Of a DNA stretch of 64,000 bases, positions 1 to 64,000 are shown piece by piece. The position numbers and the translations under genes were made by a program. Source of the DNA: Candidatus Tumulicola sp. (GTDB lineage Bacteria > Vulcanimicrobiota > Vulcanimicrobiia > Vulcanimicrobiales > Vulcanimicrobiaceae); NCBI GenBank assembly GCA_036490475.1, contig DASXDT010000005.1, forward strand, positions 558,001 through 622,000. Reading direction: 5' to 3'. Within the stretch, counting starts at the first letter, position 1. Each line of letters opens with the position of its first letter. The notes beneath the pieces were generated by a model. It was given only the letters and a program-made list of their open reading frames with translations, did not search any database and had not been told where the DNA came from.

Positions 1-281
1 ACGTCGCCCCGCAATTCCCGAAGCTGGGTCCGGTTCATTGCCACGACATCGCGGCCTTCGAACCGAATCTTGCCTTTCGTTTCGGCCAACAAGCGCAGCA
101 ACAACCGGCCGACGGTCGTCTTGCCCGAGCCGGACTCGCCGACTAAGCCGAGCGTCTCACCGCGCTCGATCGAGAAGCTGACGCCGTCGACGGCTTTGAC
201 GTCCGCGACGTGCCGCGACAGCAGGCCGGCGTGAATCGGAAAATATTTATACAGATCTTCGACTTCGACGAGCGCACTCAC
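1..281 (-). CDS. oppF: Peptide ABC transporter ATP-binding protein, OppF/DppF type (partial, cut by window edge)
   Basis: N-terminal 93 residues of a second ABC ATPase of an oligopeptide/dipeptide importer. The Walker A motif GESGSGKTT is visible about 44 residues in, after the usual '[19 protein letters not shown]' lead. The start is a GTG whose last two bases overlap the TGA of oppD (GTGA, 4 bases), so the two ATPases are translationally coupled. OppF normally pairs with OppD to energise the membrane permeases of a peptide importer; the permeases and binding protein are not in this window and may lie beyond base 1. Substrate specificity cannot be read from the ATPase. Confidence 0.85.
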
Positions 282-1309
282 GGCGTCGGCACCACCGGAG
301 CGGTTTCAACCTCGATCGGCCGCTGCGATTCCGCACGTTTGTCGTACAGAAAGCAACGGGCGATGTGGCCTTCACCGAAATCGTACAGCGGAACCGGTTC
401 GTCGCACATCGGCATCCGGTACTCGCAGCGGGGTGCAAAGACGCAGCCCTTTGGAAGGTTGAGCAAGTTCGGCGGCTGGCCTTTGATCGGCTCTAAACGG
501 CGCGGATTGCTTTCGTCCAGACGCGGCAACGAAGCCAGCAGCCCTTGGGTGTACGGCATGCGCGGACGGCCGAAGATTTGCTCGGCGGAGCCGTACTCGA
601 CCAAGTTTCCGCCGTACATCACGAGCACGTTACGGCAGACTTCGGCGACCACGCCGAGATCGTGCGTGATCATCAGAATCGCCGCGCCGGTCTCGCGCTG
701 CAGCTCGTTCATCAGCTCGAGCACTTGGGCCTGAATGGTGACGTCGAGCGCGGTCGTCGGTTCGTCGGCGATCAGCAGCTTGGGGCTGCACGACAACGCC
801 ATCGCGATCATCACGCGTTGGCGCATGCCGCCGGAAAACTGGTGCGGATAGTCGTTGAGCCGTTTTTCGGGCGCCGGAATGCGAACTTTCTTGAGCATCT
901 CGACGGTGCGATCGCGGGCGTCACGCTGATTCAATCCTAAATGCAGCCGGATCGCTTCTGCGATCTGCTCGCCGATCGTCAACACTGGATTGAGCGACGT
1001 CATCGGATCCTGGAAGATCATCGCGGCTTTATGTCCGCGGATCTTCCGCATCTCGGATTCGCTTAACGAGGGCAACGACTGACCGTCGAACACGATGCGG
1101 TCGGCGGTAACGGTCGAACTCTTGGGAAGCAGCCGCATGATGGAAAGTGCGGTAACGGATTTTCCAGATCCGGACTCGCCCACGATACCGAGCGTTTCGC
1201 CGGCTTGCAGCGTAAACGACAGTCCGTTAACGGCGGTTACGGGGCCGTCTTCGGTTCGAAAAACCGTACGTAGATTGGAGACTTCGAGCAGCGGCGCCGC
1301 GTCGGGCAC
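278..1309 (-). CDS. oppD: Peptide ABC transporter ATP-binding protein, OppD/DppD type
   Basis: 343-residue cytoplasmic ATPase of a peptide/nickel-type ABC importer. Walker A GESGSGKS is at residues 44-51, the Q-loop [10 protein letters not shown] at 99-108, signature FSGGMRQR at 158-165 and Walker B LLIADEP at 178-184. The C-terminal [15 protein letters not shown] segment is the oligopeptide/dipeptide transporter C-terminal domain typical of OppD. The start is GTG with AAGGAAG upstream. It follows the secG-like gene by 15 bases and overlaps oppF by 4, so these probably form one transcript. High confidence in family, low in the exact peptide or metal substrate. Confidence 0.9.
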
Positions 1310-1324
1310 GCGAGCAGTGCTTCC

Positions 1325-1702
1325 TTAGATTCCGGTCAGCGCGAGGACGAACGCGGTCACGACGAACGCGACCGCGACGCCTCCGGTCAGTCGTTTGAGC
1401 TGTTCCTCGGCGCCGAGCCGTCCGCGATAGGCCGACTCAACCCGGCCGCCAATCGTTCCGCTCAAGCCCTCTTGCTTCGTCGTTTGGACGGCGAGCAATG
1501 CGACCAGTCCAACCGCTGCGACCATGAAAATCCCGGCCACTGTGTGGGTTAACCACGGCGCGTGCAACGCGATGTACGTGTGCGGGATGATCGCGGGCGG
1601 AGCAGCTTGTTGCGCCAGCTGTTGCTGCAGGGACGCGGGCAGCGTGGCCGGCGTTTTGGGAATAGGGGCGGCACCCGCCGCCGCGAGGATCAGGGAAATC
1701 AC
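1325..1702 (-). CDS. secG: SecG-like preprotein translocase subunit
   Basis: The C-terminal half (residues about 53-125) has the SecG plan: hydrophobic helix, a short loop with TTKQEGLSGTIGG, and a second hydrophobic helix (106-124). SecG assists SecYE in protein export at the inner membrane. The N-terminal 50 residues are Ala/Pro/Gln rich, which is unusual because SecG is normally 70-80 residues. The start is uncertain: GTG at 1702 gives 125 residues, while a TTG about 130 bases downstream would give about 80. An upstream ATG at 1792 would overlap the divergent gene. Lies just upstream of oppD in the same direction. Confidence 0.7.
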   Translation of the reverse strand: MISLILAAAGAAPIPKTPATLPASLQQQLAQQAAPPAIIPHTYIALHAPWLTHTVAGIFMVAAVGLVALLAVQTTKQEGLSGTIGGRVESAYRGRLGAEEQLKRLTGGVAVAFVVTAFVLALTGI

Positions 1703-1779
1703 CGGGTCGATTGTACGACCGACACCGCTTGGCGGCCTGCCGCGCAGGATTGGCGGGGCGCCGGACGTTAGTAGCAACG

Positions 1780-2415
1780 GTGCTAGAGCCAAGCGCGCCG
1801 GTCGTCGCGCTACGCGGACGCCGGGTCTGGCGCGACCTGGCGCGCATCCTATCGACGATCTTCAACCCATTCCTCACGGCGTTGGCTCTGTTCGTCATCC
1901 TCGCCGATACCAACGCGCCCGACACCTTCGAATTCTGGCGCTTGCTCTTCTTATCGACGTTCTTCACGTCGATCGGTCCGATGTTGTACGTCTTCTGGCT
2001 CTACTCGACCGGTCGCATTTCGGATTTGGATATGTCGGTGCGGACAGAACGCGAGGTCGTCTTCAGCATCTTCGTCGTCTTTTATTTGATGGGCAGCGCG
2101 GTGCTGTGGCTGCTGCACGCCCCGCGCGTTATGGTCGCGGCGATGGTCGGGTATTTCGTCTCGACCCTAATCGTGGGCTACATTACTCGGTTTTGGAAAA
2201 TTAGCACGCACGCCTTGGGGATCACGGCGCCGATGGTCGCGCTCTTTTTGCTCTACGGCCGTGCGCCGTTACCGTTTTTCGTGCTGATACCGATGGTCTG
2301 CTGGGCGCGCGTCTACTTAAAAGCGCATACCGTGGCGCAAGTATTGGCCGGCGCCGGCCTCGCGACGGTTACGACGATCCTGTTTTTCTCAGCGTTCCAC
2401 GTAGCGCGTTACTAG
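1780..2415 (+). CDS. PAP2-like integral membrane protein
   Basis: 211-residue protein with about five to six membrane helices. The ends KISTHALG (middle) and RVYLKAHTVAQVLAG (C-terminus) resemble the second and third phosphatase motifs of PAP2-superfamily lipid phosphatases (PSGH and SRxxxxxHxxxD), but the first K..RP motif is not evident and the last Asp position is Gln, so activity is doubtful. A GTG at 1780 is chosen because the upstream ATG at 1711 would add a basic, non-membrane stretch that overlaps the opposite gene. Its 3' end overlaps murI by 47 bases tail to tail. Function could be undecaprenyl- or lipid-phosphate related; this is inference. Confidence 0.65.
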   Translation: MLEPSAPVVALRGRRVWRDLARILSTIFNPFLTALALFVILADTNAPDTFEFWRLLFLSTFFTSIGPMLYVFWLYSTGRISDLDMSVRTEREVVFSIFVVFYLMGSAVLWLLHAPRVMVAAMVGYFVSTLIVGYITRFWKISTHALGITAPMVALFLLYGRAPLPFFVLIPMVCWARVYLKAHTVAQVLAGAGLATVTTILFFSAFHVARY

Positions 2416-3178
2416 CTGGAATCTCGGCGCGCACGTTCGGAGCGCTTTCACCTAAAATGCGCGTGACGTTGGCTGCGAGCACGCGCGGGTCTCCGTTGGT
2501 CACGTAGCGCGTTGTGCCGCGCTCGGCCGACGGTTCGAGCTCTGCCACGATCGCTGCCGCGCGTTCGGCTTGCATTTCGGCGGGGTCGATTAAGGCGATG
2601 CCGCTCAACGCACGCCGGAAATGCTGCGACAACATCGGATAGTGCGTGCATCCGTACACCACCGCGTCGAGTTCGTTCGGAAGTTTGGCGCAAACGGCGT
2701 CGACCGCGGCCCGCGCCCGCGCCCCCGATTCACCCGCTTCGACGAGCGGCACTAAATCGGGTGCAGCGATTTCCCACACCTCGGCGCCCGGCACCGCCGA
2801 CCGCAACGAGCGTCCGTACGAACCGCTGGCGACGGTCGCAGACGTCGCGACGACGCCGATACGGCGATGACCGGCCCGCTGCACGGCGGTGGCGGCAGAA
2901 TCGATCAAATCGAGAACCGGAGCGCTGGTCGACGGCCAGCCATAGCGCTCGGCGATCGCGCACGACGTATTGCAGCCCATGACGATCGCACGTACGCCCT
3001 GGGCGTCGAGCCAGGCGACGTTCTCGCGCAGCAAGCCGTGCAGCTCGTCGGGGTCGCGACCGCCATATGGTACGTGCGCTTGATCGGCAAAAAACAAGAG
3101 ATCCACCGCGGGCAAACGTTCGCGCACCCGGCGCACGACTGTGAGTCCGCCGAGGCCCGAATCGAAAATTCCAATCAC
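2369..3178 (-). CDS. murI: Glutamate racemase
   Basis: 269-residue cytoplasmic enzyme making D-glutamate for peptidoglycan. It begins with the classic IGIFDSGLGGLTV; the catalytic Cys pair sits in GCNTSC (Cys69) and GCTHYP (Cys177). Full length for the family (250-290 residues). The GTG start overlaps the TGA of the amidase gene (GTGA), so it is the last gene of a minus-strand run that also encodes a GerMN protein and a cell-wall amidase, which fits its wall role. Confidence 0.95.
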   Translation of the reverse strand: MIGIFDSGLGGLTVVRRVRERLPAVDLLFFADQAHVPYGGRDPDELHGLLRENVAWLDAQGVRAIVMGCNTSCAIAERYGWPSTSAPVLDLIDSAATAVQRAGHRRIGVVATSATVASGSYGRSLRSAVPGAEVWEIAAPDLVPLVEAGESGARARAAVDAVCAKLPNELDAVVYGCTHYPMLSQHFRRALSGIALIDPAEMQAERAAAIVAELEPSAERGTTRYVTNGDPRVLAANVTRILGESAPNVRAEIPASNALRGTLRKTGSS

Positions 3179-5088
3179 TGCGAAGGCGTCATCGCCGCCC
3201 GTGCCGGTGCCGGATACTGCTGATTGTACTTCTCGATGCCGTCAGCAATCGATTGCGCGATCTTCTGCCGCCACGCCGGCGAGGAGAGTAACGCGAAGTC
3301 GCTCGGGTTCGAAAGAAATGCCGTCTCGACCAACACTGCCGGCATCACGGCGTGCAGCGTCACATATAAGTGCCCCTTGACGACCCCGTCGTCTTTTGTG
3401 CCGTCGCCGATGAGTTGGTGTTCGATCGCGTTGCCCAACGGAACGTCCATCGGCTTAGAAATGTAGACGGTGGTGCCGTACGGTCCGGAGTTAATGAAGC
3501 TGTTGGAGTGAATGCTCACGAACATGCGCGCGCCGGCTCGATTAGCGACGTCGTCGCGCGCCTGCAGTTCGTCGTGCGCGCTGTCGTTGGGCTGATACAC
3601 GTCGACGTCGCGTTCGTGCGTCATGCGAACTTGCCAGCCGCGCGCGACCAAAATGTCGCGCAGCCGCCGCGAGACGTCAAGATTGACGACGGCTTCGTCA
3701 AGACCGTTGCGCGCGGCGCCGCGATCGCTGCCGCCGTGGCCCGGATCGATGACGATCAGCCGCGGATTGAGCGCGGCGTAACCGCTGTGCGTCGGGCCGA
3801 ACTTCCAGCCAGAACTGTCGTCGGACGAGCCGGTTTGGTCGGCTGGCGCCGGCGTCACTTGCGCGACGGCTTCGGTCGAAGAAACGGTCGTACCGATGCT
3901 TCCGGCCCCCGCGCGCGGCGCGTCGGCCACGTCGTCGTTACCGACCGAAATCGTCACGCCGGTTTGCGTCGGCGACACCAGCAGCGATTTCGGCCCGGTG
4001 AGCGATAAGGCAACGCGCACGGTGCCGGGCGCAACCTGCCGCACGCGCAACGAACCGATCGGCGCCGGCTCGTTCTGTGTGATCGGAGTTCCTTGCAATT
4101 GCGCACCGACGATGTCGATCCAAAAGCGATTATCCGGCTCCCGTAAACGGTGCCATTCGTACGACGCGTTTCCCGATACCGCGACCGACACCGTGAATGA
4201 CCCGCCGTCGCCGGCCACCGAAACCCCGGTAACGACCGTCGCGCCGTTTGCCGGAGGCGACTGGGTCTGCGGCGCCGTTTCGGCGGGCGGCGGCGCCTGC
4301 GCCGTCTGGTTGGACGACGCCGCTAGGCCGGGTCCGAACGCGATCGTCACGTCACGCGTGCCGGTGCTACGCGGCGAGTCGTGCCCGGTTCCGTCGACCA
4401 TCGAAACGGTAACCAGCGTTTTCGGATCGCGGGCCGTTCCCGACTGCGCGATCTGTAAACTTTGCACGCCGCCGGCCTCGACATTTCGCGTGCCGATCAG
4501 GGTCGTGCCGACCCCGTCGAATTCGTACGTCACCGTACCGCGATTCGATTGCACGATTCGCGGACGCAGCATCGCGCCGCCGTGCGCGACGATCTCCACG
4601 CGATCGCCGGCCGGGCGCACATCGATGGCGTCCAGCTGCGGCTGAAGAATCGCTGTATTGCCATCGTTGCGCCAGGCCAGATCGAGCGAAGCGATCACCG
4701 CATCGAACGGCAAGTAGACCTCGCCATTCTGCAGGTAGGGAGCGAACGGAGCCTGCAACGCGATCGAGCCGAGGTCGTAGCGCGGATCGCCGAGCGCGAA
4801 GGTCGCGACCGCGGGAGCGGCCGTCGTCAACAACACGTAACGTTCGCCCTGCTTCCACGTCATGCTCGCACCATCGGTCCGCAGCAGCGCGCGAAACGCG
4901 GGATCGTCGATGCCGACGGCAAGCGAGCCGTTGGCATTCGACACGTGCGTAAACGTCAGGGTCTGATGTTGAAAGACCGCTCGCACGGGAGCGTCCGCTC
5001 GCGTCGCAGCAAACGCCGCGGCGAACAACAGGCATGCCGGAAGCGCAAATTTACCAATCGGAGCGGTGCAGCGGCTGATCCAGCTCAA
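3175..5088 (-). CDS. N-acetylmuramoyl-L-alanine amidase with AMIN-type domains
   Basis: 637-residue exported murein hydrolase. A signal peptide (1-29) is followed by a copper-amine-oxidase-N-like/AMIN region (about 35-255), a Pro/Ala linker, an AMIN domain (about 285-385) and a C-terminal Amidase_3 domain (444-625). Zinc ligands are visible: His451 in IDPGHGGSD, Glu465 in NGLDEA and His527 in SIHSN; catalytic Glu588 lies in LVETAFLSN. It cleaves the amide between muramic acid and the stem peptide. The start is TTG, fixed by AGGAGG five bases upstream. It overlaps the GerMN gene by 38 bases and murI by 4. Confidence 0.93.
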   Translation of the reverse strand: MSWISRCTAPIGKFALPACLLFAAAFAATRADAPVRAVFQHQTLTFTHVSNANGSLAVGIDDPAFRALLRTDGASMTWKQGERYVLLTTAAPAVATFALGDPRYDLGSIALQAPFAPYLQNGEVYLPFDAVIASLDLAWRNDGNTAILQPQLDAIDVRPAGDRVEIVAHGGAMLRPRIVQSNRGTVTYEFDGVGTTLIGTRNVEAGGVQSLQIAQSGTARDPKTLVTVSMVDGTGHDSPRSTGTRDVTIAFGPGLAASSNQTAQAPPPAETAPQTQSPPANGATVVTGVSVAGDGGSFTVSVAVSGNASYEWHRLREPDNRFWIDIVGAQLQGTPITQNEPAPIGSLRVRQVAPGTVRVALSLTGPKSLLVSPTQTGVTISVGNDDVADAPRAGAGSIGTTVSSTEAVAQVTPAPADQTGSSDDSSGWKFGPTHSGYAALNPRLIVIDPGHGGSDRGAARNGLDEAVVNLDVSRRLRDILVARGWQVRMTHERDVDVYQPNDSAHDELQARDDVANRAGARMFVSIHSNSFINSGPYGTTVYISKPMDVPLGNAIEHQLIGDGTKDDGVVKGHLYVTLHAVMPAVLVETAFLSNPSDFALLSSPAWRQKIAQSIADGIEKYNQQYPAPARAAMTPSQ

Positions 5089-5617
5089 CGTGACCTCCTG
5101 GTAGTGTTGGAAGGGTCGCGCCGTCGATCGTTATCTTCACGGCGTCGATACCGGGTACGCCGGTCAACGTGTAGACGAGCGCTTTGAACTCTCCGTCTTC
5201 GCCGAAACTTCCGCCGGCCTGACGCGTGATCTCGCGCGACAAATCGACGGTAGCCGTGGAGCCTCGGACGGTTACGCCTTGCACTCGCGTTCCCGGCGGG
5301 AAACGGATCGCCTCAGTTCCACCCGGCGGGCCCGCCAGGGCCGACACCGCGGCGTACAGTGCAACGTCGTGCAGATGTTCGGTCGCGCTCTCGCCGGTTG
5401 CCGGCGGGCGTTGCGAAACGGTAAATGTGCCCATCGACGTTCCATCCATCTTCGTGTAGTACACGGAAACAGTGCCACCGGGCGGGTGAGAATGCGATAA
5501 AATTTCGTAACCGGCGATGACGGCCACCAAGGCCAAGACGACGAGCAAAGCAACGATACGTCCGGCGTTCCGGTTCGGCGCAGCCTGGGCGCTGCGACGT
5601 CTTACGGGCGGTTCCAC
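5051..5617 (-). CDS. Membrane-anchored GerMN-domain protein
   Basis: 188 residues: short basic N-terminus, one membrane helix (about 20-41), then an extracytoplasmic GerMN domain (about 47-175) with FPPGTRVQGVTVRGSTATVDLS and YTLTGVPGIDAVKITIDG. GerMN modules occur in GerM lipoproteins of spore formers and in many non-spore formers next to wall amidases. GTG at 5617 is chosen because it lies 8 bases after the stop of the upstream flavoenzyme; longer in-frame starts would overlap that gene by 140 bases. The last 38 bases overlap the amidase start. A wall-binding or amidase-partner role is inferred from context. Confidence 0.82.
   Translation of the reverse strand: MEPPVRRRSAQAAPNRNAGRIVALLVVLALVAVIAGYEILSHSHPPGGTVSVYYTKMDGTSMGTFTVSQRPPATGESATEHLHDVALYAAVSALAGPPGGTEAIRFPPGTRVQGVTVRGSTATVDLSREITRQAGGSFGEDGEFKALVYTLTGVPGIDAVKITIDGATLPTLPGGHVELDQPLHRSDW
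5094..5099 (-). promoter_or_regulatory. Strong ribosome binding site fixing the TTG start of the amidase
   Basis: On the minus strand AGGAGG lies five bases before TTG at 5088. The following codons encode SWISRC and a standard signal peptide, so TTG rather than a later ATG is the start. The site is inside the end of the GerMN gene, implying coupled translation. Confidence 0.75.
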
Positions 5618-5624
5618 CGCCGTA

Positions 5625-6788
5625 TCATACCATATACGTTTTTGGCGGGTCGTCGAGCTGTAGTATCGGACGACGGATCGAGAAATCGTCGAGCCCGCCC
5701 GGCAACGCCGACTCGGTAGCACTGCGCGCCAACACGCGGCCGATGACCGATGCAAACTTGAATGCATGCCCGGCTCCGATTGCGACGCTGACCTGCGGAT
5801 GGTTCGGCAAGCGATCGATGATAAAGTCGCGATCCGGCGTCAACGTATACAGACACGTCTTGATGATGCGCGTCGCGCCGGCAGCCGGCAGATGCCGATC
5901 GACGAACGCGCGGACGCGCGCCGTGATGGCCGGATCCTCGTCGAACGTCCGCGTGTCGGGATCGACGCAGCGCCCGCCTGCGTCCTGGGTGATCTTGATC
6001 GCTCCGGATTCGCCAAAGACCGGAAATCCATAGAACGACGGGGAGTCCATCCAAATCCAAATCGGAAAACGCCCGATCGCAAACGCATCCGGGCGTTCCA
6101 ACGAAAAATACATCGCCTGTTCTTTGGTGACGTCGAGCGGAACGCGGCAACCCAGCTGCTGGAGCAGCGGCGCGCTCCATGGTCCGGCAGCGACGATCAG
6201 CCGCCCCGCGCGATACTCCATGCCGCCGGCGCGTACCACGACTTCGCCGCCGCCACAATCTACCGCGTCGACCGGCGTACGTTCGAGAAGCTGAGCGCCG
6301 TATTCCAGCGCCATGCGCTGGTGCGCCGCCGTCGCGCGCTCCGCCGCGACGATCCCACCGTCGGCTTGAAAGAGCGCCTCGATGTCGCCGTCGATTCGAA
6401 ACTGCGGCCAGCGGCGCCGGATCTCCGCCGCGTCTATTCGCTCGTACGGTACGCCTTCGGATCGCATTGCCGCGGCATAGCCGTCGAGCGGAATCGCACC
6501 GTTTCGAGGTCCGATATCGAGCCCGCCGGTGCGATAGATGATTGCCTCACCGCTGTCCCGCTCGACTTCAGACCAGGCCGCATACGCCAATTTTGCCAAG
6601 CGCACGTATGCCGGCGTAACGTACGACAAGCGAATGATGCGCGAATGATCGTGCGATTCGCCCCGGGCATGCCCGAACTCGAACTGCTCGAATCCGGCGA
6701 CCCGCGCGCCCGATTTGGCGAGCCAGTACGCGGCACCGCTACCGATGCCGCCGAGCCCGAGTACGATAGCATCGAACTCGTTGGTCAC
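5625..6788 (-). CDS. Sarcosine / N-methyl amino acid oxidase-like flavoenzyme (DAO family)
   Basis: 387 residues. The FAD-binding GLGGIGSGAA lies at 11-20, and the C-terminal TCLYTLTPDRDFIID matches monomeric sarcosine oxidase, where the Cys (here Cys312) carries covalent FAD. The family oxidatively demethylates sarcosine, N-methyltryptophan or related secondary amines to formaldehyde, hydrogen peroxide and the primary amine. GTG at 6788 overlaps the TGA of the upstream Rieske gene (GTGA). The pairing with a Rieske oxygenase of the choline/betaine type suggests stepwise N-demethylation. The exact substrate is unknown. Confidence 0.88.
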   Translation of the reverse strand: MTNEFDAIVLGLGGIGSGAAYWLAKSGARVAGFEQFEFGHARGESHDHSRIIRLSYVTPAYVRLAKLAYAAWSEVERDSGEAIIYRTGGLDIGPRNGAIPLDGYAAAMRSEGVPYERIDAAEIRRRWPQFRIDGDIEALFQADGGIVAAERATAAHQRMALEYGAQLLERTPVDAVDCGGGEVVVRAGGMEYRAGRLIVAAGPWSAPLLQQLGCRVPLDVTKEQAMYFSLERPDAFAIGRFPIWIWMDSPSFYGFPVFGESGAIKITQDAGGRCVDPDTRTFDEDPAITARVRAFVDRHLPAAGATRIIKTCLYTLTPDRDFIIDRLPNHPQVSVAIGAGHAFKFASVIGRVLARSATESALPGGLDDFSIRRPILQLDDPPKTYMV

Positions 6789-7930
6789 GCGCCGGTCTCC
6801 GCATCGACGTCGACCGCGTTGCTGCCGAGGCGACGCTCGATATAGCGCCGGATGTCTAAACTGTAATCTTCCATCGGCGCGTAGTATCCGTAGCGGAAGG
6901 CGTGCGACTGCATTCCGGCTTGCACCCCGGCGCATACCGCCCAATCTTGCCGGTTAACCAAGTCCCAAAAATCGGCCGCATCGCCCGGATCGAATCCCGC
7001 CCGGGCCATTTCGCTTGGATGAAACAAAACGTCGCACACGATGTCGGTGCGACCTGGCGACACCGGCCACAACGTAAAGGCCGCTGCGTGATCGGCCGAC
7101 AGGCTCAACATAAAGTTCGGGTAGACGAGTTCGCCCTTATGGCGCTCTCGCTCGTCCTGGTCGAGCCCGTCGAACGGACGGCGGTCGCTGATCCCGGTTG
7201 CACTAAACGTCCACGCGCCCGGGCGGTGCTCGATGCCGCGCTCCCAATCGAGACCGCTGCCACCACGCCGTTTGAACGCCGGAACGATCCGGCACAGCTC
7301 CGGGTGCACTCCGGCGCAGTGGTAACACTCGTTGTAGTTTTCCAGCAATACTTTCCAGTTGGCGTCGACCGTGTAACGAAACGAACGCGCCACGCGTAAT
7401 GCGTCCAATGGATAATTTGCGACACGCTGCGGCGCGCCGGAAAGTTGCTCGAGCAGCGTCTGGCGCGCGCTGTTCGCGCCGAGGTTGACGAATGCGAACC
7501 CCGCCCAACAATCGATGGCGACGGAGTGCAGGTGGCGAGCCTCATCCGGCAGCGCATCGTCCTCGAGGAACGGCGCCGACAGCAGCCGCCCGTCGGCATC
7601 GTAGGCCCAGCCGTGATACGGACAGCGAATGGCGCCGCGCAACGTTCCGCTGTCGCACAGCAGCCGGCTCCCGCGATGCCGGCACACATTGAGATGCGCG
7701 AAGAGACCGCGCTCGGAACGAATGACGATGACGCTTTCACCGGCGACGTCGATCGTTTCGTAGGCGCCGGGGCAGTCGAATCGTTCCGCGCGGCCGATGC
7801 AGAACCACTCGGTCCAAAAGATCGCGCGGCGCTCGCGCTCGAAGTACACGTCGTCGACGTAGGCACGTCGCGGAAGCGACGTTTGCAAGGCCGATTCGGC
7901 CGGCGGCGCTGTCCGCTCTCGTTCGGTCAA
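6785..7930 (-). CDS. Rieske non-haem iron oxygenase, alpha subunit (choline/glycine-betaine oxygenase type)
   Basis: 381 residues. The Rieske [2Fe-2S] ligands are Cys83/His85 in CRHRGSR and Cys103/His106 in CPYHGW. The mononuclear iron site is in ENYNECYHCAGVHPEL (Glu201, His204, His209) with an Asp further on. The CYHC..HPEL pattern is typical of the betaine/carnitine/choline ring-hydroxylating-type group that oxidises N-methyl compounds. TTG at 7930 is supported by GGGAGG eight bases before. It is the first gene of the minus-strand run and overlaps the sarcosine-oxidase-like gene by 4 bases. An oxygenase reductase is not encoded nearby. Confidence 0.9.
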   Translation of the reverse strand: MTERERTAPPAESALQTSLPRRAYVDDVYFERERRAIFWTEWFCIGRAERFDCPGAYETIDVAGESVIVIRSERGLFAHLNVCRHRGSRLLCDSGTLRGAIRCPYHGWAYDADGRLLSAPFLEDDALPDEARHLHSVAIDCWAGFAFVNLGANSARQTLLEQLSGAPQRVANYPLDALRVARSFRYTVDANWKVLLENYNECYHCAGVHPELCRIVPAFKRRGGSGLDWERGIEHRPGAWTFSATGISDRRPFDGLDQDERERHKGELVYPNFMLSLSADHAAAFTLWPVSPGRTDIVCDVLFHPSEMARAGFDPGDAADFWDLVNRQDWAVCAGVQAGMQSHAFRYGYYAPMEDYSLDIRRYIERRLGSNAVDVDAETGA

Positions 7931-7938
7931 GTTCCGCG

Positions 7939-7944
7939 CCTCCC
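7939..7944 (-). promoter_or_regulatory. Ribosome binding site for the TTG-started Rieske gene
   Basis: GGGAGG on the minus strand, eight bases before TTG at 7930; no nearer ATG or GTG is available, so this fixes the start. Confidence 0.6.
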
Positions 7945-7954
7945 GAAGGTTTTA

Positions 7955-7970
7955 GCAGTTTTCGAACTGC
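7955..7970. promoter_or_regulatory. Perfect inverted repeat in the divergent Rieske-Rieske intergenic region
   Basis: GCAGTT-TTCG-AACTGC, a 6-base perfect palindrome with a TTCG loop, sits between the two divergently transcribed oxygenase genes (starts at 7930 and 8063). It could be an operator shared by both promoters, or an RNA hairpin in the minus-strand leader since TTCG loops are stable. No regulator gene is adjacent. Confidence 0.4.
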
Positions 7971-8050
7971 ATCGCTTAACAAATCGACGCTTCGGAGGGG
8001 CTTCCGTCAAACGAGCTGAAGTCCTCGACAAACGTCGCCGTTCGCCCTGC

Positions 8051-8057
8051 GAGGAGG
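8051..8057 (+). promoter_or_regulatory. Ribosome binding site fixing the GTG start of the second Rieske gene
   Basis: GAGGAGG five bases before GTG at 8063. This rules out the much longer open frame that begins at 7445 inside the opposite gene. Confidence 0.7.
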
Positions 8058-8062
8058 CTGTC

Positions 8063-9178
8063 GTGGAAACGTTTGCAAAGCCGGCCAACGTTGCCGGAGC
8101 GATGACTTTGGACGCGTCTTGGTACGTTTCGCCGGAGGTCTACGAACGCGAAAAGCAGACCGTTTTCGGACGACAGTGGCTGTGCGTCGGCCGCGACGAA
8201 CACATCGCCGCAACCGGCGATTTCGTGACGGTTCCGGTTGGCAACGACGAACTGATCGTCACCCGCGACCGAGACGGCCAACTGCATGCCCTCTACAACG
8301 TGTGCCGCCACCGCGGCACGCGCATGTGCGAGTCGGCGTCGGGCCGATTCTTAGGTTCGATTCAGTGCCCGTACCATGCGTGGACCTATGGACTCGACGG
8401 CTCGCTCCTGGCCGCTCGCAACATGGCCGACGTCGAAGGATTCGATCGCCGCGATTATCCGCTACGCAAAGCCGCGCTTGAGGTATGGCAAGGCTTCATC
8501 TTCATCAACCTCGCGCCCGATCCCGAGCCGTTCGATCGCGCGCTGGCCGGACTCGCTGGACGATTCGATCGTTGGCAAATTCAAGCGCTGCGTACGGCGC
8601 GCACGATCGAGTACGAAGTCAACTGCAATTGGAAGCTGATCTTTCAAAACTATTCCGAGTGTTACCACTGTCCGCTGGTGCATCCGGAGCTCGATAAGCT
8701 ATCGCCGTCCGACAGCGGCCGCAACGATCTAACCCAAGGGCTTGTGCTCGGCGGGTATTCGGAGTTGCGCGCGCACGGCGCCAGCCTCACGACGACGGGA
8801 CATACGAATCGAGCCCCGGTTGGAGCGGTCTCCGGCGACGATCTCGACCGCGTGTATTACTACACGATCTTTCCCTCGCTGCTGCTGAGCTTACATCCGG
8901 ACTACGTGATGGTGCACTACGTGCGGCCTCTGGCAATCGACCGGACGCACATTTCGTGCGCGTGGATGTTCGATCCGCAGGCGATGGACACGTGCCATTT
9001 TGACGCGCGCGACGCGGTCGATTTTTGGGATTTGACCAACCGCCAGGATTGGCACGTCAGCGAGCTCACGCAAAAGGGTTTGCGCTCGAGTGCCTACCTG
9101 CCGGGTCCGTATTCGAACGCCGAGGGGTTACTGGCCGCCTTCGACCGCCAGTATCTGGCAATCGTTCAAGCGCCATGA
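8063..9178 (+). CDS. Second Rieske non-haem iron oxygenase, alpha subunit
   Basis: 371 residues, a divergent paralogue of the oxygenase at 6785-7930. Rieske ligands: Cys81/His83 in CRHRGTR, Cys102/His105 in CPYHAW. Mononuclear iron site: QNYSECYHCPLVHPELD (Glu199, His202, His207). Same choline/betaine-type ring-hydroxylating oxygenase group. Its stop overlaps the start of the TonB receptor gene (ATGA), linking oxygenation to uptake of a specific compound. Two different oxygenases in one divergon suggest two successive oxidations or two related substrates. Confidence 0.9.
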   Translation: METFAKPANVAGAMTLDASWYVSPEVYEREKQTVFGRQWLCVGRDEHIAATGDFVTVPVGNDELIVTRDRDGQLHALYNVCRHRGTRMCESASGRFLGSIQCPYHAWTYGLDGSLLAARNMADVEGFDRRDYPLRKAALEVWQGFIFINLAPDPEPFDRALAGLAGRFDRWQIQALRTARTIEYEVNCNWKLIFQNYSECYHCPLVHPELDKLSPSDSGRNDLTQGLVLGGYSELRAHGASLTTTGHTNRAPVGAVSGDDLDRVYYYTIFPSLLLSLHPDYVMVHYVRPLAIDRTHISCAWMFDPQAMDTCHFDARDAVDFWDLTNRQDWHVSELTQKGLRSSAYLPGPYSNAEGLLAAFDRQYLAIVQAP

Positions 9179-12100
9179 AGCGCGCGCTCGTTACGCTACT
9201 GGCAATCGTATCGATCGCATGGCCATCCGTCTCGATCGCCGGCACCACCGGCGGCCTTAGCGGAATCGTCACCCAAGCCGGAACCACGTCGCCGATCGCC
9301 GGAGCTCGCGTGACGGTGACCAGTCCGTCGCAGATCGCGACGGCGACCACCGACGCGTCAGGGCGCTTTCAATTCGTTTCGCTAGCGCCCGACGAGTACG
9401 TCGCGACGATCGAGAAGACGGGTTTCGAACCGGCATCCTATCCAGGAATTGCGGTGTTCGCCGACGCCCAGCAAACGCTGGCGTTCTCCTTGCGAAAAAC
9501 CTTACAAACGATCGCGCACGTCGCATCACGCAACGCATCCAACCTGGTGCGTCCGGGCACGACTGCCGATATCTATTCGGTCGGAGCGCAACAGCAAGAA
9601 CGCTTGAGCGCGCTCGGCGGCGGCGGCAATCTCAACAGCGCATACTCGGCGATCGCCAGCGTTCCCGGCGCGTACGTTCCAGCCAATCAGAACGGATATA
9701 ATCAAGCCGTTCACGTGCGCGGCGGCGACGCGTACGAGGTCGGTTACGAGTTCGACGGCATTCCCGTCAACCGCGCGTTCGACAACTATCCGTCATCGTC
9801 GCTCTCATCGCTCGGCCAGCTAGAACTGCAAGTATACACCGGCGCCACGCCCTCCAATGCCGAAGCGCAAGGCTTGGCCGGGTTCATCAATCAGGTAATC
9901 AAAACCGGAACGTTTCCGGGCTACGCCAGCATTAATCCGAGCATCGGTACGCCGGCCTTCTACCATAGTTTGAACGTCGAAGCGGGCGGCTCGACGCCCG
10001 ACCGGCTTTTTTCGTATTACGTCGGCATCGGCGGTTACAACCAAGAACACCGTTACGTCGATCAGTTCGGAGGCGCCGCCTACACCGACGAGTTCGGCCA
10101 GCAGCTGGGCCGTTGCCCGCCGACACCGGACCCATCGTTGCCGTCGTGTTACACCAACGGCCAGCCGAACGTCGGCACGAACGGCCGTCCGGGCTGGATC
10201 CTCGGACCCATCGGCTTCGGAACCGCCGACGCTTCGAATATCGCTACACGAACGTCGATCGTCAACCTGCACGTCGGCATACCGCATCGCAACGACGGCT
10301 TACGCGACGACGTCCAGTTGCTGTACGACAACGACGAAATCTTCACCACGTTCTTCAGTTCGGTAAACGACGAAGGGTTGGCCAACTACCAGGCAACGGT
10401 TCCGCCGGCGCCCGGGCAGAGCAGCGGGTTTCCGCCGTACTATCTCGACAGCTTTCAGTATAACGGGCAACTCGGAGGGTTGCTCCCGACCAACTATCGC
10501 TCGCTGGTCGCACCATATTACTACCCGTCGTCCCCGGCGCATTCGCTGTTTGCGCCAATCCCGGGCGGCGAGAACCAGCGCGACCGCGGATACAACGGCC
10601 AAGCGATCGTGAAGCTCCAATACCAAAAGAACTTTAGTTCGAGTGCGTTCTTACGCCTGTACGGTTACACGTACTACTCCGATTGGATCGAAAACGGTCC
10701 GATGATGTCGTTGCAGCCGTACGCGTATTACGACAGCGGCGACTACGAGATCAACAACCATACCCGCGGCATCAGCGCCGCCTTCACCGACCAATTGAAT
10801 TCACAAAATTTGTTCGAAGCCGAAGCGTCGTATACTACGGCCACCGGCGCGCGTATCTACAACGAGCAGATGTTCGGTTATGGAGACAGCTTCGCGGTGT
10901 TGGTAAATCCGCACTCACTATCCAGCGGCACCTGTTATATCGCCCCGGCATCCGGTCGCGGCGCCGCAACACCGACGACGTGCAGCGACGGCGGCGGCAG
11001 CAACATCTCGTACGGCTCGCTGCCGACGTTCGCGTCGCTCGAGGGCATCTATCTCGGCAACGGTTTGCCGCCAAACTCCGCCGACATGACCTGCGGCGGC
11101 GTACGTTGTGCGTACTACACGGTCGAGAACGGTGCGTACGGACTCAACAATACCGTCGTGCCGGCGTTCACCGGCTACTCCCTCACCGACGAATGGCGCC
11201 CCACCGACCGGCTCGCCGTCAACGCGGGCCTGCGCGTCGATAACTACAGTTTTACCGGAACCAATACCAACACCGGCGCCGCACGCGACTTTTGGTTCAA
11301 CGCCTTCAATCAAGACACGTGTTTCGACAAGCAGACGCTGCAGCTCGTCGACCGCAGCGCTTTCGGCGGTTCGTGGTCGACCAACTCGCAGAAACCATGC
11401 TCGGCCTTCGGCAGCCAATACGTCAACGCCGGCATCCAAAACGCTCCGGCGCAATACTCGTATACGATCGTGCAGCCGCGTATCGGCGCGACCTATACGG
11501 TGAATCCCGACACGGTTCTTCGAGCCAGCTATGGAAAATACAACGAGCAGCCTAGTTCGGCGTACGAACAATACGATAGTCTCGAGCAGAATCTGCCCGA
11601 CACGCTCACCGAGTTTTATCCGCTTGGCTTCAGGACGCCCGGCCACGCCGTGGCGCCGTCGATCTCGTTCAATAGCGACTTTTCGATCGAGCACCGCTTC
11701 CATGGAACCGATATCTCGATGAAGCTGACGCCGTTCTTACGCCAGACGCAGAACGAAGTCGAAAACTTCTATATCAACTACACCAGCGGCATAACGTCGG
11801 GCCTCAACGCCGGCAATCAAACCTCCAAGGGTTTCGAGTTCGAACTGAACAAGGGCGATTTCTCTCGCAATGGATTTTCCGGGCAGCTTTCATTCGCATA
11901 TACCTACGCGACGGTCAAATACGGACTGCTGCCGAACGGAACGACAATTCTCGATCCGGTCAACGCCGGCATCGCGCAATACAATGCCTACACCAAAGCC
12001 TGCGCGACGGGCGGTTCGCAGTACGGTAAGCAACAATTCGGCCACTCGGTCTGCGGTTATACGACCGACGGGCAGCCCGCGGCTCGCTGTTATACGCCGG

Positions 12101-12870
12101 CCGGTGCGCCCGATCCATCCTGCAGCCGGCCGCACGACGTCGCGAACCCGTACTGGCTGTCTCCGGCGTTTACACTGTACGATCCAGCGGCATCGTATCT
12201 TCCATATTCCACTTTTCCCGGTCCGATCGGTTCCGGCGTCAACGCCTACAACTATCCCTACGTTGCGACGCTGGTGTTGAACTACAAGCACGATCGTTTT
12301 TCGATCACACCGTCGTTCCAATTCCAAGCCGGTAACCGCTACGGTGCGCCGTTGACGACGCCCGGCATCGATCCGGCTTCGGGATGTCCGGCGCTGCCCG
12401 GTTCGACTGCCGGCGATCCACGCTATCCCTACGGCGCCGCCGGCGGCAACCCATACGGCGTAGCAATGGGGCAATGTAAAGCGACGCTGTCGATTCCCGA
12501 TCCGTACACCGGCCAATTCGATGCGATCGGCGCGTTCCGCGAGCCCGCGCAGTTGCTCGGACACTTGCGCATTTCGTACCAACTGACGCCGCGCGTTACG
12601 GTCGACGTCACGCTGACCAATTTGCTGCAAACGTGCTTTGGCGGACAGACGACCGGATTCACCTATTTCAAAGGCACGAACGTCTGCTCGTACGGCGATC
12701 TGGTCGGCGGTCCCAGTACGCCGCCGGTCGGTAACGCCTACGACCCCGGCGCCAACGTCCAAACGTTCTTGCGCTATCCCTACCAACCGTCGTTCGGGAC
12801 GTACGACGACCTCACGAACTCGATCAACCAACCCTTCAACGCCTACGTCAGCCTGAAAGTGCGAATTTGA
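9175..12870 (+). CDS. TonB-dependent receptor with N-terminal carboxypeptidase-regulatory-like domain
   Basis: 1231-residue outer-membrane receptor. A signal peptide (1-22) is followed by a CarboxypepD_reg/CNA-B-like beta-sandwich (about 25-105: GLSGIVTQAG...DASGRFQFVSLAPDEY), a plug domain (about 120-230) and a large beta-barrel rich in Tyr/Asn/Gly ending in a hydrophobic-polar alternating strand (AYVSLKVRI). Such receptors import scarce, bulky ligands using TonB/ExbBD energy. ATG at 9175 overlaps the stop of the second Rieske gene and its own TGA overlaps the TTG start of the next gene, so all three are in one operon. The ligand is presumably the substrate of the flanking oxidases. Confidence 0.9.
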   Translation: MKRALVTLLAIVSIAWPSVSIAGTTGGLSGIVTQAGTTSPIAGARVTVTSPSQIATATTDASGRFQFVSLAPDEYVATIEKTGFEPASYPGIAVFADAQQTLAFSLRKTLQTIAHVASRNASNLVRPGTTADIYSVGAQQQERLSALGGGGNLNSAYSAIASVPGAYVPANQNGYNQAVHVRGGDAYEVGYEFDGIPVNRAFDNYPSSSLSSLGQLELQVYTGATPSNAEAQGLAGFINQVIKTGTFPGYASINPSIGTPAFYHSLNVEAGGSTPDRLFSYYVGIGGYNQEHRYVDQFGGAAYTDEFGQQLGRCPPTPDPSLPSCYTNGQPNVGTNGRPGWILGPIGFGTADASNIATRTSIVNLHVGIPHRNDGLRDDVQLLYDNDEIFTTFFSSVNDEGLANYQATVPPAPGQSSGFPPYYLDSFQYNGQLGGLLPTNYRSLVAPYYYPSSPAHSLFAPIPGGENQRDRGYNGQAIVKLQYQKNFSSSAFLRLYGYTYYSDWIENGPMMSLQPYAYYDSGDYEINNHTRGISAAFTDQLNSQNLFEAEASYTTATGARIYNEQMFGYGDSFAVLVNPHSLSSGTCYIAPASGRGAATPTTCSDGGGSNISYGSLPTFASLEGIYLGNGLPPNSADMTCGGVRCAYYTVENGAYGLNNTVVPAFTGYSLTDEWRPTDRLAVNAGLRVDNYSFTGTNTNTGAARDFWFNAFNQDTCFDKQTLQLVDRSAFGGSWSTNSQKPCSAFGSQYVNAGIQNAPAQYSYTIVQPRIGATYTVNPDTVLRASYGKYNEQPSSAYEQYDSLEQNLPDTLTEFYPLGFRTPGHAVAPSISFNSDFSIEHRFHGTDISMKLTPFLRQTQNEVENFYINYTSGITSGLNAGNQTSKGFEFELNKGDFSRNGFSGQLSFAYTYATVKYGLLPNGTTILDPVNAGIAQYNAYTKACATGGSQYGKQQFGHSVCGYTTDGQPAARCYTPAGAPDPSCSRPHDVANPYWLSPAFTLYDPAASYLPYSTFPGPIGSGVNAYNYPYVATLVLNYKHDRFSITPSFQFQAGNRYGAPLTTPGIDPASGCPALPGSTAGDPRYPYGAAGGNPYGVAMGQCKATLSIPDPYTGQFDAIGAFREPAQLLGHLRISYQLTPRVTVDVTLTNLLQTCFGGQTTGFTYFKGTNVCSYGDLVGGPSTPPVGNAYDPGANVQTFLRYPYQPSFGTYDDLTNSINQPFNAYVSLKVRI

Positions 12871-14450
12871 ACCAACGTTACGACGCGATCATCGTCGGCG
12901 GCGGCCACAACGGCCTCGTCACGGCCTGTTATCTCGCGCGCGCCAAATGGAAAGTACTCGTGCTCGAGCGCCGCTACATCGTCGGCGGAGCCTGCGTTTC
13001 GGAAGAGGTCTGGCCCGGTTACAAAGTCTCGACGGCGGCGTACGTCAACAGTTTGTTCCGGCCCGAAATCATCGCCGATCTTCGCTTGCGCGACTACGGA
13101 TTCGAGCCGATCGAACGCAACCCGGCGTCGTTTTCGCCATTCGACGATGGCCGCTATCTGATGCTCGGCACCGGCTCGCACCGCGACGTCGAAGAGATTT
13201 CGAAGTTTAGCAAGCGCGACGCCGAGCGCTATCCCCAATACGAAGCCATGCTGGAGCGCGTTGCGTCGGTCGTCGAACCAACGCTCACCCAGATTCCGCC
13301 CAACCTGCTGCGGCCGTCGATCCCGGCGCTATTCGAAATGGGCAAGATGGGGCGCGCGTTGCAAAAACTCGGTCCCGGCATGGGAGAAGCGATCGAGGTG
13401 CTTACGGGAGCCGCACGTCCGATTCTCGACCGCTGGTTCGAATCGGAAGAAGTCAAAGCCACCATCGCTACCGATGCGATCATCGGTGCGTTCATGGCGC
13501 CGTCGATGCCCGGCACCGCCTACGTGCTCTTCCATCACGTGATGGGCGAAACCAACGGTAAGCGTGGCGTTTGGAGCTACGTTAAGGGAGGGATGGGCGG
13601 CTTAACACAAGCGCTCGCAAAGGCCGCGAAGGAACTCGGGGTCGACGTTCGGACCGAAGCGGAAGTCGCGAAAATTCTGGTCAAAGACGGTGCCGTCACC
13701 GGGGTTGCGATGCGCAACGGCGATGAGTTTTCGGCCAAAAAAGTGGCCTCGGGCGTCGACTGTCACATCACGTTCAACAAGTTGGTCGACGCAGCGGAGC
13801 TGCCGCCCGAGTTCAACGACGCGGTCGGCCGCATTTCGTATAGCAGCGCGTCGTGTAAAATCAACGTCGCTCTCGAACGGCTCCCAAGTTTTACCGCGCT
13901 GCCCGGGCACGAAGCCGGCCCGCAACATCGCGGCACCGTGCATCTCTGTCCGGATCAGGACTTTATCGAACGCGCCTACGACGAAGCCAAGTTCGGAAAG
14001 ATGTCGGCCGAGCCGGTGGTCGAGTGCACGATTCCGTCGTCGCTCGATCCGACGGTAGCGCCACCGGGTAAACATGTGATGTCGATGTTCACGCAGTACG
14101 CGCCATACGAATTGGCCGACGGCCCGTGGACCGACGCCAAACGCAACGAGTACGCCGACCGCTGTTTTGCCGTGGTCGAACGTTACGCGCCCGGGTTCAC
14201 CGAGTCGGTCATCGCGCGACAGGTACTCACCCCCATCGATATCGAGGAAACGTTCGGACTGACGGGCGGCAGCATCTTCCAGGGCGCGATGCCGCTGCAT
14301 CAGTTGTTCGCGTTCCGCCCGGTCCCGGGATTTGCCGGCTACAACACGCCGATCAAAGGGTTGTTCATGTGCGGTGCGGCGACGCACCCCGGAGGCGGCG
14401 TGATGGGCGCGTCCGGGTGGAACGCCGCGCGAGTTATGCTTCGGAGCTGA
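12867..14450 (+). CDS. Phytoene-dehydrogenase-like FAD oxidoreductase (PYROXD2/CrtI superfamily)
   Basis: 527 residues. The N-terminal dinucleotide-binding motif IIVGGGHNGLVTA and the C-terminal AATHPGGGVMGASGWNAA are diagnostic of the bacterial PYROXD2-like group of the phytoene desaturase superfamily. It is not a carotenoid enzyme by context, since no crtB or other carotenoid genes are near. Start is TTG overlapping the receptor stop (TTGA). Its tail overlaps the permease gene on the other strand by 17 bases. Probably oxidises the imported compound or a product of the Rieske enzyme; this is inference from the operon. Confidence 0.85.
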   Translation: MNQRYDAIIVGGGHNGLVTACYLARAKWKVLVLERRYIVGGACVSEEVWPGYKVSTAAYVNSLFRPEIIADLRLRDYGFEPIERNPASFSPFDDGRYLMLGTGSHRDVEEISKFSKRDAERYPQYEAMLERVASVVEPTLTQIPPNLLRPSIPALFEMGKMGRALQKLGPGMGEAIEVLTGAARPILDRWFESEEVKATIATDAIIGAFMAPSMPGTAYVLFHHVMGETNGKRGVWSYVKGGMGGLTQALAKAAKELGVDVRTEAEVAKILVKDGAVTGVAMRNGDEFSAKKVASGVDCHITFNKLVDAAELPPEFNDAVGRISYSSASCKINVALERLPSFTALPGHEAGPQHRGTVHLCPDQDFIERAYDEAKFGKMSAEPVVECTIPSSLDPTVAPPGKHVMSMFTQYAPYELADGPWTDAKRNEYADRCFAVVERYAPGFTESVIARQVLTPIDIEETFGLTGGSIFQGAMPLHQLFAFRPVPGFAGYNTPIKGLFMCGAATHPGGGVMGASGWNAARVMLRS

Positions 14451-15555
14451 CGCCTGGCGCACCGCGCCGCGCGGCCACGACCACCGCAACGATGGCGACG
14501 ATCCCAACCGTGTTGGCGACGATGGTGAACGTGTTGCCGGCCGACATCGAGCCCATGGCCGGAGCACCGAACACGTTGCCGATCAACAGTTCCATCGTCG
14601 CGCCCGCGATCATGGCCGCAACGATAAACGAGCCGACGAACGTCCAAGCGATCTGTGGCGGGAACGATTTGCGATAGATCGCAATCAGCGGCGGAATCAA
14701 CAAGTCGCCGTAGATGAACGTCGTATTGGCGCCCAACGGTATCCCAGCGCTCATCAGATAACGCGCGATCGGCACGTTGCCCATCGAACAGACGAACGTG
14801 ACGACGGCGATGAGCAGCCCGGTTACGAGCAGCAACACGTACCCGAGATACGGCACGCCGCCCACGGCATGGAGCGCGGCAGCCAGCCAGCCGGCAGGAA
14901 TCAACGCCGACGCAAAGCCGGCCACGAGATACCCGATGATCAGTTCGTTGCGCAACATATTCACGTCGCCCCAGGCCGTTTGCGCGATCGCACTCCACGT
15001 CGATGCACGCCGCAACGCGCCCCAACCGGTCGTTTCCTCGACCTCGTCGTGTCCGTGGCAATGATCGTGGCCGGATGGCTCTTCTGCCGGATTTTCCGCC
15101 AGATATTGCTCGTGCAGTTGCGCCAAACGCTGCGAGTTGAACGCTAGCGAAAACACCAGCGTTACGATCGTCACGATGATCAGGCCGCCAAAAAACTCGG
15201 CGAACGCGAACTTCCAGCCCAGCATCGCCCAAAAGAGGATGACGATCGCGACGTTCATGTTGGTCGAAGACACCAAGAATGCGAAGATCGCACGAACGTC
15301 GGCACCCTGACGATAGAATCCGCGCACCGCGGCCGTCGCGCCGTACGAACACGACGACGCGATGATGCCCAGGCCCAGGGCCGACAACATGCCGCGCGCG
15401 TTCCAACCCATCAGCCGTTCCATCGTGCCCGGCGCCAAAGCGGTTTGCGCGATCGCCGAAATCAAGAAACCGAAGATCAGCCCGAACAAGCTATCCCACA
15501 AAAATTCCCACGATTGCTGCAAGCCCGCCACCAGCGCGTGGCCGAGCCAGATCAT
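14434..15555 (-). CDS. ArsP-type permease (DUF318 family)
   Basis: 373-residue inner-membrane protein with about eight to ten helices in two similar halves; SSCSYGATAA and CSMGNVPIARYLMSAG are the paired conserved motifs of the ArsP/DUF318 permease family, whose studied members export trivalent organoarsenicals. A His/Asp-rich loop (GHDHCHGHD) between the halves could bind metal. ATG overlaps the stop of the VIT1 gene (ATGA). Substrate is unknown: organoarsenical, metal or another cation are all possible given the VIT1 partner. Confidence 0.82.
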   Translation of the reverse strand: MIWLGHALVAGLQQSWEFLWDSLFGLIFGFLISAIAQTALAPGTMERLMGWNARGMLSALGLGIIASSCSYGATAAVRGFYRQGADVRAIFAFLVSSTNMNVAIVILFWAMLGWKFAFAEFFGGLIIVTIVTLVFSLAFNSQRLAQLHEQYLAENPAEEPSGHDHCHGHDEVEETTGWGALRRASTWSAIAQTAWGDVNMLRNELIIGYLVAGFASALIPAGWLAAALHAVGGVPYLGYVLLLVTGLLIAVVTFVCSMGNVPIARYLMSAGIPLGANTTFIYGDLLIPPLIAIYRKSFPPQIAWTFVGSFIVAAMIAGATMELLIGNVFGAPAMGSMSAGNTFTIVANTVGIVAIVAVVVAARRGAPGVSSEA

Positions 15556-16331
15556 CCGACAGCTACCGGCGCGTGCCCGAACAGCGGCGGAACGAACCGC
15601 CCAACCAGGTATGACAGCAAGAAGATCGCGCAACCGTATGCCACCAATTCGAGGCCTTTGCGGATCGGGTTGCGTGACGCGAGCGTAGCGGCATACGCTC
15701 CGACCGCGAACAACGCCAGGACGGCTAGTCCGAGTGCGAGTCCGATCGACCAGCGCGTCGACACCGGCAACAAAAATGCGACGATCGGGATCAGCGAGCC
15801 GATCGCGTAGGACGCGCCCATGAAAATCGATGCGCGCGAGCCCGGATCGTCGGCCACACGCGGATCGATCCCGAATTCGTCGCGCACCATTTCGTATAGA
15901 TAAATTTCGGGGTGTTGCGTCAGGCGGCTGACGATCGTAACCGCTTCTTCCGGCGTGAATCCTTTGAGCTTATAGTACGCCACCTGCTCCGCAAACTCGG
16001 ATTGCGGATCGGCCGCCATTTCTGCTTTTTCCATCTCGATCGTTGCAATCACGACTTCTCGTTCGGCCTTGCGGCCGAGGTATTCACCGACACCCATGGA
16101 CAGCGCGCCGGCAAACAGCGCCAGCAACCCGCTCATGATGACGGTAAAACTCTGGCCGTCAGCAGCGCCGACGCCGGTGATGATGCCCAACGTCGTGAGG
16201 ATTCCGTCTTGGGCGCCGAACACGATTTCGCGAATGCCACGCTGACGTTCCAAACGCCGCCGCTGGGGCGTGTCGGGAATTCTCGGCTGGACTTGATGCC
16301 AGCCGGGATTCGGCAACTGTGGTTCGGACAT
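15552..16331 (-). CDS. VIT1/CCC1-family iron/manganese transporter
   Basis: 259 residues. The first helix pair contains IREIVFGAQDGILTTLGII, the VIT1/CCC1 signature, followed by an acidic cytoplasmic helical region (about 85-150, many Glu) that in the family binds metal, then three further helices. VIT1 proteins move Fe2+/Mn2+ out of the cytoplasm. It is translationally coupled to the ArsP-type permease, suggesting a two-gene metal-handling unit. AGCAGG lies upstream of the ATG. Confidence 0.88.
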   Translation of the reverse strand: MSEPQLPNPGWHQVQPRIPDTPQRRRLERQRGIREIVFGAQDGILTTLGIITGVGAADGQSFTVIMSGLLALFAGALSMGVGEYLGRKAEREVVIATIEMEKAEMAADPQSEFAEQVAYYKLKGFTPEEAVTIVSRLTQHPEIYLYEMVRDEFGIDPRVADDPGSRASIFMGASYAIGSLIPIVAFLLPVSTRWSIGLALGLAVLALFAVGAYAATLASRNPIRKGLELVAYGCAIFLLSYLVGRFVPPLFGHAPVAVG

Positions 16332-16393
16332 GCATACCTGCTTGAAGTTAGGTCCCGGCAGTTCCTACAGACCCGCTATCGAACAAGCGCCCG

Positions 16394-17401
16394 ATGCCAT
16401 TGGATCTTGATGTTGTGGGAATCGGAAATGCCATCGTCGACGTGATGGCGCCCGGCGATGACGCGTTTTTGGCGCATCACGGAATGAGCAAGGGAGCGAT
16501 GACGCTGGTCGACGAGACGCGTGCCGCCGAGATTTACGCCGCCATGGGTACCACCGTTACGGCATCTGGCGGCTCGGCCGCGAACACCATCGCCGGCATC
16601 GCAGCCCTCGGCGGCCGCACCGGTTTCATCGGAAAACTCCGAGACGACGAACTCGGTGCAGCCTTCCGGCACGATATCACGTCCGCCGGCACCGTGTTTC
16701 GGACGCCTCCGGCCAAAACGGGGGCTTCGACTGCACGCTGTTTGATCGTGGTCACGCCGGATTCCCAGCGGACGATGAACACGTTTCTGGGCGCGAGCGG
16801 CGACCTCGCACCCGACGACGTCGATCGCGAATTGGTCGAGGCGGCGCGCGTCGTCTACTTAGAAGGCTATTTGTACGACGCGCCGTCTGCGCAGCAAGCC
16901 TTTCACGAGGCGGCCGGCATCGCGCACGATGCTCGCCGGGCCGTCGCCTTGACGCTGTCGGATCCGTTTTGCGTGCAACGGCATCGCGCGGCATTTCTCG
17001 ATTTGATCGAACGGCACGTCGACGTGCTCTTCGCCAATCGTATCGAACTGTTGGCGCTATTTCAAACCGAACATTTCGAAGGCGCGCTGGATCGCGTCCG
17101 CTCCGCAACCGGCGTGGCCGCGATTACGTCCGGTGCGCACGGATCGACGATCGTCGCCAGCGACGAAACGATCCATATTCCGGCCGCACCGGCGCACGCC
17201 GTGGTCGATACGACCGGCGCAGGCGATTCGTACGCTGCTGGATTTCTGTACGGCATGACGCGCAACGCCTCGTTGTTCGATTGCGGGCGGCTGGGGAGCG
17301 TTGCCGCTTCCGAAATTATCGGCCATTTCGGCGCCCGCCCGTTAGCCGATCTGCGCGCCTTGGCCGCGACGGCCATGCCGGACTCGACGATTACTTTTTA
17401 A
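16394..17401 (+). CDS. PfkB-family sugar/nucleoside kinase (adenosine-kinase-like)
   Basis: 335 residues. It begins DVVGIGNAIVDVMA and has GGSAANTIAGIAALGG near 60-75 and the catalytic DTTGAGDSYAAGF near 272-284, the two PfkB signatures, with the Asp as general base. Overall similarity is to bacterial adenosine kinase/ribokinase-like proteins that phosphorylate a 5'-hydroxyl. Monocistronic; 11 bases of its end overlap the photolyase gene on the other strand. The exact substrate is not determined. Confidence 0.88.
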   Translation: MPLDLDVVGIGNAIVDVMAPGDDAFLAHHGMSKGAMTLVDETRAAEIYAAMGTTVTASGGSAANTIAGIAALGGRTGFIGKLRDDELGAAFRHDITSAGTVFRTPPAKTGASTARCLIVVTPDSQRTMNTFLGASGDLAPDDVDRELVEAARVVYLEGYLYDAPSAQQAFHEAAGIAHDARRAVALTLSDPFCVQRHRAAFLDLIERHVDVLFANRIELLALFQTEHFEGALDRVRSATGVAAITSGAHGSTIVASDETIHIPAAPAHAVVDTTGAGDSYAAGFLYGMTRNASLFDCGRLGSVAASEIIGHFGARPLADLRALAATAMPDSTITF

Positions 17402-18836
17402 GCACCGCAAACGCATCCAACGCGCGCTTGCGCGACGCGGCATGATCGACGATCGGTTCGGGATACTCTTTTCCGATGGTAACGCCTGCGGCGTTCGCGA
17501 TGATGGGCGGCATCGACCACGGTTCGTGGATATAGCGGTCGGGCACATCCTTCAGAGCCGGTAACATCGCGCGTACGAATTCGCCGTTCGGGTCGAAGCG
17601 TTTGCCTTGCAACACCGGATTGAATAGGCGGAAATACGGTACGGCGTCGGTACCGGTCGATGCCGACCACTGCCAACCCCCGTTGTTCGCGGCGAGATCG
17701 GCATCGGCCAAATGGCGCTCGAAGTAGCGTTCGCCGCGCCGCCAGTCGATCAAGAGATCTTTGGTAAGAAACGATGCGACGATCATTCGCAAGCGGTTGT
17801 GCATCCATCCGAACGTATTGAGCTGGTGCATCGCCGCGTCGACGATCGGATAGCCGGTGCGACCCTCACACCACGCGTCGAACTCGCCGTCGGCTCGACG
17901 CCATGGAATGCGTTCCGCCTGCGCGATAAACGGGCCCGTAGCGACGCCCGGCCAATGCTTGAGAATCATTTGGTAAAAGTCGCGCCAAATGAATTCCGAG
18001 AGCCAAGTTTGCGCGCCCTGCCGGTCCGGCGCGGATTTTGCAGCGCGAACGGCGGCCGCCACGCAGGTTCGAATACCGATCGTTCCGGCGCGCAACTGTG
18101 GCGAAAGTTGCGACGTTCCGGACATCGCCGGGAAGTTTCGTCGATTCTCGTACTCGGTGATGCCGGAACGAACGAATGCGGCCAGCCGCCGGCGCGCGAT
18201 CGCTTCCGACACTTCCGGGAAGTTGGATGAAGACTTGAATCCGTAGGACTCGGGCGCCGGCGTGTCGCCGGCGACGCCGATCGCACGCCGGCTCAGAAGC
18301 CGGTCCTTCGACGGAGTCGATCGAACCGGCGGGCGTGGTTCGGCTGCGAAGCGCTCCATCCAATGCCGGCGATACGCCGTAAATACTTGGTACGGACTGC
18401 CGTTGGCGCGCACCACTTCGTCGGCACCGTAATAGACGTGATCGGTAAATGAGTACGCGTCGATACCGGCATCCCGAAACGACCGTTCGGCCCTACGGTC
18501 GCGTTCGATCGCGTGCGGCTCGTAATCGACGTTGAAGAACACGGCGCCGGCGCCAATCCGGCGAGCCAGCTTCGCGATAGCCCCGGCCCCGTCTTCATCT
18601 TCGAGGATTGCGAGATCGCCGCCGCGTTCGCGCAGGTCCTCGCGAAGCGCGGCAACGGCGGAGAAAAAGCACTGCACGAGCGGAGCGCCCATCCTGCGGC
18701 TGCGCAGCAATACCGGGTCGATCACGAACACCGGACATACCACGTCACATTCTCGTTGGGCCTCGAACAACGCGCGGTTATCCGAGATGCGCAGGTCCCG
18801 TCGGAGCCATACGATGCCGCGCTCGTAGCGACTCAT
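17391..18836 (-). CDS. phrB: Deoxyribodipyrimidine photolyase, class I
   Basis: 481 residues. N-terminal antenna-chromophore Rossmann domain (IVWLRRDLRISDN onward) and C-terminal FAD domain with WLSEFIWRDFYQMI, GYPIVDAAMHQLNTFGWMHNR and NNGGWQWSASTGTDA. It repairs UV-induced cyclobutane dimers using blue light. ATG at 18836 is preferred over a TTG 39 bases upstream because homologues start at the RYERGIVWLRRDLR segment. Suits a sun-exposed habitat. Ends inside the PfkB gene by 11 bases. Confidence 0.92.
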   Translation of the reverse strand: MSRYERGIVWLRRDLRISDNRALFEAQRECDVVCPVFVIDPVLLRSRRMGAPLVQCFFSAVAALREDLRERGGDLAILEDEDGAGAIAKLARRIGAGAVFFNVDYEPHAIERDRRAERSFRDAGIDAYSFTDHVYYGADEVVRANGSPYQVFTAYRRHWMERFAAEPRPPVRSTPSKDRLLSRRAIGVAGDTPAPESYGFKSSSNFPEVSEAIARRRLAAFVRSGITEYENRRNFPAMSGTSQLSPQLRAGTIGIRTCVAAAVRAAKSAPDRQGAQTWLSEFIWRDFYQMILKHWPGVATGPFIAQAERIPWRRADGEFDAWCEGRTGYPIVDAAMHQLNTFGWMHNRLRMIVASFLTKDLLIDWRRGERYFERHLADADLAANNGGWQWSASTGTDAVPYFRLFNPVLQGKRFDPNGEFVRAMLPALKDVPDRYIHEPWSMPPIIANAAGVTIGKEYPEPIVDHAASRKRALDAFAVLKK

Positions 18837-18909
18837 CGGGCGCTTTGGAATAGCGGGCTTGCTTGGTGGGTACAATGGTGCAAATTCGCATCACCCGCAA
18901 GGAGAGACG

Positions 18910-19275
18910 ATGCCACGCACAGCGACAACGCGCAAAAAGACCCCAACCCGCAAGAAAGCCGCCGTCCGGAAAACGACGACCCGCAAGAAAGCGACGACGA
19001 CCCGCAAGAAGACGACGCGGAAGAAAACCACTCGCAAGAAGGCGACGGGCCGCAAAAAGACCACCCACAAGAAAGCCGGCGCGCGCAAGAAGACGCGGAA
19101 GTATTCGCCTCGGTCCGGTAGCAAGGTCGAGCGTGCGATGGACGAGATGAAGCACGGGAAACTGACGTCGGGACGTTCCGGCAAGAAGGTGACGAGCCGG
19201 AAGCAAGCCATCGCGATCGGCTTGAGCGAGGCACGCCGCGAAGGCGCAAAGGTTCCGAAGAAAAAAGGCTCATAA
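18910..19275 (+). CDS. Histone-H1-like basic protein with C-terminal DUF6496 domain
   Basis: 121 residues. Residues 1-65 are a Lys/Arg/Thr tail built of (T)TRKK-type repeats, like the lysine-rich tails of bacterial H1 homologues (Hc1/HctB type). Residues 72-119 (KVERAMDEMKHGKL ... SRKQAIAIGLSEAR ... KVPKKK) match the DUF6496 family. AAGGAGAG precedes the ATG by a normal distance. It probably coats or compacts DNA; being divergent from a photolyase gene it may protect the chromosome. DNA binding is inferred from charge; DUF6496 itself has no known function. Confidence 0.85.
   Translation: MPRTATTRKKTPTRKKAAVRKTTTRKKATTTRKKTTRKKTTRKKATGRKKTTHKKAGARKKTRKYSPRSGSKVERAMDEMKHGKLTSGRSGKKVTSRKQAIAIGLSEARREGAKVPKKKGS
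18925..19101 (+). repeat. Degenerate TRKK-coding tandem repeat
   Basis: Short in-frame repeat of about 12-15 bases (acc cgc aag aag type) coding the basic tail; units differ at third positions and length, so copy number could vary between strains. Confidence 0.6.
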
Positions 19276-19281
19276 AATCAA

Positions 19282-19312
19282 TCGGCGCGGGGCGATAAAC
19301 GTCCCGCGCCGA
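19282..19312. terminator. Hairpin between convergent genes
   Basis: Perfect 10-base arms TCGGCGCGGG and CCCGCGCCGA separated by 11 bases, between the end of the H1-like gene (+) and the end of the small membrane gene (-). No long T-run follows on either side, so it is a bidirectional terminator-like hairpin rather than a canonical one. Confidence 0.55.
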
Positions 19313-19329
19313 CCATGGTTGCTAGCGGG

Positions 19330-19488
19330 TTACAGCCGAGCGCCGCGTCCCGTCAACAAGTTGACGACAACTAAGATGACGGCGATGACCAACAACAGAT
19401 GAATGAGTCCGCCGCCAATATGGACCAAAAATCCGATCAACCAGAGCACGACGAGTACCGTGATGATCGTCCACAAAAGACCGCCCAT
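19330..19488 (-). CDS. Small hydrophobic Lmo0937-like membrane protein
   Basis: 52 residues with two adjacent membrane helices (LLWTIITVLVVLWLIGFLV and LIHLLLVIAVILVVVNLL) separated by HIGGG and ending in a basic tail. This is the layout of the Lmo0937-type small membrane protein family, of unknown function and common in stress-exposed bacteria. The start is set by GGAGGT seven bases before ATG at 19488; longer in-frame starts lack such a site. Confidence 0.75.
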   Translation of the reverse strand: MGGLLWTIITVLVVLWLIGFLVHIGGGLIHLLLVIAVILVVVNLLTGRGARL

Positions 19489-19616
19489 GAATATAACCTC
19501 CATCGGTTCGTTGTAAGTCAGCAGCTGTTGGTCATACGATACCCTCGCCGGCCCGCAACGAAACGCCAAACGCTCGCTGGCTTATGATGAATTGGATGAG
19601 ATCGGGATCTGGCCGC

Positions 19617-20924
19617 TCAGACCCCGAGTGCGATGCGCGCGGCGCGTACGCCCGATGAAATTGCGCCGCTGACCGTACCTGCCGCTTCGATCGAAGCGGC
19701 CGCTTCGCCGGCAAAACATAGACTCGGCGAGAGCGGCGATGCCAACAACTCGCGAGCGTTTCCGGCACCGACCTTGAGATAGCTGTACGCGCCGCGCGCG
19801 TACGGGTCGGCTGCCCAGTCGTGATAGTGAGCTCCCAGTGGCGACATCGCGGCCTCGCCGAAGGTGTCGCGGGCGTCGTTGACGGCCAGTGCGAGGATCT
19901 CGTCGCGTGAAAGCCCAGAGAAGCGTTCGGCTGCGGGTCCGCCCGCCCACGCTGATAGGAGCGGATCTCGCGTCGGCCCGAGCGTCCACATCGACCCGAA
20001 CGTCATTGCATCGCTGGAAAAAAATGACACCCCCGATGCGCTTTCGGCTTGTTCCCAAAACGGCCGTGCGTAACGGAGCACTACTTTCACCACGTGACCT
20101 ACGGCAATGGCTTGTAGCGCTTCTGCAAACCAGATCGGTAGCGCCGGCTCGAAGACCAGCGCTCCTTGGACAGGTTCGCGTTGTGCCAGCACGCCGGCCG
20201 GAACCGTGACGATGGCGGTTTCTGCGCGCACGATCAACGGCCGGCCGAAACGGCGCCCGATGACGCGTGCGCCCGCTCCCCGCGACGACCATTCGACGCG
20301 CTCGACAACACTCTCCAAGAGAATTCGTACGCGATGCGGGTCGAGCGTGCGAGCAAAACGCGTAAAGAACGGCTGATAACCATCGATGGGGCGCGACGAA
20401 ACGATTTGCAAACTTTCTTCGCCACTCCACTCGCGTGCGATTGCGTGCGCGCTGGCGATCACCGGATCCGCGGCGTCGAAGCCGCCGACGAGCGCGCGAA
20501 CGGCATCGGCCGTTGCGGCACCTGCATTCATCCTAGACAGAAACGATTCGACGCTCTCGTCGGGTGCGTCGAAGTCGACGCTCGCAATTAAATCTTGCGC
20601 GCGCTCGAAGGCAGCATCGCCATCGGTCGACTTGCCGTTCCGGCGAGCGATCCGGCTTCCCGTGACATCGACGACGGCGACGCCGAAGCGAGCCAAAAGC
20701 GATCGCAGCTCGGTCGATTTACCGTGGACGAACTCGGCTCCGAGTTCGGCGCCGCCATTCGACGGGCCGGACTGCGTATACGCGCGACCGCCGACACGAT
20801 CGCGTGCCTCCAGCAGCACGCACGTCTTTCCCGCGCGTGCGAGGGCCTCGGCTGCAGCCAAACCCGCGGCGCCGGCGCCAACGATGGCAACATCGCACCG
20901 ATATTCGTATTCGTCTGCGTACAT
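19617..20924 (-). CDS. Flavin monoamine oxidase-like protein
   Basis: 435 residues. N-terminal FAD-binding CDVAIVGAGAAGLAAAEALARAG and GGRAYT, and C-terminal LCFAGEAAASIEAAGTVSGAISSG, are typical of flavin amine oxidases (MAO/polyamine oxidase family). They oxidise primary or secondary amines to imines with release of hydrogen peroxide. No signal peptide. It stands alone between the small membrane gene and an ArsR/AHSA1 pair; the substrate cannot be predicted. Confidence 0.87.
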   Translation of the reverse strand: MYADEYEYRCDVAIVGAGAAGLAAAEALARAGKTCVLLEARDRVGGRAYTQSGPSNGGAELGAEFVHGKSTELRSLLARFGVAVVDVTGSRIARRNGKSTDGDAAFERAQDLIASVDFDAPDESVESFLSRMNAGAATADAVRALVGGFDAADPVIASAHAIAREWSGEESLQIVSSRPIDGYQPFFTRFARTLDPHRVRILLESVVERVEWSSRGAGARVIGRRFGRPLIVRAETAIVTVPAGVLAQREPVQGALVFEPALPIWFAEALQAIAVGHVVKVVLRYARPFWEQAESASGVSFFSSDAMTFGSMWTLGPTRDPLLSAWAGGPAAERFSGLSRDEILALAVNDARDTFGEAAMSPLGAHYHDWAADPYARGAYSYLKVGAGNARELLASPLSPSLCFAGEAAASIEAAGTVSGAISSGVRAARIALGV

Positions 20925-21087
20925 CGGCGCTTCGGGTTCGCGAGACGTGCGCCGGAAACCCGGCTAGTTTCGCCTCGCATGCGGGTATGGAGCACCGAGC
21001 ACGGGCTTTAGCTGCTACCGAGCAGCTGAGACGGGCGCCGGCTCGAAGAGCGGAATGCTCTCGCGGCCGACGTCCAAGCGAAGAGTA

Positions 21088-21534
21088 TTACAGAGCCGGA
21101 ACGAGCCGGTCGATCGCCGCGTTCCAACCTTCACCGTGTCCATCTCTGGATTCGACGGTCGCAAAGCCGCTTTGCGTGAAGACCAGATCCGTCGCGTTGC
21201 CGGCTTCGGCGAGATCGATCGAAATCAGCGTTTCGATCTCATCTTTCGGATCGTCTTCTTCCCACGCCCACGTGAACGCAAGTCGCTCCGGCGCGCGCAC
21301 TTCGCGATAAACGCCGCGCACCGTCCATACCTCGCCGTTGGGCTGGCGCATATGGATGCGATACGTGCCGCCGTCGCGTACGTCGGCTTCGAGTTTTTCG
21401 ATCTTGCACTCCGGCGGCCACATCCACGTTAGTATGAGATCGGGCTTCGTCCACATCGCGTAGACGCGCTCGCGCGGCGCGGCGATCGTGCGCCGCAGTA
21501 CCAGCGTTCGTTCCTGAGTGGAAACGTCGGTCAT
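21088..21534 (-). CDS. AHSA1/SRPBCC-domain protein
   Basis: 148 residues with the START-like fold pattern of AHSA1 proteins: TIAAPRERVYAMWTKPDLILTWMWP at the N-terminus, RLAFTWAWEEDD in the middle and GWNAAIDRLVPAL at the C-terminal helix. Such proteins bind hydrophobic ligands. It is 40 bases downstream of an ArsR regulator gene in the same direction, a very common pairing in which the regulator controls the SRPBCC gene. Confidence 0.87.
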   Translation of the reverse strand: MTDVSTQERTLVLRRTIAAPRERVYAMWTKPDLILTWMWPPECKIEKLEADVRDGGTYRIHMRQPNGEVWTVRGVYREVRAPERLAFTWAWEEDDPKDEIETLISIDLAEAGNATDLVFTQSGFATVESRDGHGEGWNAAIDRLVPAL

Positions 21535-21547
21535 CTATTCGTTCCTT

Positions 21548-21578
21548 GTAAAGCGTAGTTACGGTAAAGTGTAGTTAC
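21548..21578 (-). repeat. Two 15-base direct repeats between arsR-like and AHSA1 genes
   Basis: GTAAAGCGTAGTTAC and GTAAAGTGTAGTTAC (one mismatch) lie 16 bases apart; the second covers the arsR stop codon and the first lies just before the AHSA1 ribosome binding site. Could be a second regulator site or a duplication that formed the junction. Confidence 0.5.
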
Positions 21579-21898
21579 GCGTCTTCTTCGGCGCGTGCGA
21601 CAAGTCGATCGAGGGCGGCATTCCAGTAGCGTTCTTGGCGGGTCACCCACGTTGAGAGCATAGTTAAGCCTCGAATACTCAGACGGCAATGGTGTTCGCG
21701 ACCTTCGATGCGGCGGCGAAGTAAGCCGCAGCGTTCGAGCACTTTGACGTGCTTGGAAATCGCCGGCGGCGTCATCGTAAAGCCATCGGATAGCTGGCCG
21801 ACCGTTCGTTCCCCGCGGGCCAGCCGTTCGACGATACGCCTGCGGGTCGGATCGGCTAGCGCTGTGAGAACATCGTCCAGCTCACGATTGTTAACCAT
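21575..21898 (-). CDS. ArsR-family transcriptional regulator
   Basis: 107 residues with a winged helix: LADPTRRRIVERLARGERTV, then the recognition helix MTPPAISKHVKVLERCGLLRRR. No Cys-rich metal motif of ArsR/SmtB sensors is present, so it likely belongs to the non-metal ArsR group paired with AHSA1 proteins. Start ATG at 21898 lies within a palindrome, consistent with autorepression. Confidence 0.9.
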   Translation of the reverse strand: MVNNRELDDVLTALADPTRRRIVERLARGERTVGQLSDGFTMTPPAISKHVKVLERCGLLRRRIEGREHHCRLSIRGLTMLSTWVTRQERYWNAALDRLVARAEEDA

Positions 21899-21907
21899 CG
21901 GGTTAAC
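21890..21907. promoter_or_regulatory. Palindromic operator overlapping the arsR-like start codon
   Basis: GTTAACC-ATCG-GGTTAAC: perfect 7-base arms around the start codon. A TATAGT -10-like box follows at 21911-21906 on the minus strand, which would place transcription start within a few bases of the ATG, i.e. a leaderless message, and the palindrome over the initiation site. Probable autoregulatory site of the ArsR-family protein. Confidence 0.55.
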
Positions 21908-22221
21908 TATAGCGTTTCAGGCCAGTGCCGTCAATCCCACGGCCCCGCGACGATTAACTGCTCTGCATCCGGCCGCCCAAGGATCGTTCGCGATGCCGGT
22001 AATCGGAGAACACTCTGGATTGACCGGTCCTCGGCAGTCGTCGTTCTCCGGTCGCGAATGCGATCGTTGTGCCCGTGCGGCGGACGATCCCCGGCGAGCT
22101 CGTATTCGGTTTTGCAAACTCGTTCTTAAACCGGCGTTAAGATAAAATTGATTGAAGGACGCACGCATACTCGACAGAAGTGCAACGAACATCGCACTTC
22201 TATTTTGTAAGGAACAAAGTA
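21899..22221. other. Intergenic region between arsR-like and phosphoesterase genes
   Basis: 323 bases without a supported gene. The left end holds the arsR operator and promoter. The right end (22130-22221) is A/T-rich with a possible AAGATAAAAT -10 region near 22139-22148 and an AAGGA ribosome binding site before the ATG at 22222. Nothing else is recognised. Confidence 0.5.
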
Positions 22222-23130
22222 ATGGCCTTCGCGCACCATACGCGGATCCTCAGCGGGATCGCGCTCTTGGCGCTTGCAGCCTGCGCCAATTCCAACGGAA
22301 TCGTATCGGCCCCCTCGGCCGCTTCCGAAGCGAAACAACAGATCGCAACGCCGAATAAAAAGCAGACCTACGAAACCAAGTACGTCCAAGTCGTTATTTT
22401 TGAAAACGAATCCTACGACGAAGTCATCGGAAACTCGAACGCCCCGTATATCACGGGGTTATCGAAGACGTGGGCAAACATGACGCAGAGTTTTGCGATC
22501 ACGCACCCGAGCGAACCCAACTATCTCGCCTTATTCAGCGGTTCGACGCAAGGCGTCACAACCGACCAGTGCCCCGTCACATTTACGGGCAAGAGCCTCG
22601 GCAGCGAATTACTCGCTGCAAAGATATCGTTCCGCGGATATGCCGAGTCGATGCCGTCCAAGGGCTTCGAAGGTTGCCAGGCCGTCCCCGACACGCTTCC
22701 GAGCGGATATCTGTACATGCGCAAGCACGTGCCGTGGACCGACTTCAGCAATATTCCGGCGTCGGATAACCTGATCTATAAGAAGCCGTTCTCCAAGCCG
22801 CCTGCACGGTTCGTTTGGATTACTCCGAACATGTGCAACGACATGCACGACTGTCCGGTCGCGACCGGCGATACGTGGGCGTCGAACAACCTGCCAAAGC
22901 TTATCGCATGGGATGAAGCTAACGACGGCGTCTTAATTCTGTCGTTCGACGAAAACGACGGGAGCCCGGGGAATCAGATCGCAACCATTTTGATCGGCAA
23001 CGTCAATCCCGGACAGTACAGTCAGACGGTCAATCACTACAATGTTCTCCGAACGATCGAGGACGTATTCGGCGTCAAGCCGCTGAACGACGCCGCCTCC
23101 GCCGACGTCATTAAGGACGTCATAAAGTAG
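22222..23130 (+). CDS. Phosphoesterase-family lipoprotein (copy 1)
   Basis: 302 residues. A lipobox (ALLALAAC, Cys about 18) predicts an exported lipoprotein. The mature part begins with VQVVIFENESYDEVIG, the metal-binding/nucleophile motif of the PF04185 phosphoesterase family (phospholipase C and acid phosphatase type), followed by HPSEPNYLALFSG and the metal-ligand stretch LSFDENDGS. It would cleave phosphate esters outside the cytoplasmic membrane. ATG at 22222 follows AAGGA; an earlier in-frame ATG lacks one. A close paralogue follows in tandem. Confidence 0.85.
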   Translation: MAFAHHTRILSGIALLALAACANSNGIVSAPSAASEAKQQIATPNKKQTYETKYVQVVIFENESYDEVIGNSNAPYITGLSKTWANMTQSFAITHPSEPNYLALFSGSTQGVTTDQCPVTFTGKSLGSELLAAKISFRGYAESMPSKGFEGCQAVPDTLPSGYLYMRKHVPWTDFSNIPASDNLIYKKPFSKPPARFVWITPNMCNDMHDCPVATGDTWASNNLPKLIAWDEANDGVLILSFDENDGSPGNQIATILIGNVNPGQYSQTVNHYNVLRTIEDVFGVKPLNDAASADVIKDVIK

Positions 23131-23158
23131 CGTTTACTTTCGAGATCGGACTTAAAGA

Positions 23159-23170
23159 TACGTTAACGTA
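23159..23170. promoter_or_regulatory. Palindrome TACGTTAACGTA upstream of phosphoesterase copy 2
   Basis: Perfect 12-base palindrome in the 116-base gap between the two phosphoesterase genes, about 77 bases before the second start. Possible operator giving the second copy its own promoter control. Confidence 0.35.
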
Positions 23171-23246
23171 AAACGCACAGGTGACGACTGCGTGCGCTGG
23201 AAATCCGTTTGCGTTTTACATTGCTAGTCGATTAAGGGAGAACGTA

Positions 23247-24149
23247 ATGTTCCTCGCGCAACGGACGCGCATCCTCGGCGTGGCCGCCCTGGTCGCGATT
23301 GCCGGGTGTAACAACTCGAATGGAATCGGCGCGACGCCTTCTGGCTCGAGTGCGAATGGCGCGGTCGTACGAACCGCCGCAAAGCCGCTTGCATTCACGA
23401 CGCAATACGTTCAGGTCGTGATGTTCGAGAACCGGACCTACGACGAAATAATCGGAAGTCCGAAAGCTCCGTACATCACCGGACTCTCGCAACAGTGGGC
23501 GAACATGACGCAAAGCTTCGCCATCCGACATCCAAGCGAACCGAACTACGTGGCGCTGTTCAGCGGTTCGACCCAAGATCTCGCGTCGGACTGGTGTCCA
23601 CGAACATACCGTGGCGTCAGCCTCGGCAGCGAACTCCTCGACGCGGGGATCTCGTTCAAAGGATTAGCGGAATCGATGCCGGTGGATGGCTACCAGGGAT
23701 GCCAAGGAACACCTTACAAGCACGGCTTCCTGTACCGGCGCAAGCACAATCCATGGATCGATTTCACCAGGATCCCCAGAAAAGATAACATCATCTATCG
23801 CAAGCCGTTCACCAGGCCCCCGGCTCAATTCGTCTATATCGTTCCCAATATGTGCAACGACATGCACGATTGCGGCATCGCGATCGGCGACGCATGGGCC
23901 GCGAGAAACCTCCCGAAGCTGATCGCATGGGACACCGCGCACAATGGCGTCTTGATCCTGACGTTCGATGAAAACGACGGCAGCCCGGGCAATCAGATTC
24001 CTACCATTCTGATCGGGAACGTGAATCCCGGACAGTACAGCCAAACCATCAATCACTACGACGTCCTGCGATCGATCGAGGACGTGTTCGGCGTTAAGCC
24101 GATCAATAACGCCAACTCGGCTACCGGTATCCAGGGCGTTATCAAGTAG
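23247..24149 (+). CDS. Phosphoesterase-family lipoprotein (copy 2)
   Basis: 300 residues, homologous along its whole length to the preceding protein. Lipobox LVAIAGC, active-site segment VQVVMFENRTYDEIIG, HPSEPNYVALFSG and LTFDENDGSPGNQI are all kept, as is the C-terminus (NVNPGQYSQT, RSIEDVFGVKPIN). Divergence is spread evenly, so this is an old tandem duplication with both copies apparently functional. ATG at 23247 follows AGGGAG. A strong terminator lies after it. Confidence 0.85.
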   Translation: MFLAQRTRILGVAALVAIAGCNNSNGIGATPSGSSANGAVVRTAAKPLAFTTQYVQVVMFENRTYDEIIGSPKAPYITGLSQQWANMTQSFAIRHPSEPNYVALFSGSTQDLASDWCPRTYRGVSLGSELLDAGISFKGLAESMPVDGYQGCQGTPYKHGFLYRRKHNPWIDFTRIPRKDNIIYRKPFTRPPAQFVYIVPNMCNDMHDCGIAIGDAWAARNLPKLIAWDTAHNGVLILTFDENDGSPGNQIPTILIGNVNPGQYSQTINHYDVLRSIEDVFGVKPINNANSATGIQGVIK

Positions 24150-24172
24150 CACCTTCAGTCGAAACGAAATGC

Positions 24173-24212
24173 GGGCGAGCGCCTCGGTTTTTCCGAGCGC
24201 TCGCCCTTTTTT
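24173..24212 (+). terminator. Rho-independent terminator after the phosphoesterase pair
   Basis: GGGCGAGCGCCTCGG, a TTTTT loop, then CCGAGCGCTCGCCC and six T. One bulged base in the stem. It ends the phosphoesterase unit just 27 bases before the start of the chimeric oxidase gene, so that gene probably needs a promoter overlapping this hairpin. Confidence 0.85.
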
Positions 24213-24238
24213 GTGCGGTCACCGGGTCCGGATGCGAC

Positions 24239-27200
24239 GTGCCGCACCACACGGTCGTCTACGACCAACGCGGCCTGAACATCGACGGGCGGGCGACGCC
24301 GATTTCGGCGGCACAATTTCACTATTGGCAATTGCCGGCGCCGGCGCTGTGGCCCGACATGTTCCGGCGCATTCGCGCAGATGGGTACAACGCCGTCGCG
24401 ACGGATCTGTACTGGGGATATCACTCCTCGAGGCCCGGGGCGTACGATTTTTCGGGAATCCGCGATCTCGACGTCCTGTTTGACGACGCCGCACGCGAGC
24501 AGTTGTACGTCGTCGTGCGATCCGGGCCGTACATCGATGGCGATGCCAACGCGAGCGGCCTCCCCGGTTGGATGCTCTCGCACGCCGCGGCGCGCTCGGT
24601 CTTGCGCAAGCGCTATGTGCTCGAGTCCCGCGAATGGTTCCAACACATCGACCCGATCGTCGCTCGGCACCAGTTGACGGACGGCCGTGGCACCATCGTT
24701 CTCGATCAAATCGACGACCGCGCCGAGTCTCGGGCGCACCTCCAGCGGCAGGCAAGGCATGACGGCGTTACGGTGCCGTTCGGTTCGCTCGTTTTCGTCG
24801 ATCCGTACGCCGGAATGCCATGGGGATGGACGAGTACTCCCAGCAGCCGCGGTTCGTACGTTGCGCCGGCGGACACGAACGTCGCGACCGGCGACGTACG
24901 TCTGCCTGAGATAACCGGTTGGCGTACGCATGCCGACGACGACGAAACCGAAGCCGCTTTCAACGACCGCGCGTGGCCGCAGCTCTTACTAAACCGTGCA
25001 TTCGACAGCGATGACGGCTCGGTGACCGGCGCGCCGGTCGCTCGCGGCGCGTCGAACCGTTTTTTTGGTGTCGACGACTACGGCTTCCATCACGGGGCCG
25101 TGTGGTATCGCGGCCACTTCGTTGCTTCGGGTCGCGAGCGAGCGTTTGCATCGGCGGGCATTGCCGGCCGTAGCGGCGCGTGGGGCGTCTGGTTGAACGG
25201 CTCCTACCTCGGCAACACGATCGCTTCGTCCGACGGCATCACGCGCTCGACGTTCCCAATCGTCGCGACGCAACTGCGCCCAGGACGGGACAACCTTCTA
25301 TCGGTGTTGTTTGAAAACGCCGGACACGAGACCGATCCCAATCGCGATAGCTCGGGCACCCTGCCGCGCGGCATGCTGCAAGCTGCACTTTCTCCCCATG
25401 CGACATCGATCGCGTGGCAGATTCTCGGCAACGGCGAATACAACGTCGATCCGGAACGCGGCCCGCTCGATGCAGGGGGCCTCGCCGGCGAGATCGCCGG
25501 TTGGCAGAACCCTTCGTTTTCCGACCGATCGTGGCGTACGACAAAGCTGCCCGCATCCACCATTCGTCCGGGTGTGGTGTGGTACAGAACGAGGGCCCGA
25601 ATCGACGTACCACTACCCTCTGGCACGCTGCTTGCCTTACGCATCCAAGACTTGTCGTACCGAGACTATCGCGCGTCGATTTTTTTCAACGGCTGGCTGG
25701 TGGCGCACGTCACCGGAGCGGCTGGGCCAGTGCAGATCGTACCGCTACCGGCCGGCATCGCGTCGAATCCGGGAGAGAATACGATCGCGATTGCCGTTTG
25801 GAACCTTTCCGGAAAGAAAGGTCTCGGCCGCATCTCGTTGACGACGCTGCGCGCCTTCGACAAAGCGCACGTTCCGTTGCCGGATCTGCCCGTGGTCGAA
25901 TCGCGCGACGGCGTTGCGCGATTACAGTTGACGGCGCGAAGCGGCCGTCTCGGCGCGCCGCGCCTGGGCGGGCTCGGAACCGTCGCCCCGACGATCCGTC
26001 TACGAGCCGGCGATGCGATCGATATCGAACTGCACAACGAACTGCCACGCTCCAGCCAAACCGCCAACGCGGTCAATCTGCATTTCCACGGCCTCAACGT
26101 TACGCCAAACAAACCGGGCGACGACGTTCTGATGTCGTTGGCAAGGCCGGGCGGCCGCCTGCATTACCGATTCGTCGTCCCGGCATCGCAACCGCCCGGC
26201 CTCTACTGGTATCACCCGCACTCGCACGGCGAAACGTATTGGCAAGTGACGAGCGGCATGTCGGGTGCCATCGTCGTCGGCGGACTCAGCGAACGCATTC
26301 CACAACTGCGCGGCATGCGGCAACGCATCGCGATCGCACGCGACGTCCAGAATCGCCCCGACATCCTGTCGAGCCCGTGGTACGCGCGCAGAACGACGCC
26401 GAAGGGCGCTGGGATCGATCCGGACGGTGCGCCCGGGCCGAACGAATCGTGTTTGCCCGAGCCCGCGATGCATCTCACGCTCAACGACGTCGCGACGCCG
26501 TACGTAACGATCGCGAACGGAGAGCGCCAACTCTTTCGCATCGTTAATGCCTCGGCCGGACGAGTGCTCGACCTCGCGGTCGATAACGAACGCATCGGCG
26601 TCGTTGGGGTCGACGGTTACCCGGTGGCGGCCTATCCCGGAAATTCCGACGTCGTGTGGATGACGCACGCCGTCGTGCCGCCGGCCGGACGTCTCGAGTT
26701 TATCGTTACGGGCCAGCGATCACCGGTCATGCTGCAAACGCGCTGTTACGACAGCGGGTCCGGGGGCGATCGCGATCCGGCCGCCGTGCTCGCGGTGTTG
26801 ACTCCGGCAACCACACCTTTGGCAACGGCGTCAGCGCTCGACGCCAATCGTGTCGAGCCGCAAACCCGTACGACCACCATCTCCGTCCAAGCACCCGCAC
26901 GAAAACGCATCATCCACTTGACCGAGGACGCGAACGGCTTCTACATCGATGGTCGCGCCTTCTCGATGCATGGCCAACCAGCGATCGTCGCGCACGCCGG
27001 CACGTTAGAGGAGTGGACGTTCGTCAACGACACCGATGAGGTCCACGACATGCACGTCCACCAAGTGCACTTCGTCGTCGAATCGATCGACGGAAAGGCG
27101 TCGTATCCTCGCTTTTGGCGCGATACCGTGTTGGTTTCGCCGCGCCATCGAACGAGCGGCAGAATCGTTTCGGGTACGGCGCGCGTTCTGGTCGACTTCC

Positions 27201-27292
27201 GTAATGCGGAGATCCGCGGCACGTTCGTGGTCCACTGCCATATGCTGGATCACGAAGACGGCGGCATGATGGCGCTCGTTCGGGTCATCTGA
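24239..27292 (+). CDS. Chimeric protein: degenerate GH35 beta-galactosidase module + galactose-binding domains + multicopper oxidase
   Basis: 1017 residues in one uninterrupted frame. Residues 1-215 follow the GH35 N-terminal barrel (VYDQRGLNIDGR, YDFSGIRDLDVLFDDA, RSGPYID..ASGLPGWML), but the catalytic QxENE is replaced by TIVLDQIDDR (152-161) and the half carrying the nucleophile is missing. Residues 225-560 are two jelly-roll domains of the GH35 dom4/5 type (GVWLNGSYLGN, IFFNGWLVAH). Residues 565-1017 are a complete multicopper oxidase: HFHG (615-618), WYHPHSHG (657-664), HDMHVHQVHF (936-945), HCHMLDHEDGGM (999-1010). No signal peptide is seen from GTG 24239. Likely a carbohydrate-binding oxidase; function unknown. 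Confidence 0.85.
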   Translation: MPHHTVVYDQRGLNIDGRATPISAAQFHYWQLPAPALWPDMFRRIRADGYNAVATDLYWGYHSSRPGAYDFSGIRDLDVLFDDAAREQLYVVVRSGPYIDGDANASGLPGWMLSHAAARSVLRKRYVLESREWFQHIDPIVARHQLTDGRGTIVLDQIDDRAESRAHLQRQARHDGVTVPFGSLVFVDPYAGMPWGWTSTPSSRGSYVAPADTNVATGDVRLPEITGWRTHADDDETEAAFNDRAWPQLLLNRAFDSDDGSVTGAPVARGASNRFFGVDDYGFHHGAVWYRGHFVASGRERAFASAGIAGRSGAWGVWLNGSYLGNTIASSDGITRSTFPIVATQLRPGRDNLLSVLFENAGHETDPNRDSSGTLPRGMLQAALSPHATSIAWQILGNGEYNVDPERGPLDAGGLAGEIAGWQNPSFSDRSWRTTKLPASTIRPGVVWYRTRARIDVPLPSGTLLALRIQDLSYRDYRASIFFNGWLVAHVTGAAGPVQIVPLPAGIASNPGENTIAIAVWNLSGKKGLGRISLTTLRAFDKAHVPLPDLPVVESRDGVARLQLTARSGRLGAPRLGGLGTVAPTIRLRAGDAIDIELHNELPRSSQTANAVNLHFHGLNVTPNKPGDDVLMSLARPGGRLHYRFVVPASQPPGLYWYHPHSHGETYWQVTSGMSGAIVVGGLSERIPQLRGMRQRIAIARDVQNRPDILSSPWYARRTTPKGAGIDPDGAPGPNESCLPEPAMHLTLNDVATPYVTIANGERQLFRIVNASAGRVLDLAVDNERIGVVGVDGYPVAAYPGNSDVVWMTHAVVPPAGRLEFIVTGQRSPVMLQTRCYDSGSGGDRDPAAVLAVLTPATTPLATASALDANRVEPQTRTTTISVQAPARKRIIHLTEDANGFYIDGRAFSMHGQPAIVAHAGTLEEWTFVNDTDEVHDMHVHQVHFVVESIDGKASYPRFWRDTVLVSPRHRTSGRIVSGTARVLVDFRNAEIRGTFVVHCHMLDHEDGGMMALVRVI

Positions 27293-27309
27293 CGGCCTTT
27301 ACCAGGCCG
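27293..27309. terminator. Small hairpin between convergent oxidase genes
   Basis: CGGCCT-TTACC-AGGCCG immediately after the stop of the chimeric gene. Short perfect stem without a T-run directly after it; weak terminator candidate for the convergent pair. Confidence 0.35.
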
Positions 27310-27373
27310 GATGACATCGGCTGCTTTTTAGCCCATCGTACGGCCCGGATCGCTTCGCCGGAATCTACCGCAG

Positions 27374-28957
27374 TTAGATCGCTCGAATGTTTGCCATCAT
27401 ACCGGCGTCTTCATGATCCAATATGTGACAGTGGAACACGAATTCACCGCGGATAATCGGGTCGCGAAAGTCCATCAGCAACGTGACGGCGCCTGCGCCG
27501 GCTTTGCCGCGTTCGTGCGGCACGACGACGCTGTCGCGCCAAATCGGATGTTGCTGCACGACGCCGTCGATGCGTTCGACCAAGAAATGCGTCTGATGAA
27601 TATGAAAATCGTGGACTTCGCGGCTCACGTTGAGCACGTGCCATTCCTCGACCGTTCCGACGTGCACCACGAACATCGGTGGCGCATGCATCTTGTATAC
27701 CTTACCGTTGATCAAAAAATGTTTGGCGTTTTCACTAAGCACGACGGTGCGGCGCGCAGCCGGCGGAGGCAAGGATGCCTCGAACGCGTTCGGCAGCAAC
27801 GTATGGGCTGCGCTCACGTCGCGCGAGCGCCCGGCAGCGATAACGCCCTCGGGGGCGACGATATTCGCTAAGACGAGGGCCGGGTCGGGATCGCCGTCCG
27901 GTCCCGTGTCGAAACATAGGGTCCGAAATTTTGCGCTGCCCGATGCTGGGCCGGTCACGATGAACTCCGCACGAGCGGCCGGCGGAATAATGACCGAGGG
28001 GACTCGTTGAATGGGCGGATTGCCCGGATACGTATCGAGGGCGTAGCCGTCGATCGCCAACACTTCTAACGTGCCGCCGTCGACCGCGAGTTTGAGCGTC
28101 TTGTGGCCGGTAGCGTTAACGACCCGGAAAAACTGCCGCTCGCCGGGCGCCATCACGATATTTGGTTGCGGTATGCCGTTGATAGAAACGGTCAGGCCGT
28201 CCTTCGTTCCGCACGGATGTGTATTCGAGCCGGAATCCGGTATGGCGTCGCCCCCCAGTCCGGGGGCCAACGACATCTCGTCGCCCCCGAGTCCGGTCGC
28301 GCGCACGATCATGACGCGGTGTTTCAACGACGCCAGACCACGATAGTGCCGCTCGAGACCCTCGATGACGATCGCGCCCGACATCCCGGCTTGACCGACT
28401 TGGAAGCTCGTAAAACCGTGAACGTGCGGATGATACCAGTACAATCCGGGTTGCTGATTTCTTGGAACGTGCACTTCATAGTGCAAGGATTGCCCCGGTT
28501 CCGCCAGCATATCGAGCACGTCGTCTCCCGGAGGCTTGGGCGAAACCGTCAAGCCGTGGAAGTGCAGGTTCATGTCGTCGGCGGTTCCGTTTCTTCCCAT
28601 GCCGTCATCGAGCCCGATGCGTGCAGGCGGCGGAACGCTCGGCAAATTATCGGTGACGTCGACCTCGATCGTTTGTCCCGGCACGATGTCGAAGGTCGGT
28701 GCGACGCCGCCCATTCCGTCGTACACGAACTCGGGCTGGCCCGTCGCCGGATTGATTTGCGCCGTCAGCGCTGCGCGCGCGACGCCGTGAATCGCTCGAA
28801 CGACCGGCGGCTCTGGAAGATCGATGACGCCGCTTGCGCGCGCGCCTTGCATCCGAGCGGCTTGCAACGCCGGCATCGCTCCGGAAGCCGAATTATTGCA
28901 GGCGGCTAACGCCGCGCACGCACATGCGGCAAACAGCGCGCGCCGAACATCGTACAT
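27374..28957 (-). CDS. Multicopper oxidase lipoprotein
   Basis: 527 residues. Lipobox CAALAAC (Cys20) predicts a lipid-anchored exported enzyme. All four copper-ligand motifs are present: LHFHGLTV, YWYHPHVHG, HDFHIHQTHF and HCHILDHEDAGMM. Laccase-like family: oxidises phenols, metals or similar while reducing oxygen to water. It is clearly homologous to the C-terminal part of the chimeric protein transcribed towards it (shared PGDDVL, PPGLYWYHPH/QPGLYWYHPH, GMSGAIV), so the two arose by duplication. ATG 28957 or the adjacent GTG 28960 may be the start. Confidence 0.92.
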   Translation of the reverse strand: MYDVRRALFAACACAALAACNNSASGAMPALQAARMQGARASGVIDLPEPPVVRAIHGVARAALTAQINPATGQPEFVYDGMGGVAPTFDIVPGQTIEVDVTDNLPSVPPPARIGLDDGMGRNGTADDMNLHFHGLTVSPKPPGDDVLDMLAEPGQSLHYEVHVPRNQQPGLYWYHPHVHGFTSFQVGQAGMSGAIVIEGLERHYRGLASLKHRVMIVRATGLGGDEMSLAPGLGGDAIPDSGSNTHPCGTKDGLTVSINGIPQPNIVMAPGERQFFRVVNATGHKTLKLAVDGGTLEVLAIDGYALDTYPGNPPIQRVPSVIIPPAARAEFIVTGPASGSAKFRTLCFDTGPDGDPDPALVLANIVAPEGVIAAGRSRDVSAAHTLLPNAFEASLPPPAARRTVVLSENAKHFLINGKVYKMHAPPMFVVHVGTVEEWHVLNVSREVHDFHIHQTHFLVERIDGVVQQHPIWRDSVVVPHERGKAGAGAVTLLMDFRDPIIRGEFVFHCHILDHEDAGMMANIRAI

Positions 28958-29071
28958 CACGGTAGCATCCGTATGCAGGAGATTCGGCTACGGTTCCTCC
29001 CCGAGCGGGCAGGCTACGCGCAGCCCCGGCCGAATTGTTCCCGTTTACGCTGCTTCCTCTGAGGAGTTTGG

Positions 29072-30628
29072 ATGCGCCATTTTCGTTTCGCGCTCGCTGC
29101 ATGCACGCTTGCGTCGCTCGTTGCAGGATGCAGCGCAGCCGGGGGCCCACCGGCCGGGCCGGCAGCCAACGCGGCCAACATGCCGCGCTTTATGCGCCTG
29201 ACCCACACGCCGGCGTTGCCGCCCCCGCACAAACATGCGATCACGGCGCTCATGCGCGAGAAAGCTCGCAAAGGCGGTTGGCAACCGCTCACTGCGACGT
29301 CGCCGTTCGTCAACGGACCGGGCACCGAAATGTTGATGACCGACGGGACCGTGATGGTGAACGATAGCTGTTCGCCCAACTGGTATGCGTTGACGCCCGA
29401 TTCGAGCGGCAACTATCAGCACGGCAAATGGGTGCAACGCGCCTCGATGCCGTCGAGCTACGGTCCGCTGTACTTTGCTTCGGCGGTTCTTCCCGATGGT
29501 AAGCTGATCGTCCAAGGCGGCGAGTATAACTTCTGTTATTCGGCCGAAACGACGCTTGGCGCTATCTACGATCCCGTCGCGAATGCGTGGACGGCGGTCC
29601 AACCACCGAGCGGGTGGAGCAGTCTCGGCGACGGCGAGTCCGTCGTGTTGGAAAACGGCACGTATATGGTCGGCAACTGTTGCTTGAGCACGCAAGCGCT
29701 GCTCAACGAGTCGAACATGACGTGGACGCTAGTCGGCAACGGCAAGCAAGATTCGAATAGCGAAGAGGGTTGGACGTTGCTGCCCAACGGCAACGCGTTA
29801 ACCGTTAACGTGTTCGATCCGCCGTACGCGCAACTGTACGTTCCGAAACAGCAAGGTTGGATCGCTGCCGGACAAACGCCGGCCAATCTAATCTCCGAAT
29901 ACGAGATCGGACCCGCAACCTTGATGCACGACAAGCGGGTGTTCGTGGCCGGCGGCAACGGCCAAACGGCCATCTACGATTCAACGAGCGGCAAATGGAC
30001 TGCCGGTCCAACGTTTCCAATGCAAGATAACCAGCAGTTGGATACCGGCGATGCGCCTTCCACGATGCTCCTCGACGGAACGATCATACTTCCGGCGAGC
30101 CCCGGCGTGTACAGCACGCCAAGCACCTTCTTTTCGTTCAACGGCAAGAAGCTCAAACAGATTGCCGGCCCGCCGAACGAAGTCAACGACTCGACCTACA
30201 ACTTCCGCCTATTGCTCCTTCCGACCGGCCAAGTGTTATCGGTCGATGGATCGAGCGACATCGAGATCTACACGCCAAAGAGCAAAAAATCGGTCGCGCT
30301 ACCGCCCGTGATCTCATCGGCTCCGTCGAGCATATCGCCCGGGGCGACGTATCAGATCGCCGGAACGCGGTTCAACGGCGAGTCGCAAGTCAACATGTAC
30401 GGCGATGACGCCCAGCAAGCCACGAACTATCCGCTGGTCCGCATCACCGCCGGAAGCAAGGTATACTACGCGCGCACGCACGGCACGAGCTTCATGGGCG
30501 TCGCTTCGAACAAGAAAGTGACGACCAGCTTCGACGTACCGGCGGGAATCGCGGCCGGCCCGGCAACGCTGGTCGTCGTTACCAACGGTGTTGCGTCGCA
30601 AGCCGTCAACGTGACCGTAGGAACCTAA
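29072..30628 (+). CDS. Kelch / galactose-oxidase-like beta-propeller lipoprotein
   Basis: 518 residues. Signal peptide with lipobox SLVAGC (Cys about 20). Residues 60-400 form kelch-type blades (LPDGKLIVQGG, LLPNGNALTV, LLLPTGQVLSVDG), and 410-518 form a C-terminal immunoglobulin-like domain like the galactose-oxidase early-set domain. In copper radical oxidases a His precedes the LLLPDG strand; here the equivalent reads TYNFRLLLLPTG, so one ligand is missing and copper oxidase activity is doubtful, although RTHGTSF keeps a candidate for the other His. More likely a sugar-binding or structural protein. AGGAG precedes the ATG. Confidence 0.78.
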   Translation: MRHFRFALAACTLASLVAGCSAAGGPPAGPAANAANMPRFMRLTHTPALPPPHKHAITALMREKARKGGWQPLTATSPFVNGPGTEMLMTDGTVMVNDSCSPNWYALTPDSSGNYQHGKWVQRASMPSSYGPLYFASAVLPDGKLIVQGGEYNFCYSAETTLGAIYDPVANAWTAVQPPSGWSSLGDGESVVLENGTYMVGNCCLSTQALLNESNMTWTLVGNGKQDSNSEEGWTLLPNGNALTVNVFDPPYAQLYVPKQQGWIAAGQTPANLISEYEIGPATLMHDKRVFVAGGNGQTAIYDSTSGKWTAGPTFPMQDNQQLDTGDAPSTMLLDGTIILPASPGVYSTPSTFFSFNGKKLKQIAGPPNEVNDSTYNFRLLLLPTGQVLSVDGSSDIEIYTPKSKKSVALPPVISSAPSSISPGATYQIAGTRFNGESQVNMYGDDAQQATNYPLVRITAGSKVYYARTHGTSFMGVASNKKVTTSFDVPAGIAAGPATLVVVTNGVASQAVNVTVGT

Positions 30629-30629
30629 G

Positions 30630-30989
30630 GTGCCGCTCCCGGCGGCAAAACTCGCGTTGTATGAGAAGCTTATCGCCACCAACCCGAACGTCGAACGCAA
30701 AGGCGATACGAATCCATACACTTCGTGCAACGGCCATATGTTCACGCATTTGGCGCCGCCGGGAATTCTCGCCATCCGGCTCTCCCCCGAAGACGCCGGC
30801 GCCTTCATCAAGAAGTATAAGACGAAGCCGTTCGAGGCATACGGGGTCGTAAAGAAAGATTGGGTCGTCGTTCCCGACGCGCTGCTCGCCAAGACTGCCG
30901 AGCTTCGCACCTATTTCGAGCGCAGCCTCGAGTTCGTCCAGACGCTGAAGCCAAAAGCGGCGGCAAAAAAAGCTCGTCCCAAGAAATAA
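30630..30989 (+). CDS. TfoX/Sxy N-terminal-domain-like protein
   Basis: 119 residues, GTG start two bases after the preceding stop, so co-transcribed. The pattern SCNGHMFTHLAPPGILAIRLSPEDAGAF ... FEAYGVVKKDWVVVPDALL resembles the small TfoX-N-like proteins found singly in many genomes; the C-terminal tail is Lys/Ala-rich (PKAAAKKARPKK), as if nucleic-acid contacting. No competence role is implied. Function unknown. Confidence 0.7.
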   Translation: MPLPAAKLALYEKLIATNPNVERKGDTNPYTSCNGHMFTHLAPPGILAIRLSPEDAGAFIKKYKTKPFEAYGVVKKDWVVVPDALLAKTAELRTYFERSLEFVQTLKPKAAAKKARPKK

Positions 30990-31057
30990 CGGGCGTTACA
31001 AGAGCGGCGCGGGCGGTGTTCTAGCGGTATGACCCTGCCGCTTACCGTCCGGGACCG

Positions 31058-31576
31058 ATGATCGCCGCAACCGTGGCGCAAACCGATTCGTTCGAAGACG
31101 GCTTCCTGCGCCAGTATGCGGACGTCGTGCGTTGCGCATACCGCGTTCTCGGCGACCGCGTCGATGCCGAAGACGTCGCCCAAGATGTTTTCATGCGGTT
31201 TATTGGCCGGCGCCTTCCCGAACCGTCCGTACTGCGCCTCGCGACCGTTCGAATGGCGCTCAACGCGCTACGTTCGCGCAAACGGCGTCTCGCCCGCGAG
31301 CTGGCCGAGTACCGCACGGCCCTACCGTCCGCATCGGATTCGCGTTCGATCGATCCGTTTGCGATCGTCGACGCGCAATCGCGAACGGTGCTGGTACGCG
31401 CCGCGCTCGTCCAGTTGCGCCCTCGCGATGCCGAGTTGCTCTTGCTTCGTTACAGTGGAGCCGATTATCGCGATCTCGCGCAAACGCTGCACATCGACGG
31501 CGCGCAGGTCGGCATGCGACTCGCCCGGGCCGAGCGTGCGTTCAGAAAGGAAATCGACCGTGTCGCAATTCGATAA
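31058..31576 (+). CDS. ECF-type RNA polymerase sigma factor
   Basis: 172 residues with sigma region 2 (YADVVRCAYRVLGDRVDAEDVAQDVFMRF) and region 4 (LRPRDAELLLLRYSGADYRDLAQTLHIDGAQVGMRLARAERAF). It directs RNA polymerase to an alternative promoter set. The next gene overlaps it by 17 bases and encodes a membrane protein in the usual position of the anti-sigma factor. No zinc-binding anti-sigma signature is visible in that partner. Confidence 0.88.
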   Translation: MIAATVAQTDSFEDGFLRQYADVVRCAYRVLGDRVDAEDVAQDVFMRFIGRRLPEPSVLRLATVRMALNALRSRKRRLARELAEYRTALPSASDSRSIDPFAIVDAQSRTVLVRAALVQLRPRDAELLLLRYSGADYRDLAQTLHIDGAQVGMRLARAERAFRKEIDRVAIR

Positions 31577-32519
31577 TCCCACGTCGCTCGGCGACGGCGA
31601 CTTCGCCCAAGCGATGTTGCAAACCGATGACCTGCGTGTCGACGCACCGCGTGCATATCGCGCACTCGTCACGCGCTCGCAAATGCGGCGGCAATCCACT
31701 CGCCGGTTCGCGTTCTTCGCCGCGCTGGCGGCGTCGCTGCTGATTGCCTGCGTCATCCTACCCGTAGGTTCGTACGCCCGTCAGTTTTTGGCGATCTTCG
31801 AACCGCGCGAGTTCGTGCCGCTCTATATTAGCGGATCGGATCGGCATGCATTGGCCGGCGCGCCCAAGCTCCAAGATCTCGGAACCGGGCGCGTGCTCGC
31901 AGCCATGTCGCGCGTTCGAAAAGCATCCGTCGGAGCGATCGCGGCAGCCGGCTTCGACCCCAGGGTGCCGCCGGCGGCGTTAACGTCTGCGTGGACCGTC
32001 GCGTACTACTTTTTGCCGGCCGGTCACGCGGAGTTCACCTTTCAACGCTCGCGCGTGTCGGCGTACGAACGGCATTCGGGACGCAGTCTTCCGGCGATGC
32101 CGGAGAACGTGAACGGTACGCTCGTTCGAGTGACGAGCGGTCCCGGAGCCATCATCGAATACAAACGATCGAACGGCCAGCAGTTCTCGATTATCGAGCT
32201 ACGAGCGCCCTGGGTCACGTCGAGCGGCGCATCGATGGCGACGATTGAGAACTATCTCACGTCGATGCCGGGCGTTCCGCTCGACGTCTCCCACCAATTG
32301 AGCGACCTCGCAAATCCCGCATCGATGCTGCCGGTGCCGATCCAAGCCGACAAAAACACTGCCCGGACTACGACGATCGGCGGCGCGAAAGCGTTGGTCG
32401 TCGGCGATCAAACGGGATTGGGTTCGGCACTGGTGTGGCGTTCGAACGATGTCGTCTACGTCGTCGCCGGTTCGATCGCCGTTTCCGAAGCGAAGGCGCT
32501 GGCGAATGGCATCGAGTGA
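31560..32519 (+). CDS. Membrane protein in anti-sigma position
   Basis: 319 residues: cytoplasmic segment 1-50, one membrane helix (about 50-70: FAFFAALAASLLIACVILPVG), then a 245-residue extracytoplasmic domain without a recognised motif. GTG at 31560 is preceded by AAAGGA and overlaps the sigma gene by 17 bases; a longer open frame in the same phase from 31116 would read through the sigma gene and is not real. Topology and order fit an anti-sigma factor sensing an envelope signal; this is inference. Confidence 0.72.
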   Translation: MSQFDNPTSLGDGDFAQAMLQTDDLRVDAPRAYRALVTRSQMRRQSTRRFAFFAALAASLLIACVILPVGSYARQFLAIFEPREFVPLYISGSDRHALAGAPKLQDLGTGRVLAAMSRVRKASVGAIAAAGFDPRVPPAALTSAWTVAYYFLPAGHAEFTFQRSRVSAYERHSGRSLPAMPENVNGTLVRVTSGPGAIIEYKRSNGQQFSIIELRAPWVTSSGASMATIENYLTSMPGVPLDVSHQLSDLANPASMLPVPIQADKNTARTTTIGGAKALVVGDQTGLGSALVWRSNDVVYVVAGSIAVSEAKALANGIE

Positions 32520-33429
32520 CGCTGCGATCGATTCGTCGTCATTAACGAAAGCCTACGCGCGTAACGGTCCGCTCGCGGTTGCCGATCTAACCCTGCGAGT
32601 CGAAGCAGGATGCGTCTTTGGATTTCTCGGTCCGAACGGCGCAGGCAAGACGACCGTTCTCAAGATGCTCCTGGGACTCACCACGCCGTCATCTGGACGG
32701 GCGTCGCTTTTCGGTACGCCTATTGGAATTCCGGCGTCGCGGCGCGGCGTGGGCTACTTACCGGAGCTATTCCGCTATCCCGCGTGGCTGAGCGCTCGCG
32801 AAACGTTAGCCTTGCAAGCATCGCTGGCGAACGTCGTCCGCTCCGTTCGAGACGCCGAGATCGAACGGGTTCTCGCCCTCGTGGGCCTGGGCAACGCCGG
32901 AAACCGGCGCGTCGGAACGTTTTCAAAGGGCATGCAACAGCGGCTCGGTCTGGGTGTCGCACTATTAGGAAACCCCCGGCTCGTCTTTTTGGACGAGCCG
33001 ACGTCTGCGCTGGATCCGGTGGGGCGCGCCGACGTTCGCGACATCGTAGGAACGCTGCGCGATGCGGGAACGACCGTTTTCATCAACTCGCATTTGCTCA
33101 CCGAAGTCGAGCGCATCTGCGACCGCGTCGCGTTCTTTCGCAACGGGAACATCATCGCGGAGGGGTCGATCGCCGATGTCGTCCGGGCACCAAGCGGCGT
33201 GAGCATCCGCACCGACGGTGCCGACGATGCGATCGTCGCCCGCGCGCTTCGTCCTTTCGGAAACGCCGAATTCGTCTCGGGCGAAATCCGCCTTGCAGAA
33301 CTCGATTCCGAACGAGTTCCCGATGTCGTCGCAGCGCTGGTATCTGCCGGCATCCGCGTGCGCGATGTTCGCTCCACAACCTACTCGCTGGAAGAGCGCT
33401 TCCTCGAACTGATGTCGTCCGCATGTTAA
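32506..33429 (+). CDS. ABC transporter ATP-binding protein (export type)
   Basis: 307 residues. Walker A GPNGAGKTT near 44-52, signature FSKGMQQRLGLG, Walker B LVFLDEPTSALDP and H-loop INSHLL. It is the CcmA/NatA-like type that pairs with a separate six-helix permease, encoded next. Overlaps the upstream membrane-regulator gene by 14 bases. The C-terminal 80 residues resemble the extension seen in ABC-2 exporters. Confidence 0.88.
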   Translation: MASSDAAIDSSSLTKAYARNGPLAVADLTLRVEAGCVFGFLGPNGAGKTTVLKMLLGLTTPSSGRASLFGTPIGIPASRRGVGYLPELFRYPAWLSARETLALQASLANVVRSVRDAEIERVLALVGLGNAGNRRVGTFSKGMQQRLGLGVALLGNPRLVFLDEPTSALDPVGRADVRDIVGTLRDAGTTVFINSHLLTEVERICDRVAFFRNGNIIAEGSIADVVRAPSGVSIRTDGADDAIVARALRPFGNAEFVSGEIRLAELDSERVPDVVAALVSAGIRVRDVRSTTYSLEERFLELMSSAC

Positions 33430-34268
33430 CGCTCGTTCTAGATGCGATGCGAGAGACGGTGCGTCGAAAATTCGTGCCGGCGGCGGCCATTCTTACGGCC
33501 GCCGCGACGCTCTTAAGCGTCTGGGGCTTTTGGAGTTTGGCACATCTTCATACCGCCGCCGGGCGACCGATCTCGTTCGTCGAGATGCGTTCGACCACCG
33601 CGGTGCTGGTTATTTTCGGCGGATTCTTATTCAGTTTCGTGCTTGCATTTGGAGCGGCCGTTCTCGCGGCGCCCGCACTCTCGACCGATCTCGAATCGGG
33701 CCTACTGCTACCCATCCTCGCGCGTCCCATTCCGCGCCAACTCGTCGTCGTGTCGAAAATCGCCGGGCTGGCAATCGTGTTAGGGATCTATGCGGCCGTT
33801 GCAAGCGTGTTGGAACTCTGTGCGGTGTACGTGACCACCGGCTACATACCGCCGAATCCACCGGCGGCAATCCTCGCGTTGTGGGGCGTTTCTGCGGTCG
33901 TTTTGTCGCTTACGATGGCGCTCAGCGTTCGCTTGCCGGCACTCGCCAGCAGTTTGGTGGCGGTGATGGGATTCGGCGTCGCGTGGATGGTCGGAATCGT
34001 TGCCGCATTCGCGAACGCATATCACAATGCGACCCTCGAACGTGTGGGCGTGATCTCGCAGTTGCTGCTTCCGACCGACGCGATGTGGCGGCTGGCAGCC
34101 TATCAGTTAGAACCGGTTGCGATGCTCGGACGCAATGGGGGATTCGGACCGCTCGGGCCGTTCTCAGTCGCATCGCCGCCACCGCCGGCGATGGCATGGT
34201 GGACGGTCGCGTGGTGCGCCGGCATCATTGGTCTCGCTTGCTGGATGTTCGCGCGGCGCGACGCATGA
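33423..34268 (+). CDS. ABC-2-type permease
   Basis: 281 residues with about six membrane helices: an N-terminal helix after MRETVRRKF, then four central helices and a last one before the terminal ARRDA. The segment ESGLLLPILARPIPRQLVVVSKIAGL is the cytoplasmic coupling region typical of ABC-2 permeases. It overlaps the ATPase gene by 7 bases, forming a two-component exporter. Substrate unknown. Confidence 0.83.
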   Translation: MLTLVLDAMRETVRRKFVPAAAILTAAATLLSVWGFWSLAHLHTAAGRPISFVEMRSTTAVLVIFGGFLFSFVLAFGAAVLAAPALSTDLESGLLLPILARPIPRQLVVVSKIAGLAIVLGIYAAVASVLELCAVYVTTGYIPPNPPAAILALWGVSAVVLSLTMALSVRLPALASSLVAVMGFGVAWMVGIVAAFANAYHNATLERVGVISQLLLPTDAMWRLAAYQLEPVAMLGRNGGFGPLGPFSVASPPPPAMAWWTVAWCAGIIGLACWMFARRDA

Positions 34269-34882
34269 CCGAATCATGGTACGCGAGCATGTTACCGGCC
34301 GTCTTTATGACCTTATCGCTGCACGACGCCGTCAGCACGGACGTACCCGAATCGTCCAACGGCATCGGCGCACTAGTGGCGGCCAATCGCTTCTTCTTAG
34401 CCGGTGACAACGCTGCCGGGATACAAGCACTCGAGCGCACATGGCAAGATCGCTCCGCGGAACCGCGCGTGCGCCTATGGGCCGCGAACCTGTTGCAGTC
34501 TCGCGGCATCGCCGTTTTCGGTCCGGGTTCGGATGCCGTTCTAGGAGTCGTTTTTCAAGTGCCGGTCGATGGCGGAATCGATACGGTCGCAGCTTATGAG
34601 GACGGCACGTTTCGCTACTACAACGCCATCCGCGGCGCAGTCATGGTCGAGCCGGGAGCCGAAGCGACCGTCAACGCGGATGCAAAAGAACTCGTCCGGC
34701 TCGCGTCCGGCCTTCTGCCACAGGCGCCGGCGCTCGATCGCCCCACTATTTCAGCGTTGACACCCGCAAAGGCGATCGTCGGGAGCGACGACAGCGCGGC
34801 CGGCCAGGCGATATCGCAACAAGCGCTTGTAACGGTTACGTATGCGATGGGTTTGAGCGATCGTCAATCGGCAACCGAATAA
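34265..34882 (+). CDS. Hypothetical protein of the ECF/ABC operon
   Basis: 205 residues, ATG overlapping the permease stop (ATGA). Contains LVAANRFFLAGDNAAGIQALERTWQD, a single helical-hairpin (TPR-like) segment, then a beta-rich part. An N-terminal hydrophobic run (MLPAVFMTLSL) is short. No recognised family. Its coupling to the exporter suggests an accessory role. Its 3' end overlaps the histidine kinase gene by 47 bases on the opposite strand. Confidence 0.6.
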   Translation: MTESWYASMLPAVFMTLSLHDAVSTDVPESSNGIGALVAANRFFLAGDNAAGIQALERTWQDRSAEPRVRLWAANLLQSRGIAVFGPGSDAVLGVVFQVPVDGGIDTVAAYEDGTFRYYNAIRGAVMVEPGAEATVNADAKELVRLASGLLPQAPALDRPTISALTPAKAIVGSDDSAAGQAISQQALVTVTYAMGLSDRQSATE

Positions 34883-36200
34883 CGCACAGCGCGCCGCCGT
34901 CATCGCGATTGCGAAGCTCGATCGATCCGCCGGCACGCTCGACCACTTTGGCCGCAATCGATAAACCGAGACCCGTTCCGCTGGTTCCCTCCGACGTTTC
35001 GCCGCGATAAAACCGGTCGAATCCCGAACGTATGTCGTCACCCGAAAACCCGATGCCGCGATCGGCGACCGTGATTTCGCACCAGCCATCGACGCGGCGC
35101 ACCTCGATCGTAATCGGCGCTCCTCCGGCATATTTCACGGCGTTATCGGTGAGCGCAATCAGCGCTTCGCGGAACTCGCTTTCCGCCGCGCTCACCAACA
35201 CCGGAGCCGGTCCGACGGCGACGCCGATGCGCCGTTGCGCTTCAGCGGCAAATGCGTTTGGAATCTCGCGCGCAACGTCGCGCACGTCGAAGGTCGTTTC
35301 TTTGAGCGGCGCCGCGTGTTCGAGCCGCGCCAACACAATCAGCTCGTCGATCAGCGTCTTCATCCGGCGGCTTTGATCGAGCATCTTCCCGATCGGAACC
35401 GCGGTCGTTTCGTCCCTCGTGCGCGTCGCCATCGAGCTGAGATACCCCATAATTACGGTGAGCGGGGTTCGCAGCTGATGTCCGGCATCCGCAACGAACT
35501 GTCGCATCTCCGCACTGGCGCGAGCCCGCTCGTCGAGCGCTCGCGTAATTTGTTCGACCGCTCGATTATACGCGTGTGCCAGCTCGCTGACTTCGATCGT
35601 GTTGTTGGCCGAAACGCTAGCCGGGGTAAAATCGCCGTCGCCGAAGCGATTGAGCGCGGCCGTCGTGCTTAATAGCGGATCGAGCGAATTGGCGGCCACG
35701 ACGATTGCAATCCGCCATGCCGCAACGATGACGACGGCTGCCACCAACAGCATTGCGACGGCATAGAACTCGAGCGCCCGCGCATAAAAGGCCGGGGCGA
35801 CGAAGAGCAGCGTGCGTACGTCGTCGTGCGAGACGTCCATAGGACGAACTTCGTCCATCAACAAACGCATGACGATATTGGTGTTGAACGGGCCCCGCGG
35901 CGGACCGCGGCGGTCGCCTCGATGCGGCGCGCCGAATCGATCTTCGGTGTGTGTGACGACCGGCAACGGGGCAAGATGCTCGTCGAGATAGGTATCGAGG
36001 CCACGGAGATCGCCGGGATGTTCCGCGGCGTATGGAGCCGCCAGTGCCGGCACTTGCCGGGACGCCGAAAGCAACGCTTCGTGACCCTGATACGCCAGCA
36101 TTTGCGTGCCGAGAACGGCCGTTAGGGCGGCGAGACACAGAACGACCAGCGCGCCGGTGGTGATGTACCACGTAATCAGACGGCTGCGAAGGGAGGCCAA
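34836..36200 (-). CDS. Sensor histidine kinase
   Basis: 454 residues: helix 1 (8-32), periplasmic loop about 110 residues, helix 2 (145-169), HAMP (about 170-225), HisKA with phospho-acceptor His241 in DAGHQLRTPLTVI, and HATPase with LTDNAVKYA, ADRGIGF and GTGLGLSIA. Classic OmpR-partner kinase architecture. TTG start with GGAG upstream, nine bases after the stop of the response regulator gene, which it follows in the same transcript. Confidence 0.92.
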   Translation of the reverse strand: MASLRSRLITWYITTGALVVLCLAALTAVLGTQMLAYQGHEALLSASRQVPALAAPYAAEHPGDLRGLDTYLDEHLAPLPVVTHTEDRFGAPHRGDRRGPPRGPFNTNIVMRLLMDEVRPMDVSHDDVRTLLFVAPAFYARALEFYAVAMLLVAAVVIVAAWRIAIVVAANSLDPLLSTTAALNRFGDGDFTPASVSANNTIEVSELAHAYNRAVEQITRALDERARASAEMRQFVADAGHQLRTPLTVIMGYLSSMATRTRDETTAVPIGKMLDQSRRMKTLIDELIVLARLEHAAPLKETTFDVRDVAREIPNAFAAEAQRRIGVAVGPAPVLVSAAESEFREALIALTDNAVKYAGGAPITIEVRRVDGWCEITVADRGIGFSGDDIRSGFDRFYRGETSEGTSGTGLGLSIAAKVVERAGGSIELRNRDDGGALCVIRLPIDDRSNPSHT

Positions 36201-36209
36201 GCGTCTCCG

Positions 36210-36893
36210 TTACGAACGCAGCGTGTAGCCGGCTCCGCGCAGCGTGACGATCAGCGGCTCGTCTTCTCCGGCCGCATTCAACTTGATGCGCAGATAGCGG
36301 ATGAACGTTTCCACGTTATTTTGCGAGACATCGGAATCGAAACCCCAAACGCGATCGATCAAATCGTCTTTGCTGAACACGCGGCGTGGCTCGCGCATAA
36401 ACGTTTCGAGCAGCGAGAACTCGCGCGTGGTCAACACGATGTCGCGCCCGCCGCGTGCGATGGTGCGCCGGTTGCGATTCATCTCGAGATCGTTAAAGGT
36501 GAGGATGTCCGGCTGATCGAGTTGCGGCCGGCGTAGCGCCGAACGGATTCGCGCGATCAACTCCGGCGTTTCAAACGGTTTGGCGAGATACTGGTCGGCG
36601 CCGCGTTCCAAGCCGAGCACTTTATCGCCCGTGTCGCCTTTGGCACTCAAAATAAAGATTGGCGCTTGGGTAAGCGCGCGAAATCGCGGAAGAATGCTCA
36701 CGCCGTCGATTTTCGGCATCATGACGTCGAGCAGAATCAACGCCGGTTCCCACTCGCGCGTCAGCGCTAGGCCGGCGGGGCCGTCTCGGGCAGTGCGCAC
36801 TTCGAAGCCGGCCAGCTCCAGCTCGGAACTGAGAAGACATCTGATATCTTCCTCATCGTCGACGACGACGATGCGAGCTCCGCGTGCGTCCAT
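36210..36893 (-). CDS. OmpR/PhoB-family response regulator
   Basis: 227 residues. Receiver domain with acidic pocket DDEE (12-15), phospho-acceptor Asp56 in LLDVMMP and Lys105 in LAKPF; C-terminal winged helix (about 130-226) ending GAGYTLRS. Partner of the histidine kinase encoded directly downstream. Target genes are unknown; the divergent cytochrome c gene is one candidate. Confidence 0.93.
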   Translation of the reverse strand: MDARGARIVVVDDEEDIRCLLSSELELAGFEVRTARDGPAGLALTREWEPALILLDVMMPKIDGVSILPRFRALTQAPIFILSAKGDTGDKVLGLERGADQYLAKPFETPELIARIRSALRRPQLDQPDILTFNDLEMNRNRRTIARGGRDIVLTTREFSLLETFMREPRRVFSKDDLIDRVWGFDSDVSQNNVETFIRYLRIKLNAAGEDEPLIVTLRGAGYTLRS

Positions 36894-36989
36894 ATACCTC
36901 TCTTAGCGCGCCCAACTGAGGCCAACCTTGGATTCTCGTCAGAACCGCCCAAGCCCCCGGCTCTACGCTCGGCCCATGAGGTTCGAGCC

Positions 36990-37532
36990 ATGAAGTGGCC
37001 AATCGCTGCAATTCTCGGCGGCATCTTGGCCGGCGCACTGCTCACCATCGTCGTCGAATTGTTGCTCGCCTATATCGTCGTTCGCTCGGGCGCGCTGCCG
37101 GCCAACGCCGATGCTCGGCCTCCGGGCTTGGAGCGCTGGATCGCACGGACGTCGCTGCGCGCAGCCATCCAACGCGAGGCGCCCAAAGGCGACAATCCCG
37201 TGCAACCGACCGGCGCCAATCTCGGCGCCGGCATGAAGACATACGTCGTAAACTGCTCTGTCTGCCATGGTGTGGCCGACGGAAACGCTACCAACCTCGC
37301 GGCAGGTCTGTACCAACGCCCACCGCAGTTCGCCGCGCACGGCGTTGAGGACGACCCGCCCGGCGTGACGTATTGGAAGGTGTATCACGGTATTCGGCTT
37401 ACCGGAATGCCGTCGTATTCAGCGACCTTAACGGACAATGAAATCTGGCAAGTGACCGCGTTTCTCTCGAATATGGACCAGCTTCCGGCTGTAGTCGAGG
37501 CGCAGTGGAAGAAAGCGCAAACACCCAAATAA
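36990..37532 (+). CDS. Membrane-anchored mono-haem cytochrome c
   Basis: 180 residues with an N-terminal membrane helix (about 5-31) and one haem site CSVCHG (Cys89, Cys92, His93) and axial Met140 in RLTGMPSY. Class I cytochrome c of the kind used to shuttle electrons outside the inner membrane. Transcribed divergently from the response regulator gene, 96 bases apart. Confidence 0.9.
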   Translation: MKWPIAAILGGILAGALLTIVVELLLAYIVVRSGALPANADARPPGLERWIARTSLRAAIQREAPKGDNPVQPTGANLGAGMKTYVVNCSVCHGVADGNATNLAAGLYQRPPQFAAHGVEDDPPGVTYWKVYHGIRLTGMPSYSATLTDNEIWQVTAFLSNMDQLPAVVEAQWKKAQTPK

Positions 37533-37569
37533 CTGGGTCGAGGAGCGGTCGCTTGGGTAGAGGCTCTCA

Positions 37570-38484
37570 ATGCTCGGAGTGCTCAAGAGCGTCGCGATCG
37601 AATTCGGCCGCGACAAGATTATGCGGTTGGCATCATCCATTGCCTTTGGGGCGATCTTTTCTATTGCGCCGTTGCTCATCGTCGTCATCGGCGTCGCCGG
37701 CTGGCTTCTCGGAATCAATAACGGCGGCCATGGCAATCATCTCGCGGAAAACGCGATTCTCGATCAAGTGAATCGCGCCGCCGGTCCGGGCGCGGCGGAC
37801 ACGGTTCGCCAGATGATTGCGGCAGCGTTCAATAAACCGCGTCAAAGCGTCATCGCGCAGATCGTCGGATGGGTGACCTTCGCACTCGGCGCCGCCGCAC
37901 TATTCGGTGCGCTCCAAGATTCGCTCAATTCCATCTGGCAGATAGAATCCACCAAGGGCGGGTGGAAACAGATGGTCCGTGGTCGCACTGCCTCGTTCCT
38001 GATGATTCTGGTCGTCATCTTTCTTCTATTGGGAACGTTTGCGGCGAATGCGTCGATTGCGTTTGCCACAACACACTTTTCGAACCCACTCGGCTCCGCG
38101 GCGAACGCCGCGGTGGTCGCGACCAGCAACCTAGTCGTTACGTTCATTTTGTTGACGCTCGCTTTTGCAGCCATCTACAAAGTGCTGCCGGACGTCAGCA
38201 TCGGGTGGCGCGGCGTGTGGATCGGCGCCCTCGTAACTGCGCTCCTCTTTCTGCTGGGCGAAGCGTTAATCGCGCTGTATTTATCGCGCGCAGCGGTGGC
38301 ATCTGCGTACGGAGCCGCAGGATCGCTGTTAGCGATGCTCCTTTGGATATACTATTCGTCCATCGTGCTACTGGTGGGTGCCGAGTTCACCAAAGTGGCC
38401 GCCCGACGCGTGCGGACGTTCGCCCCGAGCACCGTGCGCAAGCTGACCGAACACCCGGCTGGAATAGATCCTCGTTCTGCGTAG
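37570..38484 (+). CDS. YihY/BrkB-family inner-membrane protein
   Basis: 304 residues with six membrane helices. RLASSIAFGAIFSIAPLLIVVIGVAGWLLG at the start, WLTF-like AQIVGWVTFALGAAALFGALQDSLNSIW, and the terminal SLLAMLLWIYYSSIVLLVGAEFTKV are the hallmarks of the family once wrongly named RNase BN. Function unknown, probably transport. It lies 37 bases after the cytochrome gene in the same direction. Confidence 0.9.
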   Translation: MLGVLKSVAIEFGRDKIMRLASSIAFGAIFSIAPLLIVVIGVAGWLLGINNGGHGNHLAENAILDQVNRAAGPGAADTVRQMIAAAFNKPRQSVIAQIVGWVTFALGAAALFGALQDSLNSIWQIESTKGGWKQMVRGRTASFLMILVVIFLLLGTFAANASIAFATTHFSNPLGSAANAAVVATSNLVVTFILLTLAFAAIYKVLPDVSIGWRGVWIGALVTALLFLLGEALIALYLSRAAVASAYGAAGSLLAMLLWIYYSSIVLLVGAEFTKVAARRVRTFAPSTVRKLTEHPAGIDPRSA

Positions 38485-38485
38485 A

Positions 38486-39544
38486 CTAACCGGCGTAGAT
38501 TGGGTAATCGGTGTAGCCGCGGGCGTCGCCGCCGAAGAAGGTCGCCGGATCCGCTTCGTTTAGCGGGCGATCGCGCTGTAAGCGTTCGACGAGGTCTGGG
38601 TTTGCCAGCGCAAATCGTCCGATGCTCGCTACGTCGGCCAGCTCCGCATCGACATCGACGGCGACTTCCGCACGCGGCCGATTGGGACGATTAACCAACA
38701 AGCTCGTCGACCAGGCACTTCGAATCCACGCCAGCAGATTTTCGTCCCCGCCGTGCACCACGTGCAGGTAGGCGAGATTCAATACTGCTAGTTTCGGAAC
38801 GAGCGTCCTATACAGCGTCGTCGTGTCGCCTTCGACGATATCGTTGAATGGATTGCCGGGCGAAATGTGGATGCCGGTACGTTCGGCCCCGATTTCGGAG
38901 GCTATGGCATCCGCGACTTCCACCGCAAATCGCACGCGGTTTTCGAACGAACCGCCGTAAGCATCGGTTCGACGGTTGGCGTTTTCAGAAAGAAATTGAT
39001 GGACCAGATAGCCGTTCGCGCCGTGAATCTCGACGCCGTCGGCTCCCGCTTCGATCGCGCAGGCAGCGGCGTGCCGAAACTCATCGATCGTCGTCGCGAT
39101 CTCGCCGATTTCCAGCGGGCGCGGTTCGGCAAAATCTTGCATTCCGGTCAGCGTGAACATTTGTCCGAGGGCGCGCACCGCCGACGGCCCGACCACGTCG
39201 CCACCCTTTGGAGAGTTCGAAGGATGCGAGATGCGCCCGACGTGCATGATCTGAATGAACACTTTGCCGCCCGCCGCATGCACCGCATCGGTGACGAATC
39301 GCCAACCCGCGATCTGTTCTTTGGTGTAGATGCCTGGCGTGAACACATACCCTTGCCCGGCATCCGAAGGCTGCGTGCCCTCGGTGATGATGAGGCCGTT
39401 CGACGCGCGCTGTGCGTAATACGTCGCGTTGAGAGCGGTAGGAACTCCCTCTGCCGTTGCGCGGGAGCGGGTCATCGGCGCCATCGCAACGCGATTTCGA
39501 AGCGTCAACGCACCAACTTCGACTGATTCCCAAAGCTTGTTCAT
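38486..39544 (-). CDS. Alkene reductase, Old Yellow Enzyme family
   Basis: 352 residues, FMN-binding barrel. Start segment LWESVEVGALTLRNRVAMAPMTRSRA; substrate-binding VEIHGANGYLVHQFLSENANRRTD, RVRFAVEVADAI and the C-terminal YTDYPIY are classic NemA/XenB/OYE features. Reduces activated C=C bonds, nitro esters or nitroaromatics with NAD(P)H. ATG 39544 is chosen because this is where homologues begin; the frame remains open 300 bases further without similarity. Confidence 0.93.
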   Translation of the reverse strand: MNKLWESVEVGALTLRNRVAMAPMTRSRATAEGVPTALNATYYAQRASNGLIITEGTQPSDAGQGYVFTPGIYTKEQIAGWRFVTDAVHAAGGKVFIQIMHVGRISHPSNSPKGGDVVGPSAVRALGQMFTLTGMQDFAEPRPLEIGEIATTIDEFRHAAACAIEAGADGVEIHGANGYLVHQFLSENANRRTDAYGGSFENRVRFAVEVADAIASEIGAERTGIHISPGNPFNDIVEGDTTTLYRTLVPKLAVLNLAYLHVVHGGDENLLAWIRSAWSTSLLVNRPNRPRAEVAVDVDAELADVASIGRFALANPDLVERLQRDRPLNEADPATFFGGDARGYTDYPIYAG

Positions 39545-39560
39545 GTAACGCGCTAACTCG

Positions 39561-40409
39561 TCAATGCTCGGCTTGGATGCGCTCTGCAACGAGATGCCGC
39601 AAACCCAGTTGCCAGTCCGCCGGATCGAAAGAATCGCGTAGCGCCGACCGCACGTAATCTTCGAGTTCGGCCCTACCCGATTGCGAAAGCCTGGCGATGT
39701 TATACATCGAGAGCAGCATCTCGCGAACTTCCTGCGCCGTTTCGAAGCGAAGGGCGACATTGCGTAATTCGACCGATTGCCAGTCGTCGCTCTCGAAGAG
39801 GGCGCGGGACGTTTCCTCGGTATCGGTGGCCGAGTCGCCCACATCGAGTCTCGCTAACCGTTCGTTCGATTCGATTTCGTGCAGTTTTCCGCCAAAGCCG
39901 CGTATGCCCGGACCGGTGCCTCGAGCCGGTCCGAAAATCGCAGCAAACATTGCCCCCGGGCGAAGAACGCGCGCGATCTCCTTCGTGACGGTGCGGGCGT
40001 CGTCGAATAACATGAACGCCATGTGACAGACGACGGCATCGATGCTGCCGGTTGGAAATGGCAAATCTTCAACCGGACGCTCTTCGAAACGCACGTCCCC
40101 CGGATACACGCGTTCGAGAGCCAGGCGAATCTCTTCTGATGAGGCGTCGACGCCAACGAGCGTAGCTTGGGGAAACCGCTCGGAGATCAACTGGAGCAAA
40201 TACCCGTCGCCGCAAGCGATATCGACGACTGTTTTGCCGCTCGAGAGCGCCGCGACATCGTCTACCAGCAGACCATAGGTAGAAACATCGCTCCCCGCAA
40301 CGCGCCCGGACGCATAGTGCCTCGCCGTACCGCCGGCAAAACGCGCGTGCCACGCGTGCAAGAAGCTCGAGCCGCTCAACTCTTCGAACATGAGACGTCG
40401 AGATTCCAT
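39561..40409 (-). CDS. Class I SAM-dependent methyltransferase
   Basis: 282 residues. Motif I VVDIACGDGYLLQLI, acidic loop VGVDASSEEI, motif IV IDAVVCHMAFMLFDD and post-motif VLRPGAMFAAIF define a Methyltransf_11/25-type Rossmann enzyme. Precedes the alkene reductase gene by 16 bases in the same direction. It is also transcribed away from the repeat-peptide operon, 182 bases apart, so a role in modifying that product is possible but not shown. ATG 40409 or 40391 may be the start. Confidence 0.82.
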   Translation of the reverse strand: MESRRLMFEELSGSSFLHAWHARFAGGTARHYASGRVAGSDVSTYGLLVDDVAALSSGKTVVDIACGDGYLLQLISERFPQATLVGVDASSEEIRLALERVYPGDVRFEERPVEDLPFPTGSIDAVVCHMAFMLFDDARTVTKEIARVLRPGAMFAAIFGPARGTGPGIRGFGGKLHEIESNERLARLDVGDSATDTEETSRALFESDDWQSVELRNVALRFETAQEVREMLLSMYNIARLSQSGRAELEDYVRSALRDSFDPADWQLGLRHLVAERIQAEH

Positions 40410-40591
40410 CAAAGCCCGGCCCCAGCCCTGTCGCTTCCTACCGCCGGACGCAGGCGAACGTACGCGTTCGACGCACCCGATATAAGAGCGAATCTGCAAC
40501 TCAGTGACTCCGAAGGCCGTTTTACGGTACGCTGTCCTGGGCAAGGCATATAAACACTTTGGTACATCACTCTCTAGAACGGAGTCGAACC

Positions 40592-40840
40592 ATGTTTGAA
40601 GACGACAACCTCGACGGTCGCGAGGGACCCGCCGACGGCGGCGCTTCCGGAACGCCGGGAGTTCACGACGGCGGCGCGGATGGCGGCGCAGACGGCGGAG
40701 CTGAAGGTCCAGCCGACGGCGGTGCCTCGGGCAAACCCGGCGTTCACGACGGCGGAGCAGATGGTGGCGCTGACGGCGGTGCCGACGGCGACGGCGGAGC
40801 CGATGGCGGCGCCGACGGGGGAGCGGACGGCGGAGCGTAA
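40592..40840 (+). CDS. Gly-Ala-Asp-Gly repeat peptide (candidate modified-peptide precursor)
   Basis: 82 residues. A ten-residue acidic leader (MFEDDNLDGR) is followed by two copies of a 27-residue unit (11-37 and 38-64, differing only Thr/Lys at one site), each EGPADGGASG-x-PGVHDGG plus GADGG steps, and an 18-residue GADGG tail (65-82). Composition is almost only Gly, Ala, Asp with two His and few others; no Cys, Ser clusters or hydrophobic core, so not a globular protein. Start ATG has GGAG eight bases before. It is followed directly by a JmjC oxygenase gene. I interpret it as a substrate peptide for Asp/His hydroxylation; no family is recognised. Confidence 0.75.
   Translation: MFEDDNLDGREGPADGGASGTPGVHDGGADGGADGGAEGPADGGASGKPGVHDGGADGGADGGADGDGGADGGADGGADGGA
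40622..40783 (+). repeat. Two tandem 81-base coding repeats
   Basis: Units 40622-40702 and 40703-40783 encode the same 27 residues with one substitution, but differ at many third codon positions (for example ggcggcgcttccgga versus ggcggtgcctcgggc). The protein repeat has therefore been kept by selection rather than by recent slippage. Confidence 0.8.
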
Positions 40841-40963
40841 CTCCCGATCGATCCGTTATCTCGAATCACAGGACTCGCAGTTGAGGAGTTCGCCGCGCGG
40901 CATTGGGGCGTCGCCCCGCTGCTTCGAACGGCGGCGCAACGTTCCGAAGACGACTTCGGAGAT
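40841..40963 (+). other. N-terminal coding stretch of the oxygenase lacking a start codon
   Basis: In the same frame as both the repeat peptide and the oxygenase, these 41 codons read LPIDPLSRITGLAVEEFAAR, then HWGVAPLLRTAAQRSEDDFG, then D; this looks like the conserved N-terminus of cupin-4/JmjC proteins. There is no ATG, GTG or TTG in this frame between the peptide's TAA (40838-40840) and TTG 40964. Either the oxygenase starts at a rare codon such as ATC 40847, or it is made by readthrough of TAA, or the N-terminus is lost. Confidence 0.6.
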
Positions 40964-42052
40964 TTGCTGTCGCTCGACGCGGTCGATGAGTTAGTCTCGC
41001 AGCGAGGGCTGCGAACGCCCTTTGTCCGCATGAGCCGGGACGGCGACTTGTTGTCGCCGTCCCGTTTCACACGCGGCGGTGGTGCCGGCGCGGAGATCGG
41101 CGACCAGGTCGCCGACGATAAAGTTCTCACGGAATTCGTTTCGGGCGCGACGCTCGTCTTGCAGGGCGTGCACCGCACGTGGGCTCCGGTCCGAACGTTT
41201 GCCGAAGGACTCTCGGCGCAGCTCGGTCATCCCGTGCAAGTCAACGCCTACGTAACGCCGCCCCAAAACACCGGCTTCGCGCCGCACTACGACGTGCACG
41301 ACGTTTTCGTTCTGCAGTTCGCAGGCCGCAAGCGATGGTTGGTGCACGAACCGGTGTTGCCGGCGCCGCTTCGAGATCAAACTTGGCAGCAACGCAAATC
41401 GGCCGTCGATGCACGCGCATCTGAAACACCGCTGATCGATTGCGTGCTCGAACGCGGCGACGTGCTCTATCTGCCGCGCGGCTACATTCACTCGGCGATG
41501 TCCCTCGACGATATCTCAGGCCATCTTACGATCGGCGTACACCCGGTTACCCGCCGGATGCTTGCGGACCAGATCCTGAGCGAACTTTCAGACGATGTCG
41601 CGTTGCGTCGCTCGTTACCGATCGGAGTCGACCTGTCGGATGAAGACGCGATCGAAGCCGATCTTGCGGCGACGGTCGCAGCGCTGCACGCTGCCATCGA
41701 CCGCTTCGATCGAACGGCGATCGCACGCGCGCTGGGGCGCTATCTCGCCGCGTCGACGCGTCCCGTTGCAATTCGGCCGTTCGAACAGATCGCCGCATCG
41801 GGGAAACTGACCCCGAGCGATCGCGTGCGCTTGCGTCCGGGTTTGCGTCTTACACTGCAGGTCGACAGCGAGCATGTCGCGGTGATATTGCCCGATCGAG
41901 AAATCCGATTCCCGGCGAGTCAGGCGCAAGCCGTACGCCTCGCCACTTCTGGGCGCGACATCTCTGCCGAAAAACTTCCCAGCACCGACTCGAACGACGG
42001 ATTGGCTCTCCTTTCGCAATTGTTGCGCGATGGCGTGGTCGTCCCGGCATGA
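40964..42052 (+). CDS. JmjC/cupin-4 type Fe(II)/2-oxoglutarate oxygenase
   Basis: 362 residues from TTG 40964 (longer if the upstream stretch is translated). The iron triad His108-x-Asp110...His176 is in APHYDVHDVFVLQ and LPRGYIHSAMS; RKRWLVHEP carries the usual basic residue of the oxoglutarate site region. This is the ROXA/MINA/NO66-like group, whose known members hydroxylate Arg or His side chains of proteins; related JmjC enzymes hydroxylate Asp. The C-terminal 150 residues form a helical/winged segment. Adjacent peptide rich in Asp and His is the obvious candidate substrate. Its stop overlaps the next gene (ATGA). Confidence 0.87.
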   Translation: MLSLDAVDELVSQRGLRTPFVRMSRDGDLLSPSRFTRGGGAGAEIGDQVADDKVLTEFVSGATLVLQGVHRTWAPVRTFAEGLSAQLGHPVQVNAYVTPPQNTGFAPHYDVHDVFVLQFAGRKRWLVHEPVLPAPLRDQTWQQRKSAVDARASETPLIDCVLERGDVLYLPRGYIHSAMSLDDISGHLTIGVHPVTRRMLADQILSELSDDVALRRSLPIGVDLSDEDAIEADLAATVAALHAAIDRFDRTAIARALGRYLAASTRPVAIRPFEQIAASGKLTPSDRVRLRPGLRLTLQVDSEHVAVILPDREIRFPASQAQAVRLATSGRDISAEKLPSTDSNDGLALLSQLLRDGVVVPA

Positions 42053-42954
42053 CCGCAAGTTCGGCCTTTCGCTGCTCGGTCGCAGCGGAGCTGCGCGGCG
42101 ATCCGATGATCGGCACGGCGCCGCCACAAACGCGCGTGCTGCTCGTTCATCAACCCGGCGCGTGGGGGCCGCGTGGTTTGACGGAGAGCCGTTGCGATCC
42201 CGAAATTTCGCAGCGTATCGATGCAGCCGCTGCCAATGCCGGAATGCGCCTCCAAGCGATTCGCCGCCCCGGAAAACACGAGCCGGGCGTTCCCGCCGGC
42301 GGCTACGAGGTCGGCATCGCCGAAACGAACATCGATACGCCGCGCATCACCTGGTGGCGCGTCGACCATTTGGCGCAAATCGCTCCGGAGCTCGAGGCCG
42401 GGTGGCCGCGCCTCACACCGGACGCAATCGATACTGCGCCACTGTACCTGGTGTGCGCCCATGGAAAGCACGATGCATGCTGCGCGCTGCGCGGTAGGCC
42501 GGTCGCACAAGCACTGCAACGTCTTCGTCCCGGTCGCGTTTGGGAAACGACGCATCTCGGCGGCGATCGTTTTGCCGCCAACGTATTGGTATTGCCGACG
42601 GGAGAGTTGTACGGACGCGTACCCGAGCAGCTCGCGCCCGAACTTACGCGGATCGCAGACGCCGGAGAAGTTCTACCAGCGCTGATGCGAGGACGAATCG
42701 GACTCACACCGGTCGCGCAAGCGGCGCTCGTTTTCGCCTATCAACAGCTCGGCATCGCGCAACGGGACGCGCTGAGCGTGACATCCGTGCACCGGATCGA
42801 CGACGATCACGCCCAAGCCAACGTCGTCACGCCGCTGGGTGACATGACGGTGACCGTAGAAACCGCGGTTCGTGCCGGCGCGCAGCTCACGTGTCGCGGG
42901 CCGGAAAATGTTCGCGCGCGCGAGTATCGCGGAGTAACGATCGCCAGAGCCTAG
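42049..42954 (+). CDS. Sucrase/ferredoxin-like family protein
   Basis: 301 residues. The C-terminal domain has a thioredoxin-like iron-sulfur pattern: LVCAHGKHDACCALRGRPV (Cys136, His138, Cys144, Cys145) and WETTHLGGDRFAANVLVLPTGELYGRV with His169. This is the Suc_Fer-like family (PF06999), related to [2Fe-2S] thioredoxin-fold ferredoxins. ATG overlaps the oxygenase stop, so both are made together; it may hand electrons to keep the iron enzyme reduced. That role is inference from gene order. Confidence 0.85.
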   Translation: MTASSAFRCSVAAELRGDPMIGTAPPQTRVLLVHQPGAWGPRGLTESRCDPEISQRIDAAAANAGMRLQAIRRPGKHEPGVPAGGYEVGIAETNIDTPRITWWRVDHLAQIAPELEAGWPRLTPDAIDTAPLYLVCAHGKHDACCALRGRPVAQALQRLRPGRVWETTHLGGDRFAANVLVLPTGELYGRVPEQLAPELTRIADAGEVLPALMRGRIGLTPVAQAALVFAYQQLGIAQRDALSVTSVHRIDDDHAQANVVTPLGDMTVTVETAVRAGAQLTCRGPENVRAREYRGVTIARA

Positions 42955-42959
42955 CGGCA

Positions 42960-43337
42960 CTACTCTCTGAAACAGATCTCGAGCTTGTTGCCGTCGACGT
43001 CTTCGAAAAATGCAGCGTAATACTGCGGCGATCCGCCATAATCTTCGGGGCCTTCCAACGATCTTGCGCCGGCGAGCCGAGCGATGTCTGCAAGCCGGTC
43101 CACGTCGTCACGGCTAACCGCACGAAAGGCGATTCGTGTGCCGTTCGGCCGATGCTGCGAATCGGACATCAACCCGAAAAATGGCTGCGATCGATTTTCG
43201 GCTTCGAGATGGTAATTGACGTTTTCGCCATCCTCCTCAAGTCGTGAGAACCCTATCGCAGGTAGCAAAACATCGTATAGCGCGCGCACCTTCGCAAGGT
43301 CTTTCACACGTAGATCGATGTGGTCGTACAAGCTCAT
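42960..43337 (-). CDS. VOC (glyoxalase/bleomycin-resistance) family protein
   Basis: 125 residues, two beta-alpha-beta-beta-beta units: YDHIDLRVKDLAKVRALYDVLLPAIGF at the start and YYAAFFEDVDGNKLEICFRE at the end with the terminal metal-ligand Glu. Family members are metal-dependent lyases, dioxygenases or drug-binding proteins. ATG 43337 is chosen because AAGGAG lies five bases before it; a GTG six bases upstream abuts the ribosome site. Confidence 0.88.
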   Translation of the reverse strand: MSLYDHIDLRVKDLAKVRALYDVLLPAIGFSRLEEDGENVNYHLEAENRSQPFFGLMSDSQHRPNGTRIAFRAVSRDDVDRLADIARLAGARSLEGPEDYGGSPQYYAAFFEDVDGNKLEICFRE

Positions 43338-43342
43338 CGCCA

Positions 43343-43348
43343 CTCCTT
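43343..43348 (-). promoter_or_regulatory. Ribosome binding site fixing the VOC gene start
   Basis: AAGGAG on the minus strand, five bases before ATG 43337; it excludes the GTG at 43343. Confidence 0.6.
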
Positions 43349-43433
43349 CCGTTCGGCGAGCGCCGGACCTACGGGCACCCGGCGCAACCCCCCGCGATCG
43401 GAGGACGAAAACGATGGGTTCGAGAGTACGCGT

Positions 43434-44339
43434 TCACGGTTTGCCATGCGGAGCACTCGAAGGCGTTGGCGTCACGAAGACTTGCGGCGCGATTGACTTG
43501 GGAAACGTAAAATTCGAGTACGCCACATTGATGTTGAGGTGCTTGACCGCGATTCCGACCGCGCGCAAATCGATATCGAACCGTTCGTTGGTCACGACGT
43601 CGTAGCCACCGACGTTCTTCAGTTCGATTCGTGCACCGCTCGTAGCTCCGACCAATCCGCCGGCGGCGTTTACGTTGGCGTTGAATCGTAGTGCGCAGAG
43701 ATCGCCGCTGCGCAGATCGACGGTCGCACCGGTCAACGGGTAGCGCAACGGATCGTGGCGAGCTACTAAGCGAAGGGCGTGACCACCGTTCCCGCTGGGG
43801 CACGTCGCTACGCCGGCGTCGTAGACGCTGTAATTCGCCACCGAAAGAGTGGAGACGACTGCGATCACGGGAAGCGACGAGGGTGCTTCGTCCGGCGAGG
43901 GAAGCGGCGTCGAAGGCGACGTGCTTCGCATGCCGGTGAAGCCATGCCGAATGAGTGCATCGACACCCGGCCACGTTGCGTTTAGAAAAGTCGAATCGCC
44001 GAAGACAACCGATCGGCCATCGCGGTGTAGAGCCACACGTCCATCGCTTTGCCGGAGATCGATCGAAAACGGTGCTTCCGATTCGGAGGTACTCTTACCA
44101 AGCGTACATGTGAAGCCGGCCTTTTCGGCGGTGCAGTTTAATCCCGTGATCGACGCGTCGTAGGTAGCGAACGCAGGCTCGGGATGACCGCGCATTTGGC
44201 CGACGGCACGCGCGTAGAATTCCTCTGCCGAAGGCGGTGCCGGTGTAACCCCTAAGAGTACGAGCGCCGAGCCGGCGCCGGCCATAGCGACAACTTGCAC
44301 CGCCGCTCGTTTCCACATGAACGCAACTACGGATGACAA
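43434..44339 (-). CDS. Secreted protein of unknown function
   Basis: 301 residues. A hydrophobic N-terminal segment (about 9-30) looks like a signal peptide or anchor; the rest is beta-rich with four Cys, two of them in LNCTAEKAGFTCTLG, which could form a disulfide. The C-terminus is Pro/Thr/Ser-rich. No family recognised. TTG 44339 is supported by AGGAGG seven bases before. Divergent from another secreted-protein gene; the two share a size and context suggestive of related envelope roles. Confidence 0.65.
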   Translation of the reverse strand: MSSVVAFMWKRAAVQVVAMAGAGSALVLLGVTPAPPSAEEFYARAVGQMRGHPEPAFATYDASITGLNCTAEKAGFTCTLGKSTSESEAPFSIDLRQSDGRVALHRDGRSVVFGDSTFLNATWPGVDALIRHGFTGMRSTSPSTPLPSPDEAPSSLPVIAVVSTLSVANYSVYDAGVATCPSGNGGHALRLVARHDPLRYPLTGATVDLRSGDLCALRFNANVNAAGGLVGATSGARIELKNVGGYDVVTNERFDIDLRAVGIAVKHLNINVAYSNFTFPKSIAPQVFVTPTPSSAPHGKP

Positions 44340-44346
44340 GCGTGCG

Positions 44347-44352
44347 CCTCCT
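44347..44352 (-). promoter_or_regulatory. Ribosome binding site supporting a TTG start
   Basis: AGGAGG on the minus strand seven bases before TTG 44339; no such site precedes the alternative ATG at 44318. Confidence 0.65.
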
Positions 44353-44433
44353 TCGATGGCATTTTAACCGTGGTCTTCGTGACAGAACTTCGTCGCATTG
44401 GGTACGATCGGACTGTTAACTGAGAGGAACCGA

Positions 44434-45138
44434 TTGCAGCACCCGAGGCGGACAGGAAGATTTCCGGCAAGAGCTTGTGAGCGCCGACGCTCGGTCGCTG
44501 CCGTCACGAAATCTTCGGCGTGCCTTCTGGCGCTCGTTGTAGTGTCGAGCTCGACAGCGATCGCACAATCGGGATCTGCGGGTAGAGAACTTGGCGCTTT
44601 CGCAAGCGCGTGGGCTGCGATCGACGGCTACAGCGCGAGGATCGTCATCTTCGACCAAAAAGGGACGCGATCGCAGAACCTCGTGTTTGACTACACGTTT
44701 CAAAAGCCAGCGAACGTCACCGTCGATATCATCACCGGTCCGAACGCAGGCATAAACCTCGCGTGGGACGGCGGATCATCCGTCGTCGCGCATCACGGAT
44801 CGGGACTCGCCGCGATGTTCAAGAAAACCATTTCGCTGCACGATCCCCTCGTCACGACGCTACAAGGATCGTCAATCGACCAACTCAGCTTCGGCGCCAT
44901 CTTGGCGCACGGGCAACAGGCAGCAGGAACTTTATCCGCAACCCCGGGTGAGACGATCGATGGCGTTGCTACCAATGCCGTCACGCTAACGGTTGCCGAC
45001 CCGTCGACGAACGCGGGCCTAACACGCGAGGTTGTCGAGCTTTCGACGCTCACGAATTTGCCGATACGCGTCTTAGGTTACGAAGGCTCGGCGCTCGTCC
45101 GAAAGGTCGACTTCTCGAACGTCAAGATACACGCATAA
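44434..45138 (+). CDS. LolA-like exported protein
   Basis: 234 residues. A long basic n-region is followed by a hydrophobic core and cleavage site (ACLLALVVVSSSTAIAQ). The mature part resembles outer-membrane lipoprotein-sorting (LolA/LolB-fold) proteins: YSARIVIFDQKGTRSQNLVFDYTFQKP, then VELSTLTNLPIRVLGYEGSALVRKVDFSNVKI. Such folds bind lipid or lipoprotein in the periplasm. TTG 44434 with GAGAGGA upstream is the best start. Fold assignment is moderate; it could be a generic DUF-type outer-envelope protein. Confidence 0.65.
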   Translation: MQHPRRTGRFPARACERRRSVAAVTKSSACLLALVVVSSSTAIAQSGSAGRELGAFASAWAAIDGYSARIVIFDQKGTRSQNLVFDYTFQKPANVTVDIITGPNAGINLAWDGGSSVVAHHGSGLAAMFKKTISLHDPLVTTLQGSSIDQLSFGAILAHGQQAAGTLSATPGETIDGVATNAVTLTVADPSTNAGLTREVVELSTLTNLPIRVLGYEGSALVRKVDFSNVKIHA

Positions 45139-45180
45139 CTACGCGGCGTGGCGACTGAGAACGGTTCTAGAGCCATAAGG

Positions 45181-45230
45181 GTGTTTACAGAGCCTTTAGT
45201 CGTATAATCACCTCTCCTAAGAGTGTTTAC
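45181..45230 (+). promoter_or_regulatory. Promoter region with paired GTGTTTAC sites
   Basis: Two identical GTGTTTAC octamers (45181-45188 and 45223-45230) flank a perfect TATAAT (45203-45208) in the 110-base gap before the gene at 45249. The octamers may be regulator half-sites around the -10 box. No good -35 at 17 bases. Confidence 0.35.
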
Positions 45231-45248
45231 CATTGAGGGGGTTATCGA

Positions 45249-45803
45249 ATGAAAACGATGGGTGATCTGCCGCCTGAATTGGCGGTTTGCGCGCCGGCGT
45301 TGCGCGAGCTCTTTTCCGAGCGTGAGTTCGACCCGTTTGTCGACGATGCGGGTGCGTTACAGAGCATCGCGCAAATCGCCCGGTTTCCGAACTTCGCCTC
45401 AAATCTCGCAAAGATGCGGCTACGGGTACTGTTGCCTTTGGAGGAGGTGTCACCGCAAACGCAAGCGCGCGTGGAACGAGCCATCGCGCAATACTGTTCG
45501 CACAAGCTCGCCGAGCTTCACTTCCAAATGGATGAGTGGCGCCACGAAGCATGGGGTACGTTTTTCTGGGGTCTTGGGTTCTTTGCCGTTAGTTTATTGA
45601 TAACCGCAGGCATCGAACGCACCGGCCTCTTGCCCGACGCAATCCGCACCCTAGCGGTGGAAACGCTCGTCATCGCCGGCTGGGTCATCATGTGGCAACC
45701 GATGGATACGCTGATACTCGGATGGCTGCCGATACGCAAGCAAGAGCGGACGTTTCGCGCGCTTGCCGCGATGCGCACGTCGATCGAGGCGACCCATCGC
45801 TAG
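45249..45803 (+). CDS. Membrane protein of unknown function
   Basis: 184 residues. Residues 1-100 are soluble and helical; two membrane helices follow (about 103-121 TFFWGLGFFAVSLLITAGI and 135-153), then a basic C-terminus (PIRKQERTFRALAAM). GAGGGGG lies before ATG 45249. No family recognised. Ends 4 bases into the exonuclease III gene on the other strand. Confidence 0.65.
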   Translation: MKTMGDLPPELAVCAPALRELFSEREFDPFVDDAGALQSIAQIARFPNFASNLAKMRLRVLLPLEEVSPQTQARVERAIAQYCSHKLAELHFQMDEWRHEAWGTFFWGLGFFAVSLLITAGIERTGLLPDAIRTLAVETLVIAGWVIMWQPMDTLILGWLPIRKQERTFRALAAMRTSIEATHR

Positions 45804-46573
45804 AGTTCGTAGTCGATCGTAACGGGCGAGTGGTCGGAGAACCGCTCGTCTTTGTAGATCGATGCCGCGCGCACGACCGGTGCAAGGTTCGGCGTAACCA
45901 ATTGATAGTCAATGCGCCAACCGAGATTACGGTCCCACGCCGCCGGAAAGTTCGACCACCACGAAAACTGCCGCGGTTCGTGATTCACGACGCGGAATGC
46001 GTCGACCCAGCCGACGCGCTCGATCACGTCATCGAACCACGAGCGTTCCTGCGGTAAGAATCCGGTCGTGCGGGCACACGACTTGGGATCGAACACGTCG
46101 ATGTCGCGATGCGCGATGTTGTAGTCGCCGCACACGACGAAGCGACGGCCTTCGTTTTTCATCTGCACGAGCTGCCCAATGAAGCGATCGAGAAACGCTT
46201 CCTTGACGACTTGGCGCGCCGGCCCACTGGTGCCCGAGGGGACATACAGCGAAGCGACCGAGAGCCCATCGGCGAAGTCCATCCGAACGAACCGCCCCTC
46301 GGCGTCGTATTCGTCAATCCCGAGGCCGCGAACGATCCGCTCCGGCTCGCGTTTGGAGTAGATAGCGACGCCGCTGTAGCCTTTTTTCTGGGCGTCGACG
46401 AAAGCGTTGTGGAACCCGGGTATATCGGTCGCCTCCGGAGGGAGTTGATGTTCTTGCGCCTTCGTTTCTTGCACGCACACGATATCCGGCTGCTGGCGAT
46501 CCATCCAGCCGAAGAACCCCTTACGGGCAGCGGCCCGGATGCCGTTGAGATTAGCGGTAATGATACGAAACAC
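45800..46573 (-). CDS. xthA: Exodeoxyribonuclease III
   Basis: 257 residues, full length for the family. Catalytic residues are visible: Asn10 in TANLNGIR, Glu36 in CVQETKA, Asp150/Asn152/His155 in GDYNIAH, Asp247/His248 in FSDHSP. AP endonuclease and 3'-5' exonuclease for base-excision repair. GTG start lies only 17 bases from the start of the divergent LigD-polymerase gene, joining two DNA-repair genes. Confidence 0.95.
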   Translation of the reverse strand: MFRIITANLNGIRAAARKGFFGWMDRQQPDIVCVQETKAQEHQLPPEATDIPGFHNAFVDAQKKGYSGVAIYSKREPERIVRGLGIDEYDAEGRFVRMDFADGLSVASLYVPSGTSGPARQVVKEAFLDRFIGQLVQMKNEGRRFVVCGDYNIAHRDIDVFDPKSCARTTGFLPQERSWFDDVIERVGWVDAFRVVNHEPRQFSWWSNFPAAWDRNLGWRIDYQLVTPNLAPVVRAASIYKDERFSDHSPVTIDYEL

Positions 46574-46590
46574 GGTGGAAGTATTTCCCG

Positions 46591-47559
46591 GTGAAGCGCT
46601 TCATCATTCCGCGCGATGCACCGAACGTCGTGGTCACCCCCGTCCCCGGCCACAGAGTCCAGCTTACCAACCTCGACAAGGTGTATTTTCCGGCCGCAGG
46701 GTTCACGAAGGGCGACCTGCTGCAGTACTACGCCGACGTCGCGCCGCTCATCGTGCCGTACGTGGCAGATCGCGCGATGGTGCTCAAGCGTTATCCGGGT
46801 GGAATCGATCAGGACTTCTTCTACATGAAGCGGACGCCCAAGGGAGCGCCGGAGTGGCTGCGGCGCTGTCCGATCGAGCACGGCTCCGGGAGCGTGATCG
46901 ATTTTCCGGTCATCGACGACCTCGCCGGTCTGCTGTGGACGATCAATCTCGGCTGCATCGACTTAAACGAATGGTATGCGCGCTGCGACGACACCGATCG
47001 CCCCGACTACGTGCACTTCGATCTCGATCCGGTTGAAGGCACGCCGTTTGCGACGGTGCGTGAAGTGGCGTTGGCAGTGCGCGATGGCCTCGAAGGTATC
47101 GGGATGAAGCCGGTCGTGAAGACCACCGGCTCGTCCGGGATGCACGTCTACGTGGCGATCGTGCGCGGGCCGCTGCAAAAGCAAGTCTGGGCGTTTGCGA
47201 AAGCATTCGCGCAAGCTCTCGAAAAAGCGCATCCGGACATTGCAACCGCCGAGTACAAGATCGCGAATCGACCCGCCGGGCGCGTGCTGGTCGACTACAA
47301 TCAGAATCGCTGGGGCGCGACGTTGGCGTCGGTGTACTCGGTGCGCGCGAAACCGCTCGCGACGGTTTCGACGCCGGTAACGTGGAGTGAAGTCGAAGCA
47401 GGCATCGAGCTCGAGGATTTCCGGCTCGACAACGTGCGCGAACGTTTCGACACCGTCGGCGATCTATGGGCGCCGATTAACGCAAAACGCGATCGGTTCG
47501 ACCTCGCACCATTTCTCGAAACGCCCGCCAAACCGAGAAAAAACAAACCTCAGGACTGA
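46591..47559 (+). CDS. ligD: Stand-alone LigD polymerase-domain protein (archaeo-eukaryotic primase type)
   Basis: 322 residues comprising only the polymerase domain of LigD. Signature stretches: LTNLDKVYFPAAGFTKGDLLQYY, RYPGGIDQDFFYMKR, catalytic HFDLDP (Asp144, Asp146), TTGSSGMHVYV and NRPAGRVLVDYNQN. It extends and fills broken DNA ends in Ku-dependent non-homologous end joining. No ligase or phosphoesterase domain is fused and no ku gene is in the window, so partners must be elsewhere. GTG start, divergent from xthA. Confidence 0.9.
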   Translation: MKRFIIPRDAPNVVVTPVPGHRVQLTNLDKVYFPAAGFTKGDLLQYYADVAPLIVPYVADRAMVLKRYPGGIDQDFFYMKRTPKGAPEWLRRCPIEHGSGSVIDFPVIDDLAGLLWTINLGCIDLNEWYARCDDTDRPDYVHFDLDPVEGTPFATVREVALAVRDGLEGIGMKPVVKTTGSSGMHVYVAIVRGPLQKQVWAFAKAFAQALEKAHPDIATAEYKIANRPAGRVLVDYNQNRWGATLASVYSVRAKPLATVSTPVTWSEVEAGIELEDFRLDNVRERFDTVGDLWAPINAKRDRFDLAPFLETPAKPRKNKPQD

Positions 47560-47648
47560 TCCGCGAGCCCGTCAAGCGTAGGCTTCAATCGAGGACTCTT
47601 ACGATATCAGAATTTACGCGAGTGCGGTTTTGAAGATAAATGCTACAA

Positions 47649-48893
47649 TCAATTTCGAAAAGCAGCTGCCAGGTTGTCCTGCTCCGCACGGGATAGCTCT
47701 AGACGTCGAGCGACGTCGCGCCAAGTCGATATGGCCGAGTGCACATTGTCCAGGATTGATTCGGCGTCGCTCACACGAAAATAGTCGGCCACTGAGCGCA
47801 CCAAATCCAGATTGAGGGCGTTGTCACTTTCGTCGATATCAAGTGCTAGCCCGGTTCCTAAGGGATTGGGATTCATATCAAACGCCGGCGCTAAACGCCA
47901 TCCATCCGAAGTCAGAAGAAAGCCGTGGTTTCGGAGATGATCGTCGGTATTTGAAATGAGAACATTGAAGGCTATGCGCGTCCAGAGTTCCATCAGATCC
48001 ACCTTTGCCTCGGCACCTTGCGAGGCAATGACGTCGGCGATCTCTAGATAGCTCGCATCATCGCCATCGACATGCCCAGTGAGCGTCATGGCTGACGCAT
48101 AGTGGATGCGCGTGCGGACGCCCTCGCGATCGAAGCGTCGGACCAGAAACGTATGGCCATTATTACTGAAGCGGCGAACTTGCGCTTCCGAAACACGAAT
48201 ACCACTGCGATGGGCGAGCTGATGAACCACGTATTCCCACGCTCCCGTATCGTAGCGATCGTTTTGGCTTGGGAACTTCGCTATCCAGAGATTTCCGTCG
48301 GGGTCGCTGACGGTTGCCTTCGGACGAGCGCCGCCCAACGATGCGCCGGGAGCGAGTAACAACATCAGTTGCGCGTCAAGCTGCGGGTCTTGGTCGGCGC
48401 CTCCTTCGAGCGCTCGGCTTGCCGCTTCGAGCTCGCGAAGCCGCACCAGCGGCGGAGCCGCACTGGGCATATCGTCTGCTAAGAATTCTCCCTTACCGTC
48501 GAGTTTGTATCGTAGTGCTCCCGATCTAAATTCATCGTGCACCCCGAGGAGATAATCGGATTCGGCAGGACGCGCGCGCGGGGGCAATTCGCCGGTTCGA
48601 CGCCGTCGCGCAAAATTTCGATCTATTAAGCGCCGACCCCAACGATCGGGGCTTGAGTCAGAAAAGATGCCAAATTGCACTCGCCTGTCTCGCGGGTATT
48701 GTGGTCCTTCGAACAGATCTAGATCCGGATCCAGATGTTGCCTCAAAAGGTGAGCGTCATTCAGAGCCGCCTCCGAGAACTCGAAGGAGAATATTTCTCC
48801 ACTCTTGCCGCTATGGGCTTCGAGCGTGCCGAGCGCCATCGGATCAATTCCCGGCGACCAGTCGGCGTAGACGGCGATGCTCTGGTTGCTCAT
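47649..48893 (-). CDS. hipA: HipA-family kinase toxin
   Basis: 414 residues (E. coli HipA 440). FGIFSDSSPDRWG N-terminal motif, P-loop-like LGGARPKA (186-193), IAKFPS lysine, catalytic SNTDDHLRNHG (314-324) and metal-binding FDMNP (338-342). HipA kinases phosphorylate a translation factor or tRNA synthetase and cause dormancy. All catalytic motifs are intact. ATG overlaps the stop of hipB (ATGA), the standard antitoxin-first order. The Cupin-type flanking genes are unrelated, so this is a mobile-type module. Confidence 0.92.
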   Translation of the reverse strand: MSNQSIAVYADWSPGIDPMALGTLEAHSGKSGEIFSFEFSEAALNDAHLLRQHLDPDLDLFEGPQYPRDRRVQFGIFSDSSPDRWGRRLIDRNFARRRRTGELPPRARPAESDYLLGVHDEFRSGALRYKLDGKGEFLADDMPSAAPPLVRLRELEAASRALEGGADQDPQLDAQLMLLLAPGASLGGARPKATVSDPDGNLWIAKFPSQNDRYDTGAWEYVVHQLAHRSGIRVSEAQVRRFSNNGHTFLVRRFDREGVRTRIHYASAMTLTGHVDGDDASYLEIADVIASQGAEAKVDLMELWTRIAFNVLISNTDDHLRNHGFLLTSDGWRLAPAFDMNPNPLGTGLALDIDESDNALNLDLVRSVADYFRVSDAESILDNVHSAISTWRDVARRLELSRAEQDNLAAAFRN

Positions 48894-49201
48894 ACTTTTT
48901 TGAGCCTCTGACGCTGTTTAAGGCCTGCGTCTTGAAGCTCGCGCCCGAGCGGATCAGATGCGACCAGGGAGTCTAGATCTTCATCGAGCCCCAGGACTCG
49001 GAGGACGGCCGCATACGCCCCTATGGTGGCGCCGGATCGGCCCTTTTCGATGCCTCGAAGGGTCATCAGAGACATTCCCGCTCGTTCGGCGACTAGCGCT
49101 GCGGGTAATCTACGTCTTTGCCGCGCCGCGCGCATACGTCCGCCAAGGTTCTCGAGCCGACGCTGAAGGCGCGGCATAAGGGTCGCGGTGGTTCTACCCA
49201 T
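48890..49201 (-). CDS. hipB: HipB-like XRE-family antitoxin/regulator
   Basis: 103 residues with a helix-turn-helix: GGRMRAARQRRRLPAALVAERAGMSLMTLRGIEKG, followed by the AVLRVLGLDEDLDSL helix of XRE antitoxins. It would bind HipA and repress the operon through the palindrome just upstream of its start. Preceding residues 1-15 may be an extension. Confidence 0.9.
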   Translation of the reverse strand: MGRTTATLMPRLQRRLENLGGRMRAARQRRRLPAALVAERAGMSLMTLRGIEKGRSGATIGAYAAVLRVLGLDEDLDSLVASDPLGRELQDAGLKQRQRLKKV

Positions 49202-49599
49202 GCAAGTATTCTAGCAGTTATCCGGTTTAATGTCTAGAATACTATCCTTTATTTACAGATAGTGTCTAATCTTAGCGAGCAAGGAAGCCAATTGAAATGC
49301 CGCTGAGCCCGTTGTATTTTGGTCGACGGAGCGCTCACATCGAAAGTTCTCCAGCGGTTCGTTTCGCCGACGCTAATCCCGGCTTACGCGCCGCAGTTTC
49401 CGAGTGCCGTGTTACGATCTATTGGCCGGACTCAGTCAGCTGAACTTGCGGACACCGCATAACATCTTGAATCGACTACTCTCAGACCCATCTTAACACG
49501 TCTTTTTTCGCGGATATGAGCAAGATGAGATGATTGGCTTAGGTTTTTGGTGCTCGGCAAGCGGCCGCAAACCGTTCGGCACCAGACCCCTCAAAACGA
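49202..49599. other. A/T-richer intergenic stretch upstream of hipBA
   Basis: 398 bases between hipB and the GH130-like gene. The first 45 bases hold the hipBA operator. The rest has lower G+C than its surroundings and no coding stretch that I trust; it may be a boundary of transferred DNA. Confidence 0.5.
49205..49243. promoter_or_regulatory. HipB operator: perfect 10-base inverted repeat
   Basis: AGTATTCTAG (49205-49214) and CTAGAATACT (49234-49243), perfect complements 19 bases apart, begin four bases from the hipB start codon. Position and symmetry are those of an autoregulatory site for the antitoxin. Confidence 0.75.
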
Positions 49600-50526
49600 T
49601 TACTCTACCGTATCCAAATCTGCGAAGCCTTCGAACGACACGTCGATGCGACACGGCCTGCGATCGGCAATCGAGTAGTAGACGCACGCATTTTTGGCAT
49701 CTTCGACCACGGCGGAAGCGGCGAACGCTATATTCGTATCGTCTCCCGTGAGACCGAACGGCTCGATCAGTGGTGTTTCGGGCCTCTCTAGGACGACCGT
49801 CGCGCTTCGATCGAGCAATGCGTAACCGATTCGCCAGACAGCTTCTTTCGAAGCTCCATTGTAAAAAAGTATATGCGTGCCGTCGGAGCAACGGATTGCA
49901 GACGACGGGCTCAGATGCCACGCATCGAAGTCGTTCGGCCGCGGAACGAGGGGCGAGTCGCCATAAACCCATGGCCCTTCGAGCTTCGAAGCATCCGCCA
50001 CCCCTATGAGCGATGCGCCTCCCTGCGCGTACTCGAAGAACATGCGAAAGCCGTTGGGCGTGGCAACGACGGCGGCTTCCTTCGTATTGCGATGCGCGGC
50101 GTCGGGTTGGAATACCGGGCCTTTCTTCGTCAAATCGGTAAGCGACGTGCGCGCGGCTCGAAGCATCGACGCACTACTGCTTAGGGCGTTGTAACCGGAG
50201 TAAAAAACCGAATATGCCCCAGCCGCACCCACGATGGTTGGATCTTCGCATCCAGCGCCGTCGAAATCATCGCGGTCGCCGGGAGCGATGACTTTAGGCC
50301 CAACGTCGAACGCGACGCCGTCGAAACTCGACGCATAGTAAATGCGCGAGACTTTCTCGGCAGCATTGTCGGACGGATTGACCATGCGCAGGAGCATTTC
50401 GTAGCCTCGTCCGGATCGCACGACGTAGGGGCTCAAGACGAAGTAATCTGCTAAGCCGGGCGGACGGCGAAACTCGAGCAGCTGTGGCTCGTCCGCTGCG
50501 ACCGCATCGGCGTGGCGTCGCGACAC
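49600..50526 (-). CDS. GH130-like glycosidase/phosphorylase
   Basis: 308 residues, five-bladed propeller pattern. AGCEDPTIVG (Glu94, Asp95, Pro96) is the GH130 hallmark; also YSVFYSGYN, KEAAVVATPNG, GPWVYGDSPLV, DGTHILFYNGAS, YALLDRSATVVLERPETPLIEP and VYYSIADRR. GH130 enzymes are phosphorylases or hydrolases of beta-1,2/1,4-mannosides. No signal peptide, so cytoplasmic. GTG start without a clear ribosome site. Position 3 kb before a glycan gene set may be relevant. Confidence 0.75.
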   Translation of the reverse strand: MSRRHADAVAADEPQLLEFRRPPGLADYFVLSPYVVRSGRGYEMLLRMVNPSDNAAEKVSRIYYASSFDGVAFDVGPKVIAPGDRDDFDGAGCEDPTIVGAAGAYSVFYSGYNALSSSASMLRAARTSLTDLTKKGPVFQPDAAHRNTKEAAVVATPNGFRMFFEYAQGGASLIGVADASKLEGPWVYGDSPLVPRPNDFDAWHLSPSSAIRCSDGTHILFYNGASKEAVWRIGYALLDRSATVVLERPETPLIEPFGLTGDDTNIAFAASAVVEDAKNACVYYSIADRRPCRIDVSFEGFADLDTVE

Positions 50527-50636
50527 GCATTATTTTTTCGGCGTGCCTATTCACCGCCCTTCATCGCGATTGTATCGCCACGGGTTCGCGCATCGTGGTA
50601 GTTTTTTGAAGATTGCCGTAGAACACCGCGGTCACG

Positions 50637-51497
50637 ATGCGCATTAAACCTGCGAACTTGCTGACGTTCGCGATACTCTTCGCGTTGCAGACGGCTTGTG
50701 TTCGAGCAACCGATGAGATTGCTGGAAGGGACATTGCCTACGCCGGAACGGTTCCGATGACCGGCTTTATGCGGTTGGATAGAACCTCTGATGGAAGGGC
50801 GCGTATCGACGCATGGGAGGTCCACGATGGTCAAGTGGTCCGCAGCTATGACATCGATATGACGAAAACCATGCACGCGATCGTCGTGTCGGACGACCTC
50901 TCGGACTTCCAACACGTGCATCCGGTGCTTTCGTCCGATGGTCACCTCTCTATGGAATTGCATCTCGCCGAGCCGCATGCGGCTTATCATATTTATTTCG
51001 ACGGTCTGCCGCACGGGCTCGGACGGAACGTCTTTCAGTTCGACCTTCCGGCGCAAGCCGGTGCAAAAACCACGACTCGGGAAGTCCATGCAGCGGGCTC
51101 TTCGGTATCGGTCGGACCCTACGTCGTAAAGATCGATCCGACGTCGGTGCCCATCGGCGAAATCGCTACGATATCGGTTCGCATCCTTAAAAACGGCCGT
51201 CCGGCGACGGACTTGCACCCATACCTGGGAGTGATATCGCACGGGGTATTAGTGGGGACGCAAGATCTTGCGTATTTGCACGTTCACGGGATGACGGCCG
51301 CAATGCTCGACATGGCCAGCGACGATTGCGGCGACAGCATGATGATGCAGACGCCGCCTTTACCGCCAAATAGCATCGTACCCAGCGAATTCGAGCTCGA
51401 ACTGCTCGTACCAATCAGTGAGAATTACAATCTCTGGCTGCAATTTATCGGAGGGAAGACGGTCTATACCGCACCGTTCCTCGTCACAACGAAGTGA
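50637..51497 (+). CDS. Exported His/Met-bearing lipoprotein-like protein of unknown function
   Basis: 286 residues. Signal peptide with ALQTAC (Cys21) suggests a lipoprotein. Two beta-sandwich-like halves; conserved-looking MHAIVVSDDLSDFQHVHP, YLGVISHGVLVGTQDLAYLHVHG and many Met (MTAAMLDMASDD, MMMQTPPLPP) resemble periplasmic metal-related proteins seen beside copper or cobalt genes. Metal binding is inference from His/Met density; no family is certain. Confidence 0.65.
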   Translation: MRIKPANLLTFAILFALQTACVRATDEIAGRDIAYAGTVPMTGFMRLDRTSDGRARIDAWEVHDGQVVRSYDIDMTKTMHAIVVSDDLSDFQHVHPVLSSDGHLSMELHLAEPHAAYHIYFDGLPHGLGRNVFQFDLPAQAGAKTTTREVHAAGSSVSVGPYVVKIDPTSVPIGEIATISVRILKNGRPATDLHPYLGVISHGVLVGTQDLAYLHVHGMTAAMLDMASDDCGDSMMMQTPPLPPNSIVPSEFELELLVPISENYNLWLQFIGGKTVYTAPFLVTTK

Positions 51498-51567
51498 CGG
51501 CAACCCCGTCATCGGATAATGCCTCTTTCAAGGAAGTCCCGTTTAGGCGAGAAACGCATCGAGCCTG

Positions 51568-53238
51568 GTGATTACTCCGGCTATGCTCACCAACGTACCG
51601 CTCTTTGCGTCGGCACGCGACGGGGCGTTGGGACCGATCGTTGCGCGCAGCGCCGACATCCACGTCAATGCCGGCGAATGGGTCGTGCTGGAGGGCGAGG
51701 CCGCAGCCTTTTTCGTCGTCCTCGAGGGCCTCTGCGAGATAGTAAAAACGACCGCGGGATCCGAACAGATCGTCGAGCGCGCCGAACCTGGCGATTTCTT
51801 CGGCGAAACGTCGCTCTTGCTCGGATCCGGTTCACTCGCGGGACTACGTGCCGTCGAAGCATCCCGGCTGATGCGCCTCGAAGCGTTAGACTTCCACGAG
51901 TTGCTCGTCCACTGCCCGGACGCGAACCGCCAGATTCTGGCGACGATGGCGCGTCACGTTTCCGGATTGCAACAGGCCGCGATCGTGACGCCCATGCTCA
52001 GCGTGACCGTAATCGGCCGGCGCAGCGACCCCGCATGTTACGATCTTCGCGACTTTCTCTCGCGCAATCAAATCGGTTTGCGTTGGATCGAACCTACCAA
52101 CAGCGTCGCCATCGCAGCCGCAAACGTGCCGCCGGAGCTATTGGAAAACGGCATCTACCCGTCGGTGGTATTTGCGGATCGTTCGTTTATGTCGGCACCG
52201 AAATATCCCGAACTGGCGAAACGCCTCGGATTACAGATCGCGCCGCGCGAAACCACCTACGATGTCACGATCGTCGGCGCCGGTCCGGCGGGCTTGGCCG
52301 CCGCAGTATACGGCGCTTCGGAGGGGTTGAGCACCGTGTTGGTTGAGTGTCGTGCGCCCGGAGGCCAAGCCGGATCGTCGTCGCGCATCGAAAATTATCT
52401 CGGCTTTCCGGCAGGCGTCTCGGGCGACGACCTCGCGTCGCGAGCGTTCCATCAAGCCAAACGATTTGGTGCCGAGGTTATCGTTACACGGCAAGCGACC
52501 GATATCGTGCCGCGCGACGCGAACACGGAAACGCACGCAATCGTCCTGGATTGCGGGAGTCGCGTGCAAACGAAGGCGATCGTCATTGCTACCGGGGTGG
52601 CGTGGCGTACTCTCGACGTTCCCGGAGCTAAAGCACTACTCGGGCGTGGCGTCTATTACGGAGCCTCTCGCGCCGAAGCGTTGTCTGCCCGCGGTAAGGA
52701 TGTGGTTCTGATCGGCGGTGGCAATTCGGCCGGCCAGGCCGCGATGCTGTTCTCCGGCTACGCAGCCAGCGTCACGATCCTCGTGCGCGGCCAGAAACTC
52801 GCCTCGAGCATGTCACAATATCTCATAGACCAGCTTGCGAAGAAGAGTAACGTTTTTATCGAATACGGCGCCGAATGTATTAGCGTTGCAGGCACGGACG
52901 ACATCGAATCGATCGACGTCGCATATAAAGACGGCGCGCTAAAAACGTTTACCGCCGATGCGCTCTTCATCTTCATCGGTGCGAAGGCCGAAACGTCGTG
53001 GCTTCCGGACGCCTTGATATGCGACGCTCAGGGTTTTATCTGCACCGGACGCGATGTAGTGGACCTGCAGCTTTCCGATTCGATGCGTGCGCGCGATCCA
53101 TATTTGCTCGAGACGAGCATTCCGGGAATCTTTGCGGCGGGCGACGTCCGTCATGGCTCCATGAAGCGCGTTGCGTCGAGCGTCGGAGAAGGGAGCATGG
53201 CGATCGCGCTCGTCCACCAATTCGTTAGCGAGAATTAA
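51568..53238 (+). CDS. cNMP-binding / glutaredoxin-like / thioredoxin-reductase-like fusion without redox cysteines
   Basis: 556 residues. Residues 1-135: cyclic-nucleotide-binding barrel (GEWVVLEGEAA, GDFFGETSLLLGSGS). Residues 142-225: thioredoxin/glutaredoxin-like fold with DPACYDLRDFL where a CxxC would stand. Residues 230-556: thioredoxin-reductase fold, FAD motif IVGAGPAGLAAA (235-246), NADPH motif LIGGGNSAGQAA, end motif AAGDVRHGSMKR. The CATC of thioredoxin reductase is replaced by YYGASRAE (363-370), so disulfide exchange is impossible by the normal route. Probably a nucleotide-regulated NADPH flavoenzyme. GTG 51568 or ATG 51583 starts. Confidence 0.88.
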   Translation: MITPAMLTNVPLFASARDGALGPIVARSADIHVNAGEWVVLEGEAAAFFVVLEGLCEIVKTTAGSEQIVERAEPGDFFGETSLLLGSGSLAGLRAVEASRLMRLEALDFHELLVHCPDANRQILATMARHVSGLQQAAIVTPMLSVTVIGRRSDPACYDLRDFLSRNQIGLRWIEPTNSVAIAAANVPPELLENGIYPSVVFADRSFMSAPKYPELAKRLGLQIAPRETTYDVTIVGAGPAGLAAAVYGASEGLSTVLVECRAPGGQAGSSSRIENYLGFPAGVSGDDLASRAFHQAKRFGAEVIVTRQATDIVPRDANTETHAIVLDCGSRVQTKAIVIATGVAWRTLDVPGAKALLGRGVYYGASRAEALSARGKDVVLIGGGNSAGQAAMLFSGYAASVTILVRGQKLASSMSQYLIDQLAKKSNVFIEYGAECISVAGTDDIESIDVAYKDGALKTFTADALFIFIGAKAETSWLPDALICDAQGFICTGRDVVDLQLSDSMRARDPYLLETSIPGIFAAGDVRHGSMKRVASSVGEGSMAIALVHQFVSEN

Positions 53239-53363
53239 AATCACCGAGTTAAAGTAGCCAATCGGTTCTCGACGGGAATTGCCCGTTTGGTTTAGAAAAA
53301 GCAAATAGCTACGCCGCCCGCTTTGGGCGCGAGCATTGGCAATTGGGAGCAGAGGCTTTTAGC

Positions 53364-54800
53364 GTGCCACAACGTTCGGTCGACGTAGCGATCGTTGGCT
53401 CGGGGCCGTGTGGGCTCGGAGCAGCTTGGCGTATCGAAGCATTGCGCTCCGAAGGCGCCTCGACGAACTACGTGGTGATCGACGAGAAGACGTCGCCCGG
53501 GGGCAGCGCTGCTTCGGTTACGACGCCCGAAGGCTTTACTTTCGATTACGGCAACCACGTGCTCTACCCGCACGAACATTACTCGAATTTCACCCAGCTA
53601 ATGGACTCGCTCGTTCCGAGTTGGCACGAGTCCGCCCCGGTTCGCGGTGTGTGGATCGACGATCGCATCGTTCCGTATCCCGTTCAACAGAATATTCATC
53701 GCCTTCCGTTAAGAACGCTATTGCCGTCGCTGGCGGGCTTATGCGCGGTGTGCTTGCGCGGCATCGTCTCGGGCAAGTCGCCGAACAAACGGCCCGACCG
53801 CGATCTCGAAAGCTATTTGCGCCAATCCTTCGGTAACGGCCTTACCGACCTCGTGCTCGGCCCCATTAACCGCAAGATGTGGGCGCACGAACCGCGTTCG
53901 ATCGACAACTGCTGGACGGGCCAACGCAGCGGCTCGGGTACTCCCAACGTCGCCAACGCCGCCATCGGGCCGGTTCTTCGCAGTTTGATAACGCGGCGCG
54001 ACAACGCCGGTTGGACAACGGCCTCGCGCATTCGCTATCCGGCGCGCGGCGGCTCCGGCGTTATCTGGAAAAACCTCGCCCAGCGTTTGCCCGCCGAGCG
54101 AATCGTCAATGGCCGCCGCGTCGTAGCAATCGACGCGCGGGCGAAAGTCCTCGTCCTCGACAACCGTGAAACGATCGCGTACGAGCACGTTATCTCGAGC
54201 ATGCCGCTCGACTCGCTTTTGGCTATGTCTACGGGCATAAACGGGTCGCGCGAACTCGGTCCCGCGCTCCGGTTCTCCCAAGCATACTTCGTCGGCTTGG
54301 GAATCGAGGGAGCGCCGCCGGAACGGCTCGCGAACGTGCACTCCTTCCACATTCCCCGGCCCGACATTCCATGCTGGAGAATTTGCGTACCGAGTAACTT
54401 TTCTCCAGGCAACGTTCCGTCGGCGGGTTATTGGTCGTTACTGTGCGAGATTAGCGATGCGAACACGACGCCGTTCGAACTCGAGTCGGCGGCGGGTGCG
54501 ATCGAGACGAAGCTCGTCGAGTTAGGGATCCTGCAGCATCGTAATCACGTCGTTTCGCGTTGGCAGGCGGCGATGTGGCACGGCTATCCGGTGCCATTTC
54601 TCGGTCGCGATCGTATTCTGCATACGATTCAAACCGAACTTGGCGCGTTCGGCGTGTTCAGCCGCGGCCGCTTCGGCGGCTGGAAGTACGAAGTATCCAA
54701 TCAAGACCATACGTTCATGCAAGGCGTCGAAGCCGTCGACGCGATCCTTAGCGGCAAGCTGGAAACGACATACGCGCATCCTGAATGGGTAAACGAATGA
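53364..54800 (+). CDS. UDP-galactopyranose-mutase/protoporphyrinogen-oxidase-like flavoprotein
   Basis: 478 residues. N-terminal VDVAIVGSGPCGLGAAWR (FAD) and SPGGSAASV; middle HVLYPHEHY and LVLGPINRKMWAHEP, like UDP-galactopyranose mutases and related amine-oxidase-fold enzymes of polysaccharide loci. Within a glycan operon, conversion of a UDP-sugar ring form is the best guess, but residues diagnostic of mutases cannot all be checked. GTG 53364 with AGAGG eight bases before is preferred to TTG 53343. Stop overlaps the aminotransferase start. Confidence 0.72.
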   Translation: MPQRSVDVAIVGSGPCGLGAAWRIEALRSEGASTNYVVIDEKTSPGGSAASVTTPEGFTFDYGNHVLYPHEHYSNFTQLMDSLVPSWHESAPVRGVWIDDRIVPYPVQQNIHRLPLRTLLPSLAGLCAVCLRGIVSGKSPNKRPDRDLESYLRQSFGNGLTDLVLGPINRKMWAHEPRSIDNCWTGQRSGSGTPNVANAAIGPVLRSLITRRDNAGWTTASRIRYPARGGSGVIWKNLAQRLPAERIVNGRRVVAIDARAKVLVLDNRETIAYEHVISSMPLDSLLAMSTGINGSRELGPALRFSQAYFVGLGIEGAPPERLANVHSFHIPRPDIPCWRICVPSNFSPGNVPSAGYWSLLCEISDANTTPFELESAAGAIETKLVELGILQHRNHVVSRWQAAMWHGYPVPFLGRDRILHTIQTELGAFGVFSRGRFGGWKYEVSNQDHTFMQGVEAVDAILSGKLETTYAHPEWVNE

Positions 54801-55918
54801 ACTCTCAGTCTCCGATTCCACTCATCGATCTCAAGGCACAGTATGCCCAGATTCGCGCCGAGGTCACCGGCGCGATGGAACGCGTCCTGACGAACACGGC
54901 GTTTGTCATGGGTCAAGACGTCGCAGATTTCGAGCGCGAGTTCGCGCAATACACGGGCACGAGGCAGTGCGTCGGCGTGGCCTCGGGAACGAGCGCCCTG
55001 AAGCTCGGGATGCAAGCGCTCGGAATCGGTCCCGGTGACGAGGTCATCCTTCCGGCGAACACCTACATCGCGTGCGCGTTCGCCGTTTCGCATGTGGGAG
55101 CCAGGGTCGTACTCGTCGATTCGGGGCCAGATCATTTAATCGACGTCGCACAGATCGAAGCGGCGATCACGCCGCGCACCAAAGCTATCTTGGCCGTGCA
55201 CTTGTATGGGCAGCCCGCCGATATGGACGCGATTCTGCAGATCGCGCGCAGTCACGGATTGTTGGTCATCGAAGATGCGAGCCAGGCGCACGGCGGAACG
55301 TATGCGGGGGCGCCGCTCGGTTCGTTCGGGGACGTCGCGGCGTTCAGTTTCTATCCCGGCAAGAATCTCGGCGCGTACGGCGACGGCGGTGCGGTTTGCA
55401 CTTCCAACGAAGCCGCTGCCGAGCAAGTGCGGCTGCTGCGTGATTTGGGGCAGCGGCGCAAACACGTTCATGAAATCGTTGGTGAAAACTGCCGCCTCGA
55501 CACACTCCAAGCCGCGGTCCTGCGGGTGAAGCTGCGCCACCTCGACGGTTGGAACGCGCTTCGGCGCACTGCCGCCGCGCGCTACGATGCGCGTCTGCAA
55601 GACGCCGGTTTTCCAGCCGCTCGCTCGCGCGCGGAACACGTATTCCAGTATTACGTGGTCTCGGTGCTCGAGCGCGATCGGGTCATCGCGGATTTGAAAG
55701 AGCTCGGCATTCATACCGGCATCAATCATCCGACGCCAATTCATCTGCAGCCGGCGTATGCCGATCTGGGCGCGCCCGAGGGTCGCTTTCCGCAAGCCGA
55801 ATGGGCCTGCAAAACCGTGTTGTCGCTGCCGATGTTTCCCGAGATCGCGGAGGAGCAGATCGAGCGCGTTTCCGACGCGCTCCTACGCTGTGCTCGACCG
55901 GCGCGTAGCCATGTCTGA
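54797..55918 (+). CDS. DegT/DnrJ/EryC1-family sugar aminotransferase
   Basis: 373 residues. SGTSALKLGMQALGIGPGDEV, EDASQAHGGTYAG and the PLP-lysine region FSFYPGKNLGAYGDGG (Lys189) are classic. It transfers an amino group from glutamate to a nucleotide-linked keto sugar. ATG 54797 overlaps the upstream stop (ATGA). The next gene, an oxidoreductase, overlaps it by 8 bases; such pairs make 3-amino- or 2,3-diamino-sugars in known pathways. Confidence 0.92.
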   Translation: MNSQSPIPLIDLKAQYAQIRAEVTGAMERVLTNTAFVMGQDVADFEREFAQYTGTRQCVGVASGTSALKLGMQALGIGPGDEVILPANTYIACAFAVSHVGARVVLVDSGPDHLIDVAQIEAAITPRTKAILAVHLYGQPADMDAILQIARSHGLLVIEDASQAHGGTYAGAPLGSFGDVAAFSFYPGKNLGAYGDGGAVCTSNEAAAEQVRLLRDLGQRRKHVHEIVGENCRLDTLQAAVLRVKLRHLDGWNALRRTAAARYDARLQDAGFPAARSRAEHVFQYYVVSVLERDRVIADLKELGIHTGINHPTPIHLQPAYADLGAPEGRFPQAEWACKTVLSLPMFPEIAEEQIERVSDALLRCARPARSHV

Positions 55919-56897
55919 GCCGCTTCGTCTGGGCCTGATCGGATGCGGGCATTGGGGTAAAAACTATGCCGCGGCGATCGCCGGTATGGACGACGTCGTG
56001 CTCGCGTGGTGCGCCGACACATCCGAAGCAGCGCGAGAACGCGCGCGGGCTTTCAACCCCAGCGTCAGGCTTACGGCCGATCTGCACGAGCTGCTCGCCG
56101 CTCCCGACTGCGACGGTGTCATCATCGCCGCTCCCCCGCAACAGCACGCCGCCGTCGCGCACGCAGCTATTGCCGCACGCAAGCCCGTTTTGGTCGAGAA
56201 GCCGCTAGCGACGACGGTTGCCGCCGCCCGAGATTTGGCCGCCGCGGCTCGCGCTGCCGGTATCGTGGCGGTCTCCGGACACGTCTATCTCTTTCACCCG
56301 GTCGTCGTAGAGATCGTGGACCGAATCCGCGCCGGAGCAACCGGCCGGCTCCGCTTTATGAGCGCGTCGCGCGCGTTCACGCGCTTGGCGTCGAGCGACG
56401 ATCGCCCCGATGTCGACGCGCTCTGGGATTTGGCGCCCAACGATCTCGCGATGTTCGTTGCGTTCGCGGGGACGCTGCCGCAGGGCGTCTTTTGCGCGCG
56501 TAGCGCATTCTTTCGTCCGGACCTCGCCGACGCGGCCTTCGCTATTCTCGAGTTCCCTGAAGGTTTAACCGCGGAGTTACGCGTGTCGTGGGACTATCCG
56601 CGACGCGAGCGGCTGGTGACCGTCGTCGGCGCGAACGAAGCGCTCTGGTTCGACGACGATGCCCAAACGAAGCTGTTATCGTATGCCGGTCCTCCGGTCG
56701 ACCTTGCGGGTCGACAAGGCGTACCGGTATCGTGCTCCAGCGTTCCGTCGCTTTCCATGCAGATCCGTCACTTCGTCGATGTCATCCGCACGGGCGAGCC
56801 GACACGGGCGCCGTTCGAATTCGGCGTCGACATCGTCCGCATTCTCGAAGCGCTGTCGCGCTCCGCAGACGTCGGAGCGGCAGTTAGCCTTTCGTAA
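55911..56897 (+). CDS. Gfo/Idh/MocA-family sugar oxidoreductase
   Basis: 328 residues. NAD-binding LRLGLIGCGHWGKNYAAAI at the start, VLVEKPLATT with catalytic Lys, and SGHVYLFHP in the C-terminal domain. In sugar biosynthesis this family oxidises a nucleotide sugar at C3 to give the keto substrate for a DegT aminotransferase (as WlbA/WbpB do); the order here fits. ATG 55911 overlaps the aminotransferase stop by 8 bases; longer in-frame starts lie inside that gene. Confidence 0.88.
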   Translation: MSEPLRLGLIGCGHWGKNYAAAIAGMDDVVLAWCADTSEAARERARAFNPSVRLTADLHELLAAPDCDGVIIAAPPQQHAAVAHAAIAARKPVLVEKPLATTVAAARDLAAAARAAGIVAVSGHVYLFHPVVVEIVDRIRAGATGRLRFMSASRAFTRLASSDDRPDVDALWDLAPNDLAMFVAFAGTLPQGVFCARSAFFRPDLADAAFAILEFPEGLTAELRVSWDYPRRERLVTVVGANEALWFDDDAQTKLLSYAGPPVDLAGRQGVPVSCSSVPSLSMQIRHFVDVIRTGEPTRAPFEFGVDIVRILEALSRSADVGAAVSLS

Positions 56898-56904
56898 CGG
56901 AATC

Positions 56905-59900
56905 GTGCCAAGCCGACTATTCTCACGCTGGGACGTTGCGATCGGCCTGTATGCCATAGTCGCGGTTTGCGCGATTGCCGGCGTCTTGCTCGTTCCGGGA
57001 ACGCTCGGCCATCACTGGGACTGGCTCATACCAGCCGATCCCGCCGAACTGCGCCGCCTCGCCGGCACGGCCGGCCTCGCGTGGCAAGACTTTGATTTCG
57101 GTTCGTACGTAACGTTTCATTACTCGACGCAGTTGACCAGCTTCTTGTTCGGCGTTGCCGGCTTTTTGAATCTCAACGGTGGGTTCGTCACAAAATCGCT
57201 GGTTTTTTTCGGAATCTTCGGCTCCGGCGCCGGCATGCGGTTCTTGCTGCTCTCGTTAACGCACGACCGTTCCGACGCGCGCGACGGCACCTTCGCGACC
57301 TTCGGAGGCTTGATCTACGCGCTCGCGCCGTTTACGTACAATCAAATCATCGCGGGCGATCAGAGTGCCGTGCTCGGCGACGCGCTCAGCCCATTTGCGA
57401 TCGGGCTGGCGTTGCGGTCGGTGCTCGCTACCCGTCGCGTTTGGCTCGCCTACGCGCTGGGATCGTCGTTGCTGATGGCCGTCATCGTCGCTTCGTCGCA
57501 AGTGTATGTCTTCACGACCGCCATCATGTATACGATTTGTCTACTTACGCGAGCGGCGCCCAAATCGTTACTGCGTCTTGCGACGGTGTCCGGCGCATCC
57601 GTCGCCCTCGCCGCGTTTTGGGTCGTGCCCGGGCTTCTCGCCGGCGATTCGCTGTACACGGTCGTGCAGACCGGCTCGCTCGAGAGCGCGTTTGCCACGT
57701 ACCAAAAGTTCTCGAACCCGCTGATGACGTTTACGACCGTCGCCTTTCCCGGCGACTTTTATTTTCACGCACTCGGCCGCGGCGCGCCGGCGTTTTTCAC
57801 CGCCTATGCTCTGCTGGTCGCGCTGTGTGTCATCGCGTTGATCAAGCGGCCATCGCCGCTGCTCGCGATTCTCGGCGGCGTGTTTGCGCTCGCCGCGCTC
57901 CTCCCGCTGGGCGGCAATCCGATCGTTGGACCCGCCATCATCGCCGTCTTCAAAGCCCTTTTGCCGTTCAGCCTGTTTCTACGCACGCCACAACATCTAA
58001 TGTTTCTTGTCGCGCTAGTGTTTCCGATCATGGTGTTTCTGTCAGCGCGCGTCGTTTTCCAACGGATCTCCGCGAGTTTGCTGATCGCCGGTTTAGCCAT
58101 CTTTCTCGCGTACGGCCAGGGCTTTTTTCTTCGGAGCGATTTCCTCGGACTTATCGGACCGTTCCATGAGACGGCGGGGGAGCGCGCAACAATTGCGGCG
58201 GCTAGCGTTCCGAGCGATCGATGGTACCGAACGCTGTACGTGCCCAACGCGGGGAGTTATTACTATCATCCCGGCGTTTTCGACTATCGTTTCGAGAGCG
58301 GGGATGAACCGCAAATTCCTTTTCTCGGCGTTCCGACGATCGGAGCGGCTGCGAAATGGACGCCTTACGAGCGCACGCAACACCTGTTAATGGCGCTCGA
58401 CGAAATGATTCCCGATAGCGCCGATGCGCAGACGCAAAAGATGCTGCTGCAAATTTCGAGCATTCACCGAATCGTCGTTCACGCTATCGGGGCGCCGGGT
58501 TCGGGCGTCAGAAACGGAATTAGCAATGCGCGGCCGTCGCTCGAGCGCGCGTTGGCGCAAACAGGTATCGCTGTCCGCGAGCAGTCGCTCGACGATCGTT
58601 CGATCTGGAACGTAAAGGATGGAGTCCAGCGTACGTATGCACCGGACTGCCTTTTCGGCGTTCCGCCGGCAGCCGACCCGTACGACGTGTTGGCGCTGGC
58701 ACCCGCGGCAGCCACATGCGCACGTCCGGCAACCATTGTCGCGCCGCCCGGGGAGCGTTCTGAGGAGATTCTGCCGGCGGTCAACTTTCAGTCGGATCCG
58801 CGAACTGGAATTGCTCTGGGGCGCCCAAGCGCCAACGTCGCGATCGCGTTGGATGGGTTCGATGGCTTCGTCGCCGCGATTCCGCGCGGCGTACAGGACG
58901 TCGAAATGCTCGCGCTTCCACCGGTTCCTAAGGGAACTACCGGCATCGCTTTTCGAATGTCGACGAGCACCTCGCGCCGCGTCTGGGTGCAGCTGTACGC
59001 ACCCGACAGTAACAACTATTACATGACGAACGTCGACTTCAGCGGCCGCGTACAAGACGTCGCGTTAAACTTCGATCGATTCGGTCGCGTCGGCCAGCCC
59101 CGTGTGGCTCGCATTCGATACCTGCGGTTCGCGTCCCAGAATACCCAGTTGCGCGAGAGCGAAACGACGTTCAGCACATTTCGCTGGATCGATTATCCCC
59201 AGCAATCGATTTCTCTTCCCTATCTGGCGATTACGCGCAATCTTTGGGATCAGTTCTACTTCGGCGGCGACCGCGAACACGTGGTCTTCGAAGCCCTGCC
59301 GGATCGAGCGCCGGTCTACGCCAGAGCACGGATCGTGCGCGCGGGCATGTACGACATCGTCGCTCACGTTCAACAGAGCGTCCGGCCGTTATTGCTGCAA
59401 GTCGCGGTGGACGGGCGTCGCAGTCCGTGTTCACCGGACATTTTACCGGGCAACGTTACCGAACGGCTCGTGCATCTGGCGCGCGTGTCGCTGCGCACCG
59501 GAACCCACACCTTCGCGCTGCGCTTCTGCCGCGTTCCGCCGCCGCTGCGCACGCAGGACGTTGGCGTTCGTTCGCTTCTTGTCGTGGCCGCGCGGTTCGC
59601 GCCGCCGGCACGGCGGATGGCAGGCTCGGCGCGCATCGTCGCACAGGGGGCCAACACGCTGCGCGTAGCCACAACCGGAACGTTGCTCGTCTTTTCTGAC
59701 TCGTACGACGATCGCTGGAGCGCGAGCCAACATGGTATCCCGTTGTCGCACGTCCTCGTGAACGGTTATGCCAACGGCTGGCTGGTTCCGCATCCGCACG
59801 CGGGCGATGTTCATATCGCGTTCGGGCCGCAAAAGGCGCTCACGCTCGGGATTGCCTTGACGGTGTTTCTTGCACTCTTGGCGCTCGCGATCATCGCGTT

Positions 59901-59940
59901 CTTGGTGATCGACGAGCGGCGCGCGGCCCGAACGGGTTAA
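56905..59940 (+). CDS. Large membrane protein, arabinofuranosyltransferase/GT-C-like, with exoplasmic C-terminal domain
   Basis: 1011 residues. N-terminal 450 residues hold about ten to twelve membrane helices with acidic loop HHWDWLIPAD after helix 1, as expected of GT-C glycosyltransferases. The following 500 residues are extracytoplasmic beta-rich modules (two jelly-roll-like), and a last helix (about 980-1003) re-enters the membrane before basic ERRAARTG. Large transferases of the AftD type show this plan. Acts at the outer face on a lipid-linked glycan; this is inference. GTG 56905 is 7 bases after the upstream stop. Confidence 0.7.
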   Translation: MPSRLFSRWDVAIGLYAIVAVCAIAGVLLVPGTLGHHWDWLIPADPAELRRLAGTAGLAWQDFDFGSYVTFHYSTQLTSFLFGVAGFLNLNGGFVTKSLVFFGIFGSGAGMRFLLLSLTHDRSDARDGTFATFGGLIYALAPFTYNQIIAGDQSAVLGDALSPFAIGLALRSVLATRRVWLAYALGSSLLMAVIVASSQVYVFTTAIMYTICLLTRAAPKSLLRLATVSGASVALAAFWVVPGLLAGDSLYTVVQTGSLESAFATYQKFSNPLMTFTTVAFPGDFYFHALGRGAPAFFTAYALLVALCVIALIKRPSPLLAILGGVFALAALLPLGGNPIVGPAIIAVFKALLPFSLFLRTPQHLMFLVALVFPIMVFLSARVVFQRISASLLIAGLAIFLAYGQGFFLRSDFLGLIGPFHETAGERATIAAASVPSDRWYRTLYVPNAGSYYYHPGVFDYRFESGDEPQIPFLGVPTIGAAAKWTPYERTQHLLMALDEMIPDSADAQTQKMLLQISSIHRIVVHAIGAPGSGVRNGISNARPSLERALAQTGIAVREQSLDDRSIWNVKDGVQRTYAPDCLFGVPPAADPYDVLALAPAAATCARPATIVAPPGERSEEILPAVNFQSDPRTGIALGRPSANVAIALDGFDGFVAAIPRGVQDVEMLALPPVPKGTTGIAFRMSTSTSRRVWVQLYAPDSNNYYMTNVDFSGRVQDVALNFDRFGRVGQPRVARIRYLRFASQNTQLRESETTFSTFRWIDYPQQSISLPYLAITRNLWDQFYFGGDREHVVFEALPDRAPVYARARIVRAGMYDIVAHVQQSVRPLLLQVAVDGRRSPCSPDILPGNVTERLVHLARVSLRTGTHTFALRFCRVPPPLRTQDVGVRSLLVVAARFAPPARRMAGSARIVAQGANTLRVATTGTLLVFSDSYDDRWSASQHGIPLSHVLVNGYANGWLVPHPHAGDVHIAFGPQKALTLGIALTVFLALLALAIIAFLVIDERRAARTG

Positions 59941-60623
59941 CCCCGCTCGACGGCCGCCGGTGACGTGTTTGGCATGCCGAGCATCTCGTGCGGAATTCCG
60001 AACTGCCGCACCACCTGCAGCGTTTCGGCAAACTCGGCACCGCAGTGTATCCCATCGGCCCGGTTCAGCACAGCGACGTCATCTGCGCGCAGCTCGTGGT
60101 ACGGCGCGCCCTCATAATTGTAACATCTGATCGCCAATTTTTTTTGTTCTATGTGTGCGGAGATGTCTACGAAAACGTTTGGGACGAACGAGTGGGCCGG
60201 CTGTGCCCGATATTCGCTGGGTCCGAACGCAAAGAACTGCGCGTTCGAATGCCGCATCGCGGCGATAACGCATCGCCCGATCTGCGCGTGATCGCAGTGC
60301 GAGTCGTGTGTTCCGTGACTCAGCACCACGTCGGGTTGATGCTCGCGCAAAAGCCGGTCGATCGAGCCCACACAGCGCGGCTCGGGAATGTCGATCACGT
60401 GGTCGTATTTGCCTTCATCGATCCACAAGAGATCGTGCCCCAGAATCCGCGCGGCTTCGTGCGCGGCCTGTTTCCGGCGCGGAGCCGCAGACGGAACTTC
60501 GGCCGAGGTTGTAAAGACCGCGACGGTGACGCGGACCCCGTGACCTACCAAAAGCGCAATGATTCCGCCGACCATAAGCTCGGCATCGTCCGGATGCGCG
60601 CCAATGACCAAAGCGCTCTGCAT
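59937..60623 (-). CDS. PIG-L/LmbE-family deacetylase
   Basis: 228 residues. The zinc site begins AHPDDAELMVGG (His9, Asp11, Asp12) and includes HGTHDSHCDHAQIG. The family removes acetyl groups from GlcNAc-type sugars. ATG 60623 is chosen since homologues begin with the zinc loop. Its TAA and the TAA of the membrane transferase share TTAA. Opposite orientation to the glycan operon but likely part of it functionally. Confidence 0.9.
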   Translation of the reverse strand: MQSALVIGAHPDDAELMVGGIIALLVGHGVRVTVAVFTTSAEVPSAAPRRKQAAHEAARILGHDLLWIDEGKYDHVIDIPEPRCVGSIDRLLREHQPDVVLSHGTHDSHCDHAQIGRCVIAAMRHSNAQFFAFGPSEYRAQPAHSFVPNVFVDISAHIEQKKLAIRCYNYEGAPYHELRADDVAVLNRADGIHCGAEFAETLQVVRQFGIPHEMLGMPNTSPAAVERG

Positions 60624-60934
60624 AAAATGCGCTGTATACTCCCCTCTACGGCCACGACTACGCATTCATCCCAGCTGTCCCCTGTAAATCCGGCGTTATT
60701 GCTATTCGTAGCGCCGTCACTAACGATTTGTAAGGAGTAAAAAGGTACGCAAGGGATCCTGGCTGGACGATGTACGCGAAGGCTTCGATGGGCCAACCTG
60801 AGCGGCGACGTTTCGCATTGAGGCAGCGATCGCATTCGATGCCGCCGTGGTAAGCAAAGCGCGCTCTTCGTAGCGGTTATTGCACTGGTTCGTGATCAAA
60901 AGGCGCGCGAAAAGACGCTTTCTTTCGCCACAGC
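60624..60934. other. Intergenic region after the deacetylase
   Basis: 311 bases between two minus-strand genes. The left end serves the deacetylase promoter (GGGGAG lies 15 bases upstream of its ATG). I see no gene, RNA or repeat in the rest. Confidence 0.4.
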
Positions 60935-61894
60935 CTAGGTGCTAATGACGGCTCCGAATGGAGCGAAGAGGGGATTAAAGGTGCGCAGAGGATTGCCGCC
61001 GGCCGGGTACGCGTAGATGTTGATGCTACCTTGACTTCCGCACGTGTTAGGGACGATGACGCGGTTACCGTAGATGTAGAACTGCTCGATGAAGCACGCT
61101 CCGTTGAGCGCGACGGTACCGACGACGCGGGACCCGTCGATTCGGTAGATCGTGGGGCGACGTTCCTGGCCGATTGCGAGGTCCGTACCGTCGTACTGCA
61201 CGTTCCCGGGATAGAACAGTTTCGTGTCTAACGGTACGAGTCTGAGTTTCTTATCGCCTGGCGACAACTGCGCGATCCTCACCGGCATTGACGAACCGCC
61301 CGGCGTACCGTCGACAAACAGCGTGCCCTTTGAGTCATATCCCACGAACAGGTACAGCCAAATGCCCTTTATGTTGTAGAACAACGGCTTTCCCGTCGAA
61401 TGCTTGTACACGAGCAGGGTGCCGGGGTCTTCGGATAAATTGGTAACGGCAACGGCTAAGTTGCCGGTCACCGGATCGACCGCGCAGGCCTCAGCAGACG
61501 AATCGGACTGTATGGTTCGCGTCGGCTTAACTTGACCGTGCATAAACTCCAGCAGATCGGCCGCGTTGCCGTTCGTTTGCGAAACGACCCATACATCTTG
61601 AGTGCGCGAATCCACACATAGACCCATCGGGTAGCGCCCGGCGGCGAGCCTTGCGACGAATTGAAGTTTGGGATAGGTGTACATCGTTACGTTGTGCGCG
61701 CTGCGTCCGGACACGTATAGCAACGCACCGCTCGTGGCATTGGGCGCGACGGTCGAAGCGCTGCGGGAACCTATTGCCGCTGGTTGCCGATCGAGAGTCG
61801 AACTTATCGTGTTGCCGGCTCCCGAACAGGCGGCGATCGCCGAGCCCGCACTGAGGATGAACGCGCCGTGGACGATGGATGAGAGTGCTCGCAT
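60935..61894 (-). CDS. Beta-propeller lipoprotein (NHL/YncE-like), copy A
   Basis: 319 residues. ATG 61894 has GGAGGG seven bases before and a lipobox SAIAAC (Cys22). Repeated blades: VSGRSAHNVTMYTYPKLQFV, ADLLEFMHGQVKPTR, NVQYDGTDLAIGQERRPTIYRID. Predicts a lipid-anchored seven-blade propeller with no catalytic motif, probably a scaffold or binding protein. Distantly similar in plan to the lipoprotein at 62734-63723. Confidence 0.75.
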   Translation of the reverse strand: MRALSSIVHGAFILSAGSAIAACSGAGNTISSTLDRQPAAIGSRSASTVAPNATSGALLYVSGRSAHNVTMYTYPKLQFVARLAAGRYPMGLCVDSRTQDVWVVSQTNGNAADLLEFMHGQVKPTRTIQSDSSAEACAVDPVTGNLAVAVTNLSEDPGTLLVYKHSTGKPLFYNIKGIWLYLFVGYDSKGTLFVDGTPGGSSMPVRIAQLSPGDKKLRLVPLDTKLFYPGNVQYDGTDLAIGQERRPTIYRIDGSRVVGTVALNGACFIEQFYIYGNRVIVPNTCGSQGSINIYAYPAGGNPLRTFNPLFAPFGAVIST

Positions 61895-62733
61895 TGGCCA
61901 ACCCTCCGTTCGTTCGTTTAGCCTATCACCCGGGTCGCTGCAGCGCAAGTACGGTGCTGAAAGGGCAGTCCGGATCACGGGCGCGCGGCGGCGGCGACAG
62001 AGTGATTCCGACAAAATCGAAATGGCGAAGCGGTCGATTGCCGCGCAACTCCTTGGTGGATTAAAACCATCGTACCGTAAAAACGATCATCGAGCATGTC
62101 GAAAACGGATCGAGGATTAATGAGGCGCGTCGCTATACAAAACGCTCCGCTTGATCACACCGCAGGCAACGACCGCATGGCTTGCATTCTGGACCACGAT
62201 CGCGTATTCACCGCTCGTAAGTGAAAAATGGGTATGTCTACATGCGCCGATCCAGCAGCGATTTTCAACGTCTTCCCAAAGGCTCTATCTAGCTCCGAGC
62301 CGCTGGACGGAGGACTCGTGCAGCTACCCGTAGCGAGGACGACGTGATAGATGCTCATCGGTGCAGAAGCGGTAAGCTGGGGCCAGATGTTGCTGCCTTC
62401 GATACGACAGTTGCCTTGGTCGTCGCAGGCTTTTCCGACGGAAGCTATCGCAAGGCCTAAGACTCGCGAGTTGCCTAAAGTTTTTCAGAGTTACCGACGT
62501 CTGCTAAGCCAGCTTCCCTGGCACGCAGTCATCGTAAGGACCGGCGGATCCAATATGGGCTGTCGCGAGAACTGCAACGAAACGTACGGTAAGAAGCGCG
62601 AGCGGTCCGTTGCTCGCAAACCTTTCAAAAGCAAATACAGTGGCACCCCGCAGAGCTAGAAGGTGTCAAACGTGTGTTGTTGTCGTTGCGAGCAGCCGAA
62701 ACGGCTCGCTATGAGATCACATCGGAGTCGCGA
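61895..62733. other. 839-base stretch without a supported gene
   Basis: Between the two propeller lipoproteins. Short open frames exist on both strands (for example 62351-62659 + and 62155-62358 -) but have no ribosome site, no protein-like composition and no recognised similarity. The stretch may hold a promoter for copy A near 61910 and decayed sequence. Confidence 0.45.
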
Positions 62734-63723
62734 CTACTGAGGTACTGCGATGATATCGAGCTTCTTGAAACCCTTGTACGTCGCTAAAAGCGTCGGCGGG
62801 ACACTCGATAGCCACCCTTTCGCCGGTCTCGCAAAGGCGTAGACGCATTCGTTGTGGGCATCGGCCACGTAGGCGATCGATGCGTCGCCGTTCAATGCGA
62901 CGCCGCCGATCGATCCGTCCTTATCGGGCACGCGAATCAACGATCCGCCCGAGGGCGACGAAATCGAAACGAGCCCGCGTGCGCCGTCGACGGGCGTCAG
63001 GACATCCTCGTCGTTATCCGCGGCGCCGCCGATGAGGGCGATCGTGCCGATGCCAAAGCAGCTACCTTCGGTGTATTTGCCGCCGGCGGTGCGCGTGAAG
63101 GGACGGACGCTCGCGAAACCGCAGCCACCCGAAACGATGACGTTCTTTCCGTTGGGCGTCGAGAGAACCGACGCGGCGTTCGTCGAATTCTCAATCACGA
63201 CCGTTGGGCCGTGCTTGCCCATCTTGCCGCGAGGAAAGAAGTACACCGCCTGTTGGCCGTAGTCGCTGACGTAGACGTTATCGTGCGCGTCGACGGAAAC
63301 GTCAGTCAGCTCCGGCACACCCGATCCGCCCTGCAAGCTCGGTGCGTCGAGTTGGCGCACGAGCGTGCCGGTATCGGTAAAGATCTGCACGCACGCGGCG
63401 CACGGATTCGAGCTCGATCCAGTTACCGTCGTATAGATGCTACCGTGCGCATCGGCGGCAAGACCTTGCGCCACTCCATTGCCCGGAGAGAACTGCTTTG
63501 TTACTTGCGCTTTTCCGTTCGCAATCGAAAAGACCGTAATCGTTCCGTTCGAGTAATCGAGATTGAAAAGTTCGGTGAGGCCGCCCGATGCTGCACGCCG
63601 TACGTCGCTGCCGGGCGCCGTCGAGCCGGTAAATGGAAGCGTATGCTGCGCCGACGTTACGCTCGAGCAACCAGCCAGCGCGAGCGCTGCGGCGCCGAGA
63701 GCGGCTAAAAGTACAGTCTTCAT
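62734..63723 (-). CDS. Beta-propeller lipoprotein (NHL-like), copy B
   Basis: 329 residues. Lipobox ALALAGC (Cys19). Blades include VAQGLAADAHGSIYTT, ELTDVSVDAHDNVYVSDYGQQAVYFF and GGVALNGDASIAYVADAHNECVYAFA, typical NHL repeats. Two Cys pairs (CAAC, CGF/CFG) may form disulfides. No catalytic signature; extracellular binding or structural role likely. Confidence 0.8.
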   Translation of the reverse strand: MKTVLLAALGAAALALAGCSSVTSAQHTLPFTGSTAPGSDVRRAASGGLTELFNLDYSNGTITVFSIANGKAQVTKQFSPGNGVAQGLAADAHGSIYTTVTGSSSNPCAACVQIFTDTGTLVRQLDAPSLQGGSGVPELTDVSVDAHDNVYVSDYGQQAVYFFPRGKMGKHGPTVVIENSTNAASVLSTPNGKNVIVSGGCGFASVRPFTRTAGGKYTEGSCFGIGTIALIGGAADNDEDVLTPVDGARGLVSISSPSGGSLIRVPDKDGSIGGVALNGDASIAYVADAHNECVYAFARPAKGWLSSVPPTLLATYKGFKKLDIIAVPQ

Positions 63724-63945
63724 CTGCCTCTATTTGCTGCGTGGTGCCTCGAGTCATTCGCACAACAGGTCTGCCCGCGACGAACGATTTGCGGGCTCTT
63801 TGCAAGCGCCGCATCGTGCTCAACGAACGTTCAAGTCTTTGCCTTACATCCAAGAGCCATCTCAGCTCGTTACCTGGCTGAGGTTCGCGTCTCAGTCTCA
63901 AACGGCGAAACGCGCAACAAGCAAGATCCCTCGAGGAGTGACATC

Positions 63946-64000
63946 ATGAAATCCAACACGCTGCCTGGCGCCGAAAATCCAGAGCGAGCGCAACGCGATG
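63946..64000 (+). CDS. Start of a gene cut by the window edge
   Basis: ATG 63946 has GAGGAG seven bases before. Only 18 codons (MKSNTLPGAENPERAQRD) are visible and the frame is open to the edge. Strong ribosome site and hydrophilic protein-like start, but no family can be assigned. Confidence 0.5.
   Translation, partial: MKSNTLPGAENPERAQRD

Follow-up and report, generated by a model that had tools for sequence, protein, structure and literature searches.

The oxygenases NO66 (RIOX1) and MINA53 (RIOX2) are reported to be highly selective for His; in both, a network of Tyr and Ser (Tyr328 and Ser421 in NO66) surrounds the substrate His; the side chain of an Asn put in place of that His reached no further than the Tyr (PMC9994133). 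His, Arg, Asn and Asp are all oxidised by related JmjC enzymes, one of which, FIH, accepts Asn, Asp and His residues and is also capable of desaturation (PMC9994133). JmjC/cupin hydroxylases also occur in RiPP clusters, as BpmG (biphenomycin) and PbsQ (pbs cluster), where they serve as tailoring enzymes (PbsQ acting on Orn) within larger clusters that also encode an MNIO, a B12-rSAM enzyme and a protease (PMC12257519). C-3 hydroxylation of Asp in RiPPs is known from enzymes of other folds, the MNIO PesHI in nitrilobacillins (PMC13060819) and alphaKG-HExxH enzymes; these belong to other enzyme families, act on one Asp per precursor and are accompanied by further steps, for example by a nitrile synthetase.

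We analysed a 64,000-nucleotide stretch of DNA (the window, by which we mean the whole stretch) that carries a small repeat peptide gene directly followed by a JmjC oxygenase gene. A sequence-only reading of this DNA had described a peptide of two 27-residue units plus a tail, then the oxygenase and, through an ATGA overlap, a Suc_Fer protein. Open reading frames and domain matches confirm that layout:

40592..40840, + strand: GPADGGA/DGGA-repeat peptide gene (open reading frame and translation; orthologues in the relatives G093 and G015 and in Actinobacteria)
40622..40702, + strand: repeat unit 1, EGPADGGASGTPGVHDGGADGGADGGA (period 81 nt; codon comparison)
40703..40783, + strand: repeat unit 2, EGPADGGASGKPGVHDGGADGGADGGA (differs from unit 1 by 16 synonymous changes and 1 non-synonymous change)
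40784..40837, + strand: tail, DGDGGADGGADGGADGGA, with DGGA tetrads (repeat analysis and translation)
40850..42052, + strand: JmjC_2/Cupin_4 Fe(II)/2OG oxygenase of ROX (NO66-like) architecture (PF08007; alignment A5; predicted model; fold match to NO66)
42049..42954, + strand: Suc_Fer-like (thioredoxin-like ferredoxin) protein, an optional third member (PF06999; motif counts in 38 homologues)

None of the ROX, biphenomycin-like JmjC/cupin or MNIO Asp-hydroxylation systems has this make-up. NO66, MINA53 and YcfD share the whole-chain fold and the Fe and 2OG residues of the enzyme described here, which differs in having its own repeat peptide gene as a partner, in its patchy distribution and in an invariant Gly at the position of NO66 Ser421. 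With BpmG and PbsQ it has in common a JmjC/cupin enzyme acting, or predicted to act, on a ribosomal precursor peptide; here, however, no enzyme other than the JmjC protein is conserved, and DGGA tandem repeats make up the peptide. The common ground with PesHI and the alphaKG-HExxH enzymes would be 3-hydroxyaspartate in a ribosomal peptide. FIH is likewise a JmjC enzyme and is present among the fold matches, but only its JmjC core aligns (Z about 13) and its substrates are eukaryotic protein domains. No model in Pfam or NCBIfam covers the DGGA-repeat peptide, and we found no description of it in open-access papers, although a paywalled description is possible; searches of that literature for JmjC enzymes with repeat RiPPs gave nothing relevant besides biphenomycin. 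The earlier statement that no described family with the trio of peptide, JmjC and Suc_Fer was known stands for Pfam, NCBIfam and the open papers searched, and the peptide with its own JmjC oxygenase very probably constitutes an undescribed, putative peptide-modification system.

The peptide gene begins with ATG behind an SD-like GGAG and encodes 82 residues: a short, acidic N-terminus (MFEDDNLDGR), the two 27-residue units and then a tail of 18 residues. This low-complexity sequence consists mainly of four or five residue types, and the gene contains a tandem DNA repeat with a period of 81 nt. Between the units (residues 11–37 and 38–64) we count 16 synonymous changes and a single non-synonymous change (T/K) over S = 22.7 and N = 58.3 sites (dN 0.017, dS >2); by our own binomial estimate, a skew of 16:1 has a probability near 2e-8 at equal rates. 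This points to strong selection on the amino-acid sequence of the peptide and bears out what the sequence-only reading had concluded from the same repeat.

The JmjC gene (PF08007, E=5.7e-28) is read in the same frame as the peptide, and its frame opens directly past the peptide TAA, at 40841. In the window this frame contains no ATG, GTG or TTG ahead of TTG 40964. F14, W19 and D38 (alignment A5, residue 1 at 40850), conserved in all 32 homologues, fall before or across that codon, which is unlikely to be the start because it would remove the invariant F14 and W19. In the relatives G093 and G015 of the same family, peptide and JmjC gene are read in different frames, and ATG or GTG codons in frame with the JmjC gene overlap the 3' end of the peptide gene. 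Since the window, unlike these relatives, offers no standard start before the conserved residues, its JmjC gene may use a non-standard start, depend on coupling or read-through, or carry a small change or a sequence error at the junction. Read-through to a peptide-JmjC fusion was rejected as the general form of the system, because relatives have different frames or separated genes. The anomaly leaves the peptide and the catalytic part unaffected.

An AlphaFold2 model of the JmjC protein, computed with 32 homologues, has a pLDDT of 91 and matches NO66 over its full length (Z 30.4; 378 of 400 residues at 23% identity), followed by MINA53 (Z 28.8), YxbC (20) and YcfD (19.7); Foldseek agrees, and NO66 is the nearest relative by sequence too (E 1e-34). 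The predicted model and its whole-chain matches display the JmjC, dimerisation and winged-helix domains by which the ROX group is recognised. H146, D148, H214 and K161 are invariant among the 32 homologues and aligned with NO66, from whose residue roles we assign the first three as the metal triad and Lys161 as the 2OG-binding residue. NO66 Tyr328 is kept as Y134, and the position of Ser421 is an invariant Gly, G229. Loss of this Ser from the His network of NO66 argues for a substrate residue other than His; in the alignment, Gly for Ser421 with the Tyr retained would fit a short acidic substrate residue. Because NO66 and MINA53 are so selective for His, a ROX enzyme acting on Asp would be new. 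In a fold of the read-through peptide-JmjC chain, the peptide part had a pLDDT of about 30, was disordered and did not dock.

With the JmjC alignment as query, a scan of about 85,000 species of bacteria and archaea gave 80 loci, nearly all in Actinomycetota, and at 79 of them a GPADGGA-repeat peptide ends just upstream of the JmjC gene. The sole exception, Dactylosporangium vinaceum, carries an intact peptide (L151, 2731-3009) on the same chromosome 2.4 Mb from the JmjC gene, so that the pairing survives without linkage. A second sample comprised 395 actinobacterial genomes (Micromonospora class). Every multi-copy EGPADGGA array examined there has the JmjC directly downstream, and isolated single EGPADGGA matches are mostly without it. 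A close JmjC gene is present in 63 of the 395 genomes, in 58 cases with a DGGA peptide and in five with another acidic peptide. Two JmjC proteins inside the DGGA clade (L195, L196) stand beside an acidic peptide that lacks DGGA repeats and ends in DDPEL(S/A)GADLxEDQxxGxGPT(V/I)EPGA. Single matches to a GADGG pattern in two further genomes (G043 and G019) were set aside as chance, having no JmjC alongside. The earlier reading had considered that the peptide might be absent or frame-broken beside orthologous oxygenases; its presence at 79 of 80 loci and beside 58 of 63 close JmjC genes answers this in the negative. As in RiPP systems, then, a short precursor gene lies beside a dedicated enzyme and the two are conserved as a pair.

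Among 99 genomes of the window's family, the peptide array and orthologues of the JmjC and Suc_Fer proteins occur together in exactly three, from three genera; the relatives' JmjC orthologues are 67-70% identical and the Suc_Fer orthologue 69%. A relative of the same genus as the window has neither the peptide nor either orthologue, and no DGGA peptide accompanies the distant JmjC genes of the family (about 30% identity). One contig that groups with the window's family, CAJCIN010000009.1 (L035), is titled Rhodospirillales bacterium, a title that looks wrong. Other carriers include Micromonospora, Actinoplanes, Nocardioides, Geodermatophilaceae and Kribbella, to which the lineage of the window is unrelated. 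The JmjC tree unites the window with G093 and G015 in a single clade (SH-aLRT 99) and joins this clade, within Actinomycetota, to Nocardioides together with a Micrococcales MAG (100), whereas the RpoB tree places the window lineage far outside that phylum (100). The unit thus reached the window lineage by transfer from Actinobacteria.

The Suc_Fer protein (PF06999, E=1.3e-17, 65 bits against a cut-off of 34.9) is joined to the JmjC gene by overlap of its ATG at 42049 with the JmjC TGA at 42050-42052. A homologue adjoins 14 of 24 compared loci and is missing beside the system in Micromonosporaceae; the earlier trio is therefore one version of the system, and the conserved unit is the peptide-JmjC pair. 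In the Aim32 family the [2Fe-2S] motif is CX8CXnHX3H (PMC8482512). The Suc_Fer protein resembles the Apd1/Aim32 thioredoxin-like ferredoxins in its PF06999 match and in the CX8C part of this motif (C136 and C145), constant in 38 homologues, but where Apd1 and Aim32 have HX3H it and its homologues have HX3D (36 of 38) or HX3C (2 of 38), and so lack the bis-His form. Residues 136, 145, 169 and 173 could form a Cys2-His-Asp [2Fe-2S] site, and a search by sequence returned no solved relatives. A role as redox helper, not as a core part, is plausible. Upstream, a SAM methyltransferase gene is divergently transcribed, as had been read from the sequence; it is not conserved beside the 24 compared loci, where neighbours vary, and was rejected as a member of the system. 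Downstream of Suc_Fer lies a convergent gene that we take to be of the VOC family. A separate conserved leader and genes for a protease or for export are common, if not universal, in RiPP systems; among the neighbours of the 24 loci we found no conserved protease, transporter or recognition domain.

Across 100 distinct peptides, each with 4 to 18 tetrads, the 1012 core Asp residues are followed by Gly at +1 (88%), Gly at +2 (85%) and Ala at +3 (93%), and the commonest Asp-Asp spacing is four. Cys is almost absent, and His is missing from 17 of the 100 peptides. In the long unit, the position preceding DGGADG is H, Q, R or another residue; more generally, the His is often replaced by Q, R, K, S or T or is absent, and the Asp is constant. 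The constant feature of the peptides is thus the Asp in its D-G-G-A register, not the His-Asp pair that the sequence-only reading had put forward as a possible modification site, which these replacements make unlikely. That His is dispensable points to Asp as the likely site. The N-terminal part of the peptide is short and not conserved between subgroups, so the peptide appears to have no clear leader.

We infer that peptide and oxygenase form a RiPP-like pair in which the JmjC enzyme acts on the peptide as a dedicated substrate, oxidising its Asp residues, with a redox partner as an optional addition; we consider this reading probable. The small repeat peptide would be made ribosomally, and the adjoining enzyme would bind it as a flexible chain and oxidise its numerous tetrad Asp residues, which stand in the context (A/H/Q)-D-G-G-A; hydroxylation at C-3 (beta) with Fe(II), O2 and 2-oxoglutarate is the likeliest reaction. 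Where Suc_Fer is present, our best guess is that its electrons maintain the iron in the ferrous state, or else that it assists in a subsequent redox reaction. This would yield a poly-(3-hydroxyaspartyl) peptide in the cytosol, and we speculate that the peptide may serve as a metal (iron) chelator or buffer. Against this reading we count the reported His selectivity of NO66 and MINA53, the missing clear leader, the absence of a conserved protease, transporter or recognition domain at the compared loci, the failure of the peptide to dock in the read-through fold, the Micromonosporaceae loci without Suc_Fer and the two clade members without DGGA.

The nearest sister clades of the JmjC protein (28-39% identity) also have short Asp-rich open reading frames directly upstream. 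These encode repeat peptides of the DADGTDGG, TDADADS and GGDADQGDSDSTQ types (L198, L199, L200, L207, L209, L210), and the DADGTDGG-type groups hold together with the DGGA group in the JmjC tree (97). Upstream of more distant ROX-like JmjC genes, six genomes (L213, L216, L217, L218, L219, L223) encode a conserved 35-residue peptide, for example MDPIEVEVEDLGEVTSRDVTAGGDSDGTDSSSDFI, that ends in SDGTDSSSDFI; in several of them it is preceded by a gene that we read as prolyl-oligopeptidase-like. Further ROX-like JmjC genes (L220, L221, L224; also L004, L005, L007, L010) follow short open reading frames with GRSDGND tails or, in the window's phylum, of the MTYLAPEIV...DDGG and MHDHISAP...NTGDE types. 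Pfam and NCBIfam hold no models for the Asp peptides of the sister clades, and the feature common to their classes is Asp.

It is unlikely, though worth weighing, that the peptide is the JmjC substrate but is altered at another atom or by other chemistry: oxidation of Ala, Gly or His, desaturation, or oxidation-triggered formation of aspartimide or isoaspartate or cleavage at Asp-Gly. Asp-Gly sequences are chemically prone to succinimide formation, and the +3 Ala varies no more than the Gly residues do. The range of residues oxidised by related JmjC enzymes and the desaturation by FIH (PMC9994133) would also accommodate such an outcome. His, however, is a poor candidate given its frequent replacement or loss, and Asp is the residue common to the differing classes of peptide in the sister clades.

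We regard as distinctly unlikely a role of the peptide as partner instead of substrate. It would then be a flexible, acidic protein, binding metal or acting as a scaffold, and would either bring iron to the JmjC enzyme or the Suc_Fer cluster or exert control over these. An Asp-rich, disordered repeat would suit such a role, JmjC and Suc_Fer are both iron proteins by family, no processing genes were found nearby at the 24 loci, and Dactylosporangium keeps its peptide unlinked. A strict D-G-G-A register in which Ala takes the +3 position would, however, be superfluous for iron delivery, which also leaves unexplained the differently built Asp peptides beside other JmjC clades.

Still more doubtful is that the JmjC protein is an ordinary ROX acting on a ribosomal protein, with the small open reading frame as decoy, inhibitor or translational regulator. 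The full ROX architecture with its match to NO66 speaks for this, as does the apparent coupling of JmjC translation to the end of the peptide. A ribosomal housekeeping target is nevertheless poorly served by so patchy a distribution (three of 99 genomes in the family, 63 of 395 in the class), the peptide is conserved in its amino acids and not merely in being translated, it persists where unlinked to the JmjC gene, and the Ser421 of NO66 is replaced by Gly. That the repeat is a chance or non-coding GC-rich sequence, as its low complexity could suggest, is almost certainly wrong, being already contradicted by the synonymous excess between the units and by conservation across phyla with the same enzyme.

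If the peptide is the substrate, as we think probable, the pair represents a simple and widespread peptide-modifying system of one oxygenase and one repeat peptide that has been passed to another phylum and is absent from the family libraries and open papers searched. ROX-type JmjC enzymes would then gain a dedicated non-ribosomal substrate, with the choice of residue shifting from His to Asp. More tentatively, and with less confidence than doubt, bacterial ROX-type JmjC enzymes as a group may lie at the origin of a family of peptide-aspartyl oxygenases in which every member has an Asp-rich ribosomal peptide of its own (DGGA, DADGTDGG, SDGTDSSSDFI or GRSDGND), whose products would be metal-binding poly-3-hydroxyaspartyl peptides and with which NO66 and MINA53 would share ancestry. 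A peptide bearing 3-hydroxyaspartate at many positions would represent a ribosomal metal-binding polymer of a new kind.
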